Of a DNA stretch of 64,000 nucleotides, positions 1 through 64,000 are shown piece after piece. The notes under the pieces were generated by a model. It did not search any database. It was given only the letters and a program-made list of their open reading frames with translations, and was not told where the DNA came from. Where the stretch lies: assembly GCA_018669845.1 (NCBI GenBank), contig JABHSO010000063.1:1-64000 (forward strand), written 5' to 3'. Source of the stretch: Gammaproteobacteria bacterium. GTDB lineage: Bacteria; Pseudomonadota; Gammaproteobacteria; GCA-001735895. Every line of letters begins with the position of its first letter. Within the stretch, counting starts at the first letter, position 1. The translations under genes and the position numbers were made by a program.

Positions 1-334
1 AAAAAGTTTTTTTAAGCTTAAGAAAGCATCTCATGCTCTAAATATATTGGAATTTAGAAATAACTAATCCCATTCTCTTCCTCTGTGGTGAATAATATTT
101 TCAATGAGATAGGATAGCTGAGCCTCAGGGGTAATCAGGAATGTTTATGACAAAGGAGTTCAGCTACTATTTGCAAAATCTCTAATCAGAACTACTATTA
201 TTGTAGTGTTATTTAAATTTGCTGTGTTGAATCTAAATAATTCTTCAAATAATAATATAAACCTGAATATTGATTCCATGATTACTCAGAACTCTCTTTC
301 TTTCTTATGCTGAACTAACGTCGGGTATAGCGTT
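1..334. other. Intergenic region upstream of GGDEF/EAL gene
   Basis: This is AT-rich sequence with many stops in every frame and no reading frame I can support. It presumably carries the promoter of the GGDEF/EAL gene that starts at 335. No strong ribosome-binding site precedes that GTG, and no hairpin or riboswitch fold was recognised. Confidence 0.4.
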
Positions 335-3040
335 GTGTTTGGCATTAAATATATTATTTTACTGGCTGTCATCTTATTGAGCCTACTAGCTTTTGGACTG
401 GTTTGGTATACCACAGAAACTTATCAGCAATTAGTTTTTGATGATCACAGGCAATCTATACAGAATTTGCTGAAATATCGAACTTCGGAAATCTCTCAAA
501 CACTTATAAAAAAGCAGGTGAAATTAGCCAGTCGCATGCAAAGTGATGAGGGGTTTCATCAGGCCCTCGCTACAGGTGACCTGGAGTCGCTTAATGCCCA
601 TTTAAAACAAAGACTCAGTCAGTCGGTTTCCAGTACTGAAAATGTGCATTTAAAGAGTATTTTACTACGCAATGCTGATGCTAGCTTAATGGCTGCAGCA
701 TATGAGGATGATGCTAATTCCTATAATGGCTGTCCTGTCATTATTGATCAGATAAGAGAAGGAAATGAACAGTCCAGACAAAAAGCTAAAATTACTCTCT
801 GTACTTTGAATAATAATCTGATGTCAGAAGTGGTGGTACAAACAGGTACTCAGGAATCTGCTGCTTATATTCATATTATCGCCTATCTGGGGGATGAGCT
901 AATATCGATAGGTGATGAAATTAATTTGCCTATAACCATTATGGGAAACCGGGGCTTAAAGTTATATCAATCACCTTCATGGCTGGAAGTTAATCAAAGT
1001 AAAAATAATTCAACACCTGTTCTGTATACCTTGTATGGAGATGATAATGTGCCGGGTTTGGTTATTTCTAGCATATTTGATGAGAGGTTACTGAGAAATC
1101 AGGTTGATTCAGTGTATTTCAATATTATCATTGTTGCAGGGACAGCTACTTTTTCAACTCTATTGTTAGTTTTATTGTTGCTATTTTATTCTTTTAGACC
1201 CATAGATAAAGTCAGAGAATCATTGGGAGAAGTATCAAATGATCGCTTTGTCCCCATAAATGTTGAGAGTCTTCGTAATGAGTTACGAGATTTTGCTTTA
1301 GCTTACAATGCAATCATCCTGGTTCTGGAAGATGCTTCTCTGAAGCACGAAGTTGCTGAGAGAGATTTACGTTCTGAACGTGATTTTATTTCTAAAACTC
1401 TGGATTCAATAACCGATGCTGTGCTAGTGGTCAATTCCGATCGAATACTTAAACTGGTGAATCCAGCAGCTGAAAATATGCTGGGTGAAAGAGAACTGGA
1501 CCTGAAAGGTTATGCCTTTGATAATATTGTTACCTTTTTTTCAAACAGATCGCTCTCCCATATAGTGAGCTGGGAAAAGTTGCTAATTAATCCACAGCAG
1601 TTAGTGAAGCTGTATTACCAGGGAAAAGACAGTGTTAAAGAGCTGGAAATGATGGCATCTCCAATGCTTGATCTGGATCGGGAAGATGTTGGTTATGTGC
1701 TGATTTTTAAGGATATAACTGAAGACCGTATGTTGCGCCGTAAAATCAATTATGAAAGTCGACATGATAAGTTAACATCATTACTTAATCGTAAAGCGTT
1801 TGAAACTAAATTTGATGACATGATTGCTGAATCGTATCAATCATCTTATCAACATGTTCTGGTGACTATAAATATTGATCATTTTAAAGTGATTAATCAA
1901 AGCTGCGGTAATGATGCAGGGGATCTACTGCTTAAACAGGTGGCTAAAATTTTGAGTCAAAATGTACGGAAGTCTGATTTACTTTCCCGATTGGGACCAG
2001 ATGAATTTGGTTTGATATTGGCCTATGCAGAGCTTTCGGTAGCGGCTGATACAGTAAACGATATTTTGGCAAATATCTGTAAGACAGGTTTTAACTGGGA
2101 AGATGTTGAGTATCCGGTAACAGCAAGTGCAGCATTGATATCTTTTAGTGATATTGAAGATGATTTTTCAGAAGTGTTTTCCAGGTTAAACTCTGGCGCA
2201 ATGCTGGCAAAACAAAATGGAGGGAATCAATATTACCTGATTGGAGATGATGACATTAAGGTGCAGGAACATCAATCTAACCTGTCCTGGGTTGCAAAGA
2301 TTAATACAGGATTTGTCGATAAACGCTTTGAGTTATATGCCCAGCCAATTGTCCCTGTTGATGGTGAAAAAGATAAACTGTTTTATGAAATATTAATCAG
2401 ATACCAGGATGAAGATGGGGTGCTTATTCAACCGGTTGAATTTTTAGGTGCTGCAGAGCGATTTAATTTAATTGAAAAAATTGATCGTTGGGTTATTTCG
2501 GAAGCTATTCACTGGATTGTAAAAAATCCTGAGCTTAAAGATAAGGTTCAATTAAGTATTAATATTTCTGAAGCAAGTATTATGTCCAGTAGTTTCCATC
2601 GCTTTTTGTTCCAGATTTTGCAGACTGACCTGGTTGATGCGAGCAATTTTTGTTTTGAGGCGACAGAAAGTTCATTCGTAAAAGATGTGGAAAAGTCGGT
2701 TGAGTTTATTAAAAAGCTAAAGAGTTTAGGGGCTAAATTTTCACTGGATGATTTTGGTAGTGGATTATCTTCTTTGACCCATTTACAACAATTCCCATTA
2801 GATTATTTGAAAATTGACGGGGTGTATGTTGAAAATATTTTGAAATATGATTATTCCACTGTTTTTGTCAGTTCGATAACGAGAGTGGGACACAGTATGG
2901 GAATAAAAGTTATTGCAGAATCAGTGGAGTCTATTGAGATACAGAATAAATTATCAGAATCTGGTATAGATTATTTGCAGGGTTCTATTATCGCTAACCC
3001 TGCTCCTCTAGAGGAAATAGATTTCAATCAGCGTTACTGA
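335..3040 (+). CDS. Membrane PAS-GGDEF-EAL protein, probable c-di-GMP phosphodiesterase
   Basis: This 901-residue inner-membrane sensor has a transmembrane helix near residues 5-27, a periplasmic domain, a second helix near 262-286, a HAMP-like linker, a PAS domain (about 345-465), a GGDEF domain (about 475-635) and an EAL domain (about 655-895). The GGDEF signature is GPDEF at 554-558, so cyclase activity is doubtful. The EAL domain keeps its main residues: E685 in YEILIRY, the LDDFGSG and LKIDG motifs, and a late conserved Glu in AESVES. The likely net role is therefore c-di-GMP hydrolysis, possibly with GTP sensing by the GGDEF domain. The start is GTG at 335, because an in-frame stop lies at 311 and no ATG is nearby. 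The gene is monocistronic and converges on cysB. Domain calls are firm; the direction of activity is inferred. Confidence 0.9.
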   Translation: MFGIKYIILLAVILLSLLAFGLVWYTTETYQQLVFDDHRQSIQNLLKYRTSEISQTLIKKQVKLASRMQSDEGFHQALATGDLESLNAHLKQRLSQSVSSTENVHLKSILLRNADASLMAAAYEDDANSYNGCPVIIDQIREGNEQSRQKAKITLCTLNNNLMSEVVVQTGTQESAAYIHIIAYLGDELISIGDEINLPITIMGNRGLKLYQSPSWLEVNQSKNNSTPVLYTLYGDDNVPGLVISSIFDERLLRNQVDSVYFNIIIVAGTATFSTLLLVLLLLFYSFRPIDKVRESLGEVSNDRFVPINVESLRNELRDFALAYNAIILVLEDASLKHEVAERDLRSERDFISKTLDSITDAVLVVNSDRILKLVNPAAENMLGERELDLKGYAFDNIVTFFSNRSLSHIVSWEKLLINPQQLVKLYYQGKDSVKELEMMASPMLDLDREDVGYVLIFKDITEDRMLRRKINYESRHDKLTSLLNRKAFETKFDDMIAESYQSSYQHVLVTINIDHFKVINQSCGNDAGDLLLKQVAKILSQNVRKSDLLSRLGPDEFGLILAYAELSVAADTVNDILANICKTGFNWEDVEYPVTASAALISFSDIEDDFSEVFSRLNSGAMLAKQNGGNQYYLIGDDDIKVQEHQSNLSWVAKINTGFVDKRFELYAQPIVPVDGEKDKLFYEILIRYQDEDGVLIQPVEFLGAAERFNLIEKIDRWVISEAIHWIVKNPELKDKVQLSINISEASIMSSSFHRFLFQILQTDLVDASNFCFEATESSFVKDVEKSVEFIKKLKSLGAKFSLDDFGSGLSSLTHLQQFPLDYLKIDGVYVENILKYDYSTVFVSSITRVGHSMGIKVIAESVESIEIQNKLSESGIDYLQGSIIANPAPLEEIDFNQRY

Positions 3041-3073
3041 GCAATCAATAACGCTAATTAAATTTGACTATTT

Positions 3074-4072
3074 TTATTTATTACCCAGAGTCAGTTGTTG
3101 AAAAGTTGGAACAGTATAGTTTGACAAAATTTCATTCCGATCATTGAGTGCTCTGGTATGTACTAGCTCTTTAATGGTATCCATTTCAAGATAAGGCGTC
3201 ATCATGTGAAGAAATTCATATTGATAAGTTGAGATATGGCGAGAATGACGAAAACCTACCTTGATCATACTGTCTGGGAATAGATGGTTTGCGCTAATAC
3301 AGTCCAGCTCATCATCATGCTTCTGACCTTTTGCCATTTCCGCAATAATCCCCACACCAAAACCTAATCGAACATAAGTTTTAATGACGTCGGAATCGGT
3401 TGCAGTAAAAACCACATTGGGTTCCAGATTTGCATCATGGAAGGTTCGGTCTAGTTTTGAACGGCCTGTTAAGCCCAGCATATACGTTAAAATTGGATAG
3501 GCGGCAAGATCTGCCAGGGTGATTTCAGCTTTTGTGGTCAGCCCATGTCCTTTAGGAACGACTATATATCTATTCCATGTATAGGCAGGAATTGTGACCA
3601 GTTCATCGAACTCATCAATGGTTTCTGATGCTAAAACAAAATCAACAGAATTGTTAGCAGCCAGCTTGCACATGGCCTTAGGATTGCCCTGATGTACCTG
3701 CAAATCAATACGTGGGTATTTGCTGCTATATTGCTGCAGGATGGGCGGTAGAATAAATTGAGCCTGAGTATGAGTTGTGGCAATAGTTAAGCTGCCTCTG
3801 TTTGCATTTGAATACTCTCTGGCCGCCTGTTTAATGCTCTTAACATTGTTTAGCAGAGATTCCACGTGCTCCAGAACAGCATAGCCGGCGGGTGATATAC
3901 CCGTTAGCTTTTTGCCGGAGCGCTCGAATATTTTAATATCCAGCTCTTCTTCAAGCAGTTTAATCTGGTGGCTAACGCCAGGTTGGGAAGTATAAAGTTC
4001 TTCAGCTGCTGAAGAGACGTTAAGGTTATTTCTTACTACCGCATCAAGGAAGCGTAATTGTTGCAATTTCAC
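3074..4072 (-). CDS. cysB: CysB-type LysR transcriptional regulator
   Basis: The 332-residue protein has the length of CysB (about 324 residues) and its characteristic features. There is an N-terminal winged helix-turn-helix (MKLQQLRFLDAVVRNNLNVS, then TSQPGVSHQI), a coiled-coil linker, and an effector domain that opens with the CysB/Cbl hallmark ATTHTQA near residue 98-104. In the family this pocket binds sulfate, thiosulfate or N-acetylserine, and the protein activates the cysteine regulon. It is transcribed alone and away from the signalling cluster; no cys structural genes are adjacent. The family call is strong. The paralogue Cbl is less likely, given the length and the isolated position. 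Confidence 0.92.
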   Translation of the reverse strand: MKLQQLRFLDAVVRNNLNVSSAAEELYTSQPGVSHQIKLLEEELDIKIFERSGKKLTGISPAGYAVLEHVESLLNNVKSIKQAAREYSNANRGSLTIATTHTQAQFILPPILQQYSSKYPRIDLQVHQGNPKAMCKLAANNSVDFVLASETIDEFDELVTIPAYTWNRYIVVPKGHGLTTKAEITLADLAAYPILTYMLGLTGRSKLDRTFHDANLEPNVVFTATDSDVIKTYVRLGFGVGIIAEMAKGQKHDDELDCISANHLFPDSMIKVGFRHSRHISTYQYEFLHMMTPYLEMDTIKELVHTRALNDRNEILSNYTVPTFQQLTLGNK

Positions 4073-4439
4073 AGTAAATTCTCAGTGGTCACTTGTTTGT
4101 TATAGGTTTTAGTTATAGGGCCATGATTCTACAAGCATATGAAATACAATCAATCTTTTTGTTATAAGAATGTAATATTTCTCACAGAAGGTTGATTGTT
4201 TAATTGCTTCCTGGTGCTTTAGAGTGTTTTATTTATTGCCTTTGAGTATATGAAAACAGGGGCTTATCCCCGCTTTTTTAAACTGATGATGAAAGGTTAA
4301 TCATTTTAGATGTCAAAATTAATGAGTAAAAATGGCCTGTCTGTGTCTCTATAACATGAAAACTTAACGTACCACGGGTTGCAATTTCTGCTAGGTAAAC
4401 TATAAAAAGAGAACTTCAATTAATTATTCGAATAAAAAA
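4073..4439. other. Intergenic region between divergent cysB and the signalling cluster
   Basis: This gap of about 370 bases must hold the cysB promoter (minus strand) and the promoter of the downstream plus-strand cluster. At about 4258-4282 there is a short GGGG-CTTAT-CCCC hairpin followed by a run of T on the plus strand. It resembles a weak terminator or leader hairpin, but no plus-strand gene ends just before it. No coding potential was seen. Confidence 0.35.
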
Positions 4440-5182
4440 ATGAAATTTTTATTGTTAATTCTTATGTTCAACGTTTCCACATTATTGGCGGCAGAAGTTG
4501 AAGGTAAGATTAACATAATGACCGAAGTGTACCCTCCTTATAATATGCAGGTAGATGGTAAGCTTAAAGGTATTTCTGTTGAAATACTGGATGTCATGCT
4601 TGAGCGGATGGAGCTGGATCAAAATAGTAGTGACGTTATATTAACCAACTGGTCCAGAGCATATTCGATGCCTTAAAGAAAAAAGATTATATGGTTTTCT
4701 CAACAACCCGAACGACAAAAAGAGAAAATTTATTTAAATGGGTCGGTCCGATTGTCGAGACTAAAATAGGAATTCTAGCTCCAAAAAGTAAACATATCAC
4801 CCTTCGCTCATTGACCGACCTGAAGCAATATCGTGTGGGCGCAGTATTAAAGGATATTGGTGAGCAATTAATCCTGGAAGGCGGTGTCGATAAAAAACAT
4901 ATCCACTCTATTAGTGGCCAGAATGCGATTGAATTATCATTCAAGAAAATGGATAACAATAGAATAGATATGTTTGCCTATGATTTTGTTGTGGCTAAAT
5001 ATCAGGCAAAACTAAAGGGATATAATGTTGATGATTATGAAGAAATATATACTTTGAAAGAAGCAGAGCTTTATTATGCATTTAATAAAACCACCAGTGA
5101 TAAAACTATTGCTAAATGGCAAAATGCATTAGATACCATTAAGGATGATGGAACCTATAATAAAATTTTAGCAAAGTACTAA
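4440..5182 (+). pseudogene. Periplasmic amino-acid-type solute-binding protein, frameshifted
   Basis: Two consecutive reading frames together give a full-length (about 247 residues) extracellular solute-binding protein of the SBP_bac_3 kind. The first starts at 4440 with a signal peptide (MKFLLLILMFNVSTLLAAE) and contains the typical TEVYPPYNM motif. It stops at 4676 after NWSRAYSMP. The continuation lies in another frame from about 4670 (ALKKKDYMVFSTTRT) and runs to 5182. Adding one base near 4669 restores a continuous protein, so this is a one-base deletion or a sequencing error. The gene lies 16 bases before the SiaA homologue in the same direction, and a binding protein so placed could have been its ligand sensor. 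No ABC permease or ATPase accompanies it. Confidence 0.75.
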
Positions 5183-5198
5183 TGAAAAAGACCTTACA

Positions 5199-6869
5199 TT
5201 GAAACAAAGTATAATATTTAAAACCTTACTGGTAATAGGCACTATTATTGTCTTGATCTTTGTTGCATCGGGCTACCTGGTATCACAAAGTGACAATAAG
5301 TTGATCGCAAAAATAGTGGCCTACAATCTAGATTCTACGATGAAAGCGCTAGATTATCGGCAGGAGATAAGCCTTAAAAAAAATCAATTGGAAATGCAGG
5401 CAGTTACCAATATGATTGTAAAAAATTCATCTACATTTTTACAAAACTTTGATGTAGATGGGTTAAAGGAAAACTTACTATTTGATATGAAAGGAGATGG
5501 TATCAAAGCTATTAAAGTTTGGGATAGTTCAATGAATGAACTATTTTTATTAGCTTACAAAGACAATGGGAAAATATTTTTTAAAAATACCTTACCCAAA
5601 TCTTATGCAGATTACACACAATTCAAAAAACCAATTCATGACCTGTCAGATAAGGTTTACAATAAAAAAATAGGTGAAATTGTTCTTTTTTATGATGAAT
5701 CTATTATTACTAAAGCGATCAATGAACTAAAAAAACAGGCCGTTCAGGACATAAATAGTTTTAACGAAACTATCGATCATGAGTTGCTTCAGGCAAATGT
5801 GGTCAAATTATCTATAGCGATAGGATTTCTGGTTATTATTTTAACCGTCATTAGTATCTTGTTAATGGTTTATGTGAATAACCCGTTGAAAATACTAAAG
5901 TCTGGCCTGGATGATTTTTTTCTTTTTCTACAAAATAAAAAAAATTCTACACAAACCATTATGTTAAATACGAGTGATGAATTTGGGCAGATGGCTTATT
6001 CGTTAAATGAAAATATATCTGTCAGTGCAAAGCTGCATGAAGAGATTAGAGGGCTTAATTTCAACCTTGAGCAGAAAGTAAAAGCCAGGACATCTGAATT
6101 AGCTGAAATTAATCAGGAGCTTCAGGATTCAATTGAATATGCCTCAACTATTCAGCGATCTTTTGTAAAAGATATTTCATTGATTAAAAACAGTGTTACC
6201 GATGCTTTTTCTATCTGGCAACCCAGGGATAAAGTGGGTGGTGATTTATATATCCATGAAGAAAGTGCTGAAGGTATTTTATTCGGTGTGATTGATTGCA
6301 CCGGGCATAGTGTGCCAGGTGGATTTATGACCATGTTGGCAGGTAGTGTTATAAAAAGGCTTGCTAGCGAGTTCTTTAAAAATCCCGCAAAACTTTTAAG
6401 CGAACTCAATAAAGCTATTAAATACCAGTTAAGTCAGGAAGGTGAAAGTTCATTGTCTGATGACGGTCTCGATATGGGTTTATGCTATATAAATAAACAG
6501 AAAAATACCCTGTTGTTTTCGGGTGCTAAACTTGATTTGGTATATTTTAAAAATGATGAAATCAATATAATAAAAGCAAATAAACAAAGTATTGGATATA
6601 AAAAATCTAACTCTGATTATGAATATACAAATCATGAAATTCATGTCGATGGATCAGAGTCATTCTATTTATATTCAGATGGCATTACCGACCAGGTGGG
6701 TGGTCTTAAAAACTTTCCCTACGGCAATAAAAAATTCAAACAATTACTTTCATCCATTCAGAACAAGTCCATGACTGAGCAGGAAGAAATCATCACTGAT
6801 ACTCTACTCTCCTACCAGGGTGAAAATAGTAGAAGAGATGATGTTACAGTCATTGGTTTTCGGCTTTAA
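5199..6869 (+). CDS. siaA: SiaA-like membrane PP2C (SpoIIE-type) protein phosphatase
   Basis: This 556-residue sensor phosphatase has a transmembrane helix at about 8-28, an extracytoplasmic sensor region, a second helix near 200-222, a HAMP domain, a coiled coil and a C-terminal SpoIIE/PP2C domain (about 330-556). The metal-binding acidic motifs are all present: DKVGGDLY, GVIDCTGHSVPGG, SDGITDQVGG and the terminal RRDDVTVIGF, so it should be active. In the Pseudomonas SiaABCD pathway SiaA dephosphorylates SiaC. The genes that follow are clear SiaB and SiaC homologues. The start is TTG at 5199 with a poor ribosome-binding site. An ATG overlapping the previous stop (5182) is out of frame and ends after six codons. 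The symbol rests on architecture and gene order. Confidence 0.85.
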   Translation: MKQSIIFKTLLVIGTIIVLIFVASGYLVSQSDNKLIAKIVAYNLDSTMKALDYRQEISLKKNQLEMQAVTNMIVKNSSTFLQNFDVDGLKENLLFDMKGDGIKAIKVWDSSMNELFLLAYKDNGKIFFKNTLPKSYADYTQFKKPIHDLSDKVYNKKIGEIVLFYDESIITKAINELKKQAVQDINSFNETIDHELLQANVVKLSIAIGFLVIILTVISILLMVYVNNPLKILKSGLDDFFLFLQNKKNSTQTIMLNTSDEFGQMAYSLNENISVSAKLHEEIRGLNFNLEQKVKARTSELAEINQELQDSIEYASTIQRSFVKDISLIKNSVTDAFSIWQPRDKVGGDLYIHEESAEGILFGVIDCTGHSVPGGFMTMLAGSVIKRLASEFFKNPAKLLSELNKAIKYQLSQEGESSLSDDGLDMGLCYINKQKNTLLFSGAKLDLVYFKNDEINIIKANKQSIGYKKSNSDYEYTNHEIHVDGSESFYLYSDGITDQVGGLKNFPYGNKKFKQLLSSIQNKSMTEQEEIITDTLLSYQGENSRRDDVTVIGFRL

Positions 6870-6889
6870 AGTGAATAAAGGTTTCACGC

Positions 6890-7420
6890 ATGATTAATCT
6901 CTATAACTACAAAAATGACCTGGATTCAGATGGCATTATTTTGAGTCTGAGTGGTCCAATGAGTCATGAAATGGTTGAAAGTATTGGTCGCGCTATTCGC
7001 TTTAAAATTGGTGAGGATGGAGATAAAAGTATTGCTTTAAAAGTATTCTCGATTTTTGTTGAGCAGGTTGAAAATGTAATCAATTATTCGGTTGAAAGAA
7101 TTCCACCCGAAAGTAGCATGAGCTTTGGTATTATTGTTATCGGAAAGAAAGACGGTTCTTTTTTTATCAGCGGTGGAAATAAAATTGAGACAATAAAGCA
7201 GGAAAAGTTGGAGTATTACCTTAATAAGTTAGCGTTAATGGATAAAGACGAACTAAAAATTTATTATAAAGAACGTCGCAGAGCGGATAGGGAAGGTGAT
7301 TCAAAAGGAGCCGGTATAGGTTTTATTGAAATGGCCAGGAAATCGAGCCAACCCCTTGAATTTAGCTTTCAAAAAATTGATGATAAACATTCATTTTTTA
7401 CCATTAAAATTACTATTTAA
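6890..7420 (+). CDS. siaB: SiaB-like protein kinase (DUF6272, HATPase fold)
   Basis: This 176-residue cytoplasmic protein has the remains of a GHKL ATP-binding fold: an N-box-like VENVINYS near residues 60-67 and a glycine-rich GAGIGFIEMA near 141-150. The family (SiaB, DUF6272) phosphorylates the small switch protein SiaC, opposing SiaA. The neighbours fit exactly: PP2C phosphatase before, SiaC homologue after. It starts with ATG 20 bases after siaA, presumably in the same operon. It could be called only an anti-sigma-factor-type kinase by similarity; the SiaB identity comes from length, motifs and gene order. Confidence 0.8.
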   Translation: MINLYNYKNDLDSDGIILSLSGPMSHEMVESIGRAIRFKIGEDGDKSIALKVFSIFVEQVENVINYSVERIPPESSMSFGIIVIGKKDGSFFISGGNKIETIKQEKLEYYLNKLALMDKDELKIYYKERRRADREGDSKGAGIGFIEMARKSSQPLEFSFQKIDDKHSFFTIKITI

Positions 7421-7437
7421 AGAGCAATAGAAACGAC

Positions 7438-7818
7438 ATGGATACACTGGAAATAATAGCGACTAAATCTTCGCCAGAAATTAATTTTAATGCTCAAACG
7501 AACGTGCTAAGTATTGTTGGAGAATCTTATCCTGAAAATACAGCACAATTTTATGAGCCCGTATTCGAATGGCTGGATATATATTTAACGGAGTTAAGTG
7601 AACAGCAGGTTACGGTAAATATGGAACTTATTTATTTTAATTCCAGTAGCTCTAAAGCCTTGATGGATATATTTGATATTCTTGAGGAAGCCAGTGATGA
7701 TGGAAAAAATATCGTATTGAACTGGATTTATGATGAGGAAAATGATGCCGCTTTGGAATATGGTGAAGAGTTTGCTGAAGATATAGAAACACTTACTTTT
7801 AACCTTGTCGAAAAGTAA
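7438..7818 (+). CDS. siaC: SiaC-like switch protein (DUF1987)
   Basis: This 126-residue acidic protein carries the DUF1987/SiaC core, including the segment MELIYFNSSSSKALMDIF (residues 62-79). In Pseudomonas SiaC the phosphorylated residue is a threonine in this region. Here the equivalent is a serine in the NSSSS run, most likely S69 or a neighbour. Unphosphorylated SiaC binds and activates the cyclase SiaD. The gene sits between the siaB homologue and a hybrid CheA-like kinase, 18 bases after siaB. The family call is strong; which serine is modified is inference. Confidence 0.85.
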   Translation: MDTLEIIATKSSPEINFNAQTNVLSIVGESYPENTAQFYEPVFEWLDIYLTELSEQQVTVNMELIYFNSSSSKALMDIFDILEEASDDGKNIVLNWIYDEENDAALEYGEEFAEDIETLTFNLVEK

Positions 7819-7826
7819 AAAGCAAT

Positions 7827-9977
7827 ATGTTGTCCAGAGAAGAAAAACTGATTGAAGAGTATGAAAATATTCTTAGTAAGGATGATTTTAGTATAGGGGA
7901 ACAGGAGTTAAACAAGCTTCTGAAAGGCTATAAAAAAACATATAAGCAACTTAATAAAATAATAAAAATAAGCGATCTTCAACAGGTCGAATTAAAAGAC
8001 CTGAGTGAGTCACTCAATGTCAAAACACAAAAAACTAGATCTCTACTGGATAATGCTGACCAGGGATTTCTATCCTTTACCCATGACTGTATTATTGATG
8101 AAGAGTATTCCAGAGAGTGCATAAAGTTATTGGGGAATAGTTTGGCGGGGAAAAATTTTGCTAATATTCTTTATCCTGATGATCAAAAAAGTAATATTTT
8201 TTTACAGGAGACACTGGAAAATGTGTTGAATGAAAAAGACCCGATGATCAAAGAGGTTATGCTGTCTCTGTTACCTGATGAAGTTATCTTAAACAGAAGA
8301 GCAATAAAGGTTGACTATAAAATAGTCAGTGCTGATAAATTCATGGTTGTTTTGACCAATATAACCAAAGAGCGAATACTGGAAAAGAAGATAAAGCAGG
8401 AGCAGGAAATACTTAAAATGATTGTTGCGGTTGTTAGTGACCCTGATCAATTTTATGAGCTTAAGGATGACTTTATAAGCTTTGCAGATAATAAATCATC
8501 TTTTATAAATGACAATTTACCCTTCAGTGTCAATTTGAGTGAAATCTATAGAGATATTCATACTTTTAAAGGAAGTTTTTCGCAAATACGCATGCAGGTC
8601 ACAGCGCATGAATTACATGCTTTGGAAACGAAATTATCTGAATTGAAAAGAGGTGGAGAATATAGCAATACTGATCTTAGTCTTCTTTTGGATGAATCAA
8701 ATATTAATCAATGGATGGATAAAGATTTAGCCATTATAGGTGAAATACTCGGTAAAGAGTTTTTTGAGAAACAGCATAAACTGGTTGTTGATGATAAGTT
8801 CATGTTTAATATTGAAGATAAAATAACTCAACTACTTCATTCTGATACCCGGCACATAACAACTTATGAAACTATTTTAAGTGAGATAAATAAAGCCCGG
8901 GGTATAAGTGTTAATCAGGCACTTTCCAGTTATCCCAAACTTTGCCAGGACATTGCTAAAATTACAGATAAGGTTATTTTTGATTTTAAAGTTACTGGTG
9001 GCGAAGATGTGCTTATGCCACTGCATTTCAAACCGTTTATTAAATCGCTGGTTCATCTATTTAGAAATGCTGTAGATCATGGAATTGAAGACCTGGAAAC
9101 AAGGCTTATTAATGATAAAAGTGAGAAAGGACTCATCTCCTGCCATGTTGAAGATCATTCTGAATATATAAAAATTATTATTTCAGATGATGGGGCTGGG
9201 ATAGATGTTGATCGGCTTAAAGGGAAAGCTCTACAGGCTGGTATAGTTGATCAGAATAAGTTGCTGGTAATGACCAATAATGAAGTCTTGAATCTTATTT
9301 TTCATGAAGGTTTGTCTACCAATGAAGCGGTCAGTCAGTTGTCTGGTCGTGGTATCGGCATGAACGTGGTAAAAGTGGAAGTTGAGAAATTATCCGGGCA
9401 ACTTGATGTCGAAAGTCAAATGGGTAAAGGAACCAGTGTGACTTTAAAAATACCTATCGCCATATATGGAAACCTGATTAATATTGCTGCAAATTCCAGA
9501 GATAATATTACCATAGAATATATTCTGTCACCGGTGATTAACCGTGTAACATCCTTTCTTCAAAGTGATATGGGCTTTAACCTGAACAGGCAAGCTATCT
9601 TTACTTATACAACCATGCAGAAAGTAGGGCTCAAAAAATTTACCTCTTATATTCATATCAGTGGTTTGGTAGAAGTTTCTGTGTGCATGAGTTTCGATCA
9701 ATTCTTACTGGATAAATTACTGGAAGAGCTCAATCATGGGCACAAAGTTTTACAGGAAGAGTTATTGGAATACAGGCAAAGTGTGTCAATGGAAGTGTTA
9801 AATATTATTATTGGGAATGCGTTGTTTAATCCTTATGATCACAGTATCTTGAAAATCACATCTCCTAATATTATTGAGCATGATGAATTAACGACTGAAG
9901 GTGCTAACGAAAAAATTGCTCATGTAATAATTGATACTGAATATGGTGAAATGCAAGTTCTGGTAGGACGATTTTAA
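7827..9977 (+). CDS. CheA-like Hpt histidine kinase with C-terminal CheX-type phosphatase domain
   Basis: This 716-residue soluble protein has an N-terminal coiled coil, a PAS-like domain (about 70-190), an Hpt/P1 domain with phospho-acceptor H245 in DIHTFKGSF, and a CheA-type ATPase domain. The ATPase shows the N-box HLFRNAVDHGIED near 411-423, the G1 box SDDGAGID near 455-462 and the G2 box GRGIGMNVV near 509-517. There is no CheW domain. The C-terminal 180 residues carry the CheC/CheX/FliY signature D/S-x3-E-x2-N followed by a Pro: SVSMEVLNIIIGNA near 652-665, with the Pro 21 residues after the Asn (usually 23). Kinase and receiver phosphatase thus seem to sit on one chain. Two CheY-like receivers follow directly. 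Domain calls are firm except the PAS domain. Confidence 0.85.
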   Translation: MLSREEKLIEEYENILSKDDFSIGEQELNKLLKGYKKTYKQLNKIIKISDLQQVELKDLSESLNVKTQKTRSLLDNADQGFLSFTHDCIIDEEYSRECIKLLGNSLAGKNFANILYPDDQKSNIFLQETLENVLNEKDPMIKEVMLSLLPDEVILNRRAIKVDYKIVSADKFMVVLTNITKERILEKKIKQEQEILKMIVAVVSDPDQFYELKDDFISFADNKSSFINDNLPFSVNLSEIYRDIHTFKGSFSQIRMQVTAHELHALETKLSELKRGGEYSNTDLSLLLDESNINQWMDKDLAIIGEILGKEFFEKQHKLVVDDKFMFNIEDKITQLLHSDTRHITTYETILSEINKARGISVNQALSSYPKLCQDIAKITDKVIFDFKVTGGEDVLMPLHFKPFIKSLVHLFRNAVDHGIEDLETRLINDKSEKGLISCHVEDHSEYIKIIISDDGAGIDVDRLKGKALQAGIVDQNKLLVMTNNEVLNLIFHEGLSTNEAVSQLSGRGIGMNVVKVEVEKLSGQLDVESQMGKGTSVTLKIPIAIYGNLINIAANSRDNITIEYILSPVINRVTSFLQSDMGFNLNRQAIFTYTTMQKVGLKKFTSYIHISGLVEVSVCMSFDQFLLDKLLEELNHGHKVLQEELLEYRQSVSMEVLNIIIGNALFNPYDHSILKITSPNIIEHDELTTEGANEKIAHVIIDTEYGEMQVLVGRF

Positions 9978-9986
9978 GGAGTTATT

Positions 9987-10394
9987 GTGGGGAAAATACT
10001 AAATATTCTAATTGTTGATGATTCTCTGATAATGAGAAAAAACCTGATAAGAAACCTGGATATTCTCGGTCATAAAGTGATTGCTGAAGCCCAGGATGGA
10101 CTGGAAGGTATTGATAGTTATAAAAGTAATAATCCTGATCTTGTTACTATGGATATCACCATGCCGGGAATGGATGGAATTACTGCCGTTAAAAAAATTA
10201 AAGAAATACACGCAGAGAGTAATATTATAATGGTCACCTCTCATGGGCAGGAGTCCATGGTGATGGCGGCCTTAAAAGCGGGTGCCAAAGGTTATATAAT
10301 GAAACCGGTAACTCCAGATAAATTGAGGGAATCTATCGGGAGGATTTATCCCGAACTGGCCGGTGAAACTGAAGAAGAGCTACTTGATTTTTAG
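9987..10394 (+). CDS. Stand-alone CheY-like response regulator
   Basis: The 135-residue receiver domain has no output domain. Acidic pocket D11-D12, phospho-acceptor D56 in TMDITMPGMDG, switch Thr in MVTSHGQ and Lys in YIMKP are all present. It ends in an acidic tail (ETEEELLDF). The start is GTG at 9987, supported by AAGGAG five bases upstream that overlaps the kinase stop codon, so it is translationally close to the kinase. It is the probable first phospho-acceptor of the upstream CheA-like protein. Its downstream partner is not evident from sequence; the SiaC/cyclase proteins are candidates by position. Confidence 0.9.
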   Translation: MGKILNILIVDDSLIMRKNLIRNLDILGHKVIAEAQDGLEGIDSYKSNNPDLVTMDITMPGMDGITAVKKIKEIHAESNIIMVTSHGQESMVMAALKAGAKGYIMKPVTPDKLRESIGRIYPELAGETEEELLDF

Positions 10395-10447
10395 CGTTTC
10401 TTATTCACTATTTTGAAATCAAACTAAAAAATATTGCGAGGTTTAAA

Positions 10448-10864
10448 ATGTTAAATATTTTAGTAGTTGATGACTCTTCTATGGCTATACGGAATATATC
10501 AACCTATATTAATAATATAGGTCATAAGGTCGTAGGCGAAGCATATTCTGGCAAGGAAGCCGTAGAAAAGTGCAAAAGTTTAAATCCTGATTTGATTACG
10601 ATGGATATAACTATGCCTGAACTGGATGGTGTAAGTGATGGTATTGCTGCGGTTAAGCAGATAAAAAAGTTTAACCAGACTGTCGATATCATTATGGTGA
10701 CTTCTCATGGACAGGAAAATCTAATTTCTCAAGCGTTACAGGAAGGAGCTAAAGGTTATATTTTAAAGCCACTGAATGAAGAGAAGCTGGCTAGAGCTAT
10801 TGGAGCCATTAATAAAAAATATCATCAGGATCTTCTTCAGGATGAAGATGAGTACCTGTTGTAA
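10448..10864 (+). CDS. Second stand-alone CheY-like response regulator
   Basis: This 138-residue receiver is a close paralogue of the preceding one. It has D8-D9, phospho-acceptor D53 in TMDITMPELDG, MVTSHGQEN and YILKP. It carries a four-residue insertion (VSDG) just after the conserved DG that follows the phospho-site, and an acidic tail (LLQDEDEYLL). It starts with ATG at 10448 after a 53-base gap with a GAGG ribosome-binding site. A kinase with two CheYs suggests an output receiver and a phosphate sink, or two outputs. This is inference from chemotaxis systems. Confidence 0.9.
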   Translation: MLNILVVDDSSMAIRNISTYINNIGHKVVGEAYSGKEAVEKCKSLNPDLITMDITMPELDGVSDGIAAVKQIKKFNQTVDIIMVTSHGQENLISQALQEGAKGYILKPLNEEKLARAIGAINKKYHQDLLQDEDEYLL

Positions 10865-10907
10865 TAATACTTTTTTTATCAGCTAAATTTATAAAGTCTG
10901 CTAAATA

Positions 10908-11888
10908 ATGAATGATTATAAAACAACTGAAATTGAAAGCTTAATCAGTCTTGATATGTTTGACTGGAGCTCTCTATTTGCAATAAGCATTGTTGACTTG
11001 CAAAGCTTTGAAGTGGTTTATATCAATAATGCCATGAAGACTATTATGGCAAATTCAAATGCTAAAAATTGTTGGGAAGCAAAATATGGACTACAGTCCC
11101 CCTGCATGTGGTGTAAAGCCCAGGAGCTCATCAATAAAGCGAAACTAACGACGAATGATTCACAGTCTGAGCAATATGCAACTTATGAAAATTTTAATGA
11201 GGGTGCCAATAAGTGGTATCAAATACAGGAAAAACTTACTGAACTGAAAAATGGTCATCAATATTTAATTTCCTTTGCCCTTGATATCAGTATTCAAAAA
11301 GAAGCGCAAAGTCAGTTTATTAATTCTCATGTTCAGCTTAGGCAGAAAACATTGGCTTTGGAAGAAGCCAGGAAGCAATTAAAAATCCAGGCCACTCAAG
11401 ATCCATTAACGGGATTATATAATAGAAGATACCTTCAAGATGTATCTCAAAAGTTAATTAATCTGGCCCGACGAGAAAAACAGGACTTGAGCGTGATTAT
11501 GCTGGATATTGATAAATTCAAAAATATCAATGATTCATATGGCCATGGAACGGGTGATGCCGTGATTAAACGCCTGGCTTCTTTGCTTCAGAAGTACTCT
11601 CGAAAAAGTGATGTAATTTCCAGGATTGGAGGTGAAGAATTTGCAATTTTACTTCCTAATACCAGTAAAAAAGGCGCATATGGAGTAGCCATGAAAATCA
11701 CTGAAATGGTAGGGAAACAGAAAGTTAAAATAAATAAAACCGACAGCCTTCAGTTTACTATTAGTTCTGGAATCGATGGTGTTGATCTTGAAAGCGATCA
11801 AAATTTAGATGCGGCTTTAACCCGGGCCGACTCAGCTATGTATCAGGCCAAAACTACCGGTAGAAATAAAGTTATTTTGAATGATTAA
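10908..11888 (+). CDS. PAS-GGDEF diguanylate cyclase in the SiaD position
   Basis: This 326-residue cytoplasmic protein has a PAS-like N-terminal domain (about 15-130) with a cysteine cluster, NCW then PCMWC, around residues 55-70. A long helix (about 135-165) leads into a GGDEF domain that begins at QATQDPLTGLYNRRY. The active-site motif is an intact GGEEF in RIGGEEFAILL near 238-248, with an RKSD product-inhibition I-site five residues before. It should make c-di-GMP. In the Sia pathway the cyclase SiaD is activated by SiaC through its helical stalk. The stalk and gene order here suggest the same, but the PAS domain is extra, so I leave the symbol empty. Confidence 0.88.
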   Translation: MNDYKTTEIESLISLDMFDWSSLFAISIVDLQSFEVVYINNAMKTIMANSNAKNCWEAKYGLQSPCMWCKAQELINKAKLTTNDSQSEQYATYENFNEGANKWYQIQEKLTELKNGHQYLISFALDISIQKEAQSQFINSHVQLRQKTLALEEARKQLKIQATQDPLTGLYNRRYLQDVSQKLINLARREKQDLSVIMLDIDKFKNINDSYGHGTGDAVIKRLASLLQKYSRKSDVISRIGGEEFAILLPNTSKKGAYGVAMKITEMVGKQKVKINKTDSLQFTISSGIDGVDLESDQNLDAALTRADSAMYQAKTTGRNKVILND

Positions 11889-11908
11889 ACTCTACGTTGT
11901 TGGAGAGT

Positions 11909-11925
11909 GGTGCGCATGGCGCACC
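11909..11925. repeat. REP-like palindrome, copy 1
   Basis: A perfect 7-bp stem GGTGCGC / GCGCACC surrounds the loop ATG, in the gap between the convergent cyclase and HAD genes. The same stem, with loop CGT, recurs at 15370-15386. It has no T-run. It is probably a REP-type or intrinsic mRNA-end hairpin that serves both strands. Confidence 0.6.
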
Positions 11926-11945
11926 CTTCTATGATATTAATTATT

Positions 11946-12584
11946 TTAACAAATTTCCTCATTTATCAGGTCGGCGATTTCTTCCATAGACTGAAAACTT
12001 ATGGCTTGTGGGTTAAAGTTCTCTTCATTGTCCGGGTTGAAAAATAAAGTAATCATGCCAGCATTAAGACCGGCTTCAATACCTACCGCACTATCTTCAA
12101 TAACGATGCATTGATCTGTTGAAAATCCCATGTCTTTTGCGGCATGCAGAAATAGTCCTGGATCGGGTTTCCATATCTCGATGTCATAAGCACTGTACAT
12201 ATTGTGTCCAAAATATTTAGTTAACCCACACACCCTAACTGATAATTCGATTTTACTCATGGGACCGCTGGATACGACTGCTTTGCTTTGTTTGAGTTGA
12301 TCAAGTGCCGTAATGATGCCGTCAATGGGTTTCAGGTCTGCTTCAAACAGTTGTGCAACTAACTCCCGATAACTGGAAGTAAAGTTATCGGCCAGAGTAA
12401 TCTCATATTCATTACTGAGATTATCAAGAATATTGGCCATTTTCCAGCCACTGAATCGGGATGTTAATTCATCGGCATCCAGAGTGATACCAAGGGTTTT
12501 AAATTTGGTGGCTAATGCGATGTTGCCCAGTCTTTCACTGTCAACCAGTGTGCCATCACAGTCGAAGAGTAAACATTTTGGCAT
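11946..12584 (-). CDS. HAD-family sugar phosphatase, YieH-like
   Basis: This 212-residue haloacid-dehalogenase phosphatase shows motif I LLFDCDGTLVDSE at the N-terminus, motif II near SSGPMSK, motif III Lys in IWKPDPGLFLHAA and motif IV in VIEDSAVGIEAGLNAGM. The cap is the helical type of beta-phosphoglucomutase/YieH proteins. Escherichia coli YieH acts on 6-phosphogluconate and similar sugar phosphates; the substrate here cannot be read from sequence. It is transcribed alone, convergent with the cyclase gene, and is followed upstream on the same strand by an acetyltransferase. Confidence 0.88.
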   Translation of the reverse strand: MPKCLLFDCDGTLVDSERLGNIALATKFKTLGITLDADELTSRFSGWKMANILDNLSNEYEITLADNFTSSYRELVAQLFEADLKPIDGIITALDQLKQSKAVVSSGPMSKIELSVRVCGLTKYFGHNMYSAYDIEIWKPDPGLFLHAAKDMGFSTDQCIVIEDSAVGIEAGLNAGMITLFFNPDNEENFNPQAISFQSMEEIADLINEEIC

Positions 12585-12760
12585 TGATTATGTATAGTTA
12601 TTAATGGTTTTTAGAAAAGTCATGTGATGATCACAACTCCATTGGTATTGAAGATTGAATTATAGTGGCCTTCTATGGCTTTCTGGTATTTTATTTTCCT
12701 TGGCATACTCTTGTATCCTTTGCTGTAGAAAACCTTTAAAGGCTGATGCCTGAGGATAAA

Positions 12761-13294
12761 TCAGGTAGCTTTAAGTAAGCCGTAAACAGCATGGTCAATA
12801 ATCTCTCCATGTAGGTTTTCACAGTGAGAAATGATGCCTTCGAGTGTTAATCCAAGTTTTTTACAAACTTGTCGGCTGTTGTTGTTTTCACTGGCGGCTC
12901 TTATTTCAATTTTTTGTATACCCATTTCATTAAAAGCATGTTTAATCATTGTATTACAGGCACGAAACATAATGCCATGACCCTGGTGTTCTTCGGCTAG
13001 CCAATAACCGATTTCTACTTTCTTTAAACTCTGGGATATTTTATTAAAGCTGATAAGTCCTATTAGTTTACTTTCTTTTTGAATACCACAAACCAGGCAT
13101 GTTCCATCACCAAAACCTGAAACAGAACGTTTAATAAACTCCCTGATATCATCGACAGATTTAGTTAATGGAGGGAATGCTAACCATTTGGTGAGATAGT
13201 CCCGGTTCTTATCGACAAGGTTATACAGCTCCTCTGCCAAGGCGGGATGTAGGAATACTAATTGTAATTCATCATCAATTTTTTGTTTGAACAC
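12761..13294 (-). CDS. GNAT N-acetyltransferase, RimJ/RimL type
   Basis: This 177-residue acetyltransferase_3-family protein has the typical fold order. It begins with the LVFLHPALAEELYNLVDKN segment, includes KVEIGYWLAEEHQGHGIM as the acetyl-CoA loop region (QGHGIM corresponds to Q/RxxGxG/A), and continues with KIEIRAASENNNSRQVCKKL. Family members acetylate N-termini of ribosomal proteins (RimL: L12; RimJ: S5) or small amines such as spermidine. The substrate is not predictable. It may be co-transcribed with the downstream HAD gene, with a gap of about 175 bases between them. Confidence 0.88.
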   Translation of the reverse strand: MFKQKIDDELQLVFLHPALAEELYNLVDKNRDYLTKWLAFPPLTKSVDDIREFIKRSVSGFGDGTCLVCGIQKESKLIGLISFNKISQSLKKVEIGYWLAEEHQGHGIMFRACNTMIKHAFNEMGIQKIEIRAASENNNSRQVCKKLGLTLEGIISHCENLHGEIIDHAVYGLLKAT

Positions 13295-13428
13295 TGTTTT
13301 TTCTCTATGAGTGTGATTCTATCTTGTTCTAAATAAGATCTGGCTGTTTTATATATAGACAGTTTAAGTATTATTCTTTTTTTTATAAGTTTGCCACACT
13401 GCATTTACTACACAAGAAAAATATACTG

Positions 13429-15369
13429 ATGAACCTGAAAACACCTCTATGGTCTCCAGACAAAAAACAGCTGGAACAAGCTAACCTGACTCGCTTTATC
13501 AAATATGTTGAAGAATCAACGGGTAAAAAAATCACTGATTATGAAACTCTGTATCAATGGTCAATAGACGAGAAAGAATCTTTTTGGTCATTGTTATGGG
13601 ATTTCTGTGAAATTATAGGTCATAAAGGTGATCTGGTTTTAGTCAATGGAGATGATATCGAAAAAGCTACCTGGTTTCCTGATGCGACATTGAATTTTGC
13701 TCAAAACCTGTTGCGGGAACGCAGCGATAATACTGCCATTACTTTTAAAGCTGAAGACCAGCTTGAATATCAGCTGAGTTTTAATGAGTTGTATGGACAG
13801 GTTGCAGCTGTTGCAGCCTGGTTGAAAAAGCAAGGCGTTGTTAAGGGAGATCGAGTAGCGGCTTATTTACCCAATATGCCTGAAACTATTGTGACCATGC
13901 TGGCGACGACCAGTCTGGGGGCTATCTGGACTTCTACATCCCCCGATTTTGGTGAAGAGTCTGTGATTGATCGGTTCGGGCAAACTCAGCCTAAAATACT
14001 TTTTACCACCGATGGTTATTTTTATAACGGTAAAACTATTGATATCCGAAATAAAGTTGAAATGATAAAGCAAGGATTGCCGACTTTACTTCAAACTGTT
14101 GAAATTCCACTGGCCAATTGTGCTGGAGAATCATCGGGCGTGAGCTGGAAAAGTATTCTAGATGAAGACCATGAAGAGGAAATAAATTTTGTACAGACCG
14201 ATTTTAATCACCCCCTTTATATTCTCTATTCCTCAGGCACTACCGGTAAACCAAAGTGCATAACACATAAGGTTGGAGGAGTATTACTTCAGCACCTAAA
14301 AGAGCATAGGCTGCATAGTGATATTAAGCAGGGTGACAGGGTATTTTATTTTACAACCTGTGGCTGGATGATGTGGAACTGGCTTGTTACAGCCCTGGCT
14401 TCACGAGCGACCGTGGTGTTATTTGATGGAGCACCGTTTTACCCCGATGGAAATGTGTTGTGGGATTATGCCGAAAAGGTTGACATGACACTACTTGGAA
14501 CGTCTGCAAAATATATTGATGCTCTACGCAAGAATGATATTAAACCCGTTGAAACTCACCATTTAAACTCGTTGAGAACAATTTGTTCGACAGGTTCTGT
14601 TTTAGCACCTGAGAGTTTTGATTTTGTATATGAATCAATTAAAAAAGATGTCAACTTAGCCTCTATTTCTGGTGGAACAGATATAGTTTCTTGTTTTGTT
14701 TTGGGTAACCCTGTTCTTCCCGTATTCCGGGGTGAAAGCCAATGCCGTGGACTGGGAATGGCAGTTGAGGTTTTTAATAGTGATGGAGTCGCTGTTACTG
14801 ATGAAAAAGGTGAGCTGGTGTGTAGTCAGACATTTCCCTCTCAACCGTTGTGTTTCTGGGGAGATGATTCAGGTGATAAATATCATGATGCTTATTTTAG
14901 CGTGTTCAATAATGTCTGGCATCATGGGGATTATGTTCGATTAACAATAAATGGTGGCATAGTCATTTATGGGCGCTCAGATGCTACATTAAATCCTGGA
15001 GGAGTGCGTATCGGTACTGCTGAAATTTATCGTCATGTTGAGCAGCTAGATGATGTTGTTGAAAGTATAGTGATCGGGCAGGAGTGGAATAATGATGTTC
15101 GAGTAGTTTTATTTGTGGTGCTTAAACCGGGTGTTGATCTTGATGAACAATTGATTGCTTTGATCAGGAAAACTGTTCGTGAAAAATGTACACCACGTCA
15201 TATGCCAGCAAAGGTAATACAGGTAGCTGAAATTCCACGAACCAAATCAGGAAAAATTGTGGAGCTAGCGGTAAGAGATGTTGTACATAATCGAGAGATA
15301 AAAAATAGAGGTGCTTTAGCCAATCCACAAGCTCTCGAGCTCTATAAGAATATTCCCGAATTACAGTAA
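13429..15369 (+). CDS. aacS: Acetoacetyl-CoA synthetase
   Basis: This 646-residue ANL-superfamily ligase matches acetoacetate-CoA ligase in length (about 650). It starts with the family-specific LKTPLWSPDKKQLEQANLTR and carries the P-loop-like YSSGTTGKPKCI, the WMMWNWL segment, the SGGTDIVSCF motif and the catalytic Lys in IPRTKSGKIVE. It activates acetoacetate with ATP and CoA, linking ketone bodies or polyhydroxybutyrate turnover to acetyl-CoA. The start at 13429 gives the conserved N-terminus. It is transcribed alone and followed by a REP-like hairpin at 15370. Plain acetyl-CoA synthetase is excluded by the N-terminal and substrate-pocket segments. Confidence 0.93.
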   Translation: MNLKTPLWSPDKKQLEQANLTRFIKYVEESTGKKITDYETLYQWSIDEKESFWSLLWDFCEIIGHKGDLVLVNGDDIEKATWFPDATLNFAQNLLRERSDNTAITFKAEDQLEYQLSFNELYGQVAAVAAWLKKQGVVKGDRVAAYLPNMPETIVTMLATTSLGAIWTSTSPDFGEESVIDRFGQTQPKILFTTDGYFYNGKTIDIRNKVEMIKQGLPTLLQTVEIPLANCAGESSGVSWKSILDEDHEEEINFVQTDFNHPLYILYSSGTTGKPKCITHKVGGVLLQHLKEHRLHSDIKQGDRVFYFTTCGWMMWNWLVTALASRATVVLFDGAPFYPDGNVLWDYAEKVDMTLLGTSAKYIDALRKNDIKPVETHHLNSLRTICSTGSVLAPESFDFVYESIKKDVNLASISGGTDIVSCFVLGNPVLPVFRGESQCRGLGMAVEVFNSDGVAVTDEKGELVCSQTFPSQPLCFWGDDSGDKYHDAYFSVFNNVWHHGDYVRLTINGGIVIYGRSDATLNPGGVRIGTAEIYRHVEQLDDVVESIVIGQEWNNDVRVVLFVVLKPGVDLDEQLIALIRKTVREKCTPRHMPAKVIQVAEIPRTKSGKIVELAVRDVVHNREIKNRGALANPQALELYKNIPELQ

Positions 15370-15424
15370 GGTGCGCCGTGCGCACCAATTGCTAATATGA
15401 AATTATTTTTGGTGCCTGCGGCAC
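15370..15424. repeat. REP-like palindromes, copies 2 and 3
   Basis: The first palindrome (15370-15386) is GGTGCGC-CGT-GCGCACC, the same stem as at 11909. The second (15412-15424) is a shorter GTGCC-TGC-GGCAC. Both lie in the 58-base gap between the convergent aacS and DUF4139 genes. A short T-run precedes the second hairpin. They may serve as a bidirectional transcription end. Confidence 0.55.
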
Positions 15425-15427
15425 AGT

Positions 15428-16834
15428 CTACGGGTATGTCACTACAACATCATAAACTATTGTCTGTTCTGTTAGAGCTGGAATTGTCAGTTTAAATTCA
15501 GCCATTGTTGGTGAAATTTTTAAATATGCATGTGAAGGTTTTTTTATCATCCAGCTTTGGCTAGGCATGATCTCGGTGATGGCGAGGGTCTGTTGTTCCT
15601 CCCCTCCATTATTTATCTTTATTTTCCGCTTCAGTTGAATCTGTTTTTTACTTAGTTGACGATGATCTTTAGTACTGCGCTCAATTGATATATCAAATGC
15701 TTTTCCCAGTTTTATTTCCAGCTCTTCGCTTATAGCGGTGTGGTCTATATTATCTTCGCCAATAAACTGTTTATGACCCGAATTGTCTTTGCCGTATACC
15801 CTGATAGTTCCTTTTGGCAGAGGTAGTCCAAGGTCGGGTTTTGCATTTTTAAATACCAGTATTTGATCAGGTTTTGATTTTTGTGTATTCAGACCACGGC
15901 TGTTGACATAGGCCTGGTCCTGCAGAATTTTCTGTACTGGAATATTGTTTCTGGCAAATAGTTTTATCTGCTTTGACTGGTTATTGTTGATGGTTGTTTT
16001 ATGTGGAACAGAATACAGGTGATAACCATGTAATGCCTGCTCGGTTACCGGAGCCATAGCCTTGCGCTGGAAGTTATCACTTTCTGCCATCATGGTGCGC
16101 ATAACGCTGGGTCTTTGCATATTTACGTCACCGGCCAGTAACTGCAAATTTGTATTGTGATAACTGATGCCGCTAAAATTTTTGAGGGTGATCCAGCTAT
16201 CTAAAGTGGCCCTGTTTTGTTGTTTATTGAGTTGCATAACATAATCACTTTGCCAGCTTAAACCTGTGGTCAGGTAGGTTAACTCAACTTGCTTTATTCC
16301 TTCGGTGGGCTGATTTAATAATAGAGATAGTGTTGGTGTGGTGCGTAAGTTTCCCGGTACTTCATTAAATATCATGTGGTAATTGGTATTAGGGTTCAAT
16401 GTTTCCAGGCTGCCATCCTGCATCTGTAGAATAATGCCTCCATTGGTAGAGAGGATTTTTCCGTCGATCCATTCAATAGTTTCTCCTGTCTCTTTGGATC
16501 TGCGGGCGATGCGTACATTTTTGCCGATATTTTTATTCACCAGTGACTGGGGTGAAAGCAGATCAAAATCATAATTCTGCTCCAGTACATCCAGACCTTC
16601 AATGGCTACAGTTTGAGGCATTATTTTTTCTGCTACATCCATGAAAGCGAGCCTTTTTGTATCGGTTGGTAAGGTAATGTTGCGACTATCTTTTACCAGT
16701 GCACGGCCACCATTATAAACAGTCAGGCTCAGGTTATTCTGGTCATTGCTGGTTGACTTTGTTTCTGCGAAAACCTGGCTTAATAAGCTGGAAAGAAGTA
16801 ACACGGGAATAACGTGGTATTTAAATTGTTTCAT
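15428..16834 (-). CDS. Secreted DUF4139-domain protein
   Basis: This 468-residue protein has a cleavable signal peptide (hydrophobic core VIPVLLLSSLLSQVFA). A DUF4140-like N-terminal part (LTVYNGGRALVKDSRNITLP) is followed by the DUF4139 beta-rich domain, which includes LTYLTTGLSWQSDYVMQLN and the C-terminal sequence about LAITEIMPSQSW. The family's molecular function is unknown and its location is probably periplasmic. The gene lies back-to-back with the patatin gene (divergent, 128 bases apart) and convergent with aacS. The family call is fairly firm. Confidence 0.82.
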   Translation of the reverse strand: MKQFKYHVIPVLLLSSLLSQVFAETKSTSNDQNNLSLTVYNGGRALVKDSRNITLPTDTKRLAFMDVAEKIMPQTVAIEGLDVLEQNYDFDLLSPQSLVNKNIGKNVRIARRSKETGETIEWIDGKILSTNGGIILQMQDGSLETLNPNTNYHMIFNEVPGNLRTTPTLSLLLNQPTEGIKQVELTYLTTGLSWQSDYVMQLNKQQNRATLDSWITLKNFSGISYHNTNLQLLAGDVNMQRPSVMRTMMAESDNFQRKAMAPVTEQALHGYHLYSVPHKTTINNNQSKQIKLFARNNIPVQKILQDQAYVNSRGLNTQKSKPDQILVFKNAKPDLGLPLPKGTIRVYGKDNSGHKQFIGEDNIDHTAISEELEIKLGKAFDISIERSTKDHRQLSKKQIQLKRKIKINNGGEEQQTLAITEIMPSQSWMIKKPSHAYLKISPTMAEFKLTIPALTEQTIVYDVVVTYP

Positions 16835-16962
16835 AGAGGGCTTCCTTTTTATGTTTTGCTTTTTGCCGAGTTAATAGAATAGGAAAATTAATCAATCCAG
16901 GCAAGATGGTAATTGAAGAATGATTAACCTATAGTGAATGAAACTGAGCAGGGAGAATAATA

Positions 16963-19113
16963 ATGAGTGAAAATTATATCGGTTATAAATCAGGTGCAGA
17001 TTATGCGGGTGCTGAAGATTTAATAGAGGAAGAGTGGGCTTATCTACAGCAAAATCGTGAGGATTTTGATCGTGATAATATCAAAGCCGTTGCTCTGTCT
17101 GGAGGAGGCATTCGATCGGCAAGTTTCTGTTTAGGCGTTATGCAGGCTTTGGCTGCAAATGATAAATTAAAAAAAATAGACTATCTATCAACTGTTTCTG
17201 GTGGTGGTTATATCGGGGGATCTCTGTCCTGGTTATGGAGTGGCTTGTGGAAAAAATCGGGTTCTCAAAGTCCTGATTTTGGAGTAGCCCCAGGTGATTT
17301 CCCTTATGGAACAGAAGGCAGACGTTTTGATTCTTTAGATCCTCAGGCAAATCGAAACCAGGCATCATTACTTCGACACTTACGCCAACATGGAAAGTAC
17401 CTGACGCCGGGTAATGGTATTTCAGCGCTCTCTTTTGTATCCATTGTGTTGCGAAGTATTGTCATGGGCTTTGTGACTTTGATGGCTTTGGCCAGCTTTG
17501 TATTTGCCCTGTTTTATTCAGTTAGTATTTTTAATCCCGGCGATGCAGTGGCTAAATATTTCTGGGATGTTGCTGGCTTATCTCTGTTGCTGGGTTACCT
17601 GGGATTACACTTTTTGTACATGGTAGTGCTGGCCGGGTTGAAGCATACCTCGAACAGTCAACAGGGTTATAAACTCCTGCGATTATTTGAAACGGTTTTA
17701 CCCTGGCCATTAATATTTGCGTTGTTTGTGTACTTATTAGCATCGATACACTGGGTTCAGGTGAGCTTGAGTGATTGTGCATTGTCTCTACAGGTAGCAA
17801 GTGGTTCAACATTGCTGGGTGCGTTATTTGGTTCAATAAGTAAAGATTCAGGCTGGCGCAAATATTTATCCTATATTCCTCACAGCTTACAAATGATCCT
17901 GGCTGCAGTGTTGATGATTTTTGGCTTACTGGTCTTAGCCGATTTTGTTGTTGAAAAAATGGTTGTTGTTGGCGGTAATGATTACCTGGTCATGACTGCG
18001 ATATGTGCTTTATTTGTTACCCTTGTAGCCTATATTCTGCCCATCAATAATATTTCTATCCATCGTTATTATCGTGATCGGTTAATGGAAACTTTTATGC
18101 CTGATGCAGAGAAAATAATTAATGGTGATGAAGCATTTGAGGCGAACCGGGCAAATGGAACGGCGGTGCATAAAATGAAACTGGATAAAAATAATCCAGT
18201 GCCTTATCACCTGATAAATACGAATATTATTCTGGTTGAATCTGATATTGCTAAATTTCGTGGCAGGGGTGGTGATAACTTTTTACTCAGTCCCCTGTTT
18301 TCAGGCAGTAATGCTACCGGGTGGAGAAAAACTGAAGAATTCTGTGGTGGCAAGATTACTTTGCCGACAGCAGTGGCTATTTCAGGGGCAGCGGCCAACC
18401 CGGATTCGGGTGTTGCTGGTCGAGGGCTGACGACTAATGTAGTTGTTTCAGTATTGATGTCTATATTTAATCTTCGTCTTGGATATTGGGCCAGTAATCC
18501 AAACCCTAAAAAACAAAAAGACCAACGAAAAATTCCTGGTTATTTAATACCCGGATTCTGGGAAATGTTGCGACGAAATAAAATGAATGAAACAGCCGAA
18601 TTTGTTCAATTGTCTGATGGAGGACACTTTGAAAATCTGGCTCTGTATGAATTATTTAGGCGAAGAGCAAGTCTAATAATTGTCTGTGATGCAGGTGCAG
18701 ATGCAAATTATGAGTTTAGTGACTTAGCTAATGCTATTGAAAAAGCCAGGGTTGATTTTGGTGTCAAAGTTGATATCAATAAAGAAGATCTTGACGTTTT
18801 AGTACCGGCAACCAGTCCCGGTCAATCGGGTATGGATTATCCTGTCGCTGAACAGGGGTATCTGCTGGCTGATATTTTTTATGAAAATGGAGACAGTGAT
18901 GTTAAACCGGGAAAACTTATTTATATTAAAACCACTTTAACAAAAGATATAAATGCAGATATTCATGGCTACAAACGGGTTAATCCTTCTTTTCCTGATC
19001 AATCGACTGTTGATCAGTTTTTTGATGAAGTGCAGTTTGAAGCCTACAGAGAACTGGGCTGGCAGATAGCGCAGGATATGCTAAAGAATGAAGATGTTAA
19101 GTTGCTTCTTTAG
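16963..19113 (+). CDS. Patatin-like phospholipase with internal membrane domain
   Basis: The 716-residue protein has a patatin lipase split by a multi-pass membrane segment. The oxyanion motif ALSGGGIRSASF is near residue 45, the nucleophile S79 lies in STVSGGGYIGG, and the dyad aspartate D552 lies in LSDGGHFENLALYEL. Between them, hydrophobic helices lie at about 160-190, 205-230, 247-265, 312-335 and 342-362. The first position of the GxSxG elbow is not glycine (T-V-S-G-G), as in many patatins. It is expected to hydrolyse acyl lipids at the membrane. It is followed by a strong terminator hairpin. Confidence 0.9.
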   Translation: MSENYIGYKSGADYAGAEDLIEEEWAYLQQNREDFDRDNIKAVALSGGGIRSASFCLGVMQALAANDKLKKIDYLSTVSGGGYIGGSLSWLWSGLWKKSGSQSPDFGVAPGDFPYGTEGRRFDSLDPQANRNQASLLRHLRQHGKYLTPGNGISALSFVSIVLRSIVMGFVTLMALASFVFALFYSVSIFNPGDAVAKYFWDVAGLSLLLGYLGLHFLYMVVLAGLKHTSNSQQGYKLLRLFETVLPWPLIFALFVYLLASIHWVQVSLSDCALSLQVASGSTLLGALFGSISKDSGWRKYLSYIPHSLQMILAAVLMIFGLLVLADFVVEKMVVVGGNDYLVMTAICALFVTLVAYILPINNISIHRYYRDRLMETFMPDAEKIINGDEAFEANRANGTAVHKMKLDKNNPVPYHLINTNIILVESDIAKFRGRGGDNFLLSPLFSGSNATGWRKTEEFCGGKITLPTAVAISGAAANPDSGVAGRGLTTNVVVSVLMSIFNLRLGYWASNPNPKKQKDQRKIPGYLIPGFWEMLRRNKMNETAEFVQLSDGGHFENLALYELFRRRASLIIVCDAGADANYEFSDLANAIEKARVDFGVKVDINKEDLDVLVPATSPGQSGMDYPVAEQGYLLADIFYENGDSDVKPGKLIYIKTTLTKDINADIHGYKRVNPSFPDQSTVDQFFDEVQFEAYRELGWQIAQDMLKNEDVKLLL

Positions 19114-19154
19114 TGGTAACTTAAAAAGTAGGGGGTAAATACTGAATGCTCTCA

Positions 19155-19189
19155 GACAAAAAAAGGGCTGCAAATAGCAGCCCTTTTTT
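19155..19189. terminator. Bidirectional intrinsic terminator
   Basis: The stem GGGCTGC / GCAGCCC (19165-19171 and 19177-19183) encloses loop AAATA. It is flanked by A-run on the left and T-run on the right, so it can terminate the patatin gene on the plus strand and the OmpA gene on the minus strand. Confidence 0.9.
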
Positions 19190-19208
19190 ATTGTTTGCCT
19201 GAAGTAAA

Positions 19209-19895
19209 TTAACCTTCAGCTTCAACCGGTATTAAAGTCAACTCAACGCGACGATTTTGTGCACGGCCAGTAGTCGTTTTATTGTCAGCAATGGGGCGTC
19301 CTTCACCGCGTCCTACGGTCATGACACGATCGAAACTGATTCCACCATTATCAATCAGGTAGTTACCTACGCTGGTTGCACGGTAGTAAGATAGTTTCTG
19401 GTTAGATTCGGTAGAGCCTACGCTATCGGTATGTCCGGCTACTTCGATCAGGGTTTGATTGAATTCATTTAATACTAAAACAACCGAATCCAGCACTTCA
19501 CCAAAATTAGCCTGCAATGTTGATTTTCCAGTAGCAAAAGTGATATTGCCTGGCATATTTAAAATAACCTCATCACCATTACGGGTAACACTGACGCCAG
19601 TACCTTCGAGTTGATCGCGTAATTTAGCTTCCTGTTTATCCATGTAAGCACCAACGCCTGCGCCTGTTACGCCACCAACACCTGCGCCAACTAAAATCGC
19701 TTTGCGACGATCACGGCTGCTTTTATCACGGGCTGAAATATATCCAATCAGTGCTCCGATGCCTGCTCCAATAGCACCACCTTTAGTAGTACTGCTAGTT
19801 TTTTGTTCTCCGGTATAGGCATCCAGTGTTTTACAGCCAGAAACTGAAGCTGAAAGAGCAGCGATAATGGCTACGGTAATAAGTTTATATTTCAT
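19209..19895 (-). CDS. OmpA-family outer-membrane lipoprotein with glycine zipper
   Basis: The 228-residue lipoprotein has lipobox ASVSGC (Cys at about residue 21). A glycine-zipper segment (GGAIGAGIGALIGYISA and VGAGVGGVTGAGVGAYMD) is followed by an OmpA C-terminal peptidoglycan-binding domain (about 115-225) with the signature EVAGHTDSVGS and NQKLSYYRATSVGNYL. This is the YiaD-like arrangement: anchored in the outer membrane and bound to peptidoglycan, with a role in envelope stability. It is transcribed alone and convergent with the patatin gene, sharing its terminator. Confidence 0.92.
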   Translation of the reverse strand: MKYKLITVAIIAALSASVSGCKTLDAYTGEQKTSSTTKGGAIGAGIGALIGYISARDKSSRDRRKAILVGAGVGGVTGAGVGAYMDKQEAKLRDQLEGTGVSVTRNGDEVILNMPGNITFATGKSTLQANFGEVLDSVVLVLNEFNQTLIEVAGHTDSVGSTESNQKLSYYRATSVGNYLIDNGGISFDRVMTVGRGEGRPIADNKTTTGRAQNRRVELTLIPVEAEG

Positions 19896-20075
19896 GGGGC
19901 TCTCCTAAAAATTAGATCATTCTAACAATTGAGTTTATTGAAGTCATTGGAATTAAGTAACAATATATTAGAGTTTGTTAATGTAGGTTTGTAATTCATC
20001 GGCTAAAAGTTATTGTGATTTTATTCGGTCTTAGTAAACTCATTCTGATTTATCGATACGATTATATTTTGAACT

Positions 20076-21314
20076 ATGAATAAACGACTGGTTATTGGCC
20101 GTTTACTTCCGGTACTGATTATTGTGCTGGCAGTGAGTGCTTTTTCCTATTTGAAAGCCAGCAAACCGGAACGCAAGAAACCGGTTGCAAAGGAAAAAGT
20201 CTGGCTCATTAATGCTATATCTGTGAAGCCGGGTTCACTAGCGCCTGAATTAACCTTGCATGGTAAAGTTGAGACCCCTGCTTTGCTTAGAGCGGCAGCA
20301 CCGGGAGCGGGTCAGATAACGCAGGTTCTGGTTCGTCCCGGCGAGATAGTGAAACCGGGACAGGTACTGGTTAGCATGGATGACCGTGATTTTGCCGCTG
20401 CAAATTTGCAGGCTAAAGCAGATGTTATGGATATTGATGCTCAGCTGGCTGAACTCAAAATCAGGAATTTGTCCAATGTAAAAGCTTTGGAGCAGGAGAA
20501 AAAATTACTGGACCTGGCTAACAGAGAAGTGAAAAGAGTCGAACGGTTGAAAAGTAATAATCTGACTTCTGAATCTGCTTTATCCGATGCTCATGAAATG
20601 TTGGGCAGGCAGGAACTTTCTTTGCTAGGCAAACAACTGGAAGTTGATCGTTATAAAACGACAGTCAAGCAATTACGGGCCAGGTTATCTCGTGCAAAAG
20701 CGCGTCTTGCTGAAACTAGCCTTGCAATTGAACGTAGTGAAATTAGTGCTGATTTTGCAGGTATCATCGCCAAAGTGCCTGTTTCTACGGGTGATCGGGT
20801 TCAAGTTGCAGATATTCTTGTGAGCCTTTATGCACTGGATTCGCTTGAGATTCGAGCCAGCATTCCGGCCGGTTATCAGGCTGAAATTCAAACTGCTTTA
20901 GAAAATGGTGATCTACTAACAGCCAGGGCAGAAATGTCTGGCAACCTTTTCCAGCTTGAGCTACTCAGGCTGGCCGGTGAAGCTCGTGCCGATGGCATCG
21001 ATGCATATTTTAAAGTGACTGATGGTTCCAGCAGGTTACGAATTGGTAACCTTTTAAATGTAAATTTACAACGCCCTGTGCAACACAATGTGATTGCTGT
21101 TCCTTATCGGGCAATTTATGGTAACAACCGTGTTTACATACATCGTGAAGATCGCATGGTTGCGGTGGATGTGGAAGCTGTGGGTCTATTTGAAGAAGAT
21201 GGCAAACCCGCATTATTAATTCGCAGTAATAATCTCCAGTCGGGAGATCAAATTATTACCACTCATCTTTCGAATGCGGTAGACGGTTTGAAAGTTAAGT
21301 TGGTGAATGAATAA
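20076..21314 (+). CDS. RND efflux periplasmic adaptor (membrane fusion protein)
   Basis: The 412-residue HlyD/AcrA-type adaptor has an N-terminal membrane anchor (about 7-25, LLPVLIIVLAVSAFSYL) and a split lipoyl domain (APGAGQITQVLVRPGEIVKPGQVL and later ADFAGIIAKVPVSTGDRV). A coiled-coil hairpin lies between the lipoyl halves, followed by a beta-barrel and membrane-proximal domain. It joins the inner-membrane pump encoded 205 bases downstream to an outer-membrane channel not found in this window. Its start is ATG at 20076 after a divergent gap with the OmpA gene. The family is clear; the exported substrate is unknown. Confidence 0.92.
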   Translation: MNKRLVIGRLLPVLIIVLAVSAFSYLKASKPERKKPVAKEKVWLINAISVKPGSLAPELTLHGKVETPALLRAAAPGAGQITQVLVRPGEIVKPGQVLVSMDDRDFAAANLQAKADVMDIDAQLAELKIRNLSNVKALEQEKKLLDLANREVKRVERLKSNNLTSESALSDAHEMLGRQELSLLGKQLEVDRYKTTVKQLRARLSRAKARLAETSLAIERSEISADFAGIIAKVPVSTGDRVQVADILVSLYALDSLEIRASIPAGYQAEIQTALENGDLLTARAEMSGNLFQLELLRLAGEARADGIDAYFKVTDGSSRLRIGNLLNVNLQRPVQHNVIAVPYRAIYGNNRVYIHREDRMVAVDVEAVGLFEEDGKPALLIRSNNLQSGDQIITTHLSNAVDGLKVKLVNE

Positions 21315-21519
21315 CGATACATTACGAACTAGGGCAGGATGCCGTGGAGAAAACCATGCAGAAGTTAGTGTTGAGTCACAAAGTAAAATAGTTGGGATTA
21401 ACCTGGTGAGTAATAGAAGTTAAATGATTTTATGCAACCCAGATAAGTGTTACTTCTTCGTACACTTCGTGTCTTCGTGGTGAAAAGTCTTTAAAAAAAT
21501 ATATTTATCTTATAGAAAA

Positions 21520-24500
21520 ATGAAACATAAAAACGATCTGTTAGGTATTTTTGTCAATCATAAGGTTGCACCGAATCTGTTGATGGTGATCATGATTCTG
21601 GCTGGACTGGTGGCGTTGAAGAAACTGAATGTACAGTTTTTTCCTAACTTTGAATTTGATGCCATCTCTATCAGTACCGTGTGGAGTGGGGCCAGTGCTG
21701 AAGATATAGAGCGCGCCATTACGATTCCACAGGAACAGCGTTTGCGCAATGTCGATGGTCTGGATGAAATGAGTTCTTCTTCTGCACCTGGTGTTTCCGG
21801 CATCACGCTGAACTTTGAAGAAGGTATGGACATGATTCTGGCGCTGGATCAGGTGAAGAAGCAGGTGGATGACTTCACCAGTCTGCCTCAGGATGCAGAG
21901 CAGCCCAGAGTATCTCAGAGTATTCGTTATGAATCGGTTGCCCGACTGTTGATTAGCGGGCCCAATAATCTTGATGATTTGCGCAAACTGGCGAGAAAGT
22001 TTGAGCAACAGCTACTGGATCGGGGCATCGATAAAGTTGATCTGGAAGGGTTGCCCAAAGAATCAATTTTGATTTCGGTACCTTCCGAGCAAATGTATAA
22101 CCTGGGGCTTAACCTGTCACAGATCGGTGCAAAAATTGATCAGGTCAGCCAGGATTTGCCTGCAGGACTTGCAGGGGAAAATGATGGGACACGCGAGCTC
22201 CGTAGCCTGAATCAACGACGAACCCCCAAAAGCTTTGAAGATTTACCGCTACTAGGCAGTGAAGGTAATCGAATCAATCTGGGGGATATTGCCCACATAG
22301 AACGGCGTATTAAAAGTGGTACGCAAACCATCACGCTGGAAGATAAAAAAACGGCAGTTCTGGTGTTGCGGCGTAGTGTGAATGGCGACTCGTTAAAATC
22401 TGCAGAAATATTGCAACAATGGCTGGATGAGGTAAAACCAACATTGCCACCGAGTGTGACAGTTAAGGTGTTCAGTGAGCGTTGGCAATTGATCAAACAG
22501 CGTATCATGCTGCTGCTGAAAAATGGTGCAGGTGGATTGGTACTCGTGCTGCTAATTTTATACGCGTTCCTGTCGACCCGGGTTGCTTTCTGGGTGGCTG
22601 TGGGTATTCCCATATCATTCATGGCGACTCTTGCTGTACTTTATCTGGCAGGCGGTAGTATCAACATGATCAGCCTGTTTGGGTTGATCATGGCGCTTGG
22701 TATTATTGTGGATGATGCGATTGTGGTAGGGGAGGATGCCCAGGCTCATTACGACATGGGAGAAGACCCGCTTAAAGCGTCTGAAGGTGGTGCGCGGCGT
22801 ATGTTATCACCGGTTATGGCTTCTTCTTTGACCACGATTGCTGCATTTCTGCCATTGATGCTGATTGGCGGCCGAATGGGTAATATGATGCAGGCAATTC
22901 CGATGGTGATTATCAGTGTCATCATTGCCTCGTTGATAGAAAGTTTTCTTATCCTGCCTGGGCATTTGCGCCATGCATTTGTTGATAACCACCGGGATAC
23001 TCGTTCAGCCCTTCGTATCAAGCTGGATAATGCTTTTGAATATTTTCGTGATCGAATGTTCAGACCTGTTATTACACTAGCCATTGAATTTCGCTGGAGT
23101 ACTATTGCACTGGGTATCGGGGTGTTTATTCTGACCATAGGTTTAATTTTGGGAAGCCGGGTTGGCTGGCGCTTTTTTCCATCACCAGAATCCACGACGG
23201 TTTATGCTAATGTCAGGTTTGTAGCGGGTAGCGGGCAGGATTCGGTTGAAAAATTTCTTACTCATATGGAGCGGACACTGCATCAAACGATAGAAGGTCT
23301 GGATGAAAAAGTGGTTGATACCTATTACGTCAGGCATGCTTCATCCACCGGTAAGGGTCGTGCTATTAAAGGTGAGCGCAATGGTTCTATCTACGTCGAA
23401 TTAACAGCACCAGATAGTAGAAACACTAATAATAACAAGTTCATCAAATTATGGAAAAAGCGAGTTAAAATTCCTGCAGGAGTTGAATCTTTTAAAATTT
23501 CCTCACGACGCACCGGGCCTTCAAAGCGGGATTTAAATGTTCGTTTAAGCGGTGGTGATCCACAGCAAATGAAGCTGGCAGCTCTGGAGCTTGCCGAAGC
23601 ATTAAAGGGCATAGCGGGAGTAAGTGCAGTTGATGATGATTTGCCCTACGGTTTTGAACAATTGATTTATTCTCTGACACCGGCAGGTGAAGCTCTGGGG
23701 TTGAGTATTATTGATCTGGGACGGCAGTTAAGAGCGGCTTATGATGGGATTTTACTGCAACGCTTTCAGGATGGTGCCGATGAAGTTGATGTCAGGATTC
23801 AACTACCAGACTCTGAAAAGCGCTATTTAACCAGTCTGGACAAGTTACCGGTTCAATTACCTGATGGACGTTTTGTGCCTCTCAACAGCGTGGCATCCTG
23901 GGCATCCCGTCAGGGCTTTGAAACGTTAAGACACACGGATGGTTTACTGGCAGTTTCGGTCACCGCCGATGTGAATGAAGACATTAATAATACGGAAGAT
24001 ATTACGACAGACTTACGTGAATCTACACTGCCTGAATTAACTTCTCGATATGGCATAAATTATTCGCTCGAAGGTCGAGCCGCCAGCCAGCGTGAAACAC
24101 TGACCGATATGAAAATTGGGGTCGGCATTGCTTTTGCGTTAATTTATCTGGTACTAGCCTGGGTGTTTTCTTCTTATGGCTGGCCTTTTCTGGTGATGCT
24201 GACTATTCCACTTGGTTTAACCGGGGCGGTGTTGGGTCACTGGGTTATGGGCATGGATATGACCATGTTAAGCCTGTTCGGTTTTTTTGGCCTGTCCGGC
24301 ATCGTGGTTAATGATTCGATTATTCTGGTGACATTTTATAAACATATTCGGGCAAAAGGTTTGAGCATTCATATGGCGTTGGTTGAAGCAGCCTGTCAGC
24401 GGTTACGTGCTGTGTTGTTGACATCTTTAACCACCATAGCAGGCCTAACCCCCTTATTATTTGAAACGTCTCGGCAGGCGCAATTTCTTATTCCAATGGC

Positions 24501-24639
24501 TGTTTCCATTGCTTTTGGACTGGCTTATGCAACATTATTGATTCTGATGGTGATTCCTGCCATGTTATCGGTGTATGAAGATGTGGCAGAGTGGTTTAAG
24601 CAGGGCAGTAACCCTGTGAGTACTGAAGTGAATTCGTAG
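21520..24639 (+). CDS. RND-family efflux transporter permease
   Basis: This 1039-residue inner-membrane proton-driven pump of the AcrB/MexB (HAE) superfamily has 12 expected helices and two large periplasmic loops. Recognisable features are the N-terminal FPNFEFDAISISTVWSGASA, the TM4 motif MALGIIVDDAIVVGEDA with the paired aspartates used in proton relay, and the repeat-half counterpart GLSGIVVNDSIILVTFYKH. The 205-base gap after the adaptor gene has no gene. It contains a short stretch with three cttcgt units (about 21463-21478). The pump is in the same orientation as the adaptor and presumably forms one complex with it. Confidence 0.93.
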   Translation: MKHKNDLLGIFVNHKVAPNLLMVIMILAGLVALKKLNVQFFPNFEFDAISISTVWSGASAEDIERAITIPQEQRLRNVDGLDEMSSSSAPGVSGITLNFEEGMDMILALDQVKKQVDDFTSLPQDAEQPRVSQSIRYESVARLLISGPNNLDDLRKLARKFEQQLLDRGIDKVDLEGLPKESILISVPSEQMYNLGLNLSQIGAKIDQVSQDLPAGLAGENDGTRELRSLNQRRTPKSFEDLPLLGSEGNRINLGDIAHIERRIKSGTQTITLEDKKTAVLVLRRSVNGDSLKSAEILQQWLDEVKPTLPPSVTVKVFSERWQLIKQRIMLLLKNGAGGLVLVLLILYAFLSTRVAFWVAVGIPISFMATLAVLYLAGGSINMISLFGLIMALGIIVDDAIVVGEDAQAHYDMGEDPLKASEGGARRMLSPVMASSLTTIAAFLPLMLIGGRMGNMMQAIPMVIISVIIASLIESFLILPGHLRHAFVDNHRDTRSALRIKLDNAFEYFRDRMFRPVITLAIEFRWSTIALGIGVFILTIGLILGSRVGWRFFPSPESTTVYANVRFVAGSGQDSVEKFLTHMERTLHQTIEGLDEKVVDTYYVRHASSTGKGRAIKGERNGSIYVELTAPDSRNTNNNKFIKLWKKRVKIPAGVESFKISSRRTGPSKRDLNVRLSGGDPQQMKLAALELAEALKGIAGVSAVDDDLPYGFEQLIYSLTPAGEALGLSIIDLGRQLRAAYDGILLQRFQDGADEVDVRIQLPDSEKRYLTSLDKLPVQLPDGRFVPLNSVASWASRQGFETLRHTDGLLAVSVTADVNEDINNTEDITTDLRESTLPELTSRYGINYSLEGRAASQRETLTDMKIGVGIAFALIYLVLAWVFSSYGWPFLVMLTIPLGLTGAVLGHWVMGMDMTMLSLFGFFGLSGIVVNDSIILVTFYKHIRAKGLSIHMALVEAACQRLRAVLLTSLTTIAGLTPLLFETSRQAQFLIPMAVSIAFGLAYATLLILMVIPAMLSVYEDVAEWFKQGSNPVSTEVNS

Positions 24640-24723
24640 AGGGAGCTCTGCGTAATCATAAAAATTAAAAAAAAGCATAGAGCGTTCTGTGTGATGAGAT
24701 ATAAGTTGCGGAGAGGATTATAG

Positions 24724-25101
24724 CGATATGCCGCCAATTTATTGGATTTGGTTTCAGCCAAAGAGTCAGAAGTTGCCAGGGCTAACTGGTTAAAGCAGAA
24801 CCCTAAAGGTAATGGCAAGGTGGCGACACTTGGCTGGTGTTTTGGTGGTGGCTGGTCGCTGGAAACATCTTTGCTGGCACCGGTTGATGCAATGGTTATC
24901 TACTATGGCTGTGTAACCAGGTCGGTGGTTCATCTTGCTTCATGAAACAGACCGGTTTCTGGGCACTTTGGTATTTTCGATAAATCCATTAATGAAAAAA
25001 TGGTAGGAAAGTTTGAAAAAGCACTGGATGAGGCTGGTAAGGAAGATGATACCCATCACTGGTCTACCGCTAATCATGCTTTCACAAATCCGGTCGTGTG
25101 A
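24724..25101 (+). pseudogene. Dienelactone hydrolase remnant, 5'-truncated with in-frame stop
   Basis: In one frame the sequence reads NLLDLVSAKESEVARANWLK, then the nucleophile-elbow signature TLGWCFGGGWS (Cys in place of Ser, typical for dienelactone hydrolase), and VDAMVIYYG. It then hits TGA at 24943-24945. The same frame continues with PVSGHFGIFDKSI, VGKFEKALDEAGK and the catalytic-His region STANHAFTNPVV, ending at 25101. About the first 100 residues of the family (with the Asp-Leu-Tyr segment) are absent, and the preceding codon at 24721 is a stop. This is a decayed gene, not a functional hydrolase. Confidence 0.75.
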
Positions 25102-25123
25102 CCTGAAATAATTAAGTTTGTAC

Positions 25124-25145
25124 CAATCACATATATATGTGATTG
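25124..25145. repeat. Perfect 22-bp AT-rich palindrome
   Basis: The sequence CAATCACATATATATGTGATTG is its own reverse complement (quoted in two halves: CAATCACATAT and ATATGTGATTG). It follows the hydrolase remnant, has no T-run and no gene start within about 280 bases. It could be a regulator-binding site left from a lost gene or a mobile-element end. Confidence 0.6.
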
Positions 25146-25280
25146 ATTCTTGGAGTATCAACTTGTTAGAAAAATTAGTTTAAGTCTGTACTCTTTCCTA
25201 TCCTCAAAAACGGTCATTCATTTTCATTGTTAAAATAACAGTAGACCCGAATTTTCCGGCCTCTACAGCCGTAGGAACCG

Positions 25281-25300
25281 GCATAAGTGGCGATTGGAGA
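25281..25300 (+). repeat. 20-bp dispersed repeat, copy A
   Basis: The sequence gcataagtggcgattggaga matches 26941-26960 at 19 of 20 positions in the same orientation. The second copy spans the right end of the MITE-like element, so this one may mark a lost or partial copy of that element. Confidence 0.6.
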
Positions 25301-25425
25301 TAGTCACATAACGATGTAAATAGATATCAATTAATACTGACCCGAATGCCACTAAGTTAAGGCGGTTTTTCACTGACCATTAGTGGTAAAATTATACTGA
25401 ATTTCACCACTAATTATCGACAAAT

Positions 25426-25692
25426 ATGACCCCGATGCTTTCTGGTTGGCACTTACCAACTTTACGTAAAAAGCCGAGAGCAGGTGTTCAAAAAATAATT
25501 AAAGATAAAGAGAGAATTCACAATATGTCGTTCAGTCGCTTAGGCATTGCAGCGATCCATGAAGGTAAAAGAGTCCGGTTTTTTAATGCCGTGGATCTGG
25601 TTAATCAACGGCAACTGGAAAAGCAAATGGACAAAACTGAATCACTGGCCCGTACCCCTCATTTCATGAGGAGTCTTTTCCTAAGCCAGTAG
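25426..25692 (+). pseudogene. IS21-family IstB ATPase remnant
   Basis: The short frame contains LGIAAIHEGKRVRFFNAVDL and VNQRQLEKQ, which match the region between the Walker A and Walker B motifs of IstB transposition helper proteins (usual wording: AAI..GKRVRFFN..DLVNQLE). The Walker A motif is missing upstream, and the frame ends at 25692 shortly after LARTPHF, before Walker B. No IstA is nearby and no IS21 ends were recognised. It is a decayed fragment of an insertion sequence. Confidence 0.65.
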
Positions 25693-25714
25693 GTACTATG
25701 TTGCATAGCAGTCT

Positions 25715-25987
25715 CTACCGGTCTTCTTTTCCATGCCAAATTCGTAAAATATAGATGTGGTTTTCGAGTATGGTATATCGTACTAGATAGTCTCCAGTAA
25801 TTAAATCCTGTGTACCAGGCAACTCATCAACATTAATACCCATGTCTGGCTGCTCCACTAACCTCAGTATCGATCCTTTTAATCTCTGGCTTATACGTCT
25901 GGCTGCAGTTGGATTTTTGGCAGCGATAAACTCACGTAAACGAACTAGGTCTTTTTGTGCACTAAGGGTGAATAGGAGCTTATTCAT
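25715..25987 (-). CDS. RelE/ParE-family toxin
   Basis: The 90-residue protein has the ParE plasmid-stabilisation fold. It starts with KLLFTLSAQKDLVRLREFIA, continues with PTAARRISQRLKGSI and PDMGINVDELPGTQDLITGDY, and ends with the typical LVRYTILENHIYILRIWHGKEDR-type C-terminus. ParE toxins poison DNA gyrase and RelE toxins cleave mRNA; the C-terminal pattern favours ParE. It overlaps the antitoxin gene by four bases (ATGA), so the pair is translationally coupled. Both genes look intact although they sit in a decayed region. Confidence 0.88.
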   Translation of the reverse strand: MNKLLFTLSAQKDLVRLREFIAAKNPTAARRISQRLKGSILRLVEQPDMGINVDELPGTQDLITGDYLVRYTILENHIYILRIWHGKEDR

Positions 25988-26247
25988 TTGTGCAGTGGCT
26001 TCTCCGATTCGGTACCCCAGGTATCCAGCCAGTCTAAAATTTCATTACCATCCGTGACTCGACCAGCTTTGATATCGGCCAGTGCTTCATAAGTTTCTTC
26101 CAGCATCTTTGTTTTACGTTGCTCTCTGGTAAGATACTCTTTAAGCGCATCATTGATGATCCAGCCTTTGGATCTCCTTAGTTTTTCTGCTGCCTGCTCA
26201 AGTTGACTCATCAACTCATCAGGCATTCTCACGCTCGTCATTCCCAT
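25984..26247 (-). CDS. Ribbon-helix-helix antitoxin (CopG/ParD type)
   Basis: This 87-residue protein has an N-terminal ribbon-helix-helix: TSVRMPDELMSQLEQAAEKL followed by SKGWIINDALKEYL. A C-terminal part (about 50-87) should wrap the toxin. It is placed directly before the ParE-like toxin with an ATGA overlap. The start could be either the first Met or the Met at residue 3 (MTSVRMPD). A tandem inverted-repeat operator lies just upstream, consistent with autorepression. The family is firm. Confidence 0.88.
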   Translation of the reverse strand: MGMTSVRMPDELMSQLEQAAEKLRRSKGWIINDALKEYLTREQRKTKMLEETYEALADIKAGRVTDGNEILDWLDTWGTESEKPLHK

Positions 26248-26263
26248 AATAAATATCTCAAAT

Positions 26264-26287
26264 AATGCTTTGCATTACAATGCATTA
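26264..26287 (-). promoter_or_regulatory. Putative operator of the toxin-antitoxin operon
   Basis: Overlapping inverted repeats AATGC-TTT-GCATT (26264-26276) and TGCATT-AC-AATGCA (26271-26284) lie 17-37 bases before the antitoxin start. Repeated short palindromes of this sort are the normal binding sites of ribbon-helix-helix antitoxins. Confidence 0.6.
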
Positions 26288-26518
26288 TATACTAGTTCTT
26301 TAATATGTCATTATCAAAGTTTCGGATCACTGAAACTTTGAATTGCCCAACTTGACTGAGATTTATTTGTACAAAAAAATAGAAATGTAGACTGACATGA
26401 GGTCAAGATTTAACTAAAAAATGATAAAAACCAGCCGTTCCAATTACATCATGAATGGGCTATTAGTACCCCTGGATATCATTCCTGAGAGGATATAGTC
26501 TTCGACAGGTTAGTGTTA

Positions 26519-26538
26519 TTATGCAAAGCTTTGCATAA
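26519..26538. repeat. Perfect 20-bp palindrome at MITE boundary
   Basis: The sequence TTATGCAAAGCTTTGCATAA is its own reverse complement. It abuts the left end of the inverted-repeat element that begins at 26539. It might be the insertion target, an outer end structure, or a separate regulatory palindrome. The TGCAA/TTGCA words resemble the toxin-antitoxin operator. Confidence 0.6.
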
Positions 26539-26952
26539 CGCCACTTATGCGGAGTATGGAATTATGCTGAGTTTGGAATAGCTTGGGTGAGTAGGGTCCT
26601 GCAGATGGGGGTCTTAGGCTTAATACTCACTTTTTAACTTGGCATAATAATTAAAGCGTTTCGGAAATCTTATCGATGCAACCTGTACTTTATGACACAA
26701 AAAATCGGACATCTGTTTCCTGAAATTACTCAACTGGCTGGACTTTCATAGCCAAATCGCTCAGAAATAATATAATAGAGGTGGTTTCGTATTAAAGATA
26801 AGCTCCATTAACATGAGATGCCAATCCTAATGAGGGCATTTATTATGTCCAGTAAGTTATAACAACAACTTAATGAAACCCTTTAAAAATATGAATTGTG
26901 ACACTCTGGCCATGTCCAACTCAGCATAATACGATACTCAGCATAAGTGGCG
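26539..26952. mobile_element. MITE-like element with 34-bp terminal inverted repeats
   Basis: The left end (26539-26572) and the reverse complement of the right end (26919-26952) agree at 31 of 34 positions. Similarity continues a few bases inward (ttgga, with one indel). Both ends begin CGCCACTTATGC and finish TTATGCTGAGT, and each contains an internal near-repeat. The 414-bp interior has many stops in all frames and no recognisable gene, as expected for a non-autonomous miniature element. No clear target duplication was found. The family is not recognised. Confidence 0.65.
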
Positions 26953-26960
26953 TTTGGAGA
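26941..26960 (+). repeat. 20-bp dispersed repeat, copy B
   Basis: The sequence gcataagtggcgtttggaga matches 25281-25300 with one mismatch. It straddles the right end of the MITE-like element by eight bases, so the conserved unit reaches slightly beyond the inverted repeat. An eleven-base word actcagcataa occurs twice just before it (26919-26929 and 26936-26946). Confidence 0.6.
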
Positions 26961-27090
26961 CATTCATGTTTTGAAAAATACGGAAATAAAATCCAAAATT
27001 CCATTTATTTACTTGGCCAATTGTACATTCAAAATTGAAGAAAGCAGTCATTTGGAAATAACTTTCTTCAAACTTGATAACGTTGGCGGT

Positions 27091-27138
27091 AAGTGGACCA
27101 ATGCAAGGATCGTAAGCGACGCGGCATTGGGTCCACTT
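27091..27138. other. Long imperfect hairpin
   Basis: Left arm aagtggaccaatgc (27091-27104) pairs with right arm gcattgggtccactt (27124-27138), with one bulged base and a loop of about 19 bases. There is no T-run. A frame of 111 codons opening with GTG at 26947 runs through it; I cannot link it to any family and doubt it is a gene. The surrounding 26953-27219 otherwise shows nothing recognisable. Confidence 0.5.
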
Positions 27139-27219
27139 GAACGCCCCCTTGTTTGGCAGCGTGCAACTCTCTCGGTTGGACCTCAATCTCTGATCTGGGA
27201 CATCCACCACTCAGGTCTC

Positions 27220-27940
27220 TCAGTATACCCCAGGAATCAACCGATAGCGCACGCGTCGTGCATAGTCTCGATAGCCCGGTAACTCTTCCTGTAAAGTCTG
27301 GTCTTCAAGTACGGTTCTAATCAACGTGATGATTGATGCTACCGCCGCAGGAATCAGTGTCCATACCGAGCCCAGAGCAAGAACAATACCGAACAGTGCA
27401 AGAATATTTCCGGCATAACCCCGGATGCCGCACAAACCGGTACGGGCCACTGTCACACACCACATGCCCTCGATCCGTCTGAATGCGCACCACGCTGGAG
27501 AAAAAGTTGTTCTCTGCCAATGCCCATGCAGCGAAAGCGTATCCGAGTGAGATCAAAATGAAGCTGATCACGATGATCAATAGTGGAAATTCGGAGGACC
27601 AGTTATAACGGTGGTCCAGCCCTGCTACAATGACCATAGGAAACCCGATACTCACCGCCATCAGTGGAGAAAGCACTTTGTCCCAGGCTTTTGCGTTTTG
27701 GATATTTTCAATACTTTGTCTTTCGGCTGTTAATCCAGGATGTCGTTGTTCCGCCCACATGCGCCCACCAATACCAGCGGCCAAGATCAGCATGGAATAT
27801 AGTCACGCCTGCCACCAGTCGAGATCCCCACCGCATATGAATATAATCAGCGGGATTAGGAGATACACCACAACTAATCTGATCCACTGGCGAGGGGATA
27901 CTGTTTGAGTTGCCTCTTCATTAACCGTCTTTACTGACAT
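27220..27940 (-). pseudogene. Isoprenylcysteine methyltransferase-like membrane protein, nonsense plus frameshift
   Basis: The minus-strand gene begins with ATG at 27940 (MSVKTVNEEATQTVSP). It reads a first helix and then meets TGA at codon 46 (27803-27805) where TGG (Trp) is expected, in QA-stop-LYSMLILAAG. The same frame continues with KAWDKVLSPLM and GHVVCDSGPYRFVRHPG. One extra C in the run 27419-27422 then shifts the frame. The correct continuation YAGNILALFG runs to EELPGYRDYARRVRYRLIPGVY at 27220. The C-terminal motif is the same as that of the intact homologue at 34045-34692. Two independent lesions make this a pseudogene. Confidence 0.85.
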
Positions 27941-28011
27941 ATCATTCCCCAAAATAAAATTGATTTGGGTGTTACTTCAATCTCTTTAGTAAACCTGCGC
28001 GACGTTCCATA

Positions 28012-28644
28012 TTACACCTTGTATCCCAATTTACGAAAGGTGCCAAAATATCGTGGAGTTCGTTTGCAATACCTACCATATTCTTTATCAAAAATTCTAT
28101 GTAAATGCTCCTCTTCAACCATAATCATCTTTCTTGTCCCCACCCAATAGACAAGTGCCGCTATCAAGGCAAGTAGAGAATTCCAAATAAACGGCACTGA
28201 AAGAACAATGAGACCGTAACCGATTATTTGAGGATTCCTTGTAAATCGGTATATACCCTCCGATATGAGCTGATCTACTCTCTGCCCATCAATCCTTGCA
28301 AACAATTCGAATCCTTTGAAACCTAAACCGAGAATTAAAATACCCGTTACAGCCAAACAACTACCAAATATCAATGAAGTAAAGCTGCTAGAAAACTCTG
28401 GTGCGTTTTTTAGCCAATAAGACACAGAGAGGTACTCGTCAGCCCTTATTAACGAAAGATCCCAATAAGAACATGTAAATAGTTGTGCATGTAGAACAAA
28501 AACCATTACTTGTAAGAAGGACGATAGCCTGGTGAGTTTCCCTTGTTCGGCATAATCTCTCCTTACTTTGTGAAACACCATTACCGAAATCACTATCAAG
28601 CTTATGAGAACGGCAATGAAAATAGTAAGATTTATTTCATCCAT
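28012..28644 (-). CDS. PEMT/ICMT-like methyltransferase family membrane protein
   Basis: This 210-residue protein has about five hydrophobic helices (first at 7-25, then near 45-60, 90-112, 145-175). The C-terminal block of the phospholipid/isoprenylcysteine methyltransferase superfamily is present: GIYRFTRNPQIIGYGLIVLS, then MVEEEHLHRIFDKEYGRYC and KRTPRYF. In the characterised families this region binds S-adenosylmethionine. The natural substrate is unknown; in bacteria such proteins methylate phospholipids, thiols or other small lipophiles. It is followed on the same strand by the broken homologue at 27220-27940, so the two may once have formed an operon. Confidence 0.75.
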   Translation of the reverse strand: MDEINLTIFIAVLISLIVISVMVFHKVRRDYAEQGKLTRLSSFLQVMVFVLHAQLFTCSYWDLSLIRADEYLSVSYWLKNAPEFSSSFTSLIFGSCLAVTGILILGLGFKGFELFARIDGQRVDQLISEGIYRFTRNPQIIGYGLIVLSVPFIWNSLLALIAALVYWVGTRKMIMVEEEHLHRIFDKEYGRYCKRTPRYFGTFRKLGYKV

Positions 28645-29040
28645 TTATTTTCTTTCGCATAACGAACCTATAGAAAAAAACCATTTGGGGACATGATTCC
28701 ATTCATCTGTTTTTTATTATTCATATAGTTTACTTTGCCGATTACTGGTGAAGATTACAATTATTTTTTATTGGTTTTTTAATACGTCTTTGTATGACCG
28801 CCTTATCTAAAACATCATCCCAACGAAGCGGCTAAACCCAATGCCTATCGATACTCCAGTCCATGTGCAATTTTAGGGAATAACATAAGATAGGTGGAAT
28901 AAGCATCTGAGAACACAGCTGTCCAGTAACTTACCCTCAACCAGATAATTTTATTTTTCATAGTAAACTTCCTGCATTTAGACAATAAACCATTCATTTA
29001 TAAACTTTAAATCTTCATACTGTTAGAGCATTTTTCTCAG
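28645..29040. other. Intergenic region with decayed small membrane gene
   Basis: The gap of about 400 bases contains the remnant annotated at 28845-28961 and otherwise AT-rich sequence with no reading frame. No terminator was recognised after the metallo-hydrolase gene that ends at 29041. Confidence 0.4.
28845..28961 (-). pseudogene. Remnant of a small multi-pass membrane protein
   Basis: The frame starts with ATG at 28961 after a good GGAAG ribosome-binding site. It reads MKNKIIWLRVSYW, then LMLFPKIAHGLEYR, and stops at TAG (28845). The same frame continues with ALGLAASLGW-like sequence before more stops. The pattern (LRVSYW...LMLFP...A.GLAASL.LGW) resembles small conserved membrane proteins of unknown function that I recall only as hypothetical. 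It is too short to be functional as read. Confidence 0.4.
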
Positions 29041-30105
29041 TTATCTTTCACCACCTGATGAATTCCCTTTATGACCATCTGTAACGGGTAGGAGGCGAGT
29101 TTCTCCTATCTTCATAATCCAGACTTGCTCTACAGTTAATCCTGCTTTTTCACCAGCTTCCTTAAATCGTTTTGCCGGTTCTAATATGGGTTCATCAGAC
29201 ATTTCAATGGTACCCCAGTGCATGCCAACAAAAGTAGTTGCGCCTATCTCTATTCCTATATTAATGGCCTCTTCCGGAGTGGTATGATTATTAACACCAT
29301 ATTTCCTGTTTCCGTAGGTTCCAATGGTCAGCATGGCTAAATCAAATGAGTTAAAATTTTTGCCAATCTGTTTAAAAATTGTAGGCGAGTAAGCCGTATC
29401 ACCAGCAAAATAATATTTCCCGGAGGGAGTGACAATACTCCAGGAGCACCATAGAGTTTGATTCTTATCCGATAATCCTCTTCCAGAATAATGCACTGTC
29501 GGAAGTGAAGTTATCTGGAAATCAAAAATCGAAAAGCTTTCGTTCCAGTCCAGTTCATGCACATGAATATATCCTCTTTCGGTAAAAAAGCTTTTTAGCT
29601 TAAGAGGAACAAAGACATGGATGTTTTCTTTACCAGGTAGCGCTTCGACAAACTTTTCATCCAGGTGGTCATAATGGTTATGCGAAATAAGCATGACATC
29701 AATCGGAGGTAAATTGCGCATACTGATACCGGGTTTGACAAATCGTTTAGGTCCCATCGAAAATGGCCCTGCATAATCGGAGAAAAATGGATCTGTCAGA
29801 ATTGTCTTGCCATTTATTTTTATAAGAAAAGTAGACTGTCCTATCCAGGTCAGGGTGTTTTTATCTTTTAATCGCTGAAACTGATTTAATGCCTGCTCTT
29901 CAGACAGGTAATGATTTTCTGGCACTTCTGGAAGAAAAAAAGATGACCATATTCTGTTCAGATAAAAGCCTGGCCCCAATGAAGGCGGGGATGGAACTAA
30001 TGGATAATTCTGAAATCCATCAGCGATATGATGCTTCTGATTGTCTACTGACAGGACAGACTGTGGTATCAAAGTCATGATGAATAATGCCGCTAATATT
30101 TTCAC
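29041..30105 (-). CDS. Exported MBL-fold metallo-hydrolase (UlaG/NAPE-PLD-like)
   Basis: The 354-residue protein has a signal peptide (MKILAALFIMTLIPQSVLS) and a beta-lactamase-like fold. Motifs are LTWIGQSTFLIKINGKTILT, TDPFFSDYAGP, the metal motif LISHNHYDHLD (HxHxDH), the second His near LPTVHYSGRGL, the Asp in YFAGDTAYS and a final His in FVGMHWGTIEM. The layout is that of the NAPE-hydrolysing phospholipase D and UlaG group (Lactamase_B_2). The predicted export suggests a periplasmic ester or lipid substrate. It heads a run of minus-strand genes for small membrane proteins. The fold is firm; the substrate is unknown. Confidence 0.88.
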   Translation of the reverse strand: MKILAALFIMTLIPQSVLSVDNQKHHIADGFQNYPLVPSPPSLGPGFYLNRIWSSFFLPEVPENHYLSEEQALNQFQRLKDKNTLTWIGQSTFLIKINGKTILTDPFFSDYAGPFSMGPKRFVKPGISMRNLPPIDVMLISHNHYDHLDEKFVEALPGKENIHVFVPLKLKSFFTERGYIHVHELDWNESFSIFDFQITSLPTVHYSGRGLSDKNQTLWCSWSIVTPSGKYYFAGDTAYSPTIFKQIGKNFNSFDLAMLTIGTYGNRKYGVNNHTTPEEAINIGIEIGATTFVGMHWGTIEMSDEPILEPAKRFKEAGEKAGLTVEQVWIMKIGETRLLPVTDGHKGNSSGGER

Positions 30106-30125
30106 TGTAAAGGATATTTCCTAAA

Positions 30126-30566
30126 TCAAACTTTAAATTGAAGAGCTGATACTGCCAAAACAATCGTAATCAATGCAGCCAGTCCCCAAAGCGTGATGAA
30201 TAGATAACCCATTTTTATATTTGTAGAGGTTCCAATACGGATACCATGACGTTGCATCATATAACGAGTTGTTAAATTTCGTCCCGCAAAGTATAGGTAG
30301 CTTCCTCCTCCTACAAGAGCAAAATACGGCCAGTAAGGGTGTTGCAACATCAACAGAATACCTGCCACTGGCAGGGTCCAGATGATTAGGGAATCCCATA
30401 TTGCTTCACCACGTGCATCGATATAGAAAGCAGTATCCACATCGGACTCAGCTTCACCCAATCCGAAACTGACTGCGAGAGCGGGTGAAATAGCATAGAT
30501 CAGCTGTCCCATCCAGGCGAGAAGCGTTAGTATTGTAAGAAATCCACCCCAGAATATTTCTATCAT
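30126..30566 (-). CDS. Four-helix membrane protein of unknown function
   Basis: The 146-residue protein has hydrophobic segments at about 5-25, 58-75, 80-98 and 118-142, separated by short polar loops with the acidic stretch EAESDVDTAFYIDARGEA between the first two. I do not recognise the family. It is 21 bases upstream of the metallo-hydrolase and 22 bases downstream of another small membrane protein on the same strand, so the three are probably co-transcribed. Confidence 0.65.
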   Translation of the reverse strand: MIEIFWGGFLTILTLLAWMGQLIYAISPALAVSFGLGEAESDVDTAFYIDARGEAIWDSLIIWTLPVAGILLMLQHPYWPYFALVGGGSYLYFAGRNLTTRYMMQRHGIRIGTSTNIKMGYLFITLWGLAALITIVLAVSALQFKV

Positions 30567-30587
30567 GCTATCGACTCCATGCTCAGT

Positions 30588-31031
30588 TCACATTGTGTAA
30601 ATTTGCTCAAAATGGACAATCGTCCAGATGATGTAACACGCCCCAATCAGTGCACCAAAAGGAAAGACTAAAAACCACATCAGGTTTATCTTTGGTTTTT
30701 CGAATCGCAGGCTGGTAGATGTCGCCATAACACCCGCCCAAAGCCACCAGAAACTCACCAGTGCCAGCCCGTAATAACCCCACAGCGGACTGACAAATAC
30801 CAGGATGATGCCGACGATATTAACCGGGATAGATATAAATAGATCGGCGAAAGCCATGCCGTAGTGAATTCGCTGTAGATGCCAGTCGTCTACGCTATCA
30901 TCCGGGTTTTCCATACGTTGTCCCCTAAGCACCCTCAGTTGCCAGTAACACAGTGGTATCAAATACATCGCCATAATAGCCAGCATAAAATACAGGCTAA
31001 CCAGAGAAGATAGCGATAATGTCTGTGTCAT
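30588..31031 (-). CDS. Small multi-pass membrane protein of unknown function
   Basis: The 147-residue protein has predicted helices near 12-30, 58-80, 82-103 and 115-140 and a polar loop RMENPDDSVDDWHLQRIHYG. No known motif was found. It lies in the same minus-strand series as the methyltransferase-like gene (24 bases upstream) and the four-helix protein (downstream). It presumably belongs to one transcript of about 3.5 kb running from 32542 to 29041. Confidence 0.65.
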   Translation of the reverse strand: MTQTLSLSSLVSLYFMLAIMAMYLIPLCYWQLRVLRGQRMENPDDSVDDWHLQRIHYGMAFADLFISIPVNIVGIILVFVSPLWGYYGLALVSFWWLWAGVMATSTSLRFEKPKINLMWFLVFPFGALIGACYIIWTIVHFEQIYTM

Positions 31032-31055
31032 TTTCTGCTCCTAATTGGTGATGGT

Positions 31056-31640
31056 TTAATTTTTCATAAACTTTGGTAGTAGACGTCCTGTTTTTTCCTG
31101 GTATTGGCGATATTTGGAACCAAAATGATCGAGTAACTGTTGTTCCTCATGTTCTACTCTAAACAGATAAATCAATGCAAAAGCAAGCAATCCTAATGGA
31201 CCTGCCAACCAGTTTGTAATAAGCAGAGCCTGACCAGTAGCCCACATAAAAAATGATAAATACATGGGGTGTCTGATTTTTTGATAAATACCGGTGGTGA
31301 TCAGTGTATGTTTATTTCGAATAAACAGAGCAGGTGAAAAATTACCTGCTAAATCTACATGTGAGCGCCAAATTACCCATAACCCACCGATAAAAATAAA
31401 TGCTCCGAGTACCCTCAATGAGTTAATGATTTGATAATCGGCCATATCCAGCACATTTGAGAATATCGAAAGAAAAGGTAATATCAGGACAGCACCCCAT
31501 AGGGCCATACCGATAAAAACAACCGGGTTTTCTTTTTGTGAATGCTCAATCTCTTTACGCTTGAACTGCAAACCATAATAACTTCGAATGATTGTCGCCG
31601 CCGTAAAGCCAATCAAATAAACTATTTCAAAGATCTCCAT
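31056..31640 (-). CDS. Isoprenylcysteine carboxyl methyltransferase family protein
   Basis: The 194-residue membrane protein has the ICMT hallmark GIYQKIRHPMYLSFFMWATG (SAM-binding) and the C-terminal RVEHEEQQLLDHFGSKYRQY. Four to five helices are predicted (about 5-20, 43-60, 78-92, 135-165). Eukaryotic ICMT methylates prenylated cysteines; bacterial members act on unknown substrates, sometimes near oxidoreductases or terpene genes. It is intact, unlike the relative at 27220-27940. It sits between a metallo-hydrolase gene (upstream, 29 bases) and a small membrane protein. Confidence 0.85.
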   Translation of the reverse strand: MEIFEIVYLIGFTAATIIRSYYGLQFKRKEIEHSQKENPVVFIGMALWGAVLILPFLSIFSNVLDMADYQIINSLRVLGAFIFIGGLWVIWRSHVDLAGNFSPALFIRNKHTLITTGIYQKIRHPMYLSFFMWATGQALLITNWLAGPLGLLAFALIYLFRVEHEEQQLLDHFGSKYRQYQEKTGRLLPKFMKN

Positions 31641-31669
31641 CTGTTTGATACTCCAGATTTTAAAGATAA

Positions 31670-32542
31670 TTAAAGCTCTATGACATCACCATGCTGCATA
31701 ATATGGCACTCAATCCCCATCTTCTCTACCTCACGTTTGAACATTTCATCATCGGCGGGATTAATGTTCTTTCGCCATAAAAAATCACCATTATAATGAC
31801 AGGGGATAACCTTCTTAGGCTTTATTAATTTGACTGCCCGCAACGCTTCTGCCTCATCCATCGTATTACTACAAACTCTACCTCCGATGGGAATCATCAA
31901 TACATCAGGCTTTAATCCTTCCCATTCTTTCTGAAGAACGGTATCGCCAAGATTAACAAGTGTTTTATCAGCTAGCGTAATCTTGAAACCTGTCGAGCCG
32001 CGTGCAAAATCTATATTTTCTTTTATCAGTTTTACCAAACCAAAAAATAGCTTAATGGTTCCACGACTGTATACCTGCATATCTTGCAGGCTCTCAAGAA
32101 CTTTGACTGATCCCAGTAATATTGTCTTTCCTCCTCGATCACCTTCGGTAACCTCATTTTCCATCTGAATAAAACCACCCAAAAGCTTAATGGGCAGAGG
32201 TCCGTGTTTAGCACGTAATCCCTCAATTTTTAGCTTTCCTATACTGACAACACTACCTGTTTCGATCTTATGCACATTGTTAACCTGAGAGGAAAGAAAA
32301 TCTCCCATCAATGCTTCTGCACAAACCACGTCAGCACCTGAATTCCTGGCCAAAGCGACTGCATAAGAAAAATGGTCAGGATCACCATGAGTAGTTAGTA
32401 CATGAGTAACGCCTTTCCATTCCGACTTAGGGATAAGACTGTTGAGTTTGAATAACCATAAATCCTGACCGGGATCGATCGCAATTTTGCTACCTTCATC
32501 TTCAATAATGAATGCGTTATAAAGAAAATGTTTTATTTTCAT
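31670..32542 (-). CDS. Cytoplasmic MBL-fold hydrolase, UlaG-like
   Basis: This 290-residue metallo-beta-lactamase-fold protein has no signal peptide. The N-terminus MKIKHFLYNAFIIEDEGSKI and IDPGQDLW are typical of the UlaG-like group. The metal motif is THGDPDHFS, and a late IPCHYNGDF supplies another His. It is the second such hydrolase in the neighbourhood, but clearly different from the exported one at 29041-30105. It is the first gene of the minus-strand series. The start is ATG at 32542. Substrate unknown. Confidence 0.85.
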   Translation of the reverse strand: MKIKHFLYNAFIIEDEGSKIAIDPGQDLWLFKLNSLIPKSEWKGVTHVLTTHGDPDHFSYAVALARNSGADVVCAEALMGDFLSSQVNNVHKIETGSVVSIGKLKIEGLRAKHGPLPIKLLGGFIQMENEVTEGDRGGKTILLGSVKVLESLQDMQVYSRGTIKLFFGLVKLIKENIDFARGSTGFKITLADKTLVNLGDTVLQKEWEGLKPDVLMIPIGGRVCSNTMDEAEALRAVKLIKPKKVIPCHYNGDFLWRKNINPADDEMFKREVEKMGIECHIMQHGDVIEL

Positions 32543-32571
32543 ATCGAAAACTCCATTTCATAAATTGTTAT

Positions 32572-32805
32572 TTACTCGACAAATACATCTTCAATGCCAG
32601 AAAAAAGGTCCATTGCAAATAGATACCAACGGTAATTCGCTCTGCAAGTCTTGTCAGTGGGCTTTCAGTGATGGCCGTTATGGCAGCTAATCCACCAGTG
32701 ACTAATATAAAAACGGAGTGATAACTCCACAAAGAAAGAAGAAAATTATAATTTAACTTACTACCCTGTATTTGAAATATTCTATATAACCAGCATACTA
32801 CTAAT
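32572..32805 (-). pseudogene. C-terminal remnant of a membrane protein (DUF998-like)
   Basis: A minus-strand frame without a start codon reads WLYRIFQIQGSKLNYNF, then WSYHSVFILVTGGLAAITA, ITESPLTRLAERITVGIYL and QWTFFLALKMYLSSK, ending at TAA (32572-32574). An in-frame stop lies immediately upstream, so only the last 70 or so residues remain. The LAERITVG..LQW..FLALK ending recalls DUF998 membrane proteins, but this is recollection. It occupies most of the gap before the divergent MDR gene. Confidence 0.4.
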
Positions 32806-32913
32806 TAAAAAATATAGAATCCTTTCCCATGTGCTAAATCAATGATTAACTGGACAGTTTCTGTTTAATTTCTGATAAAGTAACAAGATCAAGGCAATCA
32901 TGGAGGGATTCAA

Positions 32914-33894
32914 ATGAAAGCGGTGGTATTTACAGAATACGGACTACCTGATGTTCTTGAATTAAAAGAGGTAGAAAAACCAGTACCCAAAGACAATGAA
33001 GTCTTAATAAAAATTTATGCAGCCTCCATAAACTCATGGGACTGGGAGTTACTTAGAGGCACACCTTATCCAAATCGCCTGATGTTCGGGCTGTTCAAGC
33101 CCAGCAAAATCAGCATACTCGGCTGCGACATCGCGGGACGAGTTGAAGCCGTTGGTGAAAATGTAAAACAGTTTCGACCAAGTGATGAAGTATTCGGCGA
33201 TATATCACAAGTTGGTTGGGGTGGTTTTGCCGAGTATGTCTGTGCCAGTGAAAATGCATTGACTCTAAAACCAGCCAGTATGACATTCGAGCAAGCCGCA
33301 GCCATACCTCAGGCAGCCGTCCTCGCCCTGCAGGGGTTACGTCTGGGGAAAATTCAGTCTGGACAAAAAATATTAATTAATGGTGCGAGTGGTGGAGCAG
33401 GATCGTTTGCCATACAGCTTGCCAAATGGTTTGGGGCTGAGGTTACAGGCGTAGATAGGACAAACAAACTGGAATCGATGTACTCACTGGGTGCAGATCA
33501 CGTCATTGATTTCACCACAGAAGACTTCACCAAAAATGGGCAGTGTTATGACCTGATTCTCGATATGATGGCACAGCGTTCATATTTCGATTACAAACGT
33601 GCATTAAGCCCTGAGGGTAATTTTGTCATGGTTGGAGGTTCCATGTCCCTGGCGACTCTGTTATTGATGATGAACCGATTTACTTCAAAAGTCAGCGGTA
33701 AGAAAATGCTGTTGCTGTTGCATAAGCCAGATACGACTGACCTGGACTTTTTGAAAAAGCTATTTGAAGATGTCAAAGTCAAATCTGTTATCGATAAATT
33801 GTACCCGTTAGCTGAAGTTGCTGATGCCATGCGTTATTTTGGCGAGGGGCAGGCCAAAGGAAAAGTTGTTATAACCATACAGGAAGACTCATGA
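32914..33894 (+). CDS. MDR-superfamily NAD(P)-dependent oxidoreductase (quinone-reductase type)
   Basis: This 326-residue medium-chain dehydrogenase/reductase has a GroES-like N-terminal domain (ending in the AEYV segment) and a nucleotide-binding domain with GASGGAGSFAIQLAKWFGAE, then LGADHVIDF. It lacks the zinc-ligand cysteines of alcohol dehydrogenases, so it fits the zeta-crystallin/quinone oxidoreductase branch that reduces quinones or enones with NADPH. The start ATG (32914) follows a GGAGGG site. It opens a plus-strand series of four redox or methyltransferase genes and is divergent from the MBL operon. A paralogue with a near-identical N-terminus lies at 34711. Confidence 0.88.
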   Translation: MKAVVFTEYGLPDVLELKEVEKPVPKDNEVLIKIYAASINSWDWELLRGTPYPNRLMFGLFKPSKISILGCDIAGRVEAVGENVKQFRPSDEVFGDISQVGWGGFAEYVCASENALTLKPASMTFEQAAAIPQAAVLALQGLRLGKIQSGQKILINGASGGAGSFAIQLAKWFGAEVTGVDRTNKLESMYSLGADHVIDFTTEDFTKNGQCYDLILDMMAQRSYFDYKRALSPEGNFVMVGGSMSLATLLLMMNRFTSKVSGKKMLLLLHKPDTTDLDFLKKLFEDVKVKSVIDKLYPLAEVADAMRYFGEGQAKGKVVITIQEDS

Positions 33895-34044
33895 AGGCAA
33901 TGGATAAACAAAATACGGTAACCTACAGGGACTGAAGATTGCATTGTTGAAATATGACATAACTATATTTCTGTAGAGTTAAAAATGAATGAGCAAAATG
34001 CAGCACAAAATAATATTTAACTGTGGTTAAGTTTTGTTTTACGC

Positions 34045-34692
34045 ATGGCTTTATTTGCTGTTGCGTTAATGTGGCCAGCGGGTACGGTGATGTGGTGGGA
34101 AGCCTGGGTGGTCATCGACCTCTGGACTGTTTTTGGTATCGTAATGACTCTTTATTTGGCACGAAATGATCCTGCGTTACTGGCTGAGCGAATGAAGCTA
34201 CTCCCGTTACAAAAGGATCAGAAAGCCTGGGATAAGGTCATGATGTCATTCTTTACCGTTGCTGGGTTTGGGCTCTATATCACCCCGGGCTTTGATGTCA
34301 TACGTTATAACTGGAGTACCCCTCTGCCGGTCTGGATAGAAATCATTGCCATGTTGCTACACCTCCCCTTTTTCTGGTTGCTGTTGTGGGTGATGCGTGA
34401 GAACACATATTTATCACAAGTCGTAAAAATAGATGATAAACGGGGGCATAAAGTTATCACGACCGGGCCTTATGCACTCGTTCGTCATCCCATGTATATA
34501 GTAGTGATTGTTCTGTTGTTTGTTATGCCCGTAGCACTTGGCTCGCGCTTCTCACTAATACTTTCTTTATTTCTAACTGTGCTACTGATCGTGCGTACTT
34601 ATTTTGAGGATCGAACATTACACGAAGAGCTGGACGGATATTCAGAATATGCTAAACAAACACCTTATCGCTTAATACCAGGGGTCTGGTAA
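34045..34692 (+). CDS. Isoprenylcysteine methyltransferase-like membrane protein, N-terminus interrupted by a stop
   Basis: The readable 215-residue product has helices at about 1-12, 20-40, 68-85, 100-120 and 155-180. It has the methyltransferase block GHKVITTGPYALVRHPMYIV and the C-terminus RTYFEDRTLHEELDGYSEYA, ending RLIPGVW. In the same frame an earlier ATG at 33985 reads MNEQNAAQNNI and then TAA (34018-34020), followed by LWLSFVLRMALF. Those codons resemble the N-terminus of the homologue at 27940, so the natural start was probably 33985 and the stop is a mutation. Translation from ATG 34045 has no clear ribosome-binding site and loses part of the first helix. It may be a young pseudogene. 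Confidence 0.75.
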   Translation: MALFAVALMWPAGTVMWWEAWVVIDLWTVFGIVMTLYLARNDPALLAERMKLLPLQKDQKAWDKVMMSFFTVAGFGLYITPGFDVIRYNWSTPLPVWIEIIAMLLHLPFFWLLLWVMRENTYLSQVVKIDDKRGHKVITTGPYALVRHPMYIVVIVLLFVMPVALGSRFSLILSLFLTVLLIVRTYFEDRTLHEELDGYSEYAKQTPYRLIPGVW

Positions 34693-34710
34693 GTGACCAG
34701 ATAATAATTT

Positions 34711-35703
34711 ATGAAAGCTCTTGTATATACAAAATACGGTTCGCCAGATGTACTTCAGTTAAAAGAGGTAGAAAAACCTGCCCCTAAGGATAATGAAGTA
34801 TTGATAAAGGTACATGCGGCAACAGTCAATCGAACAGACTGTGCAACCATTAGAGCAAAACCCTTTTTTATGAGAATTGTAACCGGACTTTTCAAACCCA
34901 AAAAGAATATTCCTGGAACAGAATTTGCTGGTGATATTGAAGCCACTGGAAAAAATGTATCCTCCTTAAAAGTAGGAGATAAAGTTTTTGGGTTCGATGA
35001 TATGGGATCAGGCTCACATGCCCAATATATGGTGATAAAAGAAGATAATGTAGTAACAATGCCTGACAAAATTACCTATGAGCAAGCAGCTGCCAGTATC
35101 GAAGGTGCTCATTATGCCTATAATTTCATCAATAAAGTAAATCTAATGAAAGGGCAAAATGTACTCGTTAATGGAGCGACAGGCGCTATCGGTTCGGCTG
35201 CAGTTCAACTACTGAAATATTTTGATGTTAATGTGATAGCGGTATGTGCTACAGAAAACATAAAGTTAGTAAAATCGCTAGGAGCGAATAGAGTAATTGA
35301 TTATACAAAAGAAGATTTTACAAAAGAAAAACAAAAATATAATTTTGTTTTTGATACAGTGGGTAAAAGTTCATTTTCAAAATGCTTTCGCCTGCTCCAG
35401 CCCGGTGGCATTTATATTTCTTCTGACCTGGGTTATATGTCCCAAAACCTGTTGCTTCCATTCATTACGCCGATATTAAAACCAGTATTAGGAAACAAAA
35501 TAACTGCATTTCCAGAACCTTTAAATATTCCAGGCAGTTTAGCTTTTATCAAAAAGCTCATGCAGCAAGGTTTATTCAAACCAGTGATAGATCAGGTGTA
35601 TCCATTAGAGCAAATTATCGATGCTTTTAAGTATGTGGAAAAGGGACAGAAAACAGGCAATGTCGTCATATCAGTGATGAGTAATCTCGACACCAGTTCT
35701 TAA
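34711..35703 (+). CDS. MDR-superfamily NAD(P)-dependent oxidoreductase, second paralogue
   Basis: The 330-residue protein resembles the product of 32914-33894 from its first residues (KALVYTKYGSPDVLQLKEVE). It has the nucleotide-binding motif NGATGAIGSAAVQLLKYFDV and SLGANRVIDY. The zinc ligands are again absent. It probably reduces quinones or alpha,beta-unsaturated carbonyls. It follows the methyltransferase-like gene by 18 bases and precedes a flavodoxin-fold reductase by 30 bases, so the three look co-transcribed. The two MDR genes may come from a duplication that flanks the methyltransferase gene. Confidence 0.88.
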   Translation: MKALVYTKYGSPDVLQLKEVEKPAPKDNEVLIKVHAATVNRTDCATIRAKPFFMRIVTGLFKPKKNIPGTEFAGDIEATGKNVSSLKVGDKVFGFDDMGSGSHAQYMVIKEDNVVTMPDKITYEQAAASIEGAHYAYNFINKVNLMKGQNVLVNGATGAIGSAAVQLLKYFDVNVIAVCATENIKLVKSLGANRVIDYTKEDFTKEKQKYNFVFDTVGKSSFSKCFRLLQPGGIYISSDLGYMSQNLLLPFITPILKPVLGNKITAFPEPLNIPGSLAFIKKLMQQGLFKPVIDQVYPLEQIIDAFKYVEKGQKTGNVVISVMSNLDTSS

Positions 35704-35733
35704 TGTAGAATCGATCAGGAAAGGAGAAAAACT

Positions 35734-36312
35734 ATGAAAAAGAAAATTCTCGTCATTCTTTGCCATCCAGACAGCAATAGTTTCTGTGGATCAATAACTC
35801 AGGCATATGTTGACGGTGTAATGGATACCGGAGCTGAAATTCGTCAACTTAAACTTGGCGAATTAACATTTGATCCAGTGCTGTGGAATGGATATAACAA
35901 AATCCAGGATCTTGAACCCGGTTTAGTAAAGGCTCAGGAATTAATTCACTGGTCTAATCATCTCGTGTTTATCTATCCCAATTGGTGGGGATCTATGCCT
36001 GCACTTATGAAAGGTTTTTTTGATCGGGTCTTCTTGCCTGGCTTTGCCTTTAAATATGGTAAAGGTTCTTCACTTCCTGATAAGTTACTCACAGGGCGCA
36101 CTGCTCACTTGATGGTAACTATGGACACCCCTGTCTGGTATTATCGCTGGGTATTTCATCGACCTGGACATAATCAAATGAAAAGAACAATTCTTGAGTT
36201 TTGTGGCATAAAAGTCTTGAAAATATTAGAGTTCGCTCCCATCAAAGGTTCAAACCAACAACAAAGAGAGAAATGGATTGCTATGGCAAAAGAGCTTGGC
36301 TCAAAAGCCTGA
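35734..36312 (+). CDS. NAD(P)H:quinone oxidoreductase family flavoprotein (flavodoxin_2)
   Basis: This 192-residue FMN/FAD-binding protein has the MdaB/KefF/NQO1 pattern: KILVILCHPDSNSFCGSITQ at the N-terminus, then LVFIYPNWWGSMPALMKGFF and DRVFLPGFAFKYG, and the HLMVTMDTPVWYY segment. Members pass two electrons from NAD(P)H to quinones or modulate KefC-type channels. It has a strong AGGAG site 9-10 bases before ATG 35734. It follows the second MDR gene, so the plus-strand series 32914-36312 encodes three reductases and one methyltransferase-like protein. The physiological electron acceptor is not known. Confidence 0.9.
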   Translation: MKKKILVILCHPDSNSFCGSITQAYVDGVMDTGAEIRQLKLGELTFDPVLWNGYNKIQDLEPGLVKAQELIHWSNHLVFIYPNWWGSMPALMKGFFDRVFLPGFAFKYGKGSSLPDKLLTGRTAHLMVTMDTPVWYYRWVFHRPGHNQMKRTILEFCGIKVLKILEFAPIKGSNQQQREKWIAMAKELGSKA

Positions 36313-36824
36313 CAAATCAAATTCGAATTATTCAATTTATTCACAGAGAACCATTAATCAAAAAGTTTTCTTGAGTGACCGCTTTGTCCACAGGTTGTGT
36401 AAAAACTCAACAAATTCTCATTCAGAAAATATTATTCCCACCTCAATACTGTATCACAGCCAATATTAATTATGATAATCCACTAAGCTATCAGATATAA
36501 CCTGATATTAGATAGCGTATGACACTTTAATTTCTAGGGAATAGTTTTCACACACTCTGTCCATGTCAGGGACTAACTGAGATTTTGTTTAATCCACTGA
36601 TTTCAATTGTATAAAATAATTCATCGACATCCAGTGACCGGTTTAGAGAAAGCGGTAATCACTTATTGCTGGATGGAATTAAAGTGTAAAATCTGCTACC
36701 GGTTAGGAGCTATGCCAATCTCCTAGTTATAACCCTGGAATCTTGTATCATATATTTCAGTGAACATTTAGAAGCTGCTGAATAAATAGTTATTTTATCC
36801 AGATTAGATAGGCGGTGTTTTATA
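36313..36824. other. Intergenic region before the lipase gene
   Basis: About 510 bases of AT-rich sequence lack a convincing gene. A 63-codon frame that starts inside the reductase gene (36278-36469) shows no family features and looks spurious. An AGGCGG ribosome-binding site stands at about 36810-36815 for the GTG start of the lipase gene. No terminator or riboswitch was recognised. Confidence 0.4.
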
Positions 36825-37865
36825 GTGGAGACAATAGTAAAAAACATGATGACAGGAAATAAAAAAAACCGTGCATTTTTATTGTTATTTAAAGTGTTAC
36901 TTTTTTTATCACTTTTTATTCCATTGTCCGCCATTTCGCAGAAATCAGATGGCTATAATGGTTTATTTGAAGAGTATTTATCAAGTCAGGTCGAGAGACA
37001 TCAGCAGCAGTTCGGTTTACACAGGCGTTCCTTAGAGCTACCTTACAAGAGAACTCATACAAAAGTTATTCTCATTCATGGACTGGATGACCCCGGAAAA
37101 GTATGGATGAACCTGGAACCTGCATTACTTGCTCAGGGATATGATGTCTGGGTATTCGAATATCCAGATGATCAAGCTATACATAAATCAGCAGACCTGC
37201 TTAATCGTGAAATGAAAAAGCATCGTTTTCAGCTGGGAGAGCAAGTTAAGGTTGTTGCTCATAGTATGGGAGGTCTGGTAAGCAGGGAAATGTTAACTCA
37301 TCCTGATTTTCAGTCCGAGGCTGCTATACAGAGACCGACTGTACATCAACTTATTATGGTAGGAACCCCCAATCATGGCTCACATTTAGCCCGTTTTAGA
37401 TTCTTTTCTGAAATTCGTGACCAGCTGTTCTCCGATAAATTCCACTGGCTCGGTGGTCTCATTGACGGTGACGGTCAGGCAGGAAAAGATTTAATTCCTG
37501 GTAGTGATTTTCTACAACAGTTAAACGCTAGAAAACGGCCCAATAATACGGAATATATTGTTATTGCAGGGGTACTGTCGAATAAAGAGCTGAAAGGTCT
37601 ATCACTGCAGTTGAAGCCATTAATAAACTTCAATGAGCGAGCAAAGGCACTTTACAATGATGCCATAATTTCGCTTGGAGACGGAATGGTACCCATCGAA
37701 TCAGCCAAACTAGCTGATGCCAGATTCTATCAAATGACTGGAACTCACCTTTCAATAATTCGTAATATATTCAAGGACAGCCAAAGAGTTCCACCAGCCA
37801 TACCACTTATTATTGAGCTACTGGGTGAAGAGTTATTGATTCAGACAATGCAGATATTAAAATAA
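36825..37865 (+). CDS. Membrane-anchored or secreted alpha/beta-hydrolase (lipase, PGAP1-like)
   Basis: The 346-residue protein has an N-terminal hydrophobic segment (about 17-37, FLLLFKVLLFLSLFIPLSAI) acting as signal or anchor. The lipase fold motifs are VILIHGLDDPGKVWMNLEPA near the oxyanion loop, the nucleophile Ser in VVAHSMGGLVSRE, an Asp near GDGMVPIES and the His in TGTHLSIIRN. Such proteins hydrolyse lipids or GPI-like esters. The start is GTG at 36825 with AGGCGG upstream; ATG 36846 is the alternative with a poorer site. It is transcribed alone. Confidence 0.85.
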   Translation: METIVKNMMTGNKKNRAFLLLFKVLLFLSLFIPLSAISQKSDGYNGLFEEYLSSQVERHQQQFGLHRRSLELPYKRTHTKVILIHGLDDPGKVWMNLEPALLAQGYDVWVFEYPDDQAIHKSADLLNREMKKHRFQLGEQVKVVAHSMGGLVSREMLTHPDFQSEAAIQRPTVHQLIMVGTPNHGSHLARFRFFSEIRDQLFSDKFHWLGGLIDGDGQAGKDLIPGSDFLQQLNARKRPNNTEYIVIAGVLSNKELKGLSLQLKPLINFNERAKALYNDAIISLGDGMVPIESAKLADARFYQMTGTHLSIIRNIFKDSQRVPPAIPLIIELLGEELLIQTMQILK

Positions 37866-38330
37866 GCCCTGTCAATAAGCTAGGGGATTAACTAGGTACC
37901 TATAAGGAGTCATTAGAAGCTCTTTATTTTGACTCAGGCAGTTCAATCGTATATTTCAGTGGAATTAATGAAGTACTCTGGTGGCGTTAGCAGTCGTTTA
38001 GTATACCTGATAGAAATGAGTACTGGCTCCATTAAACCTGTAAATTTGTGTCAGCAATTCTGAAGTAAACCGAGGGATTTTTATCTCATATTTTTCCAGA
38101 AGATTTAGTTTTATGAATAAGATATTTTATTAATAATGATAGGGGGGGGTAATTAGCTAATTCTCAATGACATTTCTAATGCTTCAGGTATATTGCTGTA
38201 TCTAGAATTTTTCATGACCTTACTATGACCACCATTTATAGGATAACTTCTGCACTGTTATTCTTTCTTTCTCGTGAAAATAAATCAATATTAATCTTTT
38301 CTGTGAAAATAGAAATGGAAGGTTCTAACA
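37866..38330. other. Intergenic region before the LysR gene
   Basis: About 465 bases contain no supported gene. It includes a run of eight G (38143-38150). GGAAGG, about 10 bases before the ATG at 38331, is the LysR ribosome-binding site. No terminator hairpin was seen for the upstream lipase. Confidence 0.4.
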
Positions 38331-39245
38331 ATGGATCTTAACTGGATAGAAGATTTTCTTACGCTTCATAAATGTGGGAATTTTCGTATAGCTGCTGAAC
38401 AGCGATTTATCTCTCAGCCTGCATTTAGTAGACGAATTCACTCACTCGAAACCTGGGTAGGAGCCAAACTTATCGATCGCAGCAGTCAGCCCGTGAAATT
38501 AACAGATGCTGGAGAACTGTTTAAGCCAGTTGCTCAGGAGATAGTGCGTCTGGCATACCTTTCACGAAATAATATACAGGTGAAAATAAGAGAGGGGGAA
38601 GAAAAAATTCGTTTTGCTACCTTAAGCACGCTGGCTCAATATTTTATACCCTCCTGGCTAAAGAGTATTCAACAAGATATCGATTCAGAAATATTTAGCG
38701 TAAGAACCGACTTTGAAAATGTGGAAGATTACTTGTGCGCATTAGATGAAGGAGAGATAGATTTTTTTATTTGTTATGAAGATCCAACAGAAATACTTCT
38801 GAATGATATGAAAAAGTACTCATCGTTACACCTGGGTGTAGAGATGTTAGTACCTGTGGTAAGCCCCGATAGTAAAGGAAATCCGAGGTGGTGGTTGCCA
38901 TCGAACCCTCAAGAGGTTATTCCCTATCTACAGACTCAGTTTACGCCCTCTCTTTGGCCGGTAAAACATCACCTGGATAGTCGCTATAGAAATCTTAAAT
39001 TTTTATCTGTTTACCAGACAACTATAGCAGCCTCATTAAGTGCGATGGTTCGTGAGGGATATGGTGTAGCCTGGGTTCCATTATCTATAGCAATCAATGA
39101 CTTAGAAAAAGGGTTGTTAGTTCGTGCAGGTGATGAAAAAGATGATATTAGACTGGATATAAAAGTATATAGGAATACTAATATTATTGCTCCTCAGGCA
39201 GAAAAAATATGGCAGGTATTACTGCATAGAAACTCTTGTTGTTAA
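38331..39245 (+). CDS. LysR-type regulator, HypT-like subgroup
   Basis: This 304-residue LysR regulator has an N-terminal winged helix: MDLNWIEDFLTLHKCGNFRIA and RFISQPAFSRRIHSLETW. The start MDLNWIEDFL with SQPAFSRRI is characteristic of the HypT/YjiE subgroup rather than of CysB. In Escherichia coli HypT responds to hypochlorite through methionine oxidation. Here the gene precedes the aapJQMP operon in the same direction, 221 bases upstream, so it may instead regulate amino-acid uptake. The subgroup assignment rests on the N-terminus only. Confidence 0.85.
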   Translation: MDLNWIEDFLTLHKCGNFRIAAEQRFISQPAFSRRIHSLETWVGAKLIDRSSQPVKLTDAGELFKPVAQEIVRLAYLSRNNIQVKIREGEEKIRFATLSTLAQYFIPSWLKSIQQDIDSEIFSVRTDFENVEDYLCALDEGEIDFFICYEDPTEILLNDMKKYSSLHLGVEMLVPVVSPDSKGNPRWWLPSNPQEVIPYLQTQFTPSLWPVKHHLDSRYRNLKFLSVYQTTIAASLSAMVREGYGVAWVPLSIAINDLEKGLLVRAGDEKDDIRLDIKVYRNTNIIAPQAEKIWQVLLHRNSCC

Positions 39246-39466
39246 CAGGGTATTGGTTATACAAAACAATTATTATCCAGGGTCTTTTTGCTAATTTAGT
39301 TATTCATTTATTAATCAAAAGAGGTTTTTATTAATACGTTTTTTGCAATGAATCTGAATGGGTGATGCGTATTACGCATGACTCTACTGATTTTTTGCAT
39401 TGGACTCAAAATAAACTCCCACTTAGCCTAGCGATGGTTAATCTATCCACAAAGAGAGATAATAAA

Positions 39467-40507
39467 ATGAAAATAAAGACTTTATTCACATCCGTTATCG
39501 TAGCCACCACGATGACAATGGGTGTTGTTGGGGCTGCTTCGGCAGGTGCTACATTAGACATTGTTAAAAAACGCGGACATCTTCGCTGCCAGGTTGGCTT
39601 ACCGACACCTGGTTTTTACAATATGAGTTCAAAAGGAGACTGGTCAGGTTTTGATGTGCAAACCTGTCGTGCTGTAGCCGCCGCCATTTTTGGTGATGCT
39701 GATAAATTAGAAATTCAATCAATTGGTAGCAATGCGCGTTTTACGGCATTAGCTAATGGCGAATCAGATATGTTATCTCGCACCGCTACCTGGACAATGA
39801 GTCGTGATACACAACTTGGGCTAGACTTCCTACCCCCTAATTTTTATGACGGACAAGGTTTTACTGTTCGTAAGGACAGTGGTATCACCAGTGCGCTTCA
39901 ATTGAAAGGTGCCAAAGTTTGTGTCACTACTGGAACAACATCTGAGCTTAATTTGGCTGATTTTAACCGGACTCATAATCTAAAAATCAGTGCCGTTACC
40001 TTTGAAGATTGGAATGTTCGCGATGATACTTTTCTTAAAGGTGGTTGTGATGCAGTTACTGTCGATAAGTCTTCATTAGCCGGCAATATGGCTGCATTTC
40101 CAGTTCCCGGTGATTACACAATTTTAGCAGAAACACTGTCTAAAGAGCCATTAGCTCCAGCCGTAAGACATGGTGATAATCAGTGGGCTGATCTTGTGAG
40201 ATGGTCATTTTATGCCATGGTTAATGCTGAAGAACTGGGTATTACCAGTGCCAATGTTGATGATATGCGCGCCAACTCTAAAGACCCTAAGATTCGTCGT
40301 TTACTCGGTCTTGAAGGAAATATTCATGAAGGATTGAGTCTGAAAAAAGACTGGGCCTATAACATTATCAAACAGGTTGGCAATTACGGTGAAAACTACG
40401 AAACATTTATCGGTGGCGGCAAAAATGCCATTGGTATTCCGCGTGAAGGATCATTAAATGCTCTATGGACGAATGGTGGTTTAATATATTCACCTCCTAT
40501 GCGTTAA
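39467..40507 (+). CDS. aapJ: General L-amino acid ABC transporter, periplasmic binding protein AapJ
   Basis: This 346-residue solute-binding protein is of the AapJ/BztA type. The start is placed at ATG 39467, preceded by an AGAGAG site. It gives a normal signal peptide (FTSVIVATTMTMGVVGAASAG); an upstream frame from 39362 lacks one and is ignored. Family features are RGHLRCQVGLPTPGFYNMS, WSGFDVQTCRAVAAAIFGD, RFTALANGESDMLSRTATWT and the late GEDG-like region DNQWADLVRW. Two Cys pairs are present. It binds a broad range of L-amino acids and delivers them to AapQM. A 10-bp hairpin follows the gene. Confidence 0.93.
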   Translation: MKIKTLFTSVIVATTMTMGVVGAASAGATLDIVKKRGHLRCQVGLPTPGFYNMSSKGDWSGFDVQTCRAVAAAIFGDADKLEIQSIGSNARFTALANGESDMLSRTATWTMSRDTQLGLDFLPPNFYDGQGFTVRKDSGITSALQLKGAKVCVTTGTTSELNLADFNRTHNLKISAVTFEDWNVRDDTFLKGGCDAVTVDKSSLAGNMAAFPVPGDYTILAETLSKEPLAPAVRHGDNQWADLVRWSFYAMVNAEELGITSANVDDMRANSKDPKIRRLLGLEGNIHEGLSLKKDWAYNIIKQVGNYGENYETFIGGGKNAIGIPREGSLNALWTNGGLIYSPPMR

Positions 40508-40521
40508 CAGGAACTGTGTAA

Positions 40522-40558
40522 CGTCGAGGTCACCCACCCGGTTGAAGAGACCTCGACG
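40522..40558 (+). terminator. Intercistronic hairpin after aapJ
   Basis: A perfect 10-bp stem (CGTCGAGGTC / GACCTCGACG) with a 17-base loop lies between aapJ and aapQ. No T-run follows, so it is more likely a stability or partial termination element. It would raise the binding protein above the permeases, as is common in such operons. Confidence 0.65.
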
Positions 40559-40610
40559 CTATATCAATAAACTTCAAGTTTGCAAAAAATACCCGTATAG
40601 AGGTAATTAA

Positions 40611-41819
40611 GTGACCGATGAAAACCTGAACATCCGTTTAAGACCAAAACAGAAATTTAATTTTTTTCAAGATCAGAGGGTACGCTCAATCTTTTATCAG
40701 CTGATAACGGCTGGTATTGTAGGCTGGTTTATCTGGTATCTATTTACCAACACCTCACAAAACCTCGATGCCCGTGGAATGAAATCTGGTTTCGGTTTTT
40801 TGAGTGTTCAAGCCGGGTTTGATACAGATTTCAAACTGATAGAATATGTAGCCGGTGTTGGAACCTACGGTGATATTTTTTTACTGGGTATCCTCAACAC
40901 CCTCTACATATCAGCTCTAGCCATAATTTTCAGTACGATATTTGGCTTAATTGTTGGCATCTTAAGATTGTCCGATAACTGGCTTATTTCCAAAGTATCC
41001 TTAGCCTTTGTTGAAATTTTTCGCAATACACCCTTATTAATCCAGATTATATTTTGGTATATAGGTGTATTTTCCATACTGCCTCAAGTACGCAATAGCA
41101 TGGACTTATCGGTCGGTGCAGAGCTCATACTGTTAAATAACCGAGGGCTCTACATGCCCTGGCCAATCCCTGGTGAACAGTTCTGGTTGAGTGGTGTTGC
41201 TTTCATGGTTGCGCTTATTCTCATCTTTGTACTAAGACGATGGGCTCATAAACGTCGGGATAAAACAGGTCAGAAATTTTCATTATTTTTACCTTCAGCG
41301 GCATTAATGCTTATATTGCCGGCATCTGTTTATTTATTCACTGGACAGCCTCTTGGCTGGGATATACCGGTACTTGAGGGGTTCAACTTTGTGGGTGGGG
41401 CGGCATTACCTCCAGCATTTTTATCACTTTTAGTCGCACTGACCATTTATCACTCTGCTCACTTTGCCGAAACTGTGCGCGCCGGAATTCTGTCGGTGAG
41501 TAAGGGACAACACGATGCCGCTTCAGCTATTGGACTGCGACCCGGTCGGGTAATGTCCCTCGTAATAATACCTCAGGCAATGCCAGCTATTGTTCCACCC
41601 ATGATTAGCCAATGGATGAATGCGGTTAAAAACTCCTCTTTAGCCATTGCTATCGGCTATCCAGATCTTGTCGCTGTTTTTATGCAGACATCTTTAAACC
41701 AGATCGGGCATGCGATTGAGATTGTGGGTATGACCATGGCATTTTACATGTTCGTCAGCTTAACAATTTCGGGCTTTCTGAATATCTACAATAAGCATGT
41801 ACAGCGAGTGGAGCGTTAA
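40611..41819 (+). CDS. aapQ: Amino-acid ABC transporter permease AapQ
   Basis: The 402-residue inner-membrane permease has the HisM/AapQ design: a first helix (about 28-48), a periplasmic part, and a conserved BPD_transp_1 domain split by an insertion. It includes GILNTLYISALAIIFSTIFG and the EAA-like loop RAGILSVSKGQHDAASAIGL, then RVMSLVIIPQAMPAIVPPM. The length of about 400 matches AapQ/BztB and is longer than ordinary polar-amino-acid permeases. The start is GTG at 40611 after an AGAGGT site. It overlaps nothing and is followed one base later by aapM. Confidence 0.93.
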   Translation: MTDENLNIRLRPKQKFNFFQDQRVRSIFYQLITAGIVGWFIWYLFTNTSQNLDARGMKSGFGFLSVQAGFDTDFKLIEYVAGVGTYGDIFLLGILNTLYISALAIIFSTIFGLIVGILRLSDNWLISKVSLAFVEIFRNTPLLIQIIFWYIGVFSILPQVRNSMDLSVGAELILLNNRGLYMPWPIPGEQFWLSGVAFMVALILIFVLRRWAHKRRDKTGQKFSLFLPSAALMLILPASVYLFTGQPLGWDIPVLEGFNFVGGAALPPAFLSLLVALTIYHSAHFAETVRAGILSVSKGQHDAASAIGLRPGRVMSLVIIPQAMPAIVPPMISQWMNAVKNSSLAIAIGYPDLVAVFMQTSLNQIGHAIEIVGMTMAFYMFVSLTISGFLNIYNKHVQRVER

Positions 41820-41820
41820 A

Positions 41821-43149
41821 ATGGCTATAGTGACAAAACAAAAAACACCGTCTAGAGCAGCACCCATTTCAGAGCGTTCTATTTTGGGCTGGATGAGATT
41901 AAATCTTTTCAGCACAGTGAAAAATACAGTTCTTACCTTCGTCACCCTGTTTCTTATTTACATTGCCGTTGAGGGGTTTTGGGTTTGGGGGTTTTACGAT
42001 GCTGTATGGGTAGCAGAAAGTCGTCGAGAGTGTTTCTCCATCAGTATTGATGGAGCCTGCTGGGCGGGCATTATTGACTGGATGGATAATATTTTCTATG
42101 GCCGCTATCCCAGAGAAGAGTTATGGCGGATCAACCTTGGTCTCGGATTATTGGCTATCTGGATGACGCCACTTTGGCTGCCGCGTGTCAAAGCAAAAAT
42201 GTTAATCGGTCTGAGTACCGTGGCCTTATACCCTTTTTTGGCGGGATACCTGTTTACCGGTGGTGAAAAAGGTATTTTCATGCAAGTCATGGTCACTATC
42301 GCAATGGTTTGCCTGCTGGCCAATACTTTACATTCAATTATTGGCGTATTGTCGGGTCGCAGCCTGTCACAGTTTCTAACTCAACTACCAGGAATTAAAA
42401 CAACTTCACATAAAATTCAGCGCTATATTCTGTTTAGCATTCTGATAATTTTTCTGGGGGCTGCTTACTCATGGCAAATGAGTTGGGACGTGGCGGGAGT
42501 CTCCTGGATAAACTGGGGAGGGTTGTTTCTTACTCTGGTTATCTCTGGAATCGGTATTGCCTCAGCGTTACCGGGCGGAATAATTCTCGCACTTGGCCGT
42601 CGTTCGGAACTTCCTATAATACGCGTTTTGAGTACCGCATTTATTGAACTGTTTCGTTCGGTACCGTTAATTACTGTACTGTTTATGGCCACTACAATGT
42701 TTCCACTGTTTATGCCAGAAGGAATTGTTCTGAATAAACTCACTCAGGTCATCATCGCTGTTTGTTTGTTTAATGCCTGTTATATGGCTGAAACGGTTCG
42801 TGCCGGTTTACAAACTATTCCTAAAGGCCAGTTTGAAGCTGCTCATACTATTGGACTCAGTTATTGGGGAACGATGGGTTTTATTATCATGCCGCAGGCA
42901 CTGAAGCATATGATTCCCAATATTGTAGGCAGTTTCATTGGATTGCTAAAAGATACCACGCTGGTCTCTATTATCGGATTGTTTGATTTGCTGGGTATGT
43001 TGAATTCGATTAGTAAGGACAGACAATGGCTTGGGCTGCATAAAGAACCGTTGATATTTGGAGCCATACTGTTTTTCTTAATATGTTTTGTGATGTCAAA
43101 GTACAGTCGACATCTGGAAACAAAACTGTCGACTGACCATAAGAAATAA
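41821..43149 (+). CDS. aapM: Amino-acid ABC transporter permease AapM
   Basis: The 442-residue second permease has the start chosen at ATG 41821, one base after the aapQ stop, with GGAG inside the aapQ end. An upstream in-frame ATG at 41797 lies within aapQ and is less likely. Helices include [20 protein letters not shown] and others, with the conserved TM block [20 protein letters not shown] and the EAA loop [20 protein letters not shown]. It pairs with AapQ to form the membrane channel of the general L-amino acid importer. Confidence 0.93.
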
Positions 43150-43171
43150 TAAAGTAAATCTGAGAATAATA

Positions 43172-43966
43172 ATGACTGATATAAAATCACAGAAAAACCT
43201 GACAGACCGAGATCAACTGGCGTCTGCCGCTTCCAGCGAAGTAATTATTGAGCTGAATAAGGTTAATAAATGGTATGCAGATTTTCATGTATTAAAGGAC
43301 ATTGACCTGACCATCCACAAAGGTGAGAGAATTGTCATATGCGGCCCATCCGGCTCCGGAAAATCAACACTCATTCGTTGTATTAATGCATTAGAAGAGC
43401 ACCAGGAAGGTGACATTATCGTCGATGGACTCACTCTGGGGAAAAACCTCAAAGACCTTGACCATATTCGTACCGAGGTGGGCATGGTGTTTCAGAACTT
43501 TAACCTGTTTCCGCACATGAGCATTCTTGAAAACCTGATACTGGGCCCAACCTGGGTACGAAATTTGCCTAAAGAAGAAGCCATTGAAACGGCAATGAAA
43601 TACCTGGAGCGGGTCAAAATTCCTGAGCAGGCCGATAAATACCCGGGGCAACTGTCTGGTGGTCAACAACAGCGGGTAGCCATTGCTCGTTCATTATGTA
43701 TGAGCCCCAAGATCATGCTGTTTGATGAGCCTACCTCAGCACTAGATCCAGAAATGATCAAGGAAGTTCTCGATGTCATGATTGAGTTGGCCGACACCGG
43801 AATGACCATGATTGTGGTGACCCATGAAATGGGATTTGCCAAGACCATTGCTGACCGAGTCATTTTTATGGACGAAGGTGATATTGTTGAGGAAAATGAA
43901 CCTCATGAGTTTTTTAACAACCCTCAACATGAACGAACTCAACAGTTTCTTAGCCAGATACTTTAA
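43172..43966 (+). CDS. aapP: Amino-acid ABC transporter ATPase AapP
   Basis: This 264-residue ABC ATPase has Walker [19 protein letters not shown], the Q-loop in [15 protein letters not shown], the signature [15 protein letters not shown], Walker [16 protein letters not shown] and the switch His in [10 protein letters not shown]. It is of the GlnQ/AapP polar-amino-acid type. It completes the J-Q-M-P order seen in proteobacterial aap operons and powers the transporter from the cytoplasm. Confidence 0.95.
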
Positions 43967-44042
43967 TCATTGAGCAATTGAAAACATTCAACGGACGTCA
44001 AAAAACAGACCTTAATAAGCGACTAAATACTTGAGATTTTAA

Positions 44043-44894
44043 ATGAATATACTGCATATTTCTGACATGCATTTTGGTTCTCGTCATTGGAGCGGAAATG
44101 ACAAAATACTGTTGGAAAAAATAAATTCCTATGCCGCGGATATCGTAATTAATACCGGAGATAGCACAACAGATTCACTGGAAAGCGAGTTTGAGGATGC
44201 CAGTAATTTTTTACATTCGATAAAATGTGAACATGTTATTTCAATTGCGGGAAACCACGATAAAAGAAATATGCGCTCTCATGATTTTTTCCAAAAATAC
44301 ATCAATAAGGTCGACCTCATCTATCCACAAAATCCTGAAAATTGTACCAAAAACAAACTTTTCCTTGATGGAGTTACAACCGGTATAAAAGATAAATTTA
44401 CCGACATTAACTTTATTAAGAAAGTTTCTATTAATGGAGAGTCCATGTTGGTGGTCTGTTTGGATACAAACGAATTGTATAAGGATAATGGATATGTTGA
44501 TGAAGAAGTGTTACATATGGTTTCTTATGAAATACAGCAACAAAACTATGATCAGCTGATACTGCTGAATCATCATTCTATTTTAGAGACTGATAATGAC
44601 CCGCTGTTTAATTCTACACGCATCATCGATTTTATTAAAAAAAATAATATCCGACATGTCTTTTGCGGTCATACCCATAAAATGGCACTGACTAAATCAG
44701 TGGATCTGTATAACCAGTATTCGTTTACCCAATATACAAATGGAACGCTTACTGCTCATAGTCATCCCACTGATACGAATATGTTTTTGTATTATGAAAA
44801 CTTAGGTAAAAATGAGATGAAAATAAATTTGATCCGGGTAGCCATTGAAGGCGATCAATTAATATTTACAGAGGAAGTCATTGCAAATGGCTGA
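44043..44894 (+). CDS. Calcineurin-like metallophosphoesterase
   Basis: This 283-residue cytoplasmic protein has the complete metallophosphoesterase motif series: ILHISDMHFG, VINTGDSTTDS, SIAGNHDKRN, LLNHHSIL and FCGHTHKMA. The arrangement is that of class III cyclic nucleotide phosphodiesterases and related enzymes. No close identity such as CpdA can be claimed. It lies alone between aapP and tdh in the same direction. Confidence 0.88.
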   Translation: MNILHISDMHFGSRHWSGNDKILLEKINSYAADIVINTGDSTTDSLESEFEDASNFLHSIKCEHVISIAGNHDKRNMRSHDFFQKYINKVDLIYPQNPENCTKNKLFLDGVTTGIKDKFTDINFIKKVSINGESMLVVCLDTNELYKDNGYVDEEVLHMVSYEIQQQNYDQLILLNHHSILETDNDPLFNSTRIIDFIKKNNIRHVFCGHTHKMALTKSVDLYNQYSFTQYTNGTLTAHSHPTDTNMFLYYENLGKNEMKINLIRVAIEGDQLIFTEEVIANG

Positions 44895-44989
44895 TGATTT
44901 ATGAAAGAAGGTTCAATAGAAATATTTTATTCGTAAAAATATTACAAGTCCTTATTGACTTCCTGATCTAAAAATTTATGAGGTAAAGC

Positions 44990-46030
44990 TTGAAAGCGCT
45001 AGTAAAAAAATATGCAAAAAAAGGTTTGTGGCTAGAAGATGTCCCTTTGCCAGAAGTGGGTAATAATGATGTCCTGATTAAAATTCAAAAGACCGCAATC
45101 TGTGGTACCGATATTCATATTTATAACTGGGATGAGTGGGCGCAAAAGACGATACCTGTGCCTATGACCATCGGGCATGAGTTTGCTGGCGTTATTACCG
45201 AAGTCGGCACCAATGTTAAAAAATTCAAAGTAGGCGATATTGTTTCAGCTGAGGGCCATATAGTCTGTGATGAATGTCGTAATTGTCTCGCGGGCCGTCG
45301 TCATTTATGTCCGAATACTAAAGGTATTGGAGTCAATATTACCGGGGCTTTTGCTGAATATCTCTCTATACCTGCAAAAAATGTATTTAAGCCACGACTG
45401 AAAATTTCAACCGAGCTTCTGGCCTGTTTTGATCCTTATGGGAATGCGGTACATACCGCACTCTCTTTTAACATGGTCGGTGAAGACGTACTGATTACCG
45501 GGGCAGGTCCCATTGGTATTATGGCTGGTATGGTGGCTAACCACTGTGGGGCACGTAACATTATCATTACTGATATTAATCAGTACCGCCTTGATCTGGC
45601 CAAAAAACTCATTCCCAAAGTCATTACTATTAATGTACAGGAACAAAGCATAAGTCGAGAAATGATGGATGATCTGGGTATATTTGAAGGATTTGATGTA
45701 GGTCTGGAAATGTCAGGGTCTCCACAGGCATTTAGCTCCATGTTAAGCTTGATGATTAATGGTGGTCATATATCGATGCTAGCCATTATGCCATCGGGTT
45801 CTGGAATTGAGTGGGATCAAGTGGTTTTTAAAGGCTTAATCATTAAGGGGATTTATGGGCGGGAAATTTTTGAAACCTGGTATAAGGCTTTGATGATGGT
45901 TCAGAGTGGATTGCCTCTGGATAAAATTATAACTCACCGTTACCACTATACTGATTTTCAAAAAGGCTTTGATGTGATGCGATCCGGGCAATCTGGCAAG
46001 GTAATACTTACCTGGGAAGACGAAAAATAA
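44990..46030 (+). CDS. tdh: L-threonine 3-dehydrogenase
   Basis: This 346-residue zinc MDR enzyme oxidises L-threonine with NAD to 2-amino-3-oxobutyrate. Features are the catalytic-zinc Cys in [12 protein letters not shown] and GHEFAG, the structural zinc cluster [15 protein letters not shown], and the Rossmann motif [13 protein letters not shown]. The start is TTG at 44990 with a TGAGGT site about 5 bases upstream, which decides it. Kbl follows after one base, forming the threonine-to-glycine pathway. Length and order agree with Escherichia coli Tdh. Confidence 0.95.
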
Positions 46031-46031
46031 A

Positions 46032-47222
46032 ATGAGTTATCGACATACAAAATCTAGTTTTACAGATGAACTGAGTGAGATTAAAAATAAAGGTCTGTGG
46101 AAGGCCGAAAGAGTCATTTCTTCTGAGCAAAATAATGATATAACTTTGGAAGATGGGTCCAAAGTTATTAATTTATGCGCCAATAACTACCTGGGATTAG
46201 CAAACCACCCGGCTATTATTCAGGCTGCAAAAGACAGTTATGATCACTGGGGCTTTGGACTATCCTCGGTACGCTTTATTTGTGGTACCCAAAGCATTCA
46301 CAAATCACTAGAGAAAAAGGTCAGCGAGTTTCTAGGTATGCAGGATACCATTTTATATGCGGCCTGTTTTGATGCCAATACGGGGTTGTTTGAGACTTTA
46401 CTCGATAAAAGAGATGCCATTATCTCCGATGAATTGAATCATGCTTCTATTATCGATGGGGTTCGTTTGTGTAAGGCTGCACGCTATCGATATAAAAATA
46501 ATGATATGCACGATCTTGAAGCCCGTTTAAAAGAGGCTAAGGAGAATGGAGCCAGGCGTATTTTAATTACAACAGACGGTGTGTTTTCAATGGATGGCAG
46601 TATTGCCAAGCTGGATAAAATTTGTAATCTTGCTGATGAATATGATGCGATGGTGCACCATGATGACTGCCATGCGGTTGGATTTATGGGGAAAACAGGG
46701 AGAGGGATTCATGAGTATCATGGTGTAATGGATAGAGTCGATATTATTACCGGTACCTTTGGCAAAGCATTAGGCGGTGCCAACGGTGGATATACTTCAG
46801 CTCACCAGGAAATTATCGATTTATTGCGTCAGCGATCACGTCCTTACCTGTTTTCCAATACGCTGGCTCCTTCTATTTGTGCGGCCTCTATTCAGGTCCT
46901 GGAAATGTTAATCACTTCAACTGAGCTACGCGATCAACTGATGGATAACACTCGGTATTTTCGTCAGGGTATGCGTGAGGCTGGTTTTTTGGTGAATGAT
47001 GAAGAACACCCCATTGTTCCTGTCATGCTGGGTGATGCAAAACTTGCACAGGAAATGTCGGTCAGGCTTTTACAACGTGGAATTTATGCCATTGGTTTTT
47101 TCTTCCCTGTAGTTCCAGAGGGAAAAGCCAGAATTAGAACCCAAATTTCAGCGGCCCATACCCGCCAAGACCTGGATGCTGCAATTTTGGCATTTGCTGA
47201 TATTTACAAGGAGTTAACCTAA
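46032..47222 (+). CDS. kbl: 2-amino-3-ketobutyrate CoA ligase (glycine C-acetyltransferase)
   Basis: This 396-residue PLP enzyme of the alpha-oxoamine synthase family cleaves 2-amino-3-oxobutyrate with CoA to glycine and acetyl-CoA. It shows [16 protein letters not shown], the His-Asp pair in [12 protein letters not shown] and the PLP lysine in [14 protein letters not shown]. It is one base after tdh and surely co-transcribed. Length matches Kbl (398 in Escherichia coli). Confidence 0.95.
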
Positions 47223-47983
47223 AAAATAAGCTGGGCACTATATCAATTGAAATATAAGGCTCATTGAAATGACAGTTATCGGCAACATGAACATCAATGA
47301 ATGTGAAAGCCTTGTTTGAATGACAGGTTTTGAAGAAACCAACAGGATATTCCTCAATCCTAAATTTCATAAAGACTTCTTTTCCCAACCTTATAGCTTA
47401 CATACTAAATCCTTGTAACTTAAATAGTCAGATTCTCAGAAAAGTGAAAATCATCTATGGTTCCTTTGTCCATGATTAAGCTTGATGGATATTGTTGAAT
47501 ATTTCGCTGGTTGAACTTTAAACCGAAGGTTCTACTTCCTCCTTCGTCCGGTATGGAGAAACCAAAAAAGTTCTGAATTGATTTTTTTTGGTTTAAGTAT
47601 TTTTCCAGAATCTGATAGTTTACATTTTCCAGAGTATTGAGATGATCCAGCTTCCTGTTAGGATTCGTATATATCATTTTACTTCATTTCAAGTAGCTTT
47701 AATTCCAATATTCTGGAAACGTGATGACCTACTCCAGTGTGGCGATAGCGGCCGTTGTTGGTTTGAATTCCAAAATAACTTACCACCATAATCCAAAGGC
47801 CAGAATCCTTAAACTTTTTATGAAATAGGTATACTGTTTCCTTAATTTCAGAATATTTCTATACGGTATTGGAAAATGTTAGTAAGACCCCATATCTCCC
47901 TAAAATAAAGCAATGTTAGCCAGTCAAAAAACAAACGGTACCCTTATGACATTAATTTCGATTTCATATAATACGGAGAGATT
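47223..47983. other. Long gap between kbl and the zinc operon
   Basis: This stretch of about 760 bases has no gene I recognise. An 85-codon minus-strand frame (47420-47677, MIYTNPNRKLDHLNTLENVN...) could encode a small protein, but its composition gives no family hint. Further upstream on the same strand the DNA continues without a common frame. It may be a decayed gene. A ribosome-binding GGAGAG precedes the zinc operon at about 47973-47978. Confidence 0.4.
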
Positions 47984-48538
47984 ATGAAAATTTTATTTCT
48001 GGTCTTTTGCCTTCTATGTCCACCGCTGGCAATGGCACAGGATGGTCACCGCGAACATGGCGCTCACCAACACGGCCATGCCTCAATGAATATTGCCATC
48101 TCTGGTGACGAGTTGCAGGTTGAACTGCTGACTCCGGCTTTTAACCTGCTGGGATTTGAGCACAAACCTTCAACCCAGTAACAACATCAATTATTGGATG
48201 CGGCCGTACAACAGTTACAAAACTTGGCCAGGCTGATCCGTCCTGAAGCTGCCGCACAGTGTACTCAAGAACACATCGCTCTACACAGTGAGTTACTGGA
48301 AGAGGAGCATCATAAAAAAGAACATCAGCATGATGAGGAAGAAGCAACCGGTCACAGTGATTTCGAAGTCCACGTCCATTTTCATTGTCAAAAGCCGGGC
48401 AAACTGACTGGGATTGATACCGCCGGTTTATTTAAGGCATTCCTGTCCATGGAAGAACTTGAAGTACAATGGATCAGCGATCAAAAACAGTCGTCTGTTG
48501 AGCTGTCACCCAAAAACACCCGAATCAATCTACAATAG
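47984..48538 (+). pseudogene. zrgA: ZrgA-like zinc-binding periplasmic protein (DUF2796) with in-frame stop
   Basis: The frame starts with a signal peptide (MKILFLVFCLLCPPLAMAQD) and a His-rich zinc motif (GHREHGAHQHGHASMNIA). It continues with the DUF2796 core VELLTPAFNLLGFEHKPSTQ. A TAA at 48179-48181 (codon 66) interrupts it. The same frame resumes at QHQLLDAAVQQLQNL, includes a second His-rich stretch (about HHKKEHQHDEE), and ends at 48538. Without the stop the protein would have 184 residues, the expected size. Either CAA or a similar codon mutated to TAA, or it is a sequencing error. It heads a Zrg-like zinc-uptake operon. Confidence 0.8.
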
Positions 48539-48541
48539 CCC

Positions 48542-49240
48542 ATGACCGAGGCTGTCATATCCCTTAACAACCTGCAATTCACCTGGCCGCGCAGCTCGCA
48601 ACCGGTTTTGAGCATTGAGCAGTTGCATGTTAACCCAGGTGAACATCTTTTCATCCAGGGTAAAAGTGGCAGCGGTAAAACGACCTTGCTCAACCTGCTG
48701 ACCGGTATCAATCAACCGGATTCCGGTCAGTTATCGGTGCTGGGCTTTGATCTACCAGCTATGAGCAGCATACGGCGGGATAGCTTTCGGGCCGATCATC
48801 TTGGCGTGATTTTTCAACAGTTCAATCTGCTCCCTTTTCTCAGCATTGTCGATAATGTCATGTTGCCCTGTCGTTTCTCCAAAAGACGCCGTGACAAGGC
48901 AGGAAACCTTGAACAAGCTGCCAAGCAGATGCTGGATGAATTGCAGATTTCTGAAAATTTGCGACAACGTAATGTCATGGATTTAAGCGTCGGCCAACAG
49001 CAACGTGTCGCCGTGGCACGCGCACTGATCGGCAACCCGGAAATCGTCATTGCCGACGAACCGACCTCGGCACTGGACACTGAGAATCGCGATAACTTCG
49101 TTGACCTGCTTTTCCGTCGTGCAAACGAGCATGGCAGCACACTGATTTTCGTCAGCCATGATCAGCACCTGTTCAACCATTTCCAGCACAGTATCCACCT
49201 GGATGATGTTAACCTTGCCATAGCAACGAGCGCTGAATGA
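48542..49240 (+). CDS. zrgB: Zrg-type ABC transporter ATP-binding protein
   Basis: The 232-residue LolD/MacB-like ATPase has Walker A QGKSGSGKTTLLNLLTG, Q-loop GVIFQQFNLLPFLS, signature LSVGQQQRVAVARAL, Walker [16 protein letters not shown] and VSHDQH. It starts 3 bases after the zrgA frame and overlaps the permease start by four bases (ATGA). In Vibrio cholerae the zrg genes are needed for growth under zinc limitation. The symbol is given by gene order and is provisional. Confidence 0.8.
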   Translation: MTEAVISLNNLQFTWPRSSQPVLSIEQLHVNPGEHLFIQGKSGSGKTTLLNLLTGINQPDSGQLSVLGFDLPAMSSIRRDSFRADHLGVIFQQFNLLPFLSIVDNVMLPCRFSKRRRDKAGNLEQAAKQMLDELQISENLRQRNVMDLSVGQQQRVAVARALIGNPEIVIADEPTSALDTENRDNFVDLLFRRANEHGSTLIFVSHDQHLFNHFQHSIHLDDVNLAIATSAE

Positions 49241-50493
49241 AACTACTGCCTCTGACTCTGAAAAGTGCATGGAACCGACGTCTGAGTCTGTCTTTGACGG
49301 TATTATCCATCGCTATCAGTATTATGCTATTACTCGGTGTCGACCAGGTTCGCAAGGAAGCCAAAAGAAACTTCATCAACACCATTTCGAAAACCGATCT
49401 GATCGTCGGTGCCCGCAGTGGTCCGGTCAATCTGCTGCTCTACAGCGTGTTCCGCATTGGTAATGCGACTAATAATGTCTCCTGGGAATCCTTTGAAAAA
49501 CTGTCATCCTTGAAACAGGTCAAGTGGGCCATCCCGCTGTCGCTGGGTGATTCCCATCGGGGATACCGCGTTCTTGGCACCAATACCGATTATTTTAAAT
49601 ACTATCGTTTTGGAGGTGACCGACAGTTAGAATTTGCTGAAGGCGGGATATTTAGTCATGTTTACCAGGTGGTACTAGGTGCAGATGTAGCAGCCAGCCT
49701 TGGCTATCGCCTTGAAGACAATATCGTGGTCTCGCATGGCCTGTCGTCGGCCAGTTTTGCCAATCATGATGACAAACCATTCCGTGTCATTGGTATTCTG
49801 AAGAAAACCGGCACACCACTGGATCGTACACTGCATGTTCCGCTGGAAGGTATTAGTGCGATCCATAGTGACTGGAAATCCGGTACCCGTTCACCTTTAC
49901 ACCTGAATGCACAACAGGCGCTGAAGATGGATTTAATACCGAAGGAAATCACTGCCTTCATGCTGGGGTTGAAAAACCGCATTGCCACCTTTCGCGTACA
50001 ACGCCAAATCAATGAATTCGATGAAGAACCTCTGCTGGCTATCGTGCCAGGCGCCACCTTATCCGAGTTGTGGCGTCTGCTCAGTCACTTTGAAGTCATC
50101 CTGCTGGCAATTTCAACTCTGGTTCTGGTTGCAGGTCTAATCGGCATGCTGACCACAATCATCTCCAGCCTCAATGAGCGCCGGCGCGAGATGGCCATTC
50201 TTCGCGCCATTGGAGCACACCCTTATCATATTATCCTGCTGTTCATGATGGAAACCCTGATCATCGTCAGCCTGGGCATCGTGCTTGGTATTTTCCTGCT
50301 ATACCTGTTGATGTTCAGTGTCAATCCGCTACTGACCGAATGGACAGGTCTAACTTTACAAATTCAGGCACCCGACATGCAACAATGGCTATTGCTGGCT
50401 GTTATAATGTCAGCCGGCGTGTTGGTCAGTCTGGTACCCGGCCTGATTGCCTACCGGCATTCATTGCAGGATGGCCTGATGCCAAGACTTTAA
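49237..50493 (+). CDS. zrgC: Zrg-type ABC transporter permease (FtsX/MacB family)
   Basis: The 418-residue permease has an N-terminal helix (about 13-35), a large periplasmic domain starting with TDLIVGARSGPVNLLLYSVF, and a C-terminal FtsX domain with three helices (about 285-310, 335-365, 385-405) and SSLNERRREMAILRAIGAHP. It matches the FtsX/MacB fold that transmits ATPase motion to the periplasm rather than forming an ordinary import pore. The start overlaps the ATPase stop by four bases. The symbol is provisional. Confidence 0.8.
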   Translation: MKLLPLTLKSAWNRRLSLSLTVLSIAISIMLLLGVDQVRKEAKRNFINTISKTDLIVGARSGPVNLLLYSVFRIGNATNNVSWESFEKLSSLKQVKWAIPLSLGDSHRGYRVLGTNTDYFKYYRFGGDRQLEFAEGGIFSHVYQVVLGADVAASLGYRLEDNIVVSHGLSSASFANHDDKPFRVIGILKKTGTPLDRTLHVPLEGISAIHSDWKSGTRSPLHLNAQQALKMDLIPKEITAFMLGLKNRIATFRVQRQINEFDEEPLLAIVPGATLSELWRLLSHFEVILLAISTLVLVAGLIGMLTTIISSLNERRREMAILRAIGAHPYHIILLFMMETLIIVSLGIVLGIFLLYLLMFSVNPLLTEWTGLTLQIQAPDMQQWLLLAVIMSAGVLVSLVPGLIAYRHSLQDGLMPRL

Positions 50494-51194
50494 TGAGACT
50501 GAAAATGAAATACTTTAACTGGAAACAAACCCTGCTATTAATCCCCCTGCTGTCTACTGTAGCCTGTGAACAGCAGGAAACAGAAGTCGAGATCCTATCG
50601 CTAACTCAGGACGCTGCGACAGAACTGAAGGTGCCGTTGCCTAAAGAATCAAAAACTGAGCCAGCAATAGATCGATTGCCAGGCGATTCACTACCCACCA
50701 TCAGTTCCGCCTTGGAACCGGAAGGTTCACCTTACCGGGAAATTATCTGGGATGACCTGATGCCGGAGGAATATCGCCCAGAAATTGTGCTGAAAAAATA
50801 CATGGAACAGTTAAGCGAACTGGAAGATGATGACCCGAAAGCTATTGCGCTATATGGCCAGATCCAGGCTGAACTGGATAACGCACCACTGAATGAAAAG
50901 CTCAATGGTAAAAAAATCAAACTTCCCGGTTTTATCGCACCTCTGGAAAACACCGATGGCAAGGTCAGTGAATTTCTACTGGTACCCTATTATGGTGCCT
51001 GTATTCATGTGCCACCTCCACCTGTCAACCAGACGGTACTGATCAAAACCATGCAGGACTCCACAATTGCCGTCGACAATATGTATGACCCCATCTGGGT
51101 TAAAGGTGAAATCCAGACACAGGGAGAAAAAACTGATATCGGAGAGGCTGGTTACCGAATCGTTAATGCTGAAGTGGAAGTTTACTCGGAGTAA
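50493..51194 (+). CDS. DUF3299 lipoprotein of the zinc operon
   Basis: The 233-residue lipoprotein has lipobox LLSTVAC (Cys near residue 24). An acidic linker is followed by a DUF3299 domain (about 130-233) with KLNGKKIKLPGFIAPLENTD, LLVPYYGACIHVPPPPVNQ and VWVKGEI-like IWVKGEIQTQ. The start ATG 50493 overlaps the permease stop (TAATG). ATG 50505 is an alternative. In Vibrio cholerae a DUF3299 gene (ZrgE-like) accompanies the zrg transporter. The conserved Cys-Ile-His-Val segment may bind metal. Confidence 0.8.
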   Translation: MRLKMKYFNWKQTLLLIPLLSTVACEQQETEVEILSLTQDAATELKVPLPKESKTEPAIDRLPGDSLPTISSALEPEGSPYREIIWDDLMPEEYRPEIVLKKYMEQLSELEDDDPKAIALYGQIQAELDNAPLNEKLNGKKIKLPGFIAPLENTDGKVSEFLLVPYYGACIHVPPPPVNQTVLIKTMQDSTIAVDNMYDPIWVKGEIQTQGEKTDIGEAGYRIVNAEVEVYSE

Positions 51195-51704
51195 ATGGAG
51201 GGCAGTCTAGTATTTTTTATGATGGATACTTGGGAGCAGTATATGCATTAAAATGGGTTGCTCTTTTATCTTTCCAACGACCGTTATGTCTATAAACCTC
51301 TAGTTGCCTACAACCTGTCAGGAATGGCTACAGTTTGCAAACTTGCCTGTTGCACCTCTCCATGCTAGCGGCAGCTATTCGTAATATTAGATGGTTAATT
51401 GCCCAACAGAACAAACTTAATTATCTACTCCCTCCAATTAGTACAAACTAAATTGCTAAGGTACAGACTTAATTTTCTCTAATCACGGGGCTAGATATGA
51501 TGCTGCGTTAGCCTGCTCCAGATTGCTGATTTTTTGCATAAGTATTTGGCTTGATAGAAAAATTATTAGCTTATAATTTTAATAACTTGATTAAGGGCCT
51601 TATTGAGTAGAGAATCTATAAAGTTTAGCTTTCGTTCGGTCTTAGGCTGGCGAGTGAAAAACCAAATAGTAACAATAAAAATACCCCATTTAGAGGAAAA
51701 ATAT
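51195..51704. other. Intergenic region before the TRAP genes
   Basis: About 510 bases contain no supported gene. There is no obvious terminator after the zinc operon. The AGAGGAAAA site at about 51692-51700 belongs to the binding-protein gene at 51705. An in-frame start at 51603 is too early, because it would bury the TAT signal. Confidence 0.45.
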
Positions 51705-52796
51705 ATGAAACGTCGTGATGTTCTGAAAACAGGTGTAGCAGCAGCACTTGGTACTGCTGGCGCTGTAGTTTCGGCACCTGCTATCGCAAAAAGTCGAATT
51801 GAAATCAACATGGTCTCTACCTGGCCTCGTGATTTCCCAGGTCTGGGTACGGGTGCTCAGCGATTCGCAAAAAATCTGGAAGATATTTCCGGTGGTCGTA
51901 TGAAGGTTAATTATTTTGCGGCTGGTGAACGTGTTAAAGCTTTCGATTCACTGGATGAAGTATCATCTGGTAATGCTCAAATGTACCACGGCGCGGATTA
52001 CTACTGGAAAGGTAAGCACCCTGCATGGGCTTATTTTACCGCTGTACCTTTTGGTTTATCTTATACTGAATTCAATGCATGGATGAGGTTTGGTGGTGGT
52101 GAAGCACTGCATGATGAAGTGGCCGGTGGTTTTGGTATGAAGTGTCTGCCCTGTGGTAATACCGGTGTTCAGATGGGTGGCTGGTTCCGTAAGGAAATGA
52201 ATTCTGCTGATGATTTCAAAGGGCTGAAAATGCGTATTCCAGGTCTGGGCGGTGACGTTCTGGCTAAACTGGGTGCTTCTCCTGTATCTTTGCCTGGTGG
52301 TCAGATTTATGAAAATCTGGTATCCGGCGCGATTGATGCAACTGAATGGGTAGGCCCCTGGAATGACAGTTTTATGAAATTCTATGAAGCTGCCAAGTAC
52401 TACTACTACCCTGGTATGCATGAACCGGGTGCTTCTTTAAGTGTCGGTATGAACAAAAAATGGTGGGATGGCCTGTCGAAGACAGATCAGCTTATTATTA
52501 GAGCCGCTGCTGAAACAGAAAACTCAATCATGATGTCTGAGTACAATGCCAAGAACGGTTCTCATCTGGCTAAACTGATTAATGAACAGGGTGTTAAACT
52601 GCGTAAATTCAGTGATGATACCTACGATAGTTTTGGTGATGCGGCTGAGGAAGTTTTTGCTGAAGTTCGTGCGCACAGCGCACTGGCCAAGAAAGTTCAT
52701 GATAGCTTCTTGACAGCTCGTCAGGATGTCGGTGCCTGGGCCAAGATTTCTGATGTTGCTTATATTGAGCAGAGAAATCGTGTACTAGGTCTGTAA
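51705..52796 (+). CDS. TRAP transporter binding protein, TakP-like (2-oxoacid type)
   Basis: This 363-residue DctP-family protein has a twin-arginine signal (MKRRDVLKTGVAAALGTAG, ending PAIAKS). Motifs shared with 2-oxoacid-binding TakP of Rhodobacter are GNTGVQMGGWFRKEMNS, MRIPGLGGDVL, GAIDATEWVGPWND and YYYYPGMHEPG. It captures a carboxylate, probably a keto acid such as pyruvate, for the DctQM carrier next to it. It belongs to the FcbT1 group. The start ATG 51705 is fixed by the AGAGGAAAA site and the TAT signal. A terminator-like hairpin follows, so the binding protein may be made in excess. Confidence 0.92.
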   Translation: MKRRDVLKTGVAAALGTAGAVVSAPAIAKSRIEINMVSTWPRDFPGLGTGAQRFAKNLEDISGGRMKVNYFAAGERVKAFDSLDEVSSGNAQMYHGADYYWKGKHPAWAYFTAVPFGLSYTEFNAWMRFGGGEALHDEVAGGFGMKCLPCGNTGVQMGGWFRKEMNSADDFKGLKMRIPGLGGDVLAKLGASPVSLPGGQIYENLVSGAIDATEWVGPWNDSFMKFYEAAKYYYYPGMHEPGASLSVGMNKKWWDGLSKTDQLIIRAAAETENSIMMSEYNAKNGSHLAKLINEQGVKLRKFSDDTYDSFGDAAEEVFAEVRAHSALAKKVHDSFLTARQDVGAWAKISDVAYIEQRNRVLGL

Positions 52797-52818
52797 AGAC
52801 TGATTACCTGTAAATCAA

Positions 52819-52845
52819 AACGGAGCCTTAAGGCTCCGTTTTTTT
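52819..52845 (+). terminator. Intrinsic terminator after TRAP binding protein gene
   Basis: The stem AACGGAGCC / GGCTCCGTT encloses a short TTAA loop and is followed by a T-run. Read-through would set the ratio between the binding protein and the membrane subunits. Confidence 0.9.
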
Positions 52846-52910
52846 GTATTTAAGTTGCAACAAGCTGAAGCCTCACTTCCTTTTAAAGTCTATTTATCGA
52901 CACTGTCCTG

Positions 52911-53996
52911 ATGACTGATAACCTGTCTATCCATCCTGTTTCAACCTTTAGTAAAACGCTGGCCTATCTCATGGTCTGTTCAGTTTTACTGTATATCTTT
53001 AATAATTACCTGGTTTACTGGCAGGGTTTGCCGGGGCCCTATAATCTTTTAGTGCATCTGGGCTGGTTGGGTGAAGCATCATCAGCAGCTTTAGCAGATG
53101 AAAAAATAAACCACGGCTGGATGCAGCTGGTTGGTTACATTATTGTCTTATTCTTCACAGCAGTTTATGTCATTAAAACAAACTCGCTATCTTTACGTCA
53201 GGCATCGGAACGGTTACAGATACTGGCTGCTTACCTTGTACGAGTGGCTTTCTGGGCAGTTATGCTGATCGGTTTTGTTGACATGCTGATTTCTTTCATG
53301 CGAATTGAAAAATTCCTCGAATTCTGGATTAGTAATGAACTCATTGTTCAACTGGGCCGTCCTTCGTTTCGAGGTATCTATGTGCATTATCCTCTGCTAA
53401 TAAGCTCTTTTGTTTTTGCACTGATATTCCGCAAAATTAGTTTTTCCTGGTTAGCATTAATGGTAGTGCTGTCCGAATTTCAAATTGTATTAACCCGTTT
53501 TGTGTTTTCCTATGAACAGGCTTTTCAGGGTGATCTGGTGCGCTTCTGGTATGCCGCTTTATTTTTATTTGCCAGCGCCTATACCCTGATTAATGAAGGC
53601 CATGTCAGGGTGGATGTTTTATATGCTGGTTTTAGCCGGGTGAAAAAAGCAACAGCAAATATTGTCGGATCGTTGTTTTTGGGTATTCCCCTGTGCTGGG
53701 TTATTTTGATGCACGGCCTGGGCGGAAAAGGTAACAGTATAAATAGCCCGCTGTTAAGTTTTGAAATTTCACAAAGTGGTTATGGCATGTACGTCAAATA
53801 CCTGATGGCTGGTTTTCTGGTGGTGTTTGCGGTCACCATGATTATTCAATTTAGCAGTTATTTTTTACGTAATATGGCCGAGTTGATTGAACCTGAGAAT
53901 AAAAGTCCTGATGAAGCAGGTATTCCACCTTTGACAGATGCAGCTTTGCCTGAAGGCATGAGAAAGAATTCCGCTACACAGAAGAGAGAGTCCTGA
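52911..53996 (+). CDS. TRAP transporter small permease DctQ, enlarged
   Basis: The 361-residue protein is about twice the usual DctQ length (roughly 160-200). It contains at least seven hydrophobic helices: about 12-31, 68-88, 108-130, 155-170, 175-195, 203-225 and 245-265, then 295-320. The C-terminal half is the conserved DctQ domain with LINEGHVRVDVLYAGF. FcbT2-type subunits of this group are known to be longer. It overlaps the DctM start by one base (TGATG). Confidence 0.88.
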   Translation: MTDNLSIHPVSTFSKTLAYLMVCSVLLYIFNNYLVYWQGLPGPYNLLVHLGWLGEASSAALADEKINHGWMQLVGYIIVLFFTAVYVIKTNSLSLRQASERLQILAAYLVRVAFWAVMLIGFVDMLISFMRIEKFLEFWISNELIVQLGRPSFRGIYVHYPLLISSFVFALIFRKISFSWLALMVVLSEFQIVLTRFVFSYEQAFQGDLVRFWYAALFLFASAYTLINEGHVRVDVLYAGFSRVKKATANIVGSLFLGIPLCWVILMHGLGGKGNSINSPLLSFEISQSGYGMYVKYLMAGFLVVFAVTMIIQFSSYFLRNMAELIEPENKSPDEAGIPPLTDAALPEGMRKNSATQKRES

Positions 53997-56656
53997 TGGA
54001 AGTTTATTTTTTATTGCTGCTGGTCATCTTAATGATAGCAGCACTTACTTCAGGTTTTCCTGTAGCTTTTGCGTTACCCGGTTCCGCTATTTTATCCATA
54101 GCAATTGCTGCCTTATGCGGCTATTTGTTTGTTGGCGACCCCGATGCGTTCTTTTCTCACGGTGGCCCAAACCAGTGGTTAAGTGCCGGGGTTACTAATT
54201 TTCGAAGTATGTACTGGGTGGTCGAACGAGATACCCTGATTGCTATTCCGCTGTTCGTGTTCATGGGCATCATGTTACAGCGCTCTAAAATTGCAGAAGA
54301 TTTACTGGTAGCGATGGCCCAATTATTTGGCCCTGTTCCCGGTGGGCTTGGTATTTCAGTTATTTTTGTGGGAGCGCTGCTGGCGGCAACGACCGGTATT
54401 GTTGGTGCTACGGTTATTGCGATGGGGCTTATTTCATTGCCTGCGATGCTACGAAATAATTACTCTAAATCACTGGCCTGCGGAACCATCTGTGCTTCAG
54501 GCACATTGGGGCAAATTATTCCACCCTCGATAGTGTTGATTATTCTGGCAGACCAATTGTCGAGTGCTGCTGATCAGGCGAATACGGCACGTAAATCTGA
54601 ATACAGAGAAGTGACTGGTGAGTTTTCCATGCCCAGTGATTTTGATGTGGTGTCGGCCAGTGCCGGCGACATGTTCATGGGAGCATTTGTCCCGGGTCTG
54701 ATTCTGGTTGGACTGTACATGGCTTATATTTTTATTGCAGCCGTCATCAAACCTGAAGTGGCCCCGCCGGTTCCCTATGACGGAAAATATAACAGGCAAT
54801 TTTTTATCAAAGTTTTAATGGCACTTGCTCCACCATTACTGCTTATATTTACCGTTCTGGGTTCTATCGTATTAGGTATAGCAACTGTAAATCAGGCTGG
54901 TGCAATCGGTGCTGTGGGTGCATTGATCATGGGCAGTTACCGTCTGACTCAGGGCAGTAAAACTGCATATTATCCAGCCATATTAGCGATTGTTTCACTG
55001 GTTGCGATTACCTTCCTGCTGAATAATTACGATTTAAATATCAAAAATATTAAAACTGCAGAGGATCAATTTGGAGTGTATCTGGCTACCATTGCGGTGT
55101 CTGGATTACTGATCTCGGTAGTGTGGGCTATCTGGCGAGCACACAAAATTGATAATATTTTGCATGACGTCATGATTGAAACAGCTAAAACCACTTCCAT
55201 GGTTTTTATTATTTTGCTGGGTGCTGCGATGCTGACATCAGCGTTTCGTGCATTTGGCGGGGAGGAGCTGGTTAAGCAGTTCCTGACTACCTTACCGGGT
55301 GGATTCTGGATGCAGTTCGTGGTGGTGATGGCAGTTATTTTCCTGTTGGGTTTCTTCCTGGATTTTATAGAAATTGCGGTGGTTGTTGTGCCTATTGTAG
55401 CACCTATCCTGTTAGCTAATCCTGAAGCCAATGTCACCGCAGTGTGGCTGGGTGTCATGGTTGGATTAAATATTCAGACTTCATTTTTAACGCCGCCATT
55501 TGGCTTTGCGTTATTTTATTTGAGAGGTGTTGCGCCTGCCATTGTAAAAACCCTGCATATCTATAAAGGTGCCATTGCTTTTATTGGTTTACAGCTGGTT
55601 GGTTTGTTTATTGCCGGAGCATTTCCAACACTGATCAATTACCTTCCAAATCGAACCTATCTGACCTCTGATACAGCACCACCCCCAAATAATCCTCGTA
55701 TTCAGCTTTGTCTGGAAGATATGGTATTTGGTGGATATGCCAGGCAGAAAAATGATATTGAACAGGCTTTGAAACTGGTTAAAAAACTGGATACAGCTTA
55801 TTTTCCCGATAAATATCGACAAAATCTGAATGAAGGTTTTAATGATATGTCAAAAGTATTTGCAACAATTTCTCAAATTGAGAAAGCAGAAAAAGACCTG
55901 CAAAGCTATGTTGTTGAGTATGAACCATTGCACCGTGAAGTCCGTAGCATTCAGCGAGATGTTCGAAAAATAGGTAAAAAAATAGAACTTTTAGAGGATG
56001 GAATAAAACAAATTGAATTCTCGGAAGAACCTGATGAAAGTGCAATGAAAGACCTGGAAAACCAGATTGCAGAGTTAAAATCTGATCAGCAACTATTAAC
56101 GGTGAAAATTCCAGAGCAGTGGAAAAGTGCCAGAGAGCAATATCTGGCTTTAGCTAAAAAGGAAAAAATTGCACGCAATAAATATCGCCGCTTAGTGGAT
56201 GATAGTTATCAGGTAGTGGTGGATACCAGACTCATGATTGCAGCAGCAGATGAACTAAAGCAACTTCAACCAGAGTTAGAAGCTTTGTTTATGGTAATTC
56301 GTGATGCTGAGTTTAAAGATGCTATGGCACAGATCAAGGTGGTAGAGTCATCTTTATCTTCCATTAAAAATGCTCATCCAGTGAAGTCTAAATTATCAAA
56401 AGCACGTCGGGCTTTGAAGAAAACTCAGGATAGAGATAAAGCATCTGGCCAGCTGGTTAAGGCTATACAGATTCTTGAGGTCGAAATAGAATGGCGTACA
56501 AGTGCAAAAAAGAAATTTTCACATGGTCTGGAGCAGTTTGATAACGTGGTGAAAAATACTGTTGGTTTGAGAATGCAGGATAGATTAAAAATTGAGCAGG
56601 CAGAGGAAATAGCCGGCTGTCTGGCGCATCATAAAGATATATCATTGGCTTTTTAA
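53996..56656 (+). CDS. TRAP transporter large permease DctM with long coiled-coil C-terminal extension
   Basis: This 886-residue protein has residues about 1-550 as the DctM/FcbT3 carrier. It shows the ALPGSAILSIAIAAL start, VGATVIAMGLISLPAMLRNN, ICASGTLGQIIPPSIVLIIL and the late FFLDFIEIAVVVVPIVAPIL, with TSFLTPPFGFALFYLRG. About 330 residues follow that are hydrophilic and rich in Glu, Lys, Leu and Gln (for example EKAEKDLQSYVVEYEPLHRE and VRKIGKKIELLEDGIKQ). They are predicted to form long coiled coils. Such a tail is absent from characterised DctM proteins. The start overlaps the DctQ stop. Confidence 0.9.
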   Translation: MEVYFLLLLVILMIAALTSGFPVAFALPGSAILSIAIAALCGYLFVGDPDAFFSHGGPNQWLSAGVTNFRSMYWVVERDTLIAIPLFVFMGIMLQRSKIAEDLLVAMAQLFGPVPGGLGISVIFVGALLAATTGIVGATVIAMGLISLPAMLRNNYSKSLACGTICASGTLGQIIPPSIVLIILADQLSSAADQANTARKSEYREVTGEFSMPSDFDVVSASAGDMFMGAFVPGLILVGLYMAYIFIAAVIKPEVAPPVPYDGKYNRQFFIKVLMALAPPLLLIFTVLGSIVLGIATVNQAGAIGAVGALIMGSYRLTQGSKTAYYPAILAIVSLVAITFLLNNYDLNIKNIKTAEDQFGVYLATIAVSGLLISVVWAIWRAHKIDNILHDVMIETAKTTSMVFIILLGAAMLTSAFRAFGGEELVKQFLTTLPGGFWMQFVVVMAVIFLLGFFLDFIEIAVVVVPIVAPILLANPEANVTAVWLGVMVGLNIQTSFLTPPFGFALFYLRGVAPAIVKTLHIYKGAIAFIGLQLVGLFIAGAFPTLINYLPNRTYLTSDTAPPPNNPRIQLCLEDMVFGGYARQKNDIEQALKLVKKLDTAYFPDKYRQNLNEGFNDMSKVFATISQIEKAEKDLQSYVVEYEPLHREVRSIQRDVRKIGKKIELLEDGIKQIEFSEEPDESAMKDLENQIAELKSDQQLLTVKIPEQWKSAREQYLALAKKEKIARNKYRRLVDDSYQVVVDTRLMIAAADELKQLQPELEALFMVIRDAEFKDAMAQIKVVESSLSSIKNAHPVKSKLSKARRALKKTQDRDKASGQLVKAIQILEVEIEWRTSAKKKFSHGLEQFDNVVKNTVGLRMQDRLKIEQAEEIAGCLAHHKDISLAF

Positions 56657-56698
56657 GATTATTTAAGAAAACAGGATGTGACATAACGGTTTAGTGCT

Positions 56699-57880
56699 AT
56701 GCAATTTTCACTGTCGCACTTACCCGAAATATTATTCGGGTCAGGAAAATTACAACTTCTTCCAGAAGTAATCAGTCAATTTGGCAACCAGGTTTTGCTG
56801 GTGACAGGCGGATCTTCCTGGGCCAAAGCAGGCTGGTGGCCTCAACTGATTGACTCGCTTCAATCTGCGGGTATTCATTACGAACAAGTTATGGTTGCAG
56901 GCGAGCCTTCTCCAGAACTGGTTGATGATGCGGTTAAACAATTCTGTGAATCTAAAATTGATGTGGTGGTCGCCGTTGGGGGTGGTAGTGCTCTGGATGC
57001 AGGAAAGGCCATTGCAGGATTGCTTAAAATAAATCATTCAGTGATGGATTACCTGGAAGGTGTTGGACCTGAATTAAAATACACTGGACCGGCAGTACCT
57101 TTTATTGCTTTGCCGACTACAGCCGGTACAGGCAGTGAAGCGACTAAAAATGCAGTGTTAAGCCGTTTGGGGCCAGGCGGGTTTAAGAAATCATTTAGAG
57201 ATGACTTATTGATGGCTAAGGTAGCCATAGTCGATCCGGATTTACTGGTTAGTTGCCCACCTTCTGTAATTGCTGCAAATGGAATGGATGCATTGACCCA
57301 GTTGATGGAATCCTATGTCTCAACACGTCAAAATACATTCTGTAATGCATTATCTGAACAGGCTATTCGAGCAGTTCGTGATGGCTTGTTGCTGTTATAT
57401 CAGTCGGCAGAAAAAAATCCTCAAGCACGAGAAAATATGGCTTTTGCCTCGATGGTTTCCGGTATTAATCTGGCCCAAACCGGCTTAGGCTCCGTGCACG
57501 GTCTGGCATCACCACTGGGAGCCTTTTATCCAATTCCTCATGGCGTGGTTTGTGGCAGTCTGTTGGCTGAGGCGACGGAAATGAATATCAGGACCATGTT
57601 GCAACGTGAGCCTGATAACCCGGCTTTAGAATCCTATAAAAAAATAGCCCAGATGTTGTGTGGGAAACACTTTAGTGATGTTCATATTGCATTTGATGAA
57701 TTATTTAAGGTTCTACGAGACTGGACTCAGCAGTTGGAAATATCTCACCTGTCCCGTTACGGTGTAAATGAAAGTGATATCGAACGAATTGTGCAAAATG
57801 TAAGTCCGAGCAGCATGCGAACCAACCCGATAAGACTGACAGATGAAGAGATTGCGGCTATAGTGCGCGCCCGACTTTAA
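56699..57880 (+). CDS. Iron-containing alcohol dehydrogenase
   Basis: This 393-residue type III alcohol dehydrogenase has the dinucleotide motif VAVGGGSALDAGKAIAG, TTAGTGSEATKNAVL and metal ligands in ANGMDALTQLMESYVS, GSVHGLASPLGAFYPI and PHGVVCG. It resembles the Fe-ADH/lactaldehyde reductase group. The substrate is unknown. It follows the TRAP transporter by 42 bases in the same direction, so the imported carboxylate or a derived hydroxy/oxo acid may be its substrate. The start is ATG 56699. Confidence 0.9.
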   Translation: MQFSLSHLPEILFGSGKLQLLPEVISQFGNQVLLVTGGSSWAKAGWWPQLIDSLQSAGIHYEQVMVAGEPSPELVDDAVKQFCESKIDVVVAVGGGSALDAGKAIAGLLKINHSVMDYLEGVGPELKYTGPAVPFIALPTTAGTGSEATKNAVLSRLGPGGFKKSFRDDLLMAKVAIVDPDLLVSCPPSVIAANGMDALTQLMESYVSTRQNTFCNALSEQAIRAVRDGLLLLYQSAEKNPQARENMAFASMVSGINLAQTGLGSVHGLASPLGAFYPIPHGVVCGSLLAEATEMNIRTMLQREPDNPALESYKKIAQMLCGKHFSDVHIAFDELFKVLRDWTQQLEISHLSRYGVNESDIERIVQNVSPSSMRTNPIRLTDEEIAAIVRARL

Positions 57881-57897
57881 ATACACCGTACTAACCG

Positions 57898-58545
57898 ATG
57901 AAACTGGCTTTACTCATAATAATTTCTGTCTCGATAGTGGCTTCAGCAATATTCTATCTAACTACGGACAGGTCATTAAACGAAGCGGCTGATATGCCAT
58001 GGCATGTTACTGTGCATGATTCCAGCCATATGGAAGTTTTTGGCATTGTGTTGAATACAACCACCCTGGAACAGGCCCGGCAGAAATTTGGACAACTGGA
58101 TGGTATAGCTCTGTTTAAAAATGCACAGGCAGAATATAGCCTTGAGGGGTATTTTGGAAAGGTCACTATTGGGCCATTCACTGCAAGAATTATTGCTAAC
58201 CTGGATGCCACTCAGCATGAGCTTGAACAATTAACTGAGCACACGATAAAAAGAATTAAAACTAAAGATGGTAGTGAAAGGTGGACTTTAAAAGCAGATA
58301 AACAGGTGGAGCAAGGTGCACGTATTATCAATTCGTTAAGTTATATTCCTACTTATAGTGGTATGGATCAAGAATTTATCAGCCAGCGTTTTGGTGTGCC
58401 GTCTACAAAAAAAGTTGTGGATGAAACGACTCAGCTTTGGTTTTACCCTGAACTTGGTGTCAAAATAATGGTCGATAATGAGGGAAAAGAATTATTTGAA
58501 TACACGGTTCCGGCATTATTTAAAATGGAAGAAGGAGATAATTAA
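57898..58545 (+). CDS. Signal-anchored protein of unknown function
   Basis: The 215-residue protein has an N-terminal hydrophobic segment (about 2-20, KLALLIIISVSIVASAIFYL) and an otherwise soluble, charged domain, presumably periplasmic. Recognisable words are LEQARQKFGQLDGIALF and WYFYPELGVKIMVDNEGKE-like (LWFYPELGVKIMVD). I do not recognise a family. It starts 17 bases after the alcohol dehydrogenase and overlaps the next gene by one base (TAATG), so it shares its transcript. Confidence 0.7.
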   Translation: MKLALLIIISVSIVASAIFYLTTDRSLNEAADMPWHVTVHDSSHMEVFGIVLNTTTLEQARQKFGQLDGIALFKNAQAEYSLEGYFGKVTIGPFTARIIANLDATQHELEQLTEHTIKRIKTKDGSERWTLKADKQVEQGARIINSLSYIPTYSGMDQEFISQRFGVPSTKKVVDETTQLWFYPELGVKIMVDNEGKELFEYTVPALFKMEEGDN

Positions 58546-58913
58546 TGGCTTTATCCGTAGCAATCATAGGTGCCAGCCACAAAGCTCAGCGTTATGCTTA
58601 TAAGGCACAGGTCATGCTGATGGATTATAAACATACGGTTTTTCCGGTGTCGGGCAATGGCCGGGAAATTCTGGGTGTCGAAGGCTATAATTCAATAAAG
58701 CAGATTACTCATCCTGTTGATACTGTTACGTTTTATTTGAATGCCGGGCTGCATGAAAATATCAAACAGGATGTTCTGTCCATCAAACCTCGCCGCATCA
58801 TCTTTAATCCCGGTACAGAATCAACCAAGCTTGAGCAATTTTATCAGCAGCATGGCATAGAAACTCTGGAAGCCTGCACTCTGGTTATGTTACGAACCGA
58901 TCAATTTGAATAA
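58545..58913 (+). CDS. CoA-binding domain protein (YccU-like)
   Basis: This 122-residue Rossmann-like protein matches the CoA_binding_2 pattern. It starts with LSVAIIGASHKAQRYAYKAQ, has HTVFPVSGNGREILGVEGY, and ends with RIIFNPGTESTKLEQF and IETLEACTLVMLRTDQF. The family binds CoA or a related nucleotide in structures; cellular role unknown. It overlaps the preceding hypothetical gene (TAATG) and the convergent YdcF gene by 13 bases. Confidence 0.85.
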   Translation: MALSVAIIGASHKAQRYAYKAQVMLMDYKHTVFPVSGNGREILGVEGYNSIKQITHPVDTVTFYLNAGLHENIKQDVLSIKPRRIIFNPGTESTKLEQFYQQHGIETLEACTLVMLRTDQFE

Positions 58914-59716
58914 TTGCATTCTGATGGAACGATAGAATCTATTTTCCCTGCCAGATAATAAGCAATTAATCCCAGCCATTCATGCGATGCTAGTACCAGT
59001 TGGTTGGCATGCCCAATAAACTCAAAATCAGGTTTGTATAATTTTGATGGTAAGGTCTGGTGATCAACCGGGTAAGGAATTATCATCCAGTTTTGCTTGC
59101 AAAAAATACCCATGGCCCGGGGCATATGATATGCCGTCGTTATCATTATCCATGTTTCATTTGGCTGAGGATTGACTAGTTGTTTGGAGTAACTAACATT
59201 TTCTGCTGTATTTCGAGCTTCATTCTCCATTATTAATCTTTCTGCTGATAAACCTGATTGCAGGAAATACGTTTCTGCTATTTGGGCTTCGGTGGGTTTA
59301 TCCCTGTCAGTGTTTGCGTTTCCTCCGCTAAAAACCAGTTTTGCATCTGGATAAAGTCCGGCCAGGTGAATAAAACTGCTTAACCTCTCATGATACTGGT
59401 TAGTTTCCAGCTGTTGCCATTCTGAGCTCAATTCTGTCATCACTGATCCGCCTAATACTATGATGCCGTCCACCTTTTCTGGTAACTCAGGGTTATGCTG
59501 GAACCTGCTCTCTAGAGGGTGAAGCATCCAGTCTCCGACTGCAAAAAAGCTTAAAAACAAACTACTTATTGTTAGCAAAGATAACAATAAGGTGGCTTTT
59601 TTGATCTGTCTAAAGATAAGCAGAATTAAACATAGGGTTAAAAATATAATGAACAGACTGTCAGGTGATAAAACAGTCCAGACATATTTAGATAAGTAAA
59701 AAAACAGATTATCCAT
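58901..59716 (-). CDS. YdcF/ElyC-family (DUF218) membrane protein
   Basis: The 271-residue protein has two N-terminal helices (about 18-35 and 38-60) and a DUF218 domain (about 80-255): VDGIIVLGGSVMTEL, LVFSGGNANTDRDKPTEA and WIMITTAYHMPRAMGIF. ElyC and SanA, in the same family, act in peptidoglycan and lipid-carrier homeostasis; the exact role is unknown. It is transcribed divergently from the lytic transglycosylase gene, 37 bases away. The head-to-tail contact with the CoA-binding gene is convergent. Confidence 0.88.
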   Translation of the reverse strand: MDNLFFYLSKYVWTVLSPDSLFIIFLTLCLILLIFRQIKKATLLLSLLTISSLFLSFFAVGDWMLHPLESRFQHNPELPEKVDGIIVLGGSVMTELSSEWQQLETNQYHERLSSFIHLAGLYPDAKLVFSGGNANTDRDKPTEAQIAETYFLQSGLSAERLIMENEARNTAENVSYSKQLVNPQPNETWIMITTAYHMPRAMGIFCKQNWMIIPYPVDHQTLPSKLYKPDFEFIGHANQLVLASHEWLGLIAYYLAGKIDSIVPSECNYSN

Positions 59717-59753
59717 TGGAGCTCGTTTTAATTTTCAAGTTATACTCGGCTTT

Positions 59754-60356
59754 ATGATTTTGTTCAGGCATTTTTTGATAATTTCCCTACTGGTCTTTAT
59801 GGCTATCAATAATGGCCATGCTCGTGCGATTGAATCAGATAAATGGCATGATAAATTTGATCGTCATTTTAAAAAGTATTCCAAACGATATTTCGGGCCT
59901 CATTTTGAATGGCGTTGGTTTAAATCTCAAGGAATAGCTGAATCAAATTTGAATGAGAATGCTTCCAGCCCGGTGGGTGCCAAAGGGATTATGCAAATTA
60001 TGCCAGCTACCTTTGAAGAGATAAAAGAGCAGAACCCGACTTATATCGGGCTTAATGTTCCCCGCTGGAATATTGCTGCCGGCATCTTTTATGACCGCCA
60101 GCTGTATCGTAAATGGCGTAAACCTTTACCCAGTGATGAGCGTTTGTTTCTGGCTTTCTCCAGTTATAATGCGGGTTATGGGCGTGTGTTAAAGGCGGTT
60201 AAACGTACCCGTAAAGATAATTACACGTGGATTGAAGTTAAAAAACACTTACCGGCTGAAACTCGTGGTTATGTTTCCAGGATTGCCACGTTGATGGATA
60301 CGACAAACCGTCATAGAAAAACTAACTTACGTCGCTTCTCAGATCTATTTAATTGA
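59754..60356 (+). CDS. Lytic murein transglycosylase (SLT domain)
   Basis: The 200-residue exported protein has an N-terminal signal segment (about 5-22) and an SLT domain. The catalytic Glu is in AESNLNENASSPVGAKGIM, followed by QIMPATFEEI and later FSSYNAGYGRVLKAVKRT. The order is that of the MltF/Slt group, but shorter: only signal plus SLT. It cleaves peptidoglycan with 1,6-anhydro product formation. The neighbouring YdcF-type gene is divergent, a possible cell-wall link. Confidence 0.9.
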   Translation: MILFRHFLIISLLVFMAINNGHARAIESDKWHDKFDRHFKKYSKRYFGPHFEWRWFKSQGIAESNLNENASSPVGAKGIMQIMPATFEEIKEQNPTYIGLNVPRWNIAAGIFYDRQLYRKWRKPLPSDERLFLAFSSYNAGYGRVLKAVKRTRKDNYTWIEVKKHLPAETRGYVSRIATLMDTTNRHRKTNLRRFSDLFN

Positions 60357-60373
60357 CTTTATAAACACCGGCT

Positions 60374-61096
60374 TTATTCAAGTGGGTAAATTCCAGCGGG
60401 TTTGCTAATCAGTCTACTAAAAATCCATGCGGTTTTTCCTGTATGGGTAATTCCAATATAGGTCCAGCCATTTTGTTCTCGAAGTGGGATGACGTTATGT
60501 CCTCGTTCCAATGTTGCAACCACTTTATAGCTTTTATCCGGGCCACGTCTTGTATTGGCCTTATCAACGTTAACCTGCATAGTATCACCTAGTAGTGACC
60601 AGTCAGTTTTGAGTAATAATTGAAAGGTGTTTTGAGCCAGCTCATTATTGCTGCTGAGTAAAGCCATTAGAGTCTCCTTGGCGGGTTCATGACCTTTTAA
60701 TGCCGCTGAAATATACCAGCCAAGAGCAATGGGTAAGTTTTTTTCTACCCCCAATCCCTGTGAATAGAGATCTCCAAGTGCGTAATGAGAGTTTGCATCA
60801 CCGGTGGTAGCTGATTTGAGCCACCAATTTAAGGCTTTTTCATCATTTATGCTTAAACCATAGCCATTATGATACATCCAGCCTATATTGTACTGTGCTG
60901 AGCTATTACCCTGTTGGGCCAGCGGTTCCCAGATGCAGTAGGCAATTGCATAATTACCCTGCTGCATGGCGCTTCTTGCTTTAAGGTCGAGCTTATCAGT
61001 TTGTTGTTGATGACTGAAAAACTGGGCATGTAATTGGCCGCTTAGCAAAAAAAATAGCAAAGTTAAACTTGATCTGAAAACTGATGTCATAGGCAT
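60374..61096 (-). CDS. Exported Sel1-repeat protein with C-terminal SH3 domain
   Basis: This protein of about 240 residues has a signal peptide (MTSVFRSSLTLLFFLLSGQL then HAQFF). Two to three Sel1-like repeats follow (SSAQYNIGWMYHNGYGLSI, NSHYALGDLYSQGLGVEKN), then a bacterial SH3 domain (about 185-235) with DKANTRRGPDKSYKVVATLE and GKTAWIFSRLI. The start was chosen at ATG 61096 over 61129 because it gives a better signal peptide. Such proteins bind partner proteins in the periplasm, often at the cell wall. The neighbour is the lytic transglycosylase, convergent. Confidence 0.83.
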   Translation of the reverse strand: MPMTSVFRSSLTLLFFLLSGQLHAQFFSHQQQTDKLDLKARSAMQQGNYAIAYCIWEPLAQQGNSSAQYNIGWMYHNGYGLSINDEKALNWWLKSATTGDANSHYALGDLYSQGLGVEKNLPIALGWYISAALKGHEPAKETLMALLSSNNELAQNTFQLLLKTDWSLLGDTMQVNVDKANTRRGPDKSYKVVATLERGHNVIPLREQNGWTYIGITHTGKTAWIFSRLISKPAGIYPLE

Positions 61097-61346
61097 TGCT
61101 CTATATAAGAAAAGGTTAATATTAAACAAAAGTATGAAATATTTCTCTTAAGCATTTGAATTTCCAAAGAATATGCTAGTATAAATTAGTAGTGTTATTA
61201 TATTTTTTGTTATTTAGCGGGTTATTATGGTTGTTGTCTTATCATTTTAAAACTGTTGTTGCCATTTTATATGTTTATTTGCCGCTATAATTAACTTCAA
61301 GGGTCAATGTGACCTTACTCAGGATATACAACAGGTAGACCTAGAC

Positions 61347-63167
61347 GTGCCAGTAGAAAAAATTAATCGTTATAAAAAAACCATGAAAATAGGTTTTTGT
61401 AATGATGTGATAGAACAGAAATTTCAAAAATTTCAAGTCAATCGTGGGCGCAGTACAGCGAGCTATTCTCTGGTTGCTTTAGCCGTCATTAACTTTACGT
61501 TTGCTTTTCTTGAGTTCTGGATTCTCGGTTTAAATTCTTCAATACCTTTTTATTCTTATCTTTTCATCTCAGTGTTAAGTTTAGGTATCGTATTATTTAG
61601 TGTGGTTAGCATTAATACCTCCGCTCTAAAGTTGCGCATTATAGTACCCGGTGTGCTGACATTGCTGGTTTTGATCTGGGCGCTCTATTTACAAAACTAC
61701 CGTCTTTATCATGCCATTGAAATTACGTTGCTGGTGATCTGGATAGGTAGTCTGAATGTGCTAAGTTTCCGCTTATCCTCTCTTCTCAGTTTTATTGTTT
61801 TAACTGCTTTCATAACCACTGCCTATTTAAAGGGAGCGACTGATACTAATATAATTGCATTGACCGTACTGATGATTGCGGCCTACTGTCTGACTTTATA
61901 CCTGTCATACATGGCTGAACGGTTTCGTCGCATGATGTTTTTAACCAATGAAACGTTGACTGAAGTGTATGACCGTCAGGAAAACTGGGCATATACACTA
62001 ATAGATCTGGATATGTCTTTAAGCGGCATACTCGATTTCAAAAAGTTAACCGGGCGACTGATGGAGCATATCAAAACCGTCATCGAATATGATTCTTATG
62101 TTCTTACTTCGCTGGATGGAAAGGGTCCAAAACCCGCAGCTGATGAAATGGAAGGAACATTATTTGAACAGGAAGATAATACACTGTGGTCCGATGATTT
62201 GATCACCAGGTTGTCTCAAACCAGGCAGGCTTCTGTGAGTGCTCAGTTTGAAATTGTTAAAGGACTATTTGGCAAAGATAAAAAGAATTTTCAGCATTAC
62301 AGACTGGATATTCCTATATTTAATGAGTCCAACCTTGTGGGAGTGGTGAGTCTTAGAAGAAAAGGCCAGGCCTTTGATGACCTGGATATGACTGCCAGTG
62401 TCAGTATCGCGACTCAGGCTATGATGATTTTCAACCGAACATCAAAAGCTTCTTTAATGTCTGTAGGGCTGCAGCAGGCAACCAGATCAAATCCGATCAT
62501 TCAGAAAGCTGAACCGGTGAAAAATGAAAAAGAATCAAGTTCTCCTTCTACTGATATTGACCTGACGGTGAATCAGACTAGCCTCTATACTGAACCTCCG
62601 GTCAAAAAATCGGTTGGCCGGGATGAAACGGTTGTACCCAGTGCTGTGGTGAAAAAAATCAAGCAGGATACTGAAACGGCCAGAAAAACAATTACTTTAC
62701 TGAGTCGGGAAAATGCGGAACATGTGTCAATGGATCGCTACAGAACAGCTGCGGTTGAAAATGAGCCATTATCTTTACTGTTAGTTGAAGTTGATGGTCT
62801 GTCATCTTTACGGGAGAAAGAGGGTGATCAGGCTGCCTATAAAGTTTTTGCAGGCGTGGTAAAACATGTGTTTTCCAAAACAAATAAAGACAGTGATGTG
62901 TTAGGTCGTTATGGCCAGAATGGATTTAGTGTTTTATTGCCAAGAGTTGATATGAATGCAGCAGAAAAGTTTGCTGAAAGTTTACGTGAATTTACTGAAG
63001 CTGCAAATTTTCAAACGCCTTATGGTGTTAAGAAAGCGACACTTAGTATTGGTGTTGCAGCAATTACGGATGAGACTGGTAACCACGAGTCGATGGTAAA
63101 GCGGGCTGATATGGCACTGTTTGTGGCTAAAAAGAATGGCAGAAATTGTGTGAAGGTTCGTTTATAG
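61347..63167 (+). CDS. Membrane GAF protein with degenerate GGDEF domain
   Basis: The 606-residue protein has about six N-terminal helices (about 40-205), a GAF-like domain (about 215-375), a Ser/Pro/Lys-rich linker and a C-terminal GGDEF fold (about 445-605). The GGDEF signature is replaced by G523-QNG-F527 (RYGQNGFSVLLP). The RxxD motif and other domain parts, such as SIGVAAITDE and VKRADMALFVAKKNGRN, remain. It is unlikely to synthesise c-di-GMP and more likely a c-di-GMP or GTP-sensing scaffold. The start is GTG 61347; ATG 61383 is the alternative without a ribosome-binding site. Confidence 0.85.
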   Translation: MPVEKINRYKKTMKIGFCNDVIEQKFQKFQVNRGRSTASYSLVALAVINFTFAFLEFWILGLNSSIPFYSYLFISVLSLGIVLFSVVSINTSALKLRIIVPGVLTLLVLIWALYLQNYRLYHAIEITLLVIWIGSLNVLSFRLSSLLSFIVLTAFITTAYLKGATDTNIIALTVLMIAAYCLTLYLSYMAERFRRMMFLTNETLTEVYDRQENWAYTLIDLDMSLSGILDFKKLTGRLMEHIKTVIEYDSYVLTSLDGKGPKPAADEMEGTLFEQEDNTLWSDDLITRLSQTRQASVSAQFEIVKGLFGKDKKNFQHYRLDIPIFNESNLVGVVSLRRKGQAFDDLDMTASVSIATQAMMIFNRTSKASLMSVGLQQATRSNPIIQKAEPVKNEKESSSPSTDIDLTVNQTSLYTEPPVKKSVGRDETVVPSAVVKKIKQDTETARKTITLLSRENAEHVSMDRYRTAAVENEPLSLLLVEVDGLSSLREKEGDQAAYKVFAGVVKHVFSKTNKDSDVLGRYGQNGFSVLLPRVDMNAAEKFAESLREFTEAANFQTPYGVKKATLSIGVAAITDETGNHESMVKRADMALFVAKKNGRNCVKVRL

Positions 63168-63178
63168 GTTGGTATGGA

Positions 63179-63478
63179 ATGTTATTAGGGTATGTTGAAG
63201 AGCTGAAAAAAACAAAGATTCAATGTATTAATATCGAAGAGTACTCCCTGGTTCTCATTTACCAGTCCAGTCAATTCTATCTTCTCGATAATCTATGCCC
63301 ACACAAAGCAGCTTCCCTGTGTGAAGGAAACCTTAAAGGTGATGAAATTGAATGTCCCTGGCACAAGGCAAAGTTTGATATCAAAACTGGCAGAGGGCTT
63401 TCTCCTTTAGCGGGTAATGGCGTAAAGAGCTGGCCTTTAACCATCGAAGATGGACAATTGTCCGTAGCGTTAACATAA
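63179..63478 (+). CDS. Rieske [2Fe-2S] protein
   Basis: The 99-residue ferredoxin-type Rieske protein has cluster ligands CPHKAAS and CPWHKAKFD (CxH...CxxH). The second half contains TGRGLSPLAGNGVKSWPLTI. Small Rieske proteins of this length donate electrons to oxygenases or nitrite reductases; the partner is not in this window. The start is ATG 63179, eleven codons into a longer frame that overlaps the preceding gene. It lies 12 bases downstream of the GGDEF-like gene. Confidence 0.9.
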   Translation: MLLGYVEELKKTKIQCINIEEYSLVLIYQSSQFYLLDNLCPHKAASLCEGNLKGDEIECPWHKAKFDIKTGRGLSPLAGNGVKSWPLTIEDGQLSVALT

Positions 63479-63595
63479 ACCCTTTCTACTTTAGTTACAT
63501 CAGGTACTTTCTTAGCTCTTTGGATTGTAATAAGTGATAGCTATTACAAAATTTCTGATATTTAATCCCTTATTGATCTTATTATCAGGTTTGCA

Positions 63596-64000
63596 ATGAT
63601 TTCTTCAGTTCAACAAGCTGAGTTTGAAAAACTTTTTCCTTTTATAAAACAGGCTCAGCCTGATTTTGTAGAAACATTTTATGCTGAAGCTCAATATATG
63701 GAGATACCAGCAGGTGTTTCTATTTGTGATGAAGGGCAGCAATGTTCCCATCTAGCGATGATTCTGGATGGTGTTGGGCGTGTATACAAGTTATCTCCAT
63801 CCGGGAGGGAAGTGACCTTATATCGAATTTATGGGGGGGAGAGCTGTGTACTGACTGCTTCCTGCATCATGAACCAGGATAATTTTCCGGCAATGGCGAT
63901 AACCGAAACTCCAGTAAGAGTTCTTTTAATTTCCCCGGTGAATGTCAGGCAATGGTTTTGTAAGGATTCTCAGTGGCAGCAGTTTATTTTTAGTCTTTTA
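63596..64000 (+). CDS. Crp/Fnr-family regulator, truncated by window end
   Basis: The frame starts at ATG 63596 (after CAGG) and shows the cyclic-nucleotide-binding beta-roll: EIPAGVSICDEGQQCSHLAM, ILDGVGRVYKLSPSGREVTL, and the C-terminal helix region VRVLLISPVNVRQWFC. No stop is reached before position 64000, and the DNA-binding helix-turn-helix is outside. It follows the Rieske gene by 118 bases and might regulate it or an oxygen-responsive operon. FNR-type N-terminal cysteines are not present. Confidence 0.85.
   Translation, partial: MISSVQQAEFEKLFPFIKQAQPDFVETFYAEAQYMEIPAGVSICDEGQQCSHLAMILDGVGRVYKLSPSGREVTLYRIYGGESCVLTASCIMNQDNFPAMAITETPVRVLLISPVNVRQWFCKDSQWQQFIFSLL

Follow-up and report, generated by a model that had tools for sequence, protein, structure and literature searches.

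Organization of the gene cluster

The window, a stretch of 64,000 nucleotides of gammaproteobacterial DNA, contains eight co-directional genes on the + strand that encode, in order, a periplasmic solute-binding protein, a SiaA-like PP2C phosphatase, SiaB, SiaC, a CheA-like histidine kinase, two CheY-like receivers, and a GGDEF protein (Table 1). This order and extent agree with what a preliminary description of the same DNA had claimed. From siaA onward the intergenic gaps are 20, 17, 8, 9, 53, and 43 bp, and no terminator-like site was found on the + strand inside the cluster.

Table 1. Coordinates of the cluster, its domains, and its flanks in the window
Feature	Coordinates	Strand	Evidence
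cysB, flank	3074..4072	-	
Inserted unit, ~7.7 kb, between HAD-hydrolase gene and cysB	4187..11945		Empty site in G004
Periplasmic solute-binding protein (SBP_bac_3), frameshifted	4440..5182	+	PF00497 in ORF 4691-5182; reading-frame comparison
SiaA-like membrane sensor with C-terminal PP2C/SpoIIE phosphatase, TTG start	5199..6869	+	PF07228 E=5.7e-19; NF038263 E=4.5e-75
SiaB-family protein kinase	6890..7420	+	NF038262 179 bits (cut-off 85); PF19788
SiaC	7438..7818	+	PF09345 E=2.1e-45, 153.7 bits
CheA-like histidine kinase: stalk, PAS-like region, Hpt, P3/P4 kinase, CheX	7827..9977	+	
Predicted SiaC-binding stalk, kinase residues 27-63	7905..8015	+	SiaD-type stalk profile E=1.4e-6; NF038266
Hpt domain, phospho-acceptor His245	8442..8768	+	PF01627 E=7e-4, below its cut-off
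CheA-type ATPase domain	9045..9458	+	PF02518 E=4.7e-15; Foldseek match to CheA P3P4 4xiv
CheX domain, ExxN motif (E656, N659), predicted CheY-P phosphatase	9642..9911	+	PF13690 E=9.7e-8
Single-domain CheY-like receiver 1, phospho-acceptor Asp present	9987..10394	+	PF00072; motifs
Single-domain CheY-like receiver 2, phospho-acceptor Asp present	10448..10864	+	PF00072; motifs
PAS-like + GGDEF diguanylate cyclase, without SiaC stalk	10908..11888	+	PF00990 E=1.3e-47; motifs
HAD-hydrolase gene, flank	11946..12584	-	

The binding-protein gene, earlier described as broken, is indeed frameshifted, between about positions 4655 and 4690; intact homologues, 58–67% identical, are found in genomes G248, G796, G798, and G807. 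Because the window is nearly the whole of one 64-kb contig from a draft assembly of 233 contigs, the frameshift may be a sequencing error.

In the same-genus sister species G004 the site is empty, with 143 bp from the HAD-hydrolase gene to cysB, and similarity between the window and G004 picks up again at position 4187. The cluster was therefore gained or lost as one block. The GC content of the inserted unit is 0.325–0.36, versus 0.38–0.40 in the flanks, and no convincing flanking repeats mark the route of its insertion.

The last gene product is a predicted active diguanylate cyclase, with GGEEF at residue 241 and an I-site, RKSD (RxxD), at 232. Homology points to a PAS domain, for which Pfam made no call in the window cyclase; a C-x11-CxxC motif lies in this region. 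CheY proteins of the Cle type are c-di-GMP-binding effectors. The two CheYs of the cluster were rejected as members of this type, their tails being without an arginine-rich stretch.

The SiaABC partner switch

The SiaA-like protein scores 253 bits against NF038263, below the equivalog cut-off, and its top structural match is the P. aeruginosa SiaA-PP2C structure 6k4e. SiaC scores 121 bits against the SiaC equivalog model, under the cut-off of 150, and is aligned by phmmer to 6kko/7e6g at E about 1e-23, with NTS aligned to NSS. Its predicted phospho-site is Ser69, which aligns with Thr68 of P. aeruginosa. Contact residues Y66, N68, S70, M76, D80, E111, and D115 are kept, and others are altered (I71 to S72, R103 to A104, L107 to Y108). 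A PF09345 protein with a phosphorylatable residue, adjoined by a SiaB-family kinase and a SiaA-type PP2C, is the combination by which a SiaABC partner switch is recognized, and all of these are present here.

A CheA-like kinase with a SiaD-type stalk

A SiaABC-type switch normally acts directly on an enzyme that makes c-di-GMP, a biofilm signal. Here, the kinase gene follows siaC. Its product has the Hpt (P1) domain with HxxKG plus P3/P4 core that define a CheA; His245, within an HTFKG motif, is invariant across seven kinase homologues, as are the ATPase motifs. No CheW-like P5 domain was found in the kinase, and CheX sits there instead, as the C-terminal domain of the kinase without a gene of its own in the window. 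This domain scores 32.4 bits against PF13690 (cut-off 27), and E656 and N659 are invariant. The AlphaFold model of the CheX region is of low confidence, and sequence searches of the PDB gave no match with the window domain and weak matches only with the stand-alone CheX of G807.

The kinase N-terminus has a stalk of the SiaD type (window, YKQLNKIIKISDLQQVELKD; SiaD, HKQLRRLEKVARISDRYQQMMRD), positions 50–94 of the SiaD model NF038266 aligning with kinase residues 23–67. Based on the SiaD contact residues of the SiaC–SiaD crystal paper (PMC8457831), kinase K44, I45, K47, I48, S49, D50, Q53, K57, and D58 align with SiaD K77, V78, R80, I81, S82, D83, Q86, R90, and D91, while R84, Y85, and M88 are changed to L51, Q52, and E55. 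Only one SiaC motif is present in the kinase, as against two in SiaD. A continuous helix is predicted at low confidence over kinase residues 25–76, with an AlphaFold pLDDT of about 55 for the stalk. RsbT-type control of the kinase was rejected, since Pfam finds no RsbU_N domain on it.

Distribution of the stalk at siaC loci

A stalk profile was trained on 17 GGDEF-type SiaD homologues from other bacteria, with the window and G248 left out. It matches the window kinase (Table 1) and the kinase orthologues (E=4e-8 to 2e-9), and gives no match in the SiaA and CheYs of the window or in the cyclases of the window, G248, G796, and G807. Across 68 siaC loci, its matches fall almost exclusively in the genes beside siaC; in the held-out set, the profile matched 26 of 47 siaC-adjacent genes versus 3 of 1338 other ORFs. 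The proteins it marks at siaC loci are GGDEF, HD-GYP, adenylate/guanylate cyclase, PP2C, or histidine kinase proteins; the L045 hybrid kinase is not claimed as a stalk carrier, the match being too weak (E=1.3).

With parallel inputs, the PAS-GGDEF cyclase would be a direct target of SiaC, as in P. aeruginosa, and the kinase–CheY relay would act separately on the same cyclase. The cyclase does close the cluster, like that of siaABCD, and a GGDEF client with a stalk occurs at 31 of the 68 surveyed loci. Such an arrangement is nevertheless highly unlikely given that the profile finds the stalk in the window kinase and in none of the four cyclases, and that the related G807 cyclase exists without any SiaC. 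A SiaD has stalk and GGDEF on one protein, whereas here the stalk is on the kinase and the window cyclase is without it; convergence of two inputs on the cyclase was accordingly rejected as the main model.

Relatives of the cluster

Two other genomes, G248 and G796, have the complete cluster, and G798 has it as far as the contig end after the first CheY; in these three other gammaproteobacteria the kinase is 69–73% identical to that of the window. The recurrence reaches into other families. Because the whole set recurs in G248, G796, and, to the contig end, G798, its gene order is not due to chance. That unrelated signalling sets lie side by side with no functional link is barely credible: related kinase blocks do occur without SiaABC, but the order is kept in three other genomes, the gaps are tight, there is one empty site, and the stalk is confined to members with SiaC.

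The blocks without SiaABC are those of G807, G047, G096, and G108, and in each the kinase has no stalk and another input module in its place. At the locus of G807, a fourth gammaproteobacterium, the sensor half of SiaA (51% identical) is fused straight to the kinase (41%), and no stalk, PP2C domain, SiaB, or SiaC is found nearby. Among the members of the kinase family, all four that occur with SiaC have the stalk and none of the four that occur without it do, the four stalk-bearing kinases being one close group rather than four independent events. The preliminary description had proposed a search for the same eight-gene order, and had held that separate and random occurrence of the kinase block and siaABC would speak against a link. 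The order was recovered, but kinase blocks also exist without siaABC; the two are thus technically seen apart, though not at random, the stalk being replaced by another input module. The neighbouring pair of CheY and PAS protein is kept in G248, G796, G807, and G096 despite differing inputs. A scan of genome contigs gave L108 and L109 as the only true relatives, L110 being weak and unrelated.

Proposed signalling circuit

The locus is likely to be a SiaABC switch that has exchanged its diguanylate cyclase client for a CheA-like histidine kinase with a CheY-to-PAS-cyclase output. The best model is a series circuit that runs from the binding protein through SiaA/SiaB, SiaC, the kinase, and CheY to the PAS-cyclase. 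SiaABC is placed upstream of the kinase because the kinase, not the cyclase, carries the stalk, and because G807 fuses the SiaA sensor to the kinase. Two kinds of signalling chemistry that usually operate apart seem to be connected in line here. The earlier suggestion that Ser/Thr switching and a His-Asp relay both feed c-di-GMP synthesis holds insofar as one conserved unit with a cyclase at its end couples them, a unit that recurs in other families and that, at one site, is either there or missing as a whole; it gives way as to action in parallel on the cyclase, the stalk on the kinase indicating a series.

In this circuit, PP2C activity would be set by the membrane sensor SiaA together with the periplasmic binding protein, which is broken here. 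SiaB is predicted to add a phosphate to Ser69 of SiaC and SiaA to remove it. Unphosphorylated SiaC would bind the N-terminal helical stalk of the kinase and alter the dimer state of this protein, most likely turning on phosphotransfer from His245 to both CheYs, and the CheX domain would strip phosphate from CheY. CheY-P would then act on the PAS-GGDEF protein and change c-di-GMP. The predicted step from SiaC to the kinase is well supported by sequence comparison.

Binding of SiaC to the kinase stalk and the sign of its control are inferred. Inhibition, in which the stalk-bound state is an off or phosphatase state and SiaB activity switches the relay on, is unlikely. Sequence does not reveal the sign, and CheX provides an opposing output on the same chain; however, stalk binding favours the active dimer of SiaD (PMC8457831), and ordering of the RsbU linker by RsbT is activating as well (PMC12143880).

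For the step from CheY to the cyclase, gene order and a Shewanella precedent suggest a connection. It is rather improbable that SiaC gates the kinase while the CheYs act mainly elsewhere, on the flagellar motor or another target, with the cyclase answering its own PAS signal. Stand-alone CheYs can diffuse, at least five further CheA-type kinase genes lie elsewhere in the genome, and the PAS partner in G096 is a histidine kinase, not a cyclase; yet the pairing of CheY and PAS protein is retained under different inputs, and CheY3-P of Shewanella oneidensis binds diguanylate cyclases (PMC7666153). The kinase signal is probably handed on to the c-di-GMP enzyme.

Relation to known systems and significance

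In HptB-HsbR-HsbA-HsbD of P. aeruginosa, a phosphorelay and a partner switch lead in series to a diguanylate cyclase, the relay acting on the switch. The window cluster would also be serial but in reverse, the partner switch acting on the relay. The P. aeruginosa pathway is named in PMC8457831.

The SiaABCD system of P. aeruginosa (PMC7647112, PMC8457831) shares with the window the SiaA PP2C, SiaB kinase, and SiaC in the same order, and a client that is encoded immediately downstream of siaC and whose N-terminal stalk is helical and contains K-[IV]-x-[RK]-I-S-D-x-x-Q. The client there is a GGDEF protein, whereas here a CheA-like kinase that includes PAS, Hpt, and CheX regions takes its place; the cyclase here stands at the cluster end without a stalk, the binding protein and two CheYs are extra, and the switch residue is Ser rather than Thr. 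For histidine kinases that are linked to stressosomes and have an RsbU N-terminal domain (PMC12143880, PMC9237108), there is a comparable proposal, in which a Ser/Thr partner-switch component controls the kinase by way of a linker beside its catalytic part and two-component or cyclase outputs lie downstream. The components there are RsbT and RsbU_N in stressosomes, and here a SiaC-family protein and a SiaD-type stalk. In Shewanella oneidensis, the single-domain CheY3 binds the diguanylate cyclases PdgA, PdgB, and SO4207 and controls biofilm (PMC7666153), although it is a chemotaxis CheY, and its cluster has neither SiaABC nor a dedicated kinase. No account of a histidine kinase under SiaC control was met in the open-licence literature, which does not prove its absence.

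That DUF1987/SiaC proteins modulate adjacent proteins is a guess in PMC8457831, which can now be cast as a testable rule: an ISDxxQ-type stalk in the gene neighbouring siaC. Modular exchange of signalling linkers, a proposal of PMC12143880, has a natural experiment here, in that the same sensor leads to PP2C in one species and directly to a histidine kinase in another, and the SiaC-binding stalk occurs only where SiaC does. The cluster also provides a way, directly open to test, by which Ser/Thr phosphorylation may control a histidine kinase. SiaC proteins are more likely than not general plug-in regulators, with a short helical stalk, encoded beside siaC, that has been transplanted to five or more enzyme classes (histidine kinases in two types), and would here directly gate a CheA-like kinase in a serial cascade of three chemistries: Ser phosphorylation, a His-Asp relay, and c-di-GMP.

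A SiaD-Type Stalk on the Histidine Kinase

P. aeruginosa SiaC binds the helical stalk of SiaD at two motifs, with contacts that include K77, V78, R80, I81, S82, D83, Q86, R90, and D91 of SiaD (PMC8457831; SiaD sequence from 7e6g). The NCBIfam SiaD model weakly matches residues 23-67 of the CheA-like kinase in the window (E=8e-4), which is exactly the stalk. A stalk profile was built from 17 GGDEF-type clients, i.e., proteins presumed to be controlled by SiaC and mostly encoded next to siaC, with the window and its orthologue from genome G248 excluded. The profile matches the window kinase (E=1.4e-6) and its orthologues in G248, G796, and G798 (4e-8, 2e-9, and 5e-9) and has no match in the window cyclase, SiaA, or CheYs. 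Among ORFs of at least 200 aa in 68 siaC loci, drawn from one class sample and one phylum sample, 26 of 47 held-out genes immediately 3′ of siaC match at E<0.01, compared with 3/1338 of the remaining ORFs, all three likewise within siaC loci. This enrichment (Fisher p ~5e-39) is a guide only, as the loci are phylogenetically non-independent.

The kinase retains its Hpt histidine (His245), the N and G boxes of the ATPase, and CheX residues E656/N659. The acid pair and acceptor Asp are present in each CheY, the cyclase keeps GGEEF and RxxD, and Ser69 of SiaC aligns with Thr68 of the P. aeruginosa protein. Overall confidence is low in two AlphaFold models (mean pLDDT 63 and 59), whose better-modelled parts resemble CheA P3P4 (4xiv) and P. 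aeruginosa SiaA-PP2C (6k4e). The cyclase has, in its PAS-like region, a cysteine motif shared with G248 and G096, which may bind metal or sense redox state.

The Gene Cluster and Its Relatives

The eight-gene cluster of the preliminary description is present, every gene on the + strand. Pfam and NCBIfam name the products SBP_bac_3 (broken), SiaA-like SpoIIE/PP2C, SiaB-family kinase, SiaC, CheA-like kinase with a C-terminal CheX domain, two receivers, and a GGDEF protein. Short intergenic gaps and the absence of a terminator-like site on the + strand inside the cluster are consistent with an operon. The break in the binding-protein gene, unbroken in four relatives, is possibly a sequencing error because the assembly is a draft. 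The siaA start codon is a rare one, seemingly kept among orthologues (loci L037, L111, L112, and L113, the last being the sensor-kinase fusion of G807).

Coordinates of features in the window and in locus L113
Feature	Location	Strand	Remark
Membrane PAS-GGDEF-EAL protein	335-3040		just past cysB
Binding-protein gene, first frame	4440 to ~4675	+
Binding-protein gene, second frame	onward to 5182	+
Apparent siaA start	5199	+	TTG
Cyclase	10908-11888	+	C-x11-CxxC, residues 55-69
SiaA-type sensor fused to CheA-like kinase	L113:8337-10646	-	natural domain swap

The eight-gene order recurs in G248 (JAHXIV010000011; a gammaproteobacterium living in symbiosis with the bivalve Taylorina) and G796, and in G798 (JADGEK010000083) up to the contig end after CheY1; kinase identities to the window are 73%, 71%, and 69%. 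The idea that the kinase block always travels with siaABC fails in G807, G047, G096, and G108. It is the stalk that accompanies SiaC, being present in 4/4 kinases with SiaC and 0/4 without.

A single 770-residue protein in G807, a member of G248's family, combines the SiaA sensor half (51% identity across 304 residues) with the kinase (41%, PAS-like region through ATPase). Its locus lacks SiaB, SiaC, a PP2C domain, and the stalk, and also encodes a binding protein, a separate CheX, one CheY, a lone PAS protein, and a PAS-GGDEF protein. In this fusion, PP2C output is exchanged for histidine-kinase output. N-terminal to the same kinase core are a receiver domain in G096, repeated PAS domains in G047, and an unrelated region in G108. 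The simplest reading of these sequences is that the kinase takes varied inputs and that SiaC is the input in the window cluster. Clusters with SiaABC have two CheY genes and relatives without it have one; the pair possibly provides a phosphate sink or serves two different targets.

The HAD gene and cysB lie 143 bp apart in G004, a genome of the same genus whose CysB is 96% identical, and 7.9 kb apart in the window, where similarity to G004 picks up again at 4187. The kinase is absent from all seven other genomes of the genus, which might have lost the cluster. Gain as a single block by transfer is likely, given the lower GC of the cluster (0.325-0.36, versus 0.38-0.40 in the flanks). The PAS-GGDEF-EAL protein is a second c-di-GMP enzyme nearby, outside the inserted unit.

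Clients Encoded beside siaC

Classified by similarity and Pfam, the clients with a stalk are GGDEF proteins (31 loci), GAF-HD-GYP proteins (12), HisKA-type kinases with HisKA or HATPase domains (5), Guanylate_cyc proteins (4), the CheA-like kinase (2; window and G248), and a PP2C protein (1); several matches are weak (E 0.04 to 0.7), chiefly shorter SiaD forms and HD-GYP proteins. Histidine kinases adjacent to siaC are thus not limited to the window-type cluster. The HisKA-type kinases are in L050, L052 (weak stalk), L060, L075, and L089, four of them immediately 3′ of siaC, and in L075 a response regulator with a DNA-binding domain adjoins the kinase. L045 matches too weakly to be claimed as a sixth. 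GAF-HD-GYP genes lie immediately 3′ of siaC in L056, L061, L063, L069, L074, L077, L080, L082, L085, L090, L094, and L099, with similar stalks, several weak; there SiaC may control c-di-GMP breakdown. G248 has three siaC genes, neighboured by the kinase cluster (L037), no client within reach (L042), and a stalk-bearing PP2C (L044), respectively.

Proposed Signalling Chain

A periplasmic binding protein and the SiaA sensor would start the chain, with SiaA opposing SiaB at Ser69 of SiaC; these steps follow the P. aeruginosa system. Unphosphorylated SiaC would then act on the kinase, as the stalk suggests, probably as an activator by analogy with SiaD (PMC8457831) and RsbT-RsbU (PMC12143880). His245 would pass phosphate to CheY1/CheY2, with CheX as phosphatase. 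The PAS-GGDEF cyclase would come last, a placement that rests on the kept gene order and on Shewanella CheY3, which binds a cyclase (PMC7666153).

The system would operate as SiaABCD does but on another client, and resembles in principle the proposed RsbT stressosome-kinase couplings, with a different adaptor. The cyclase is not a SiaD, and the kinase, lacking a CheW-like domain, is not a canonical CheA. No published report of a SiaC-controlled histidine kinase was found in the open-licence literature searched. By sequence the cluster belongs to the SiaABC family, of which it is a real, conserved variant.
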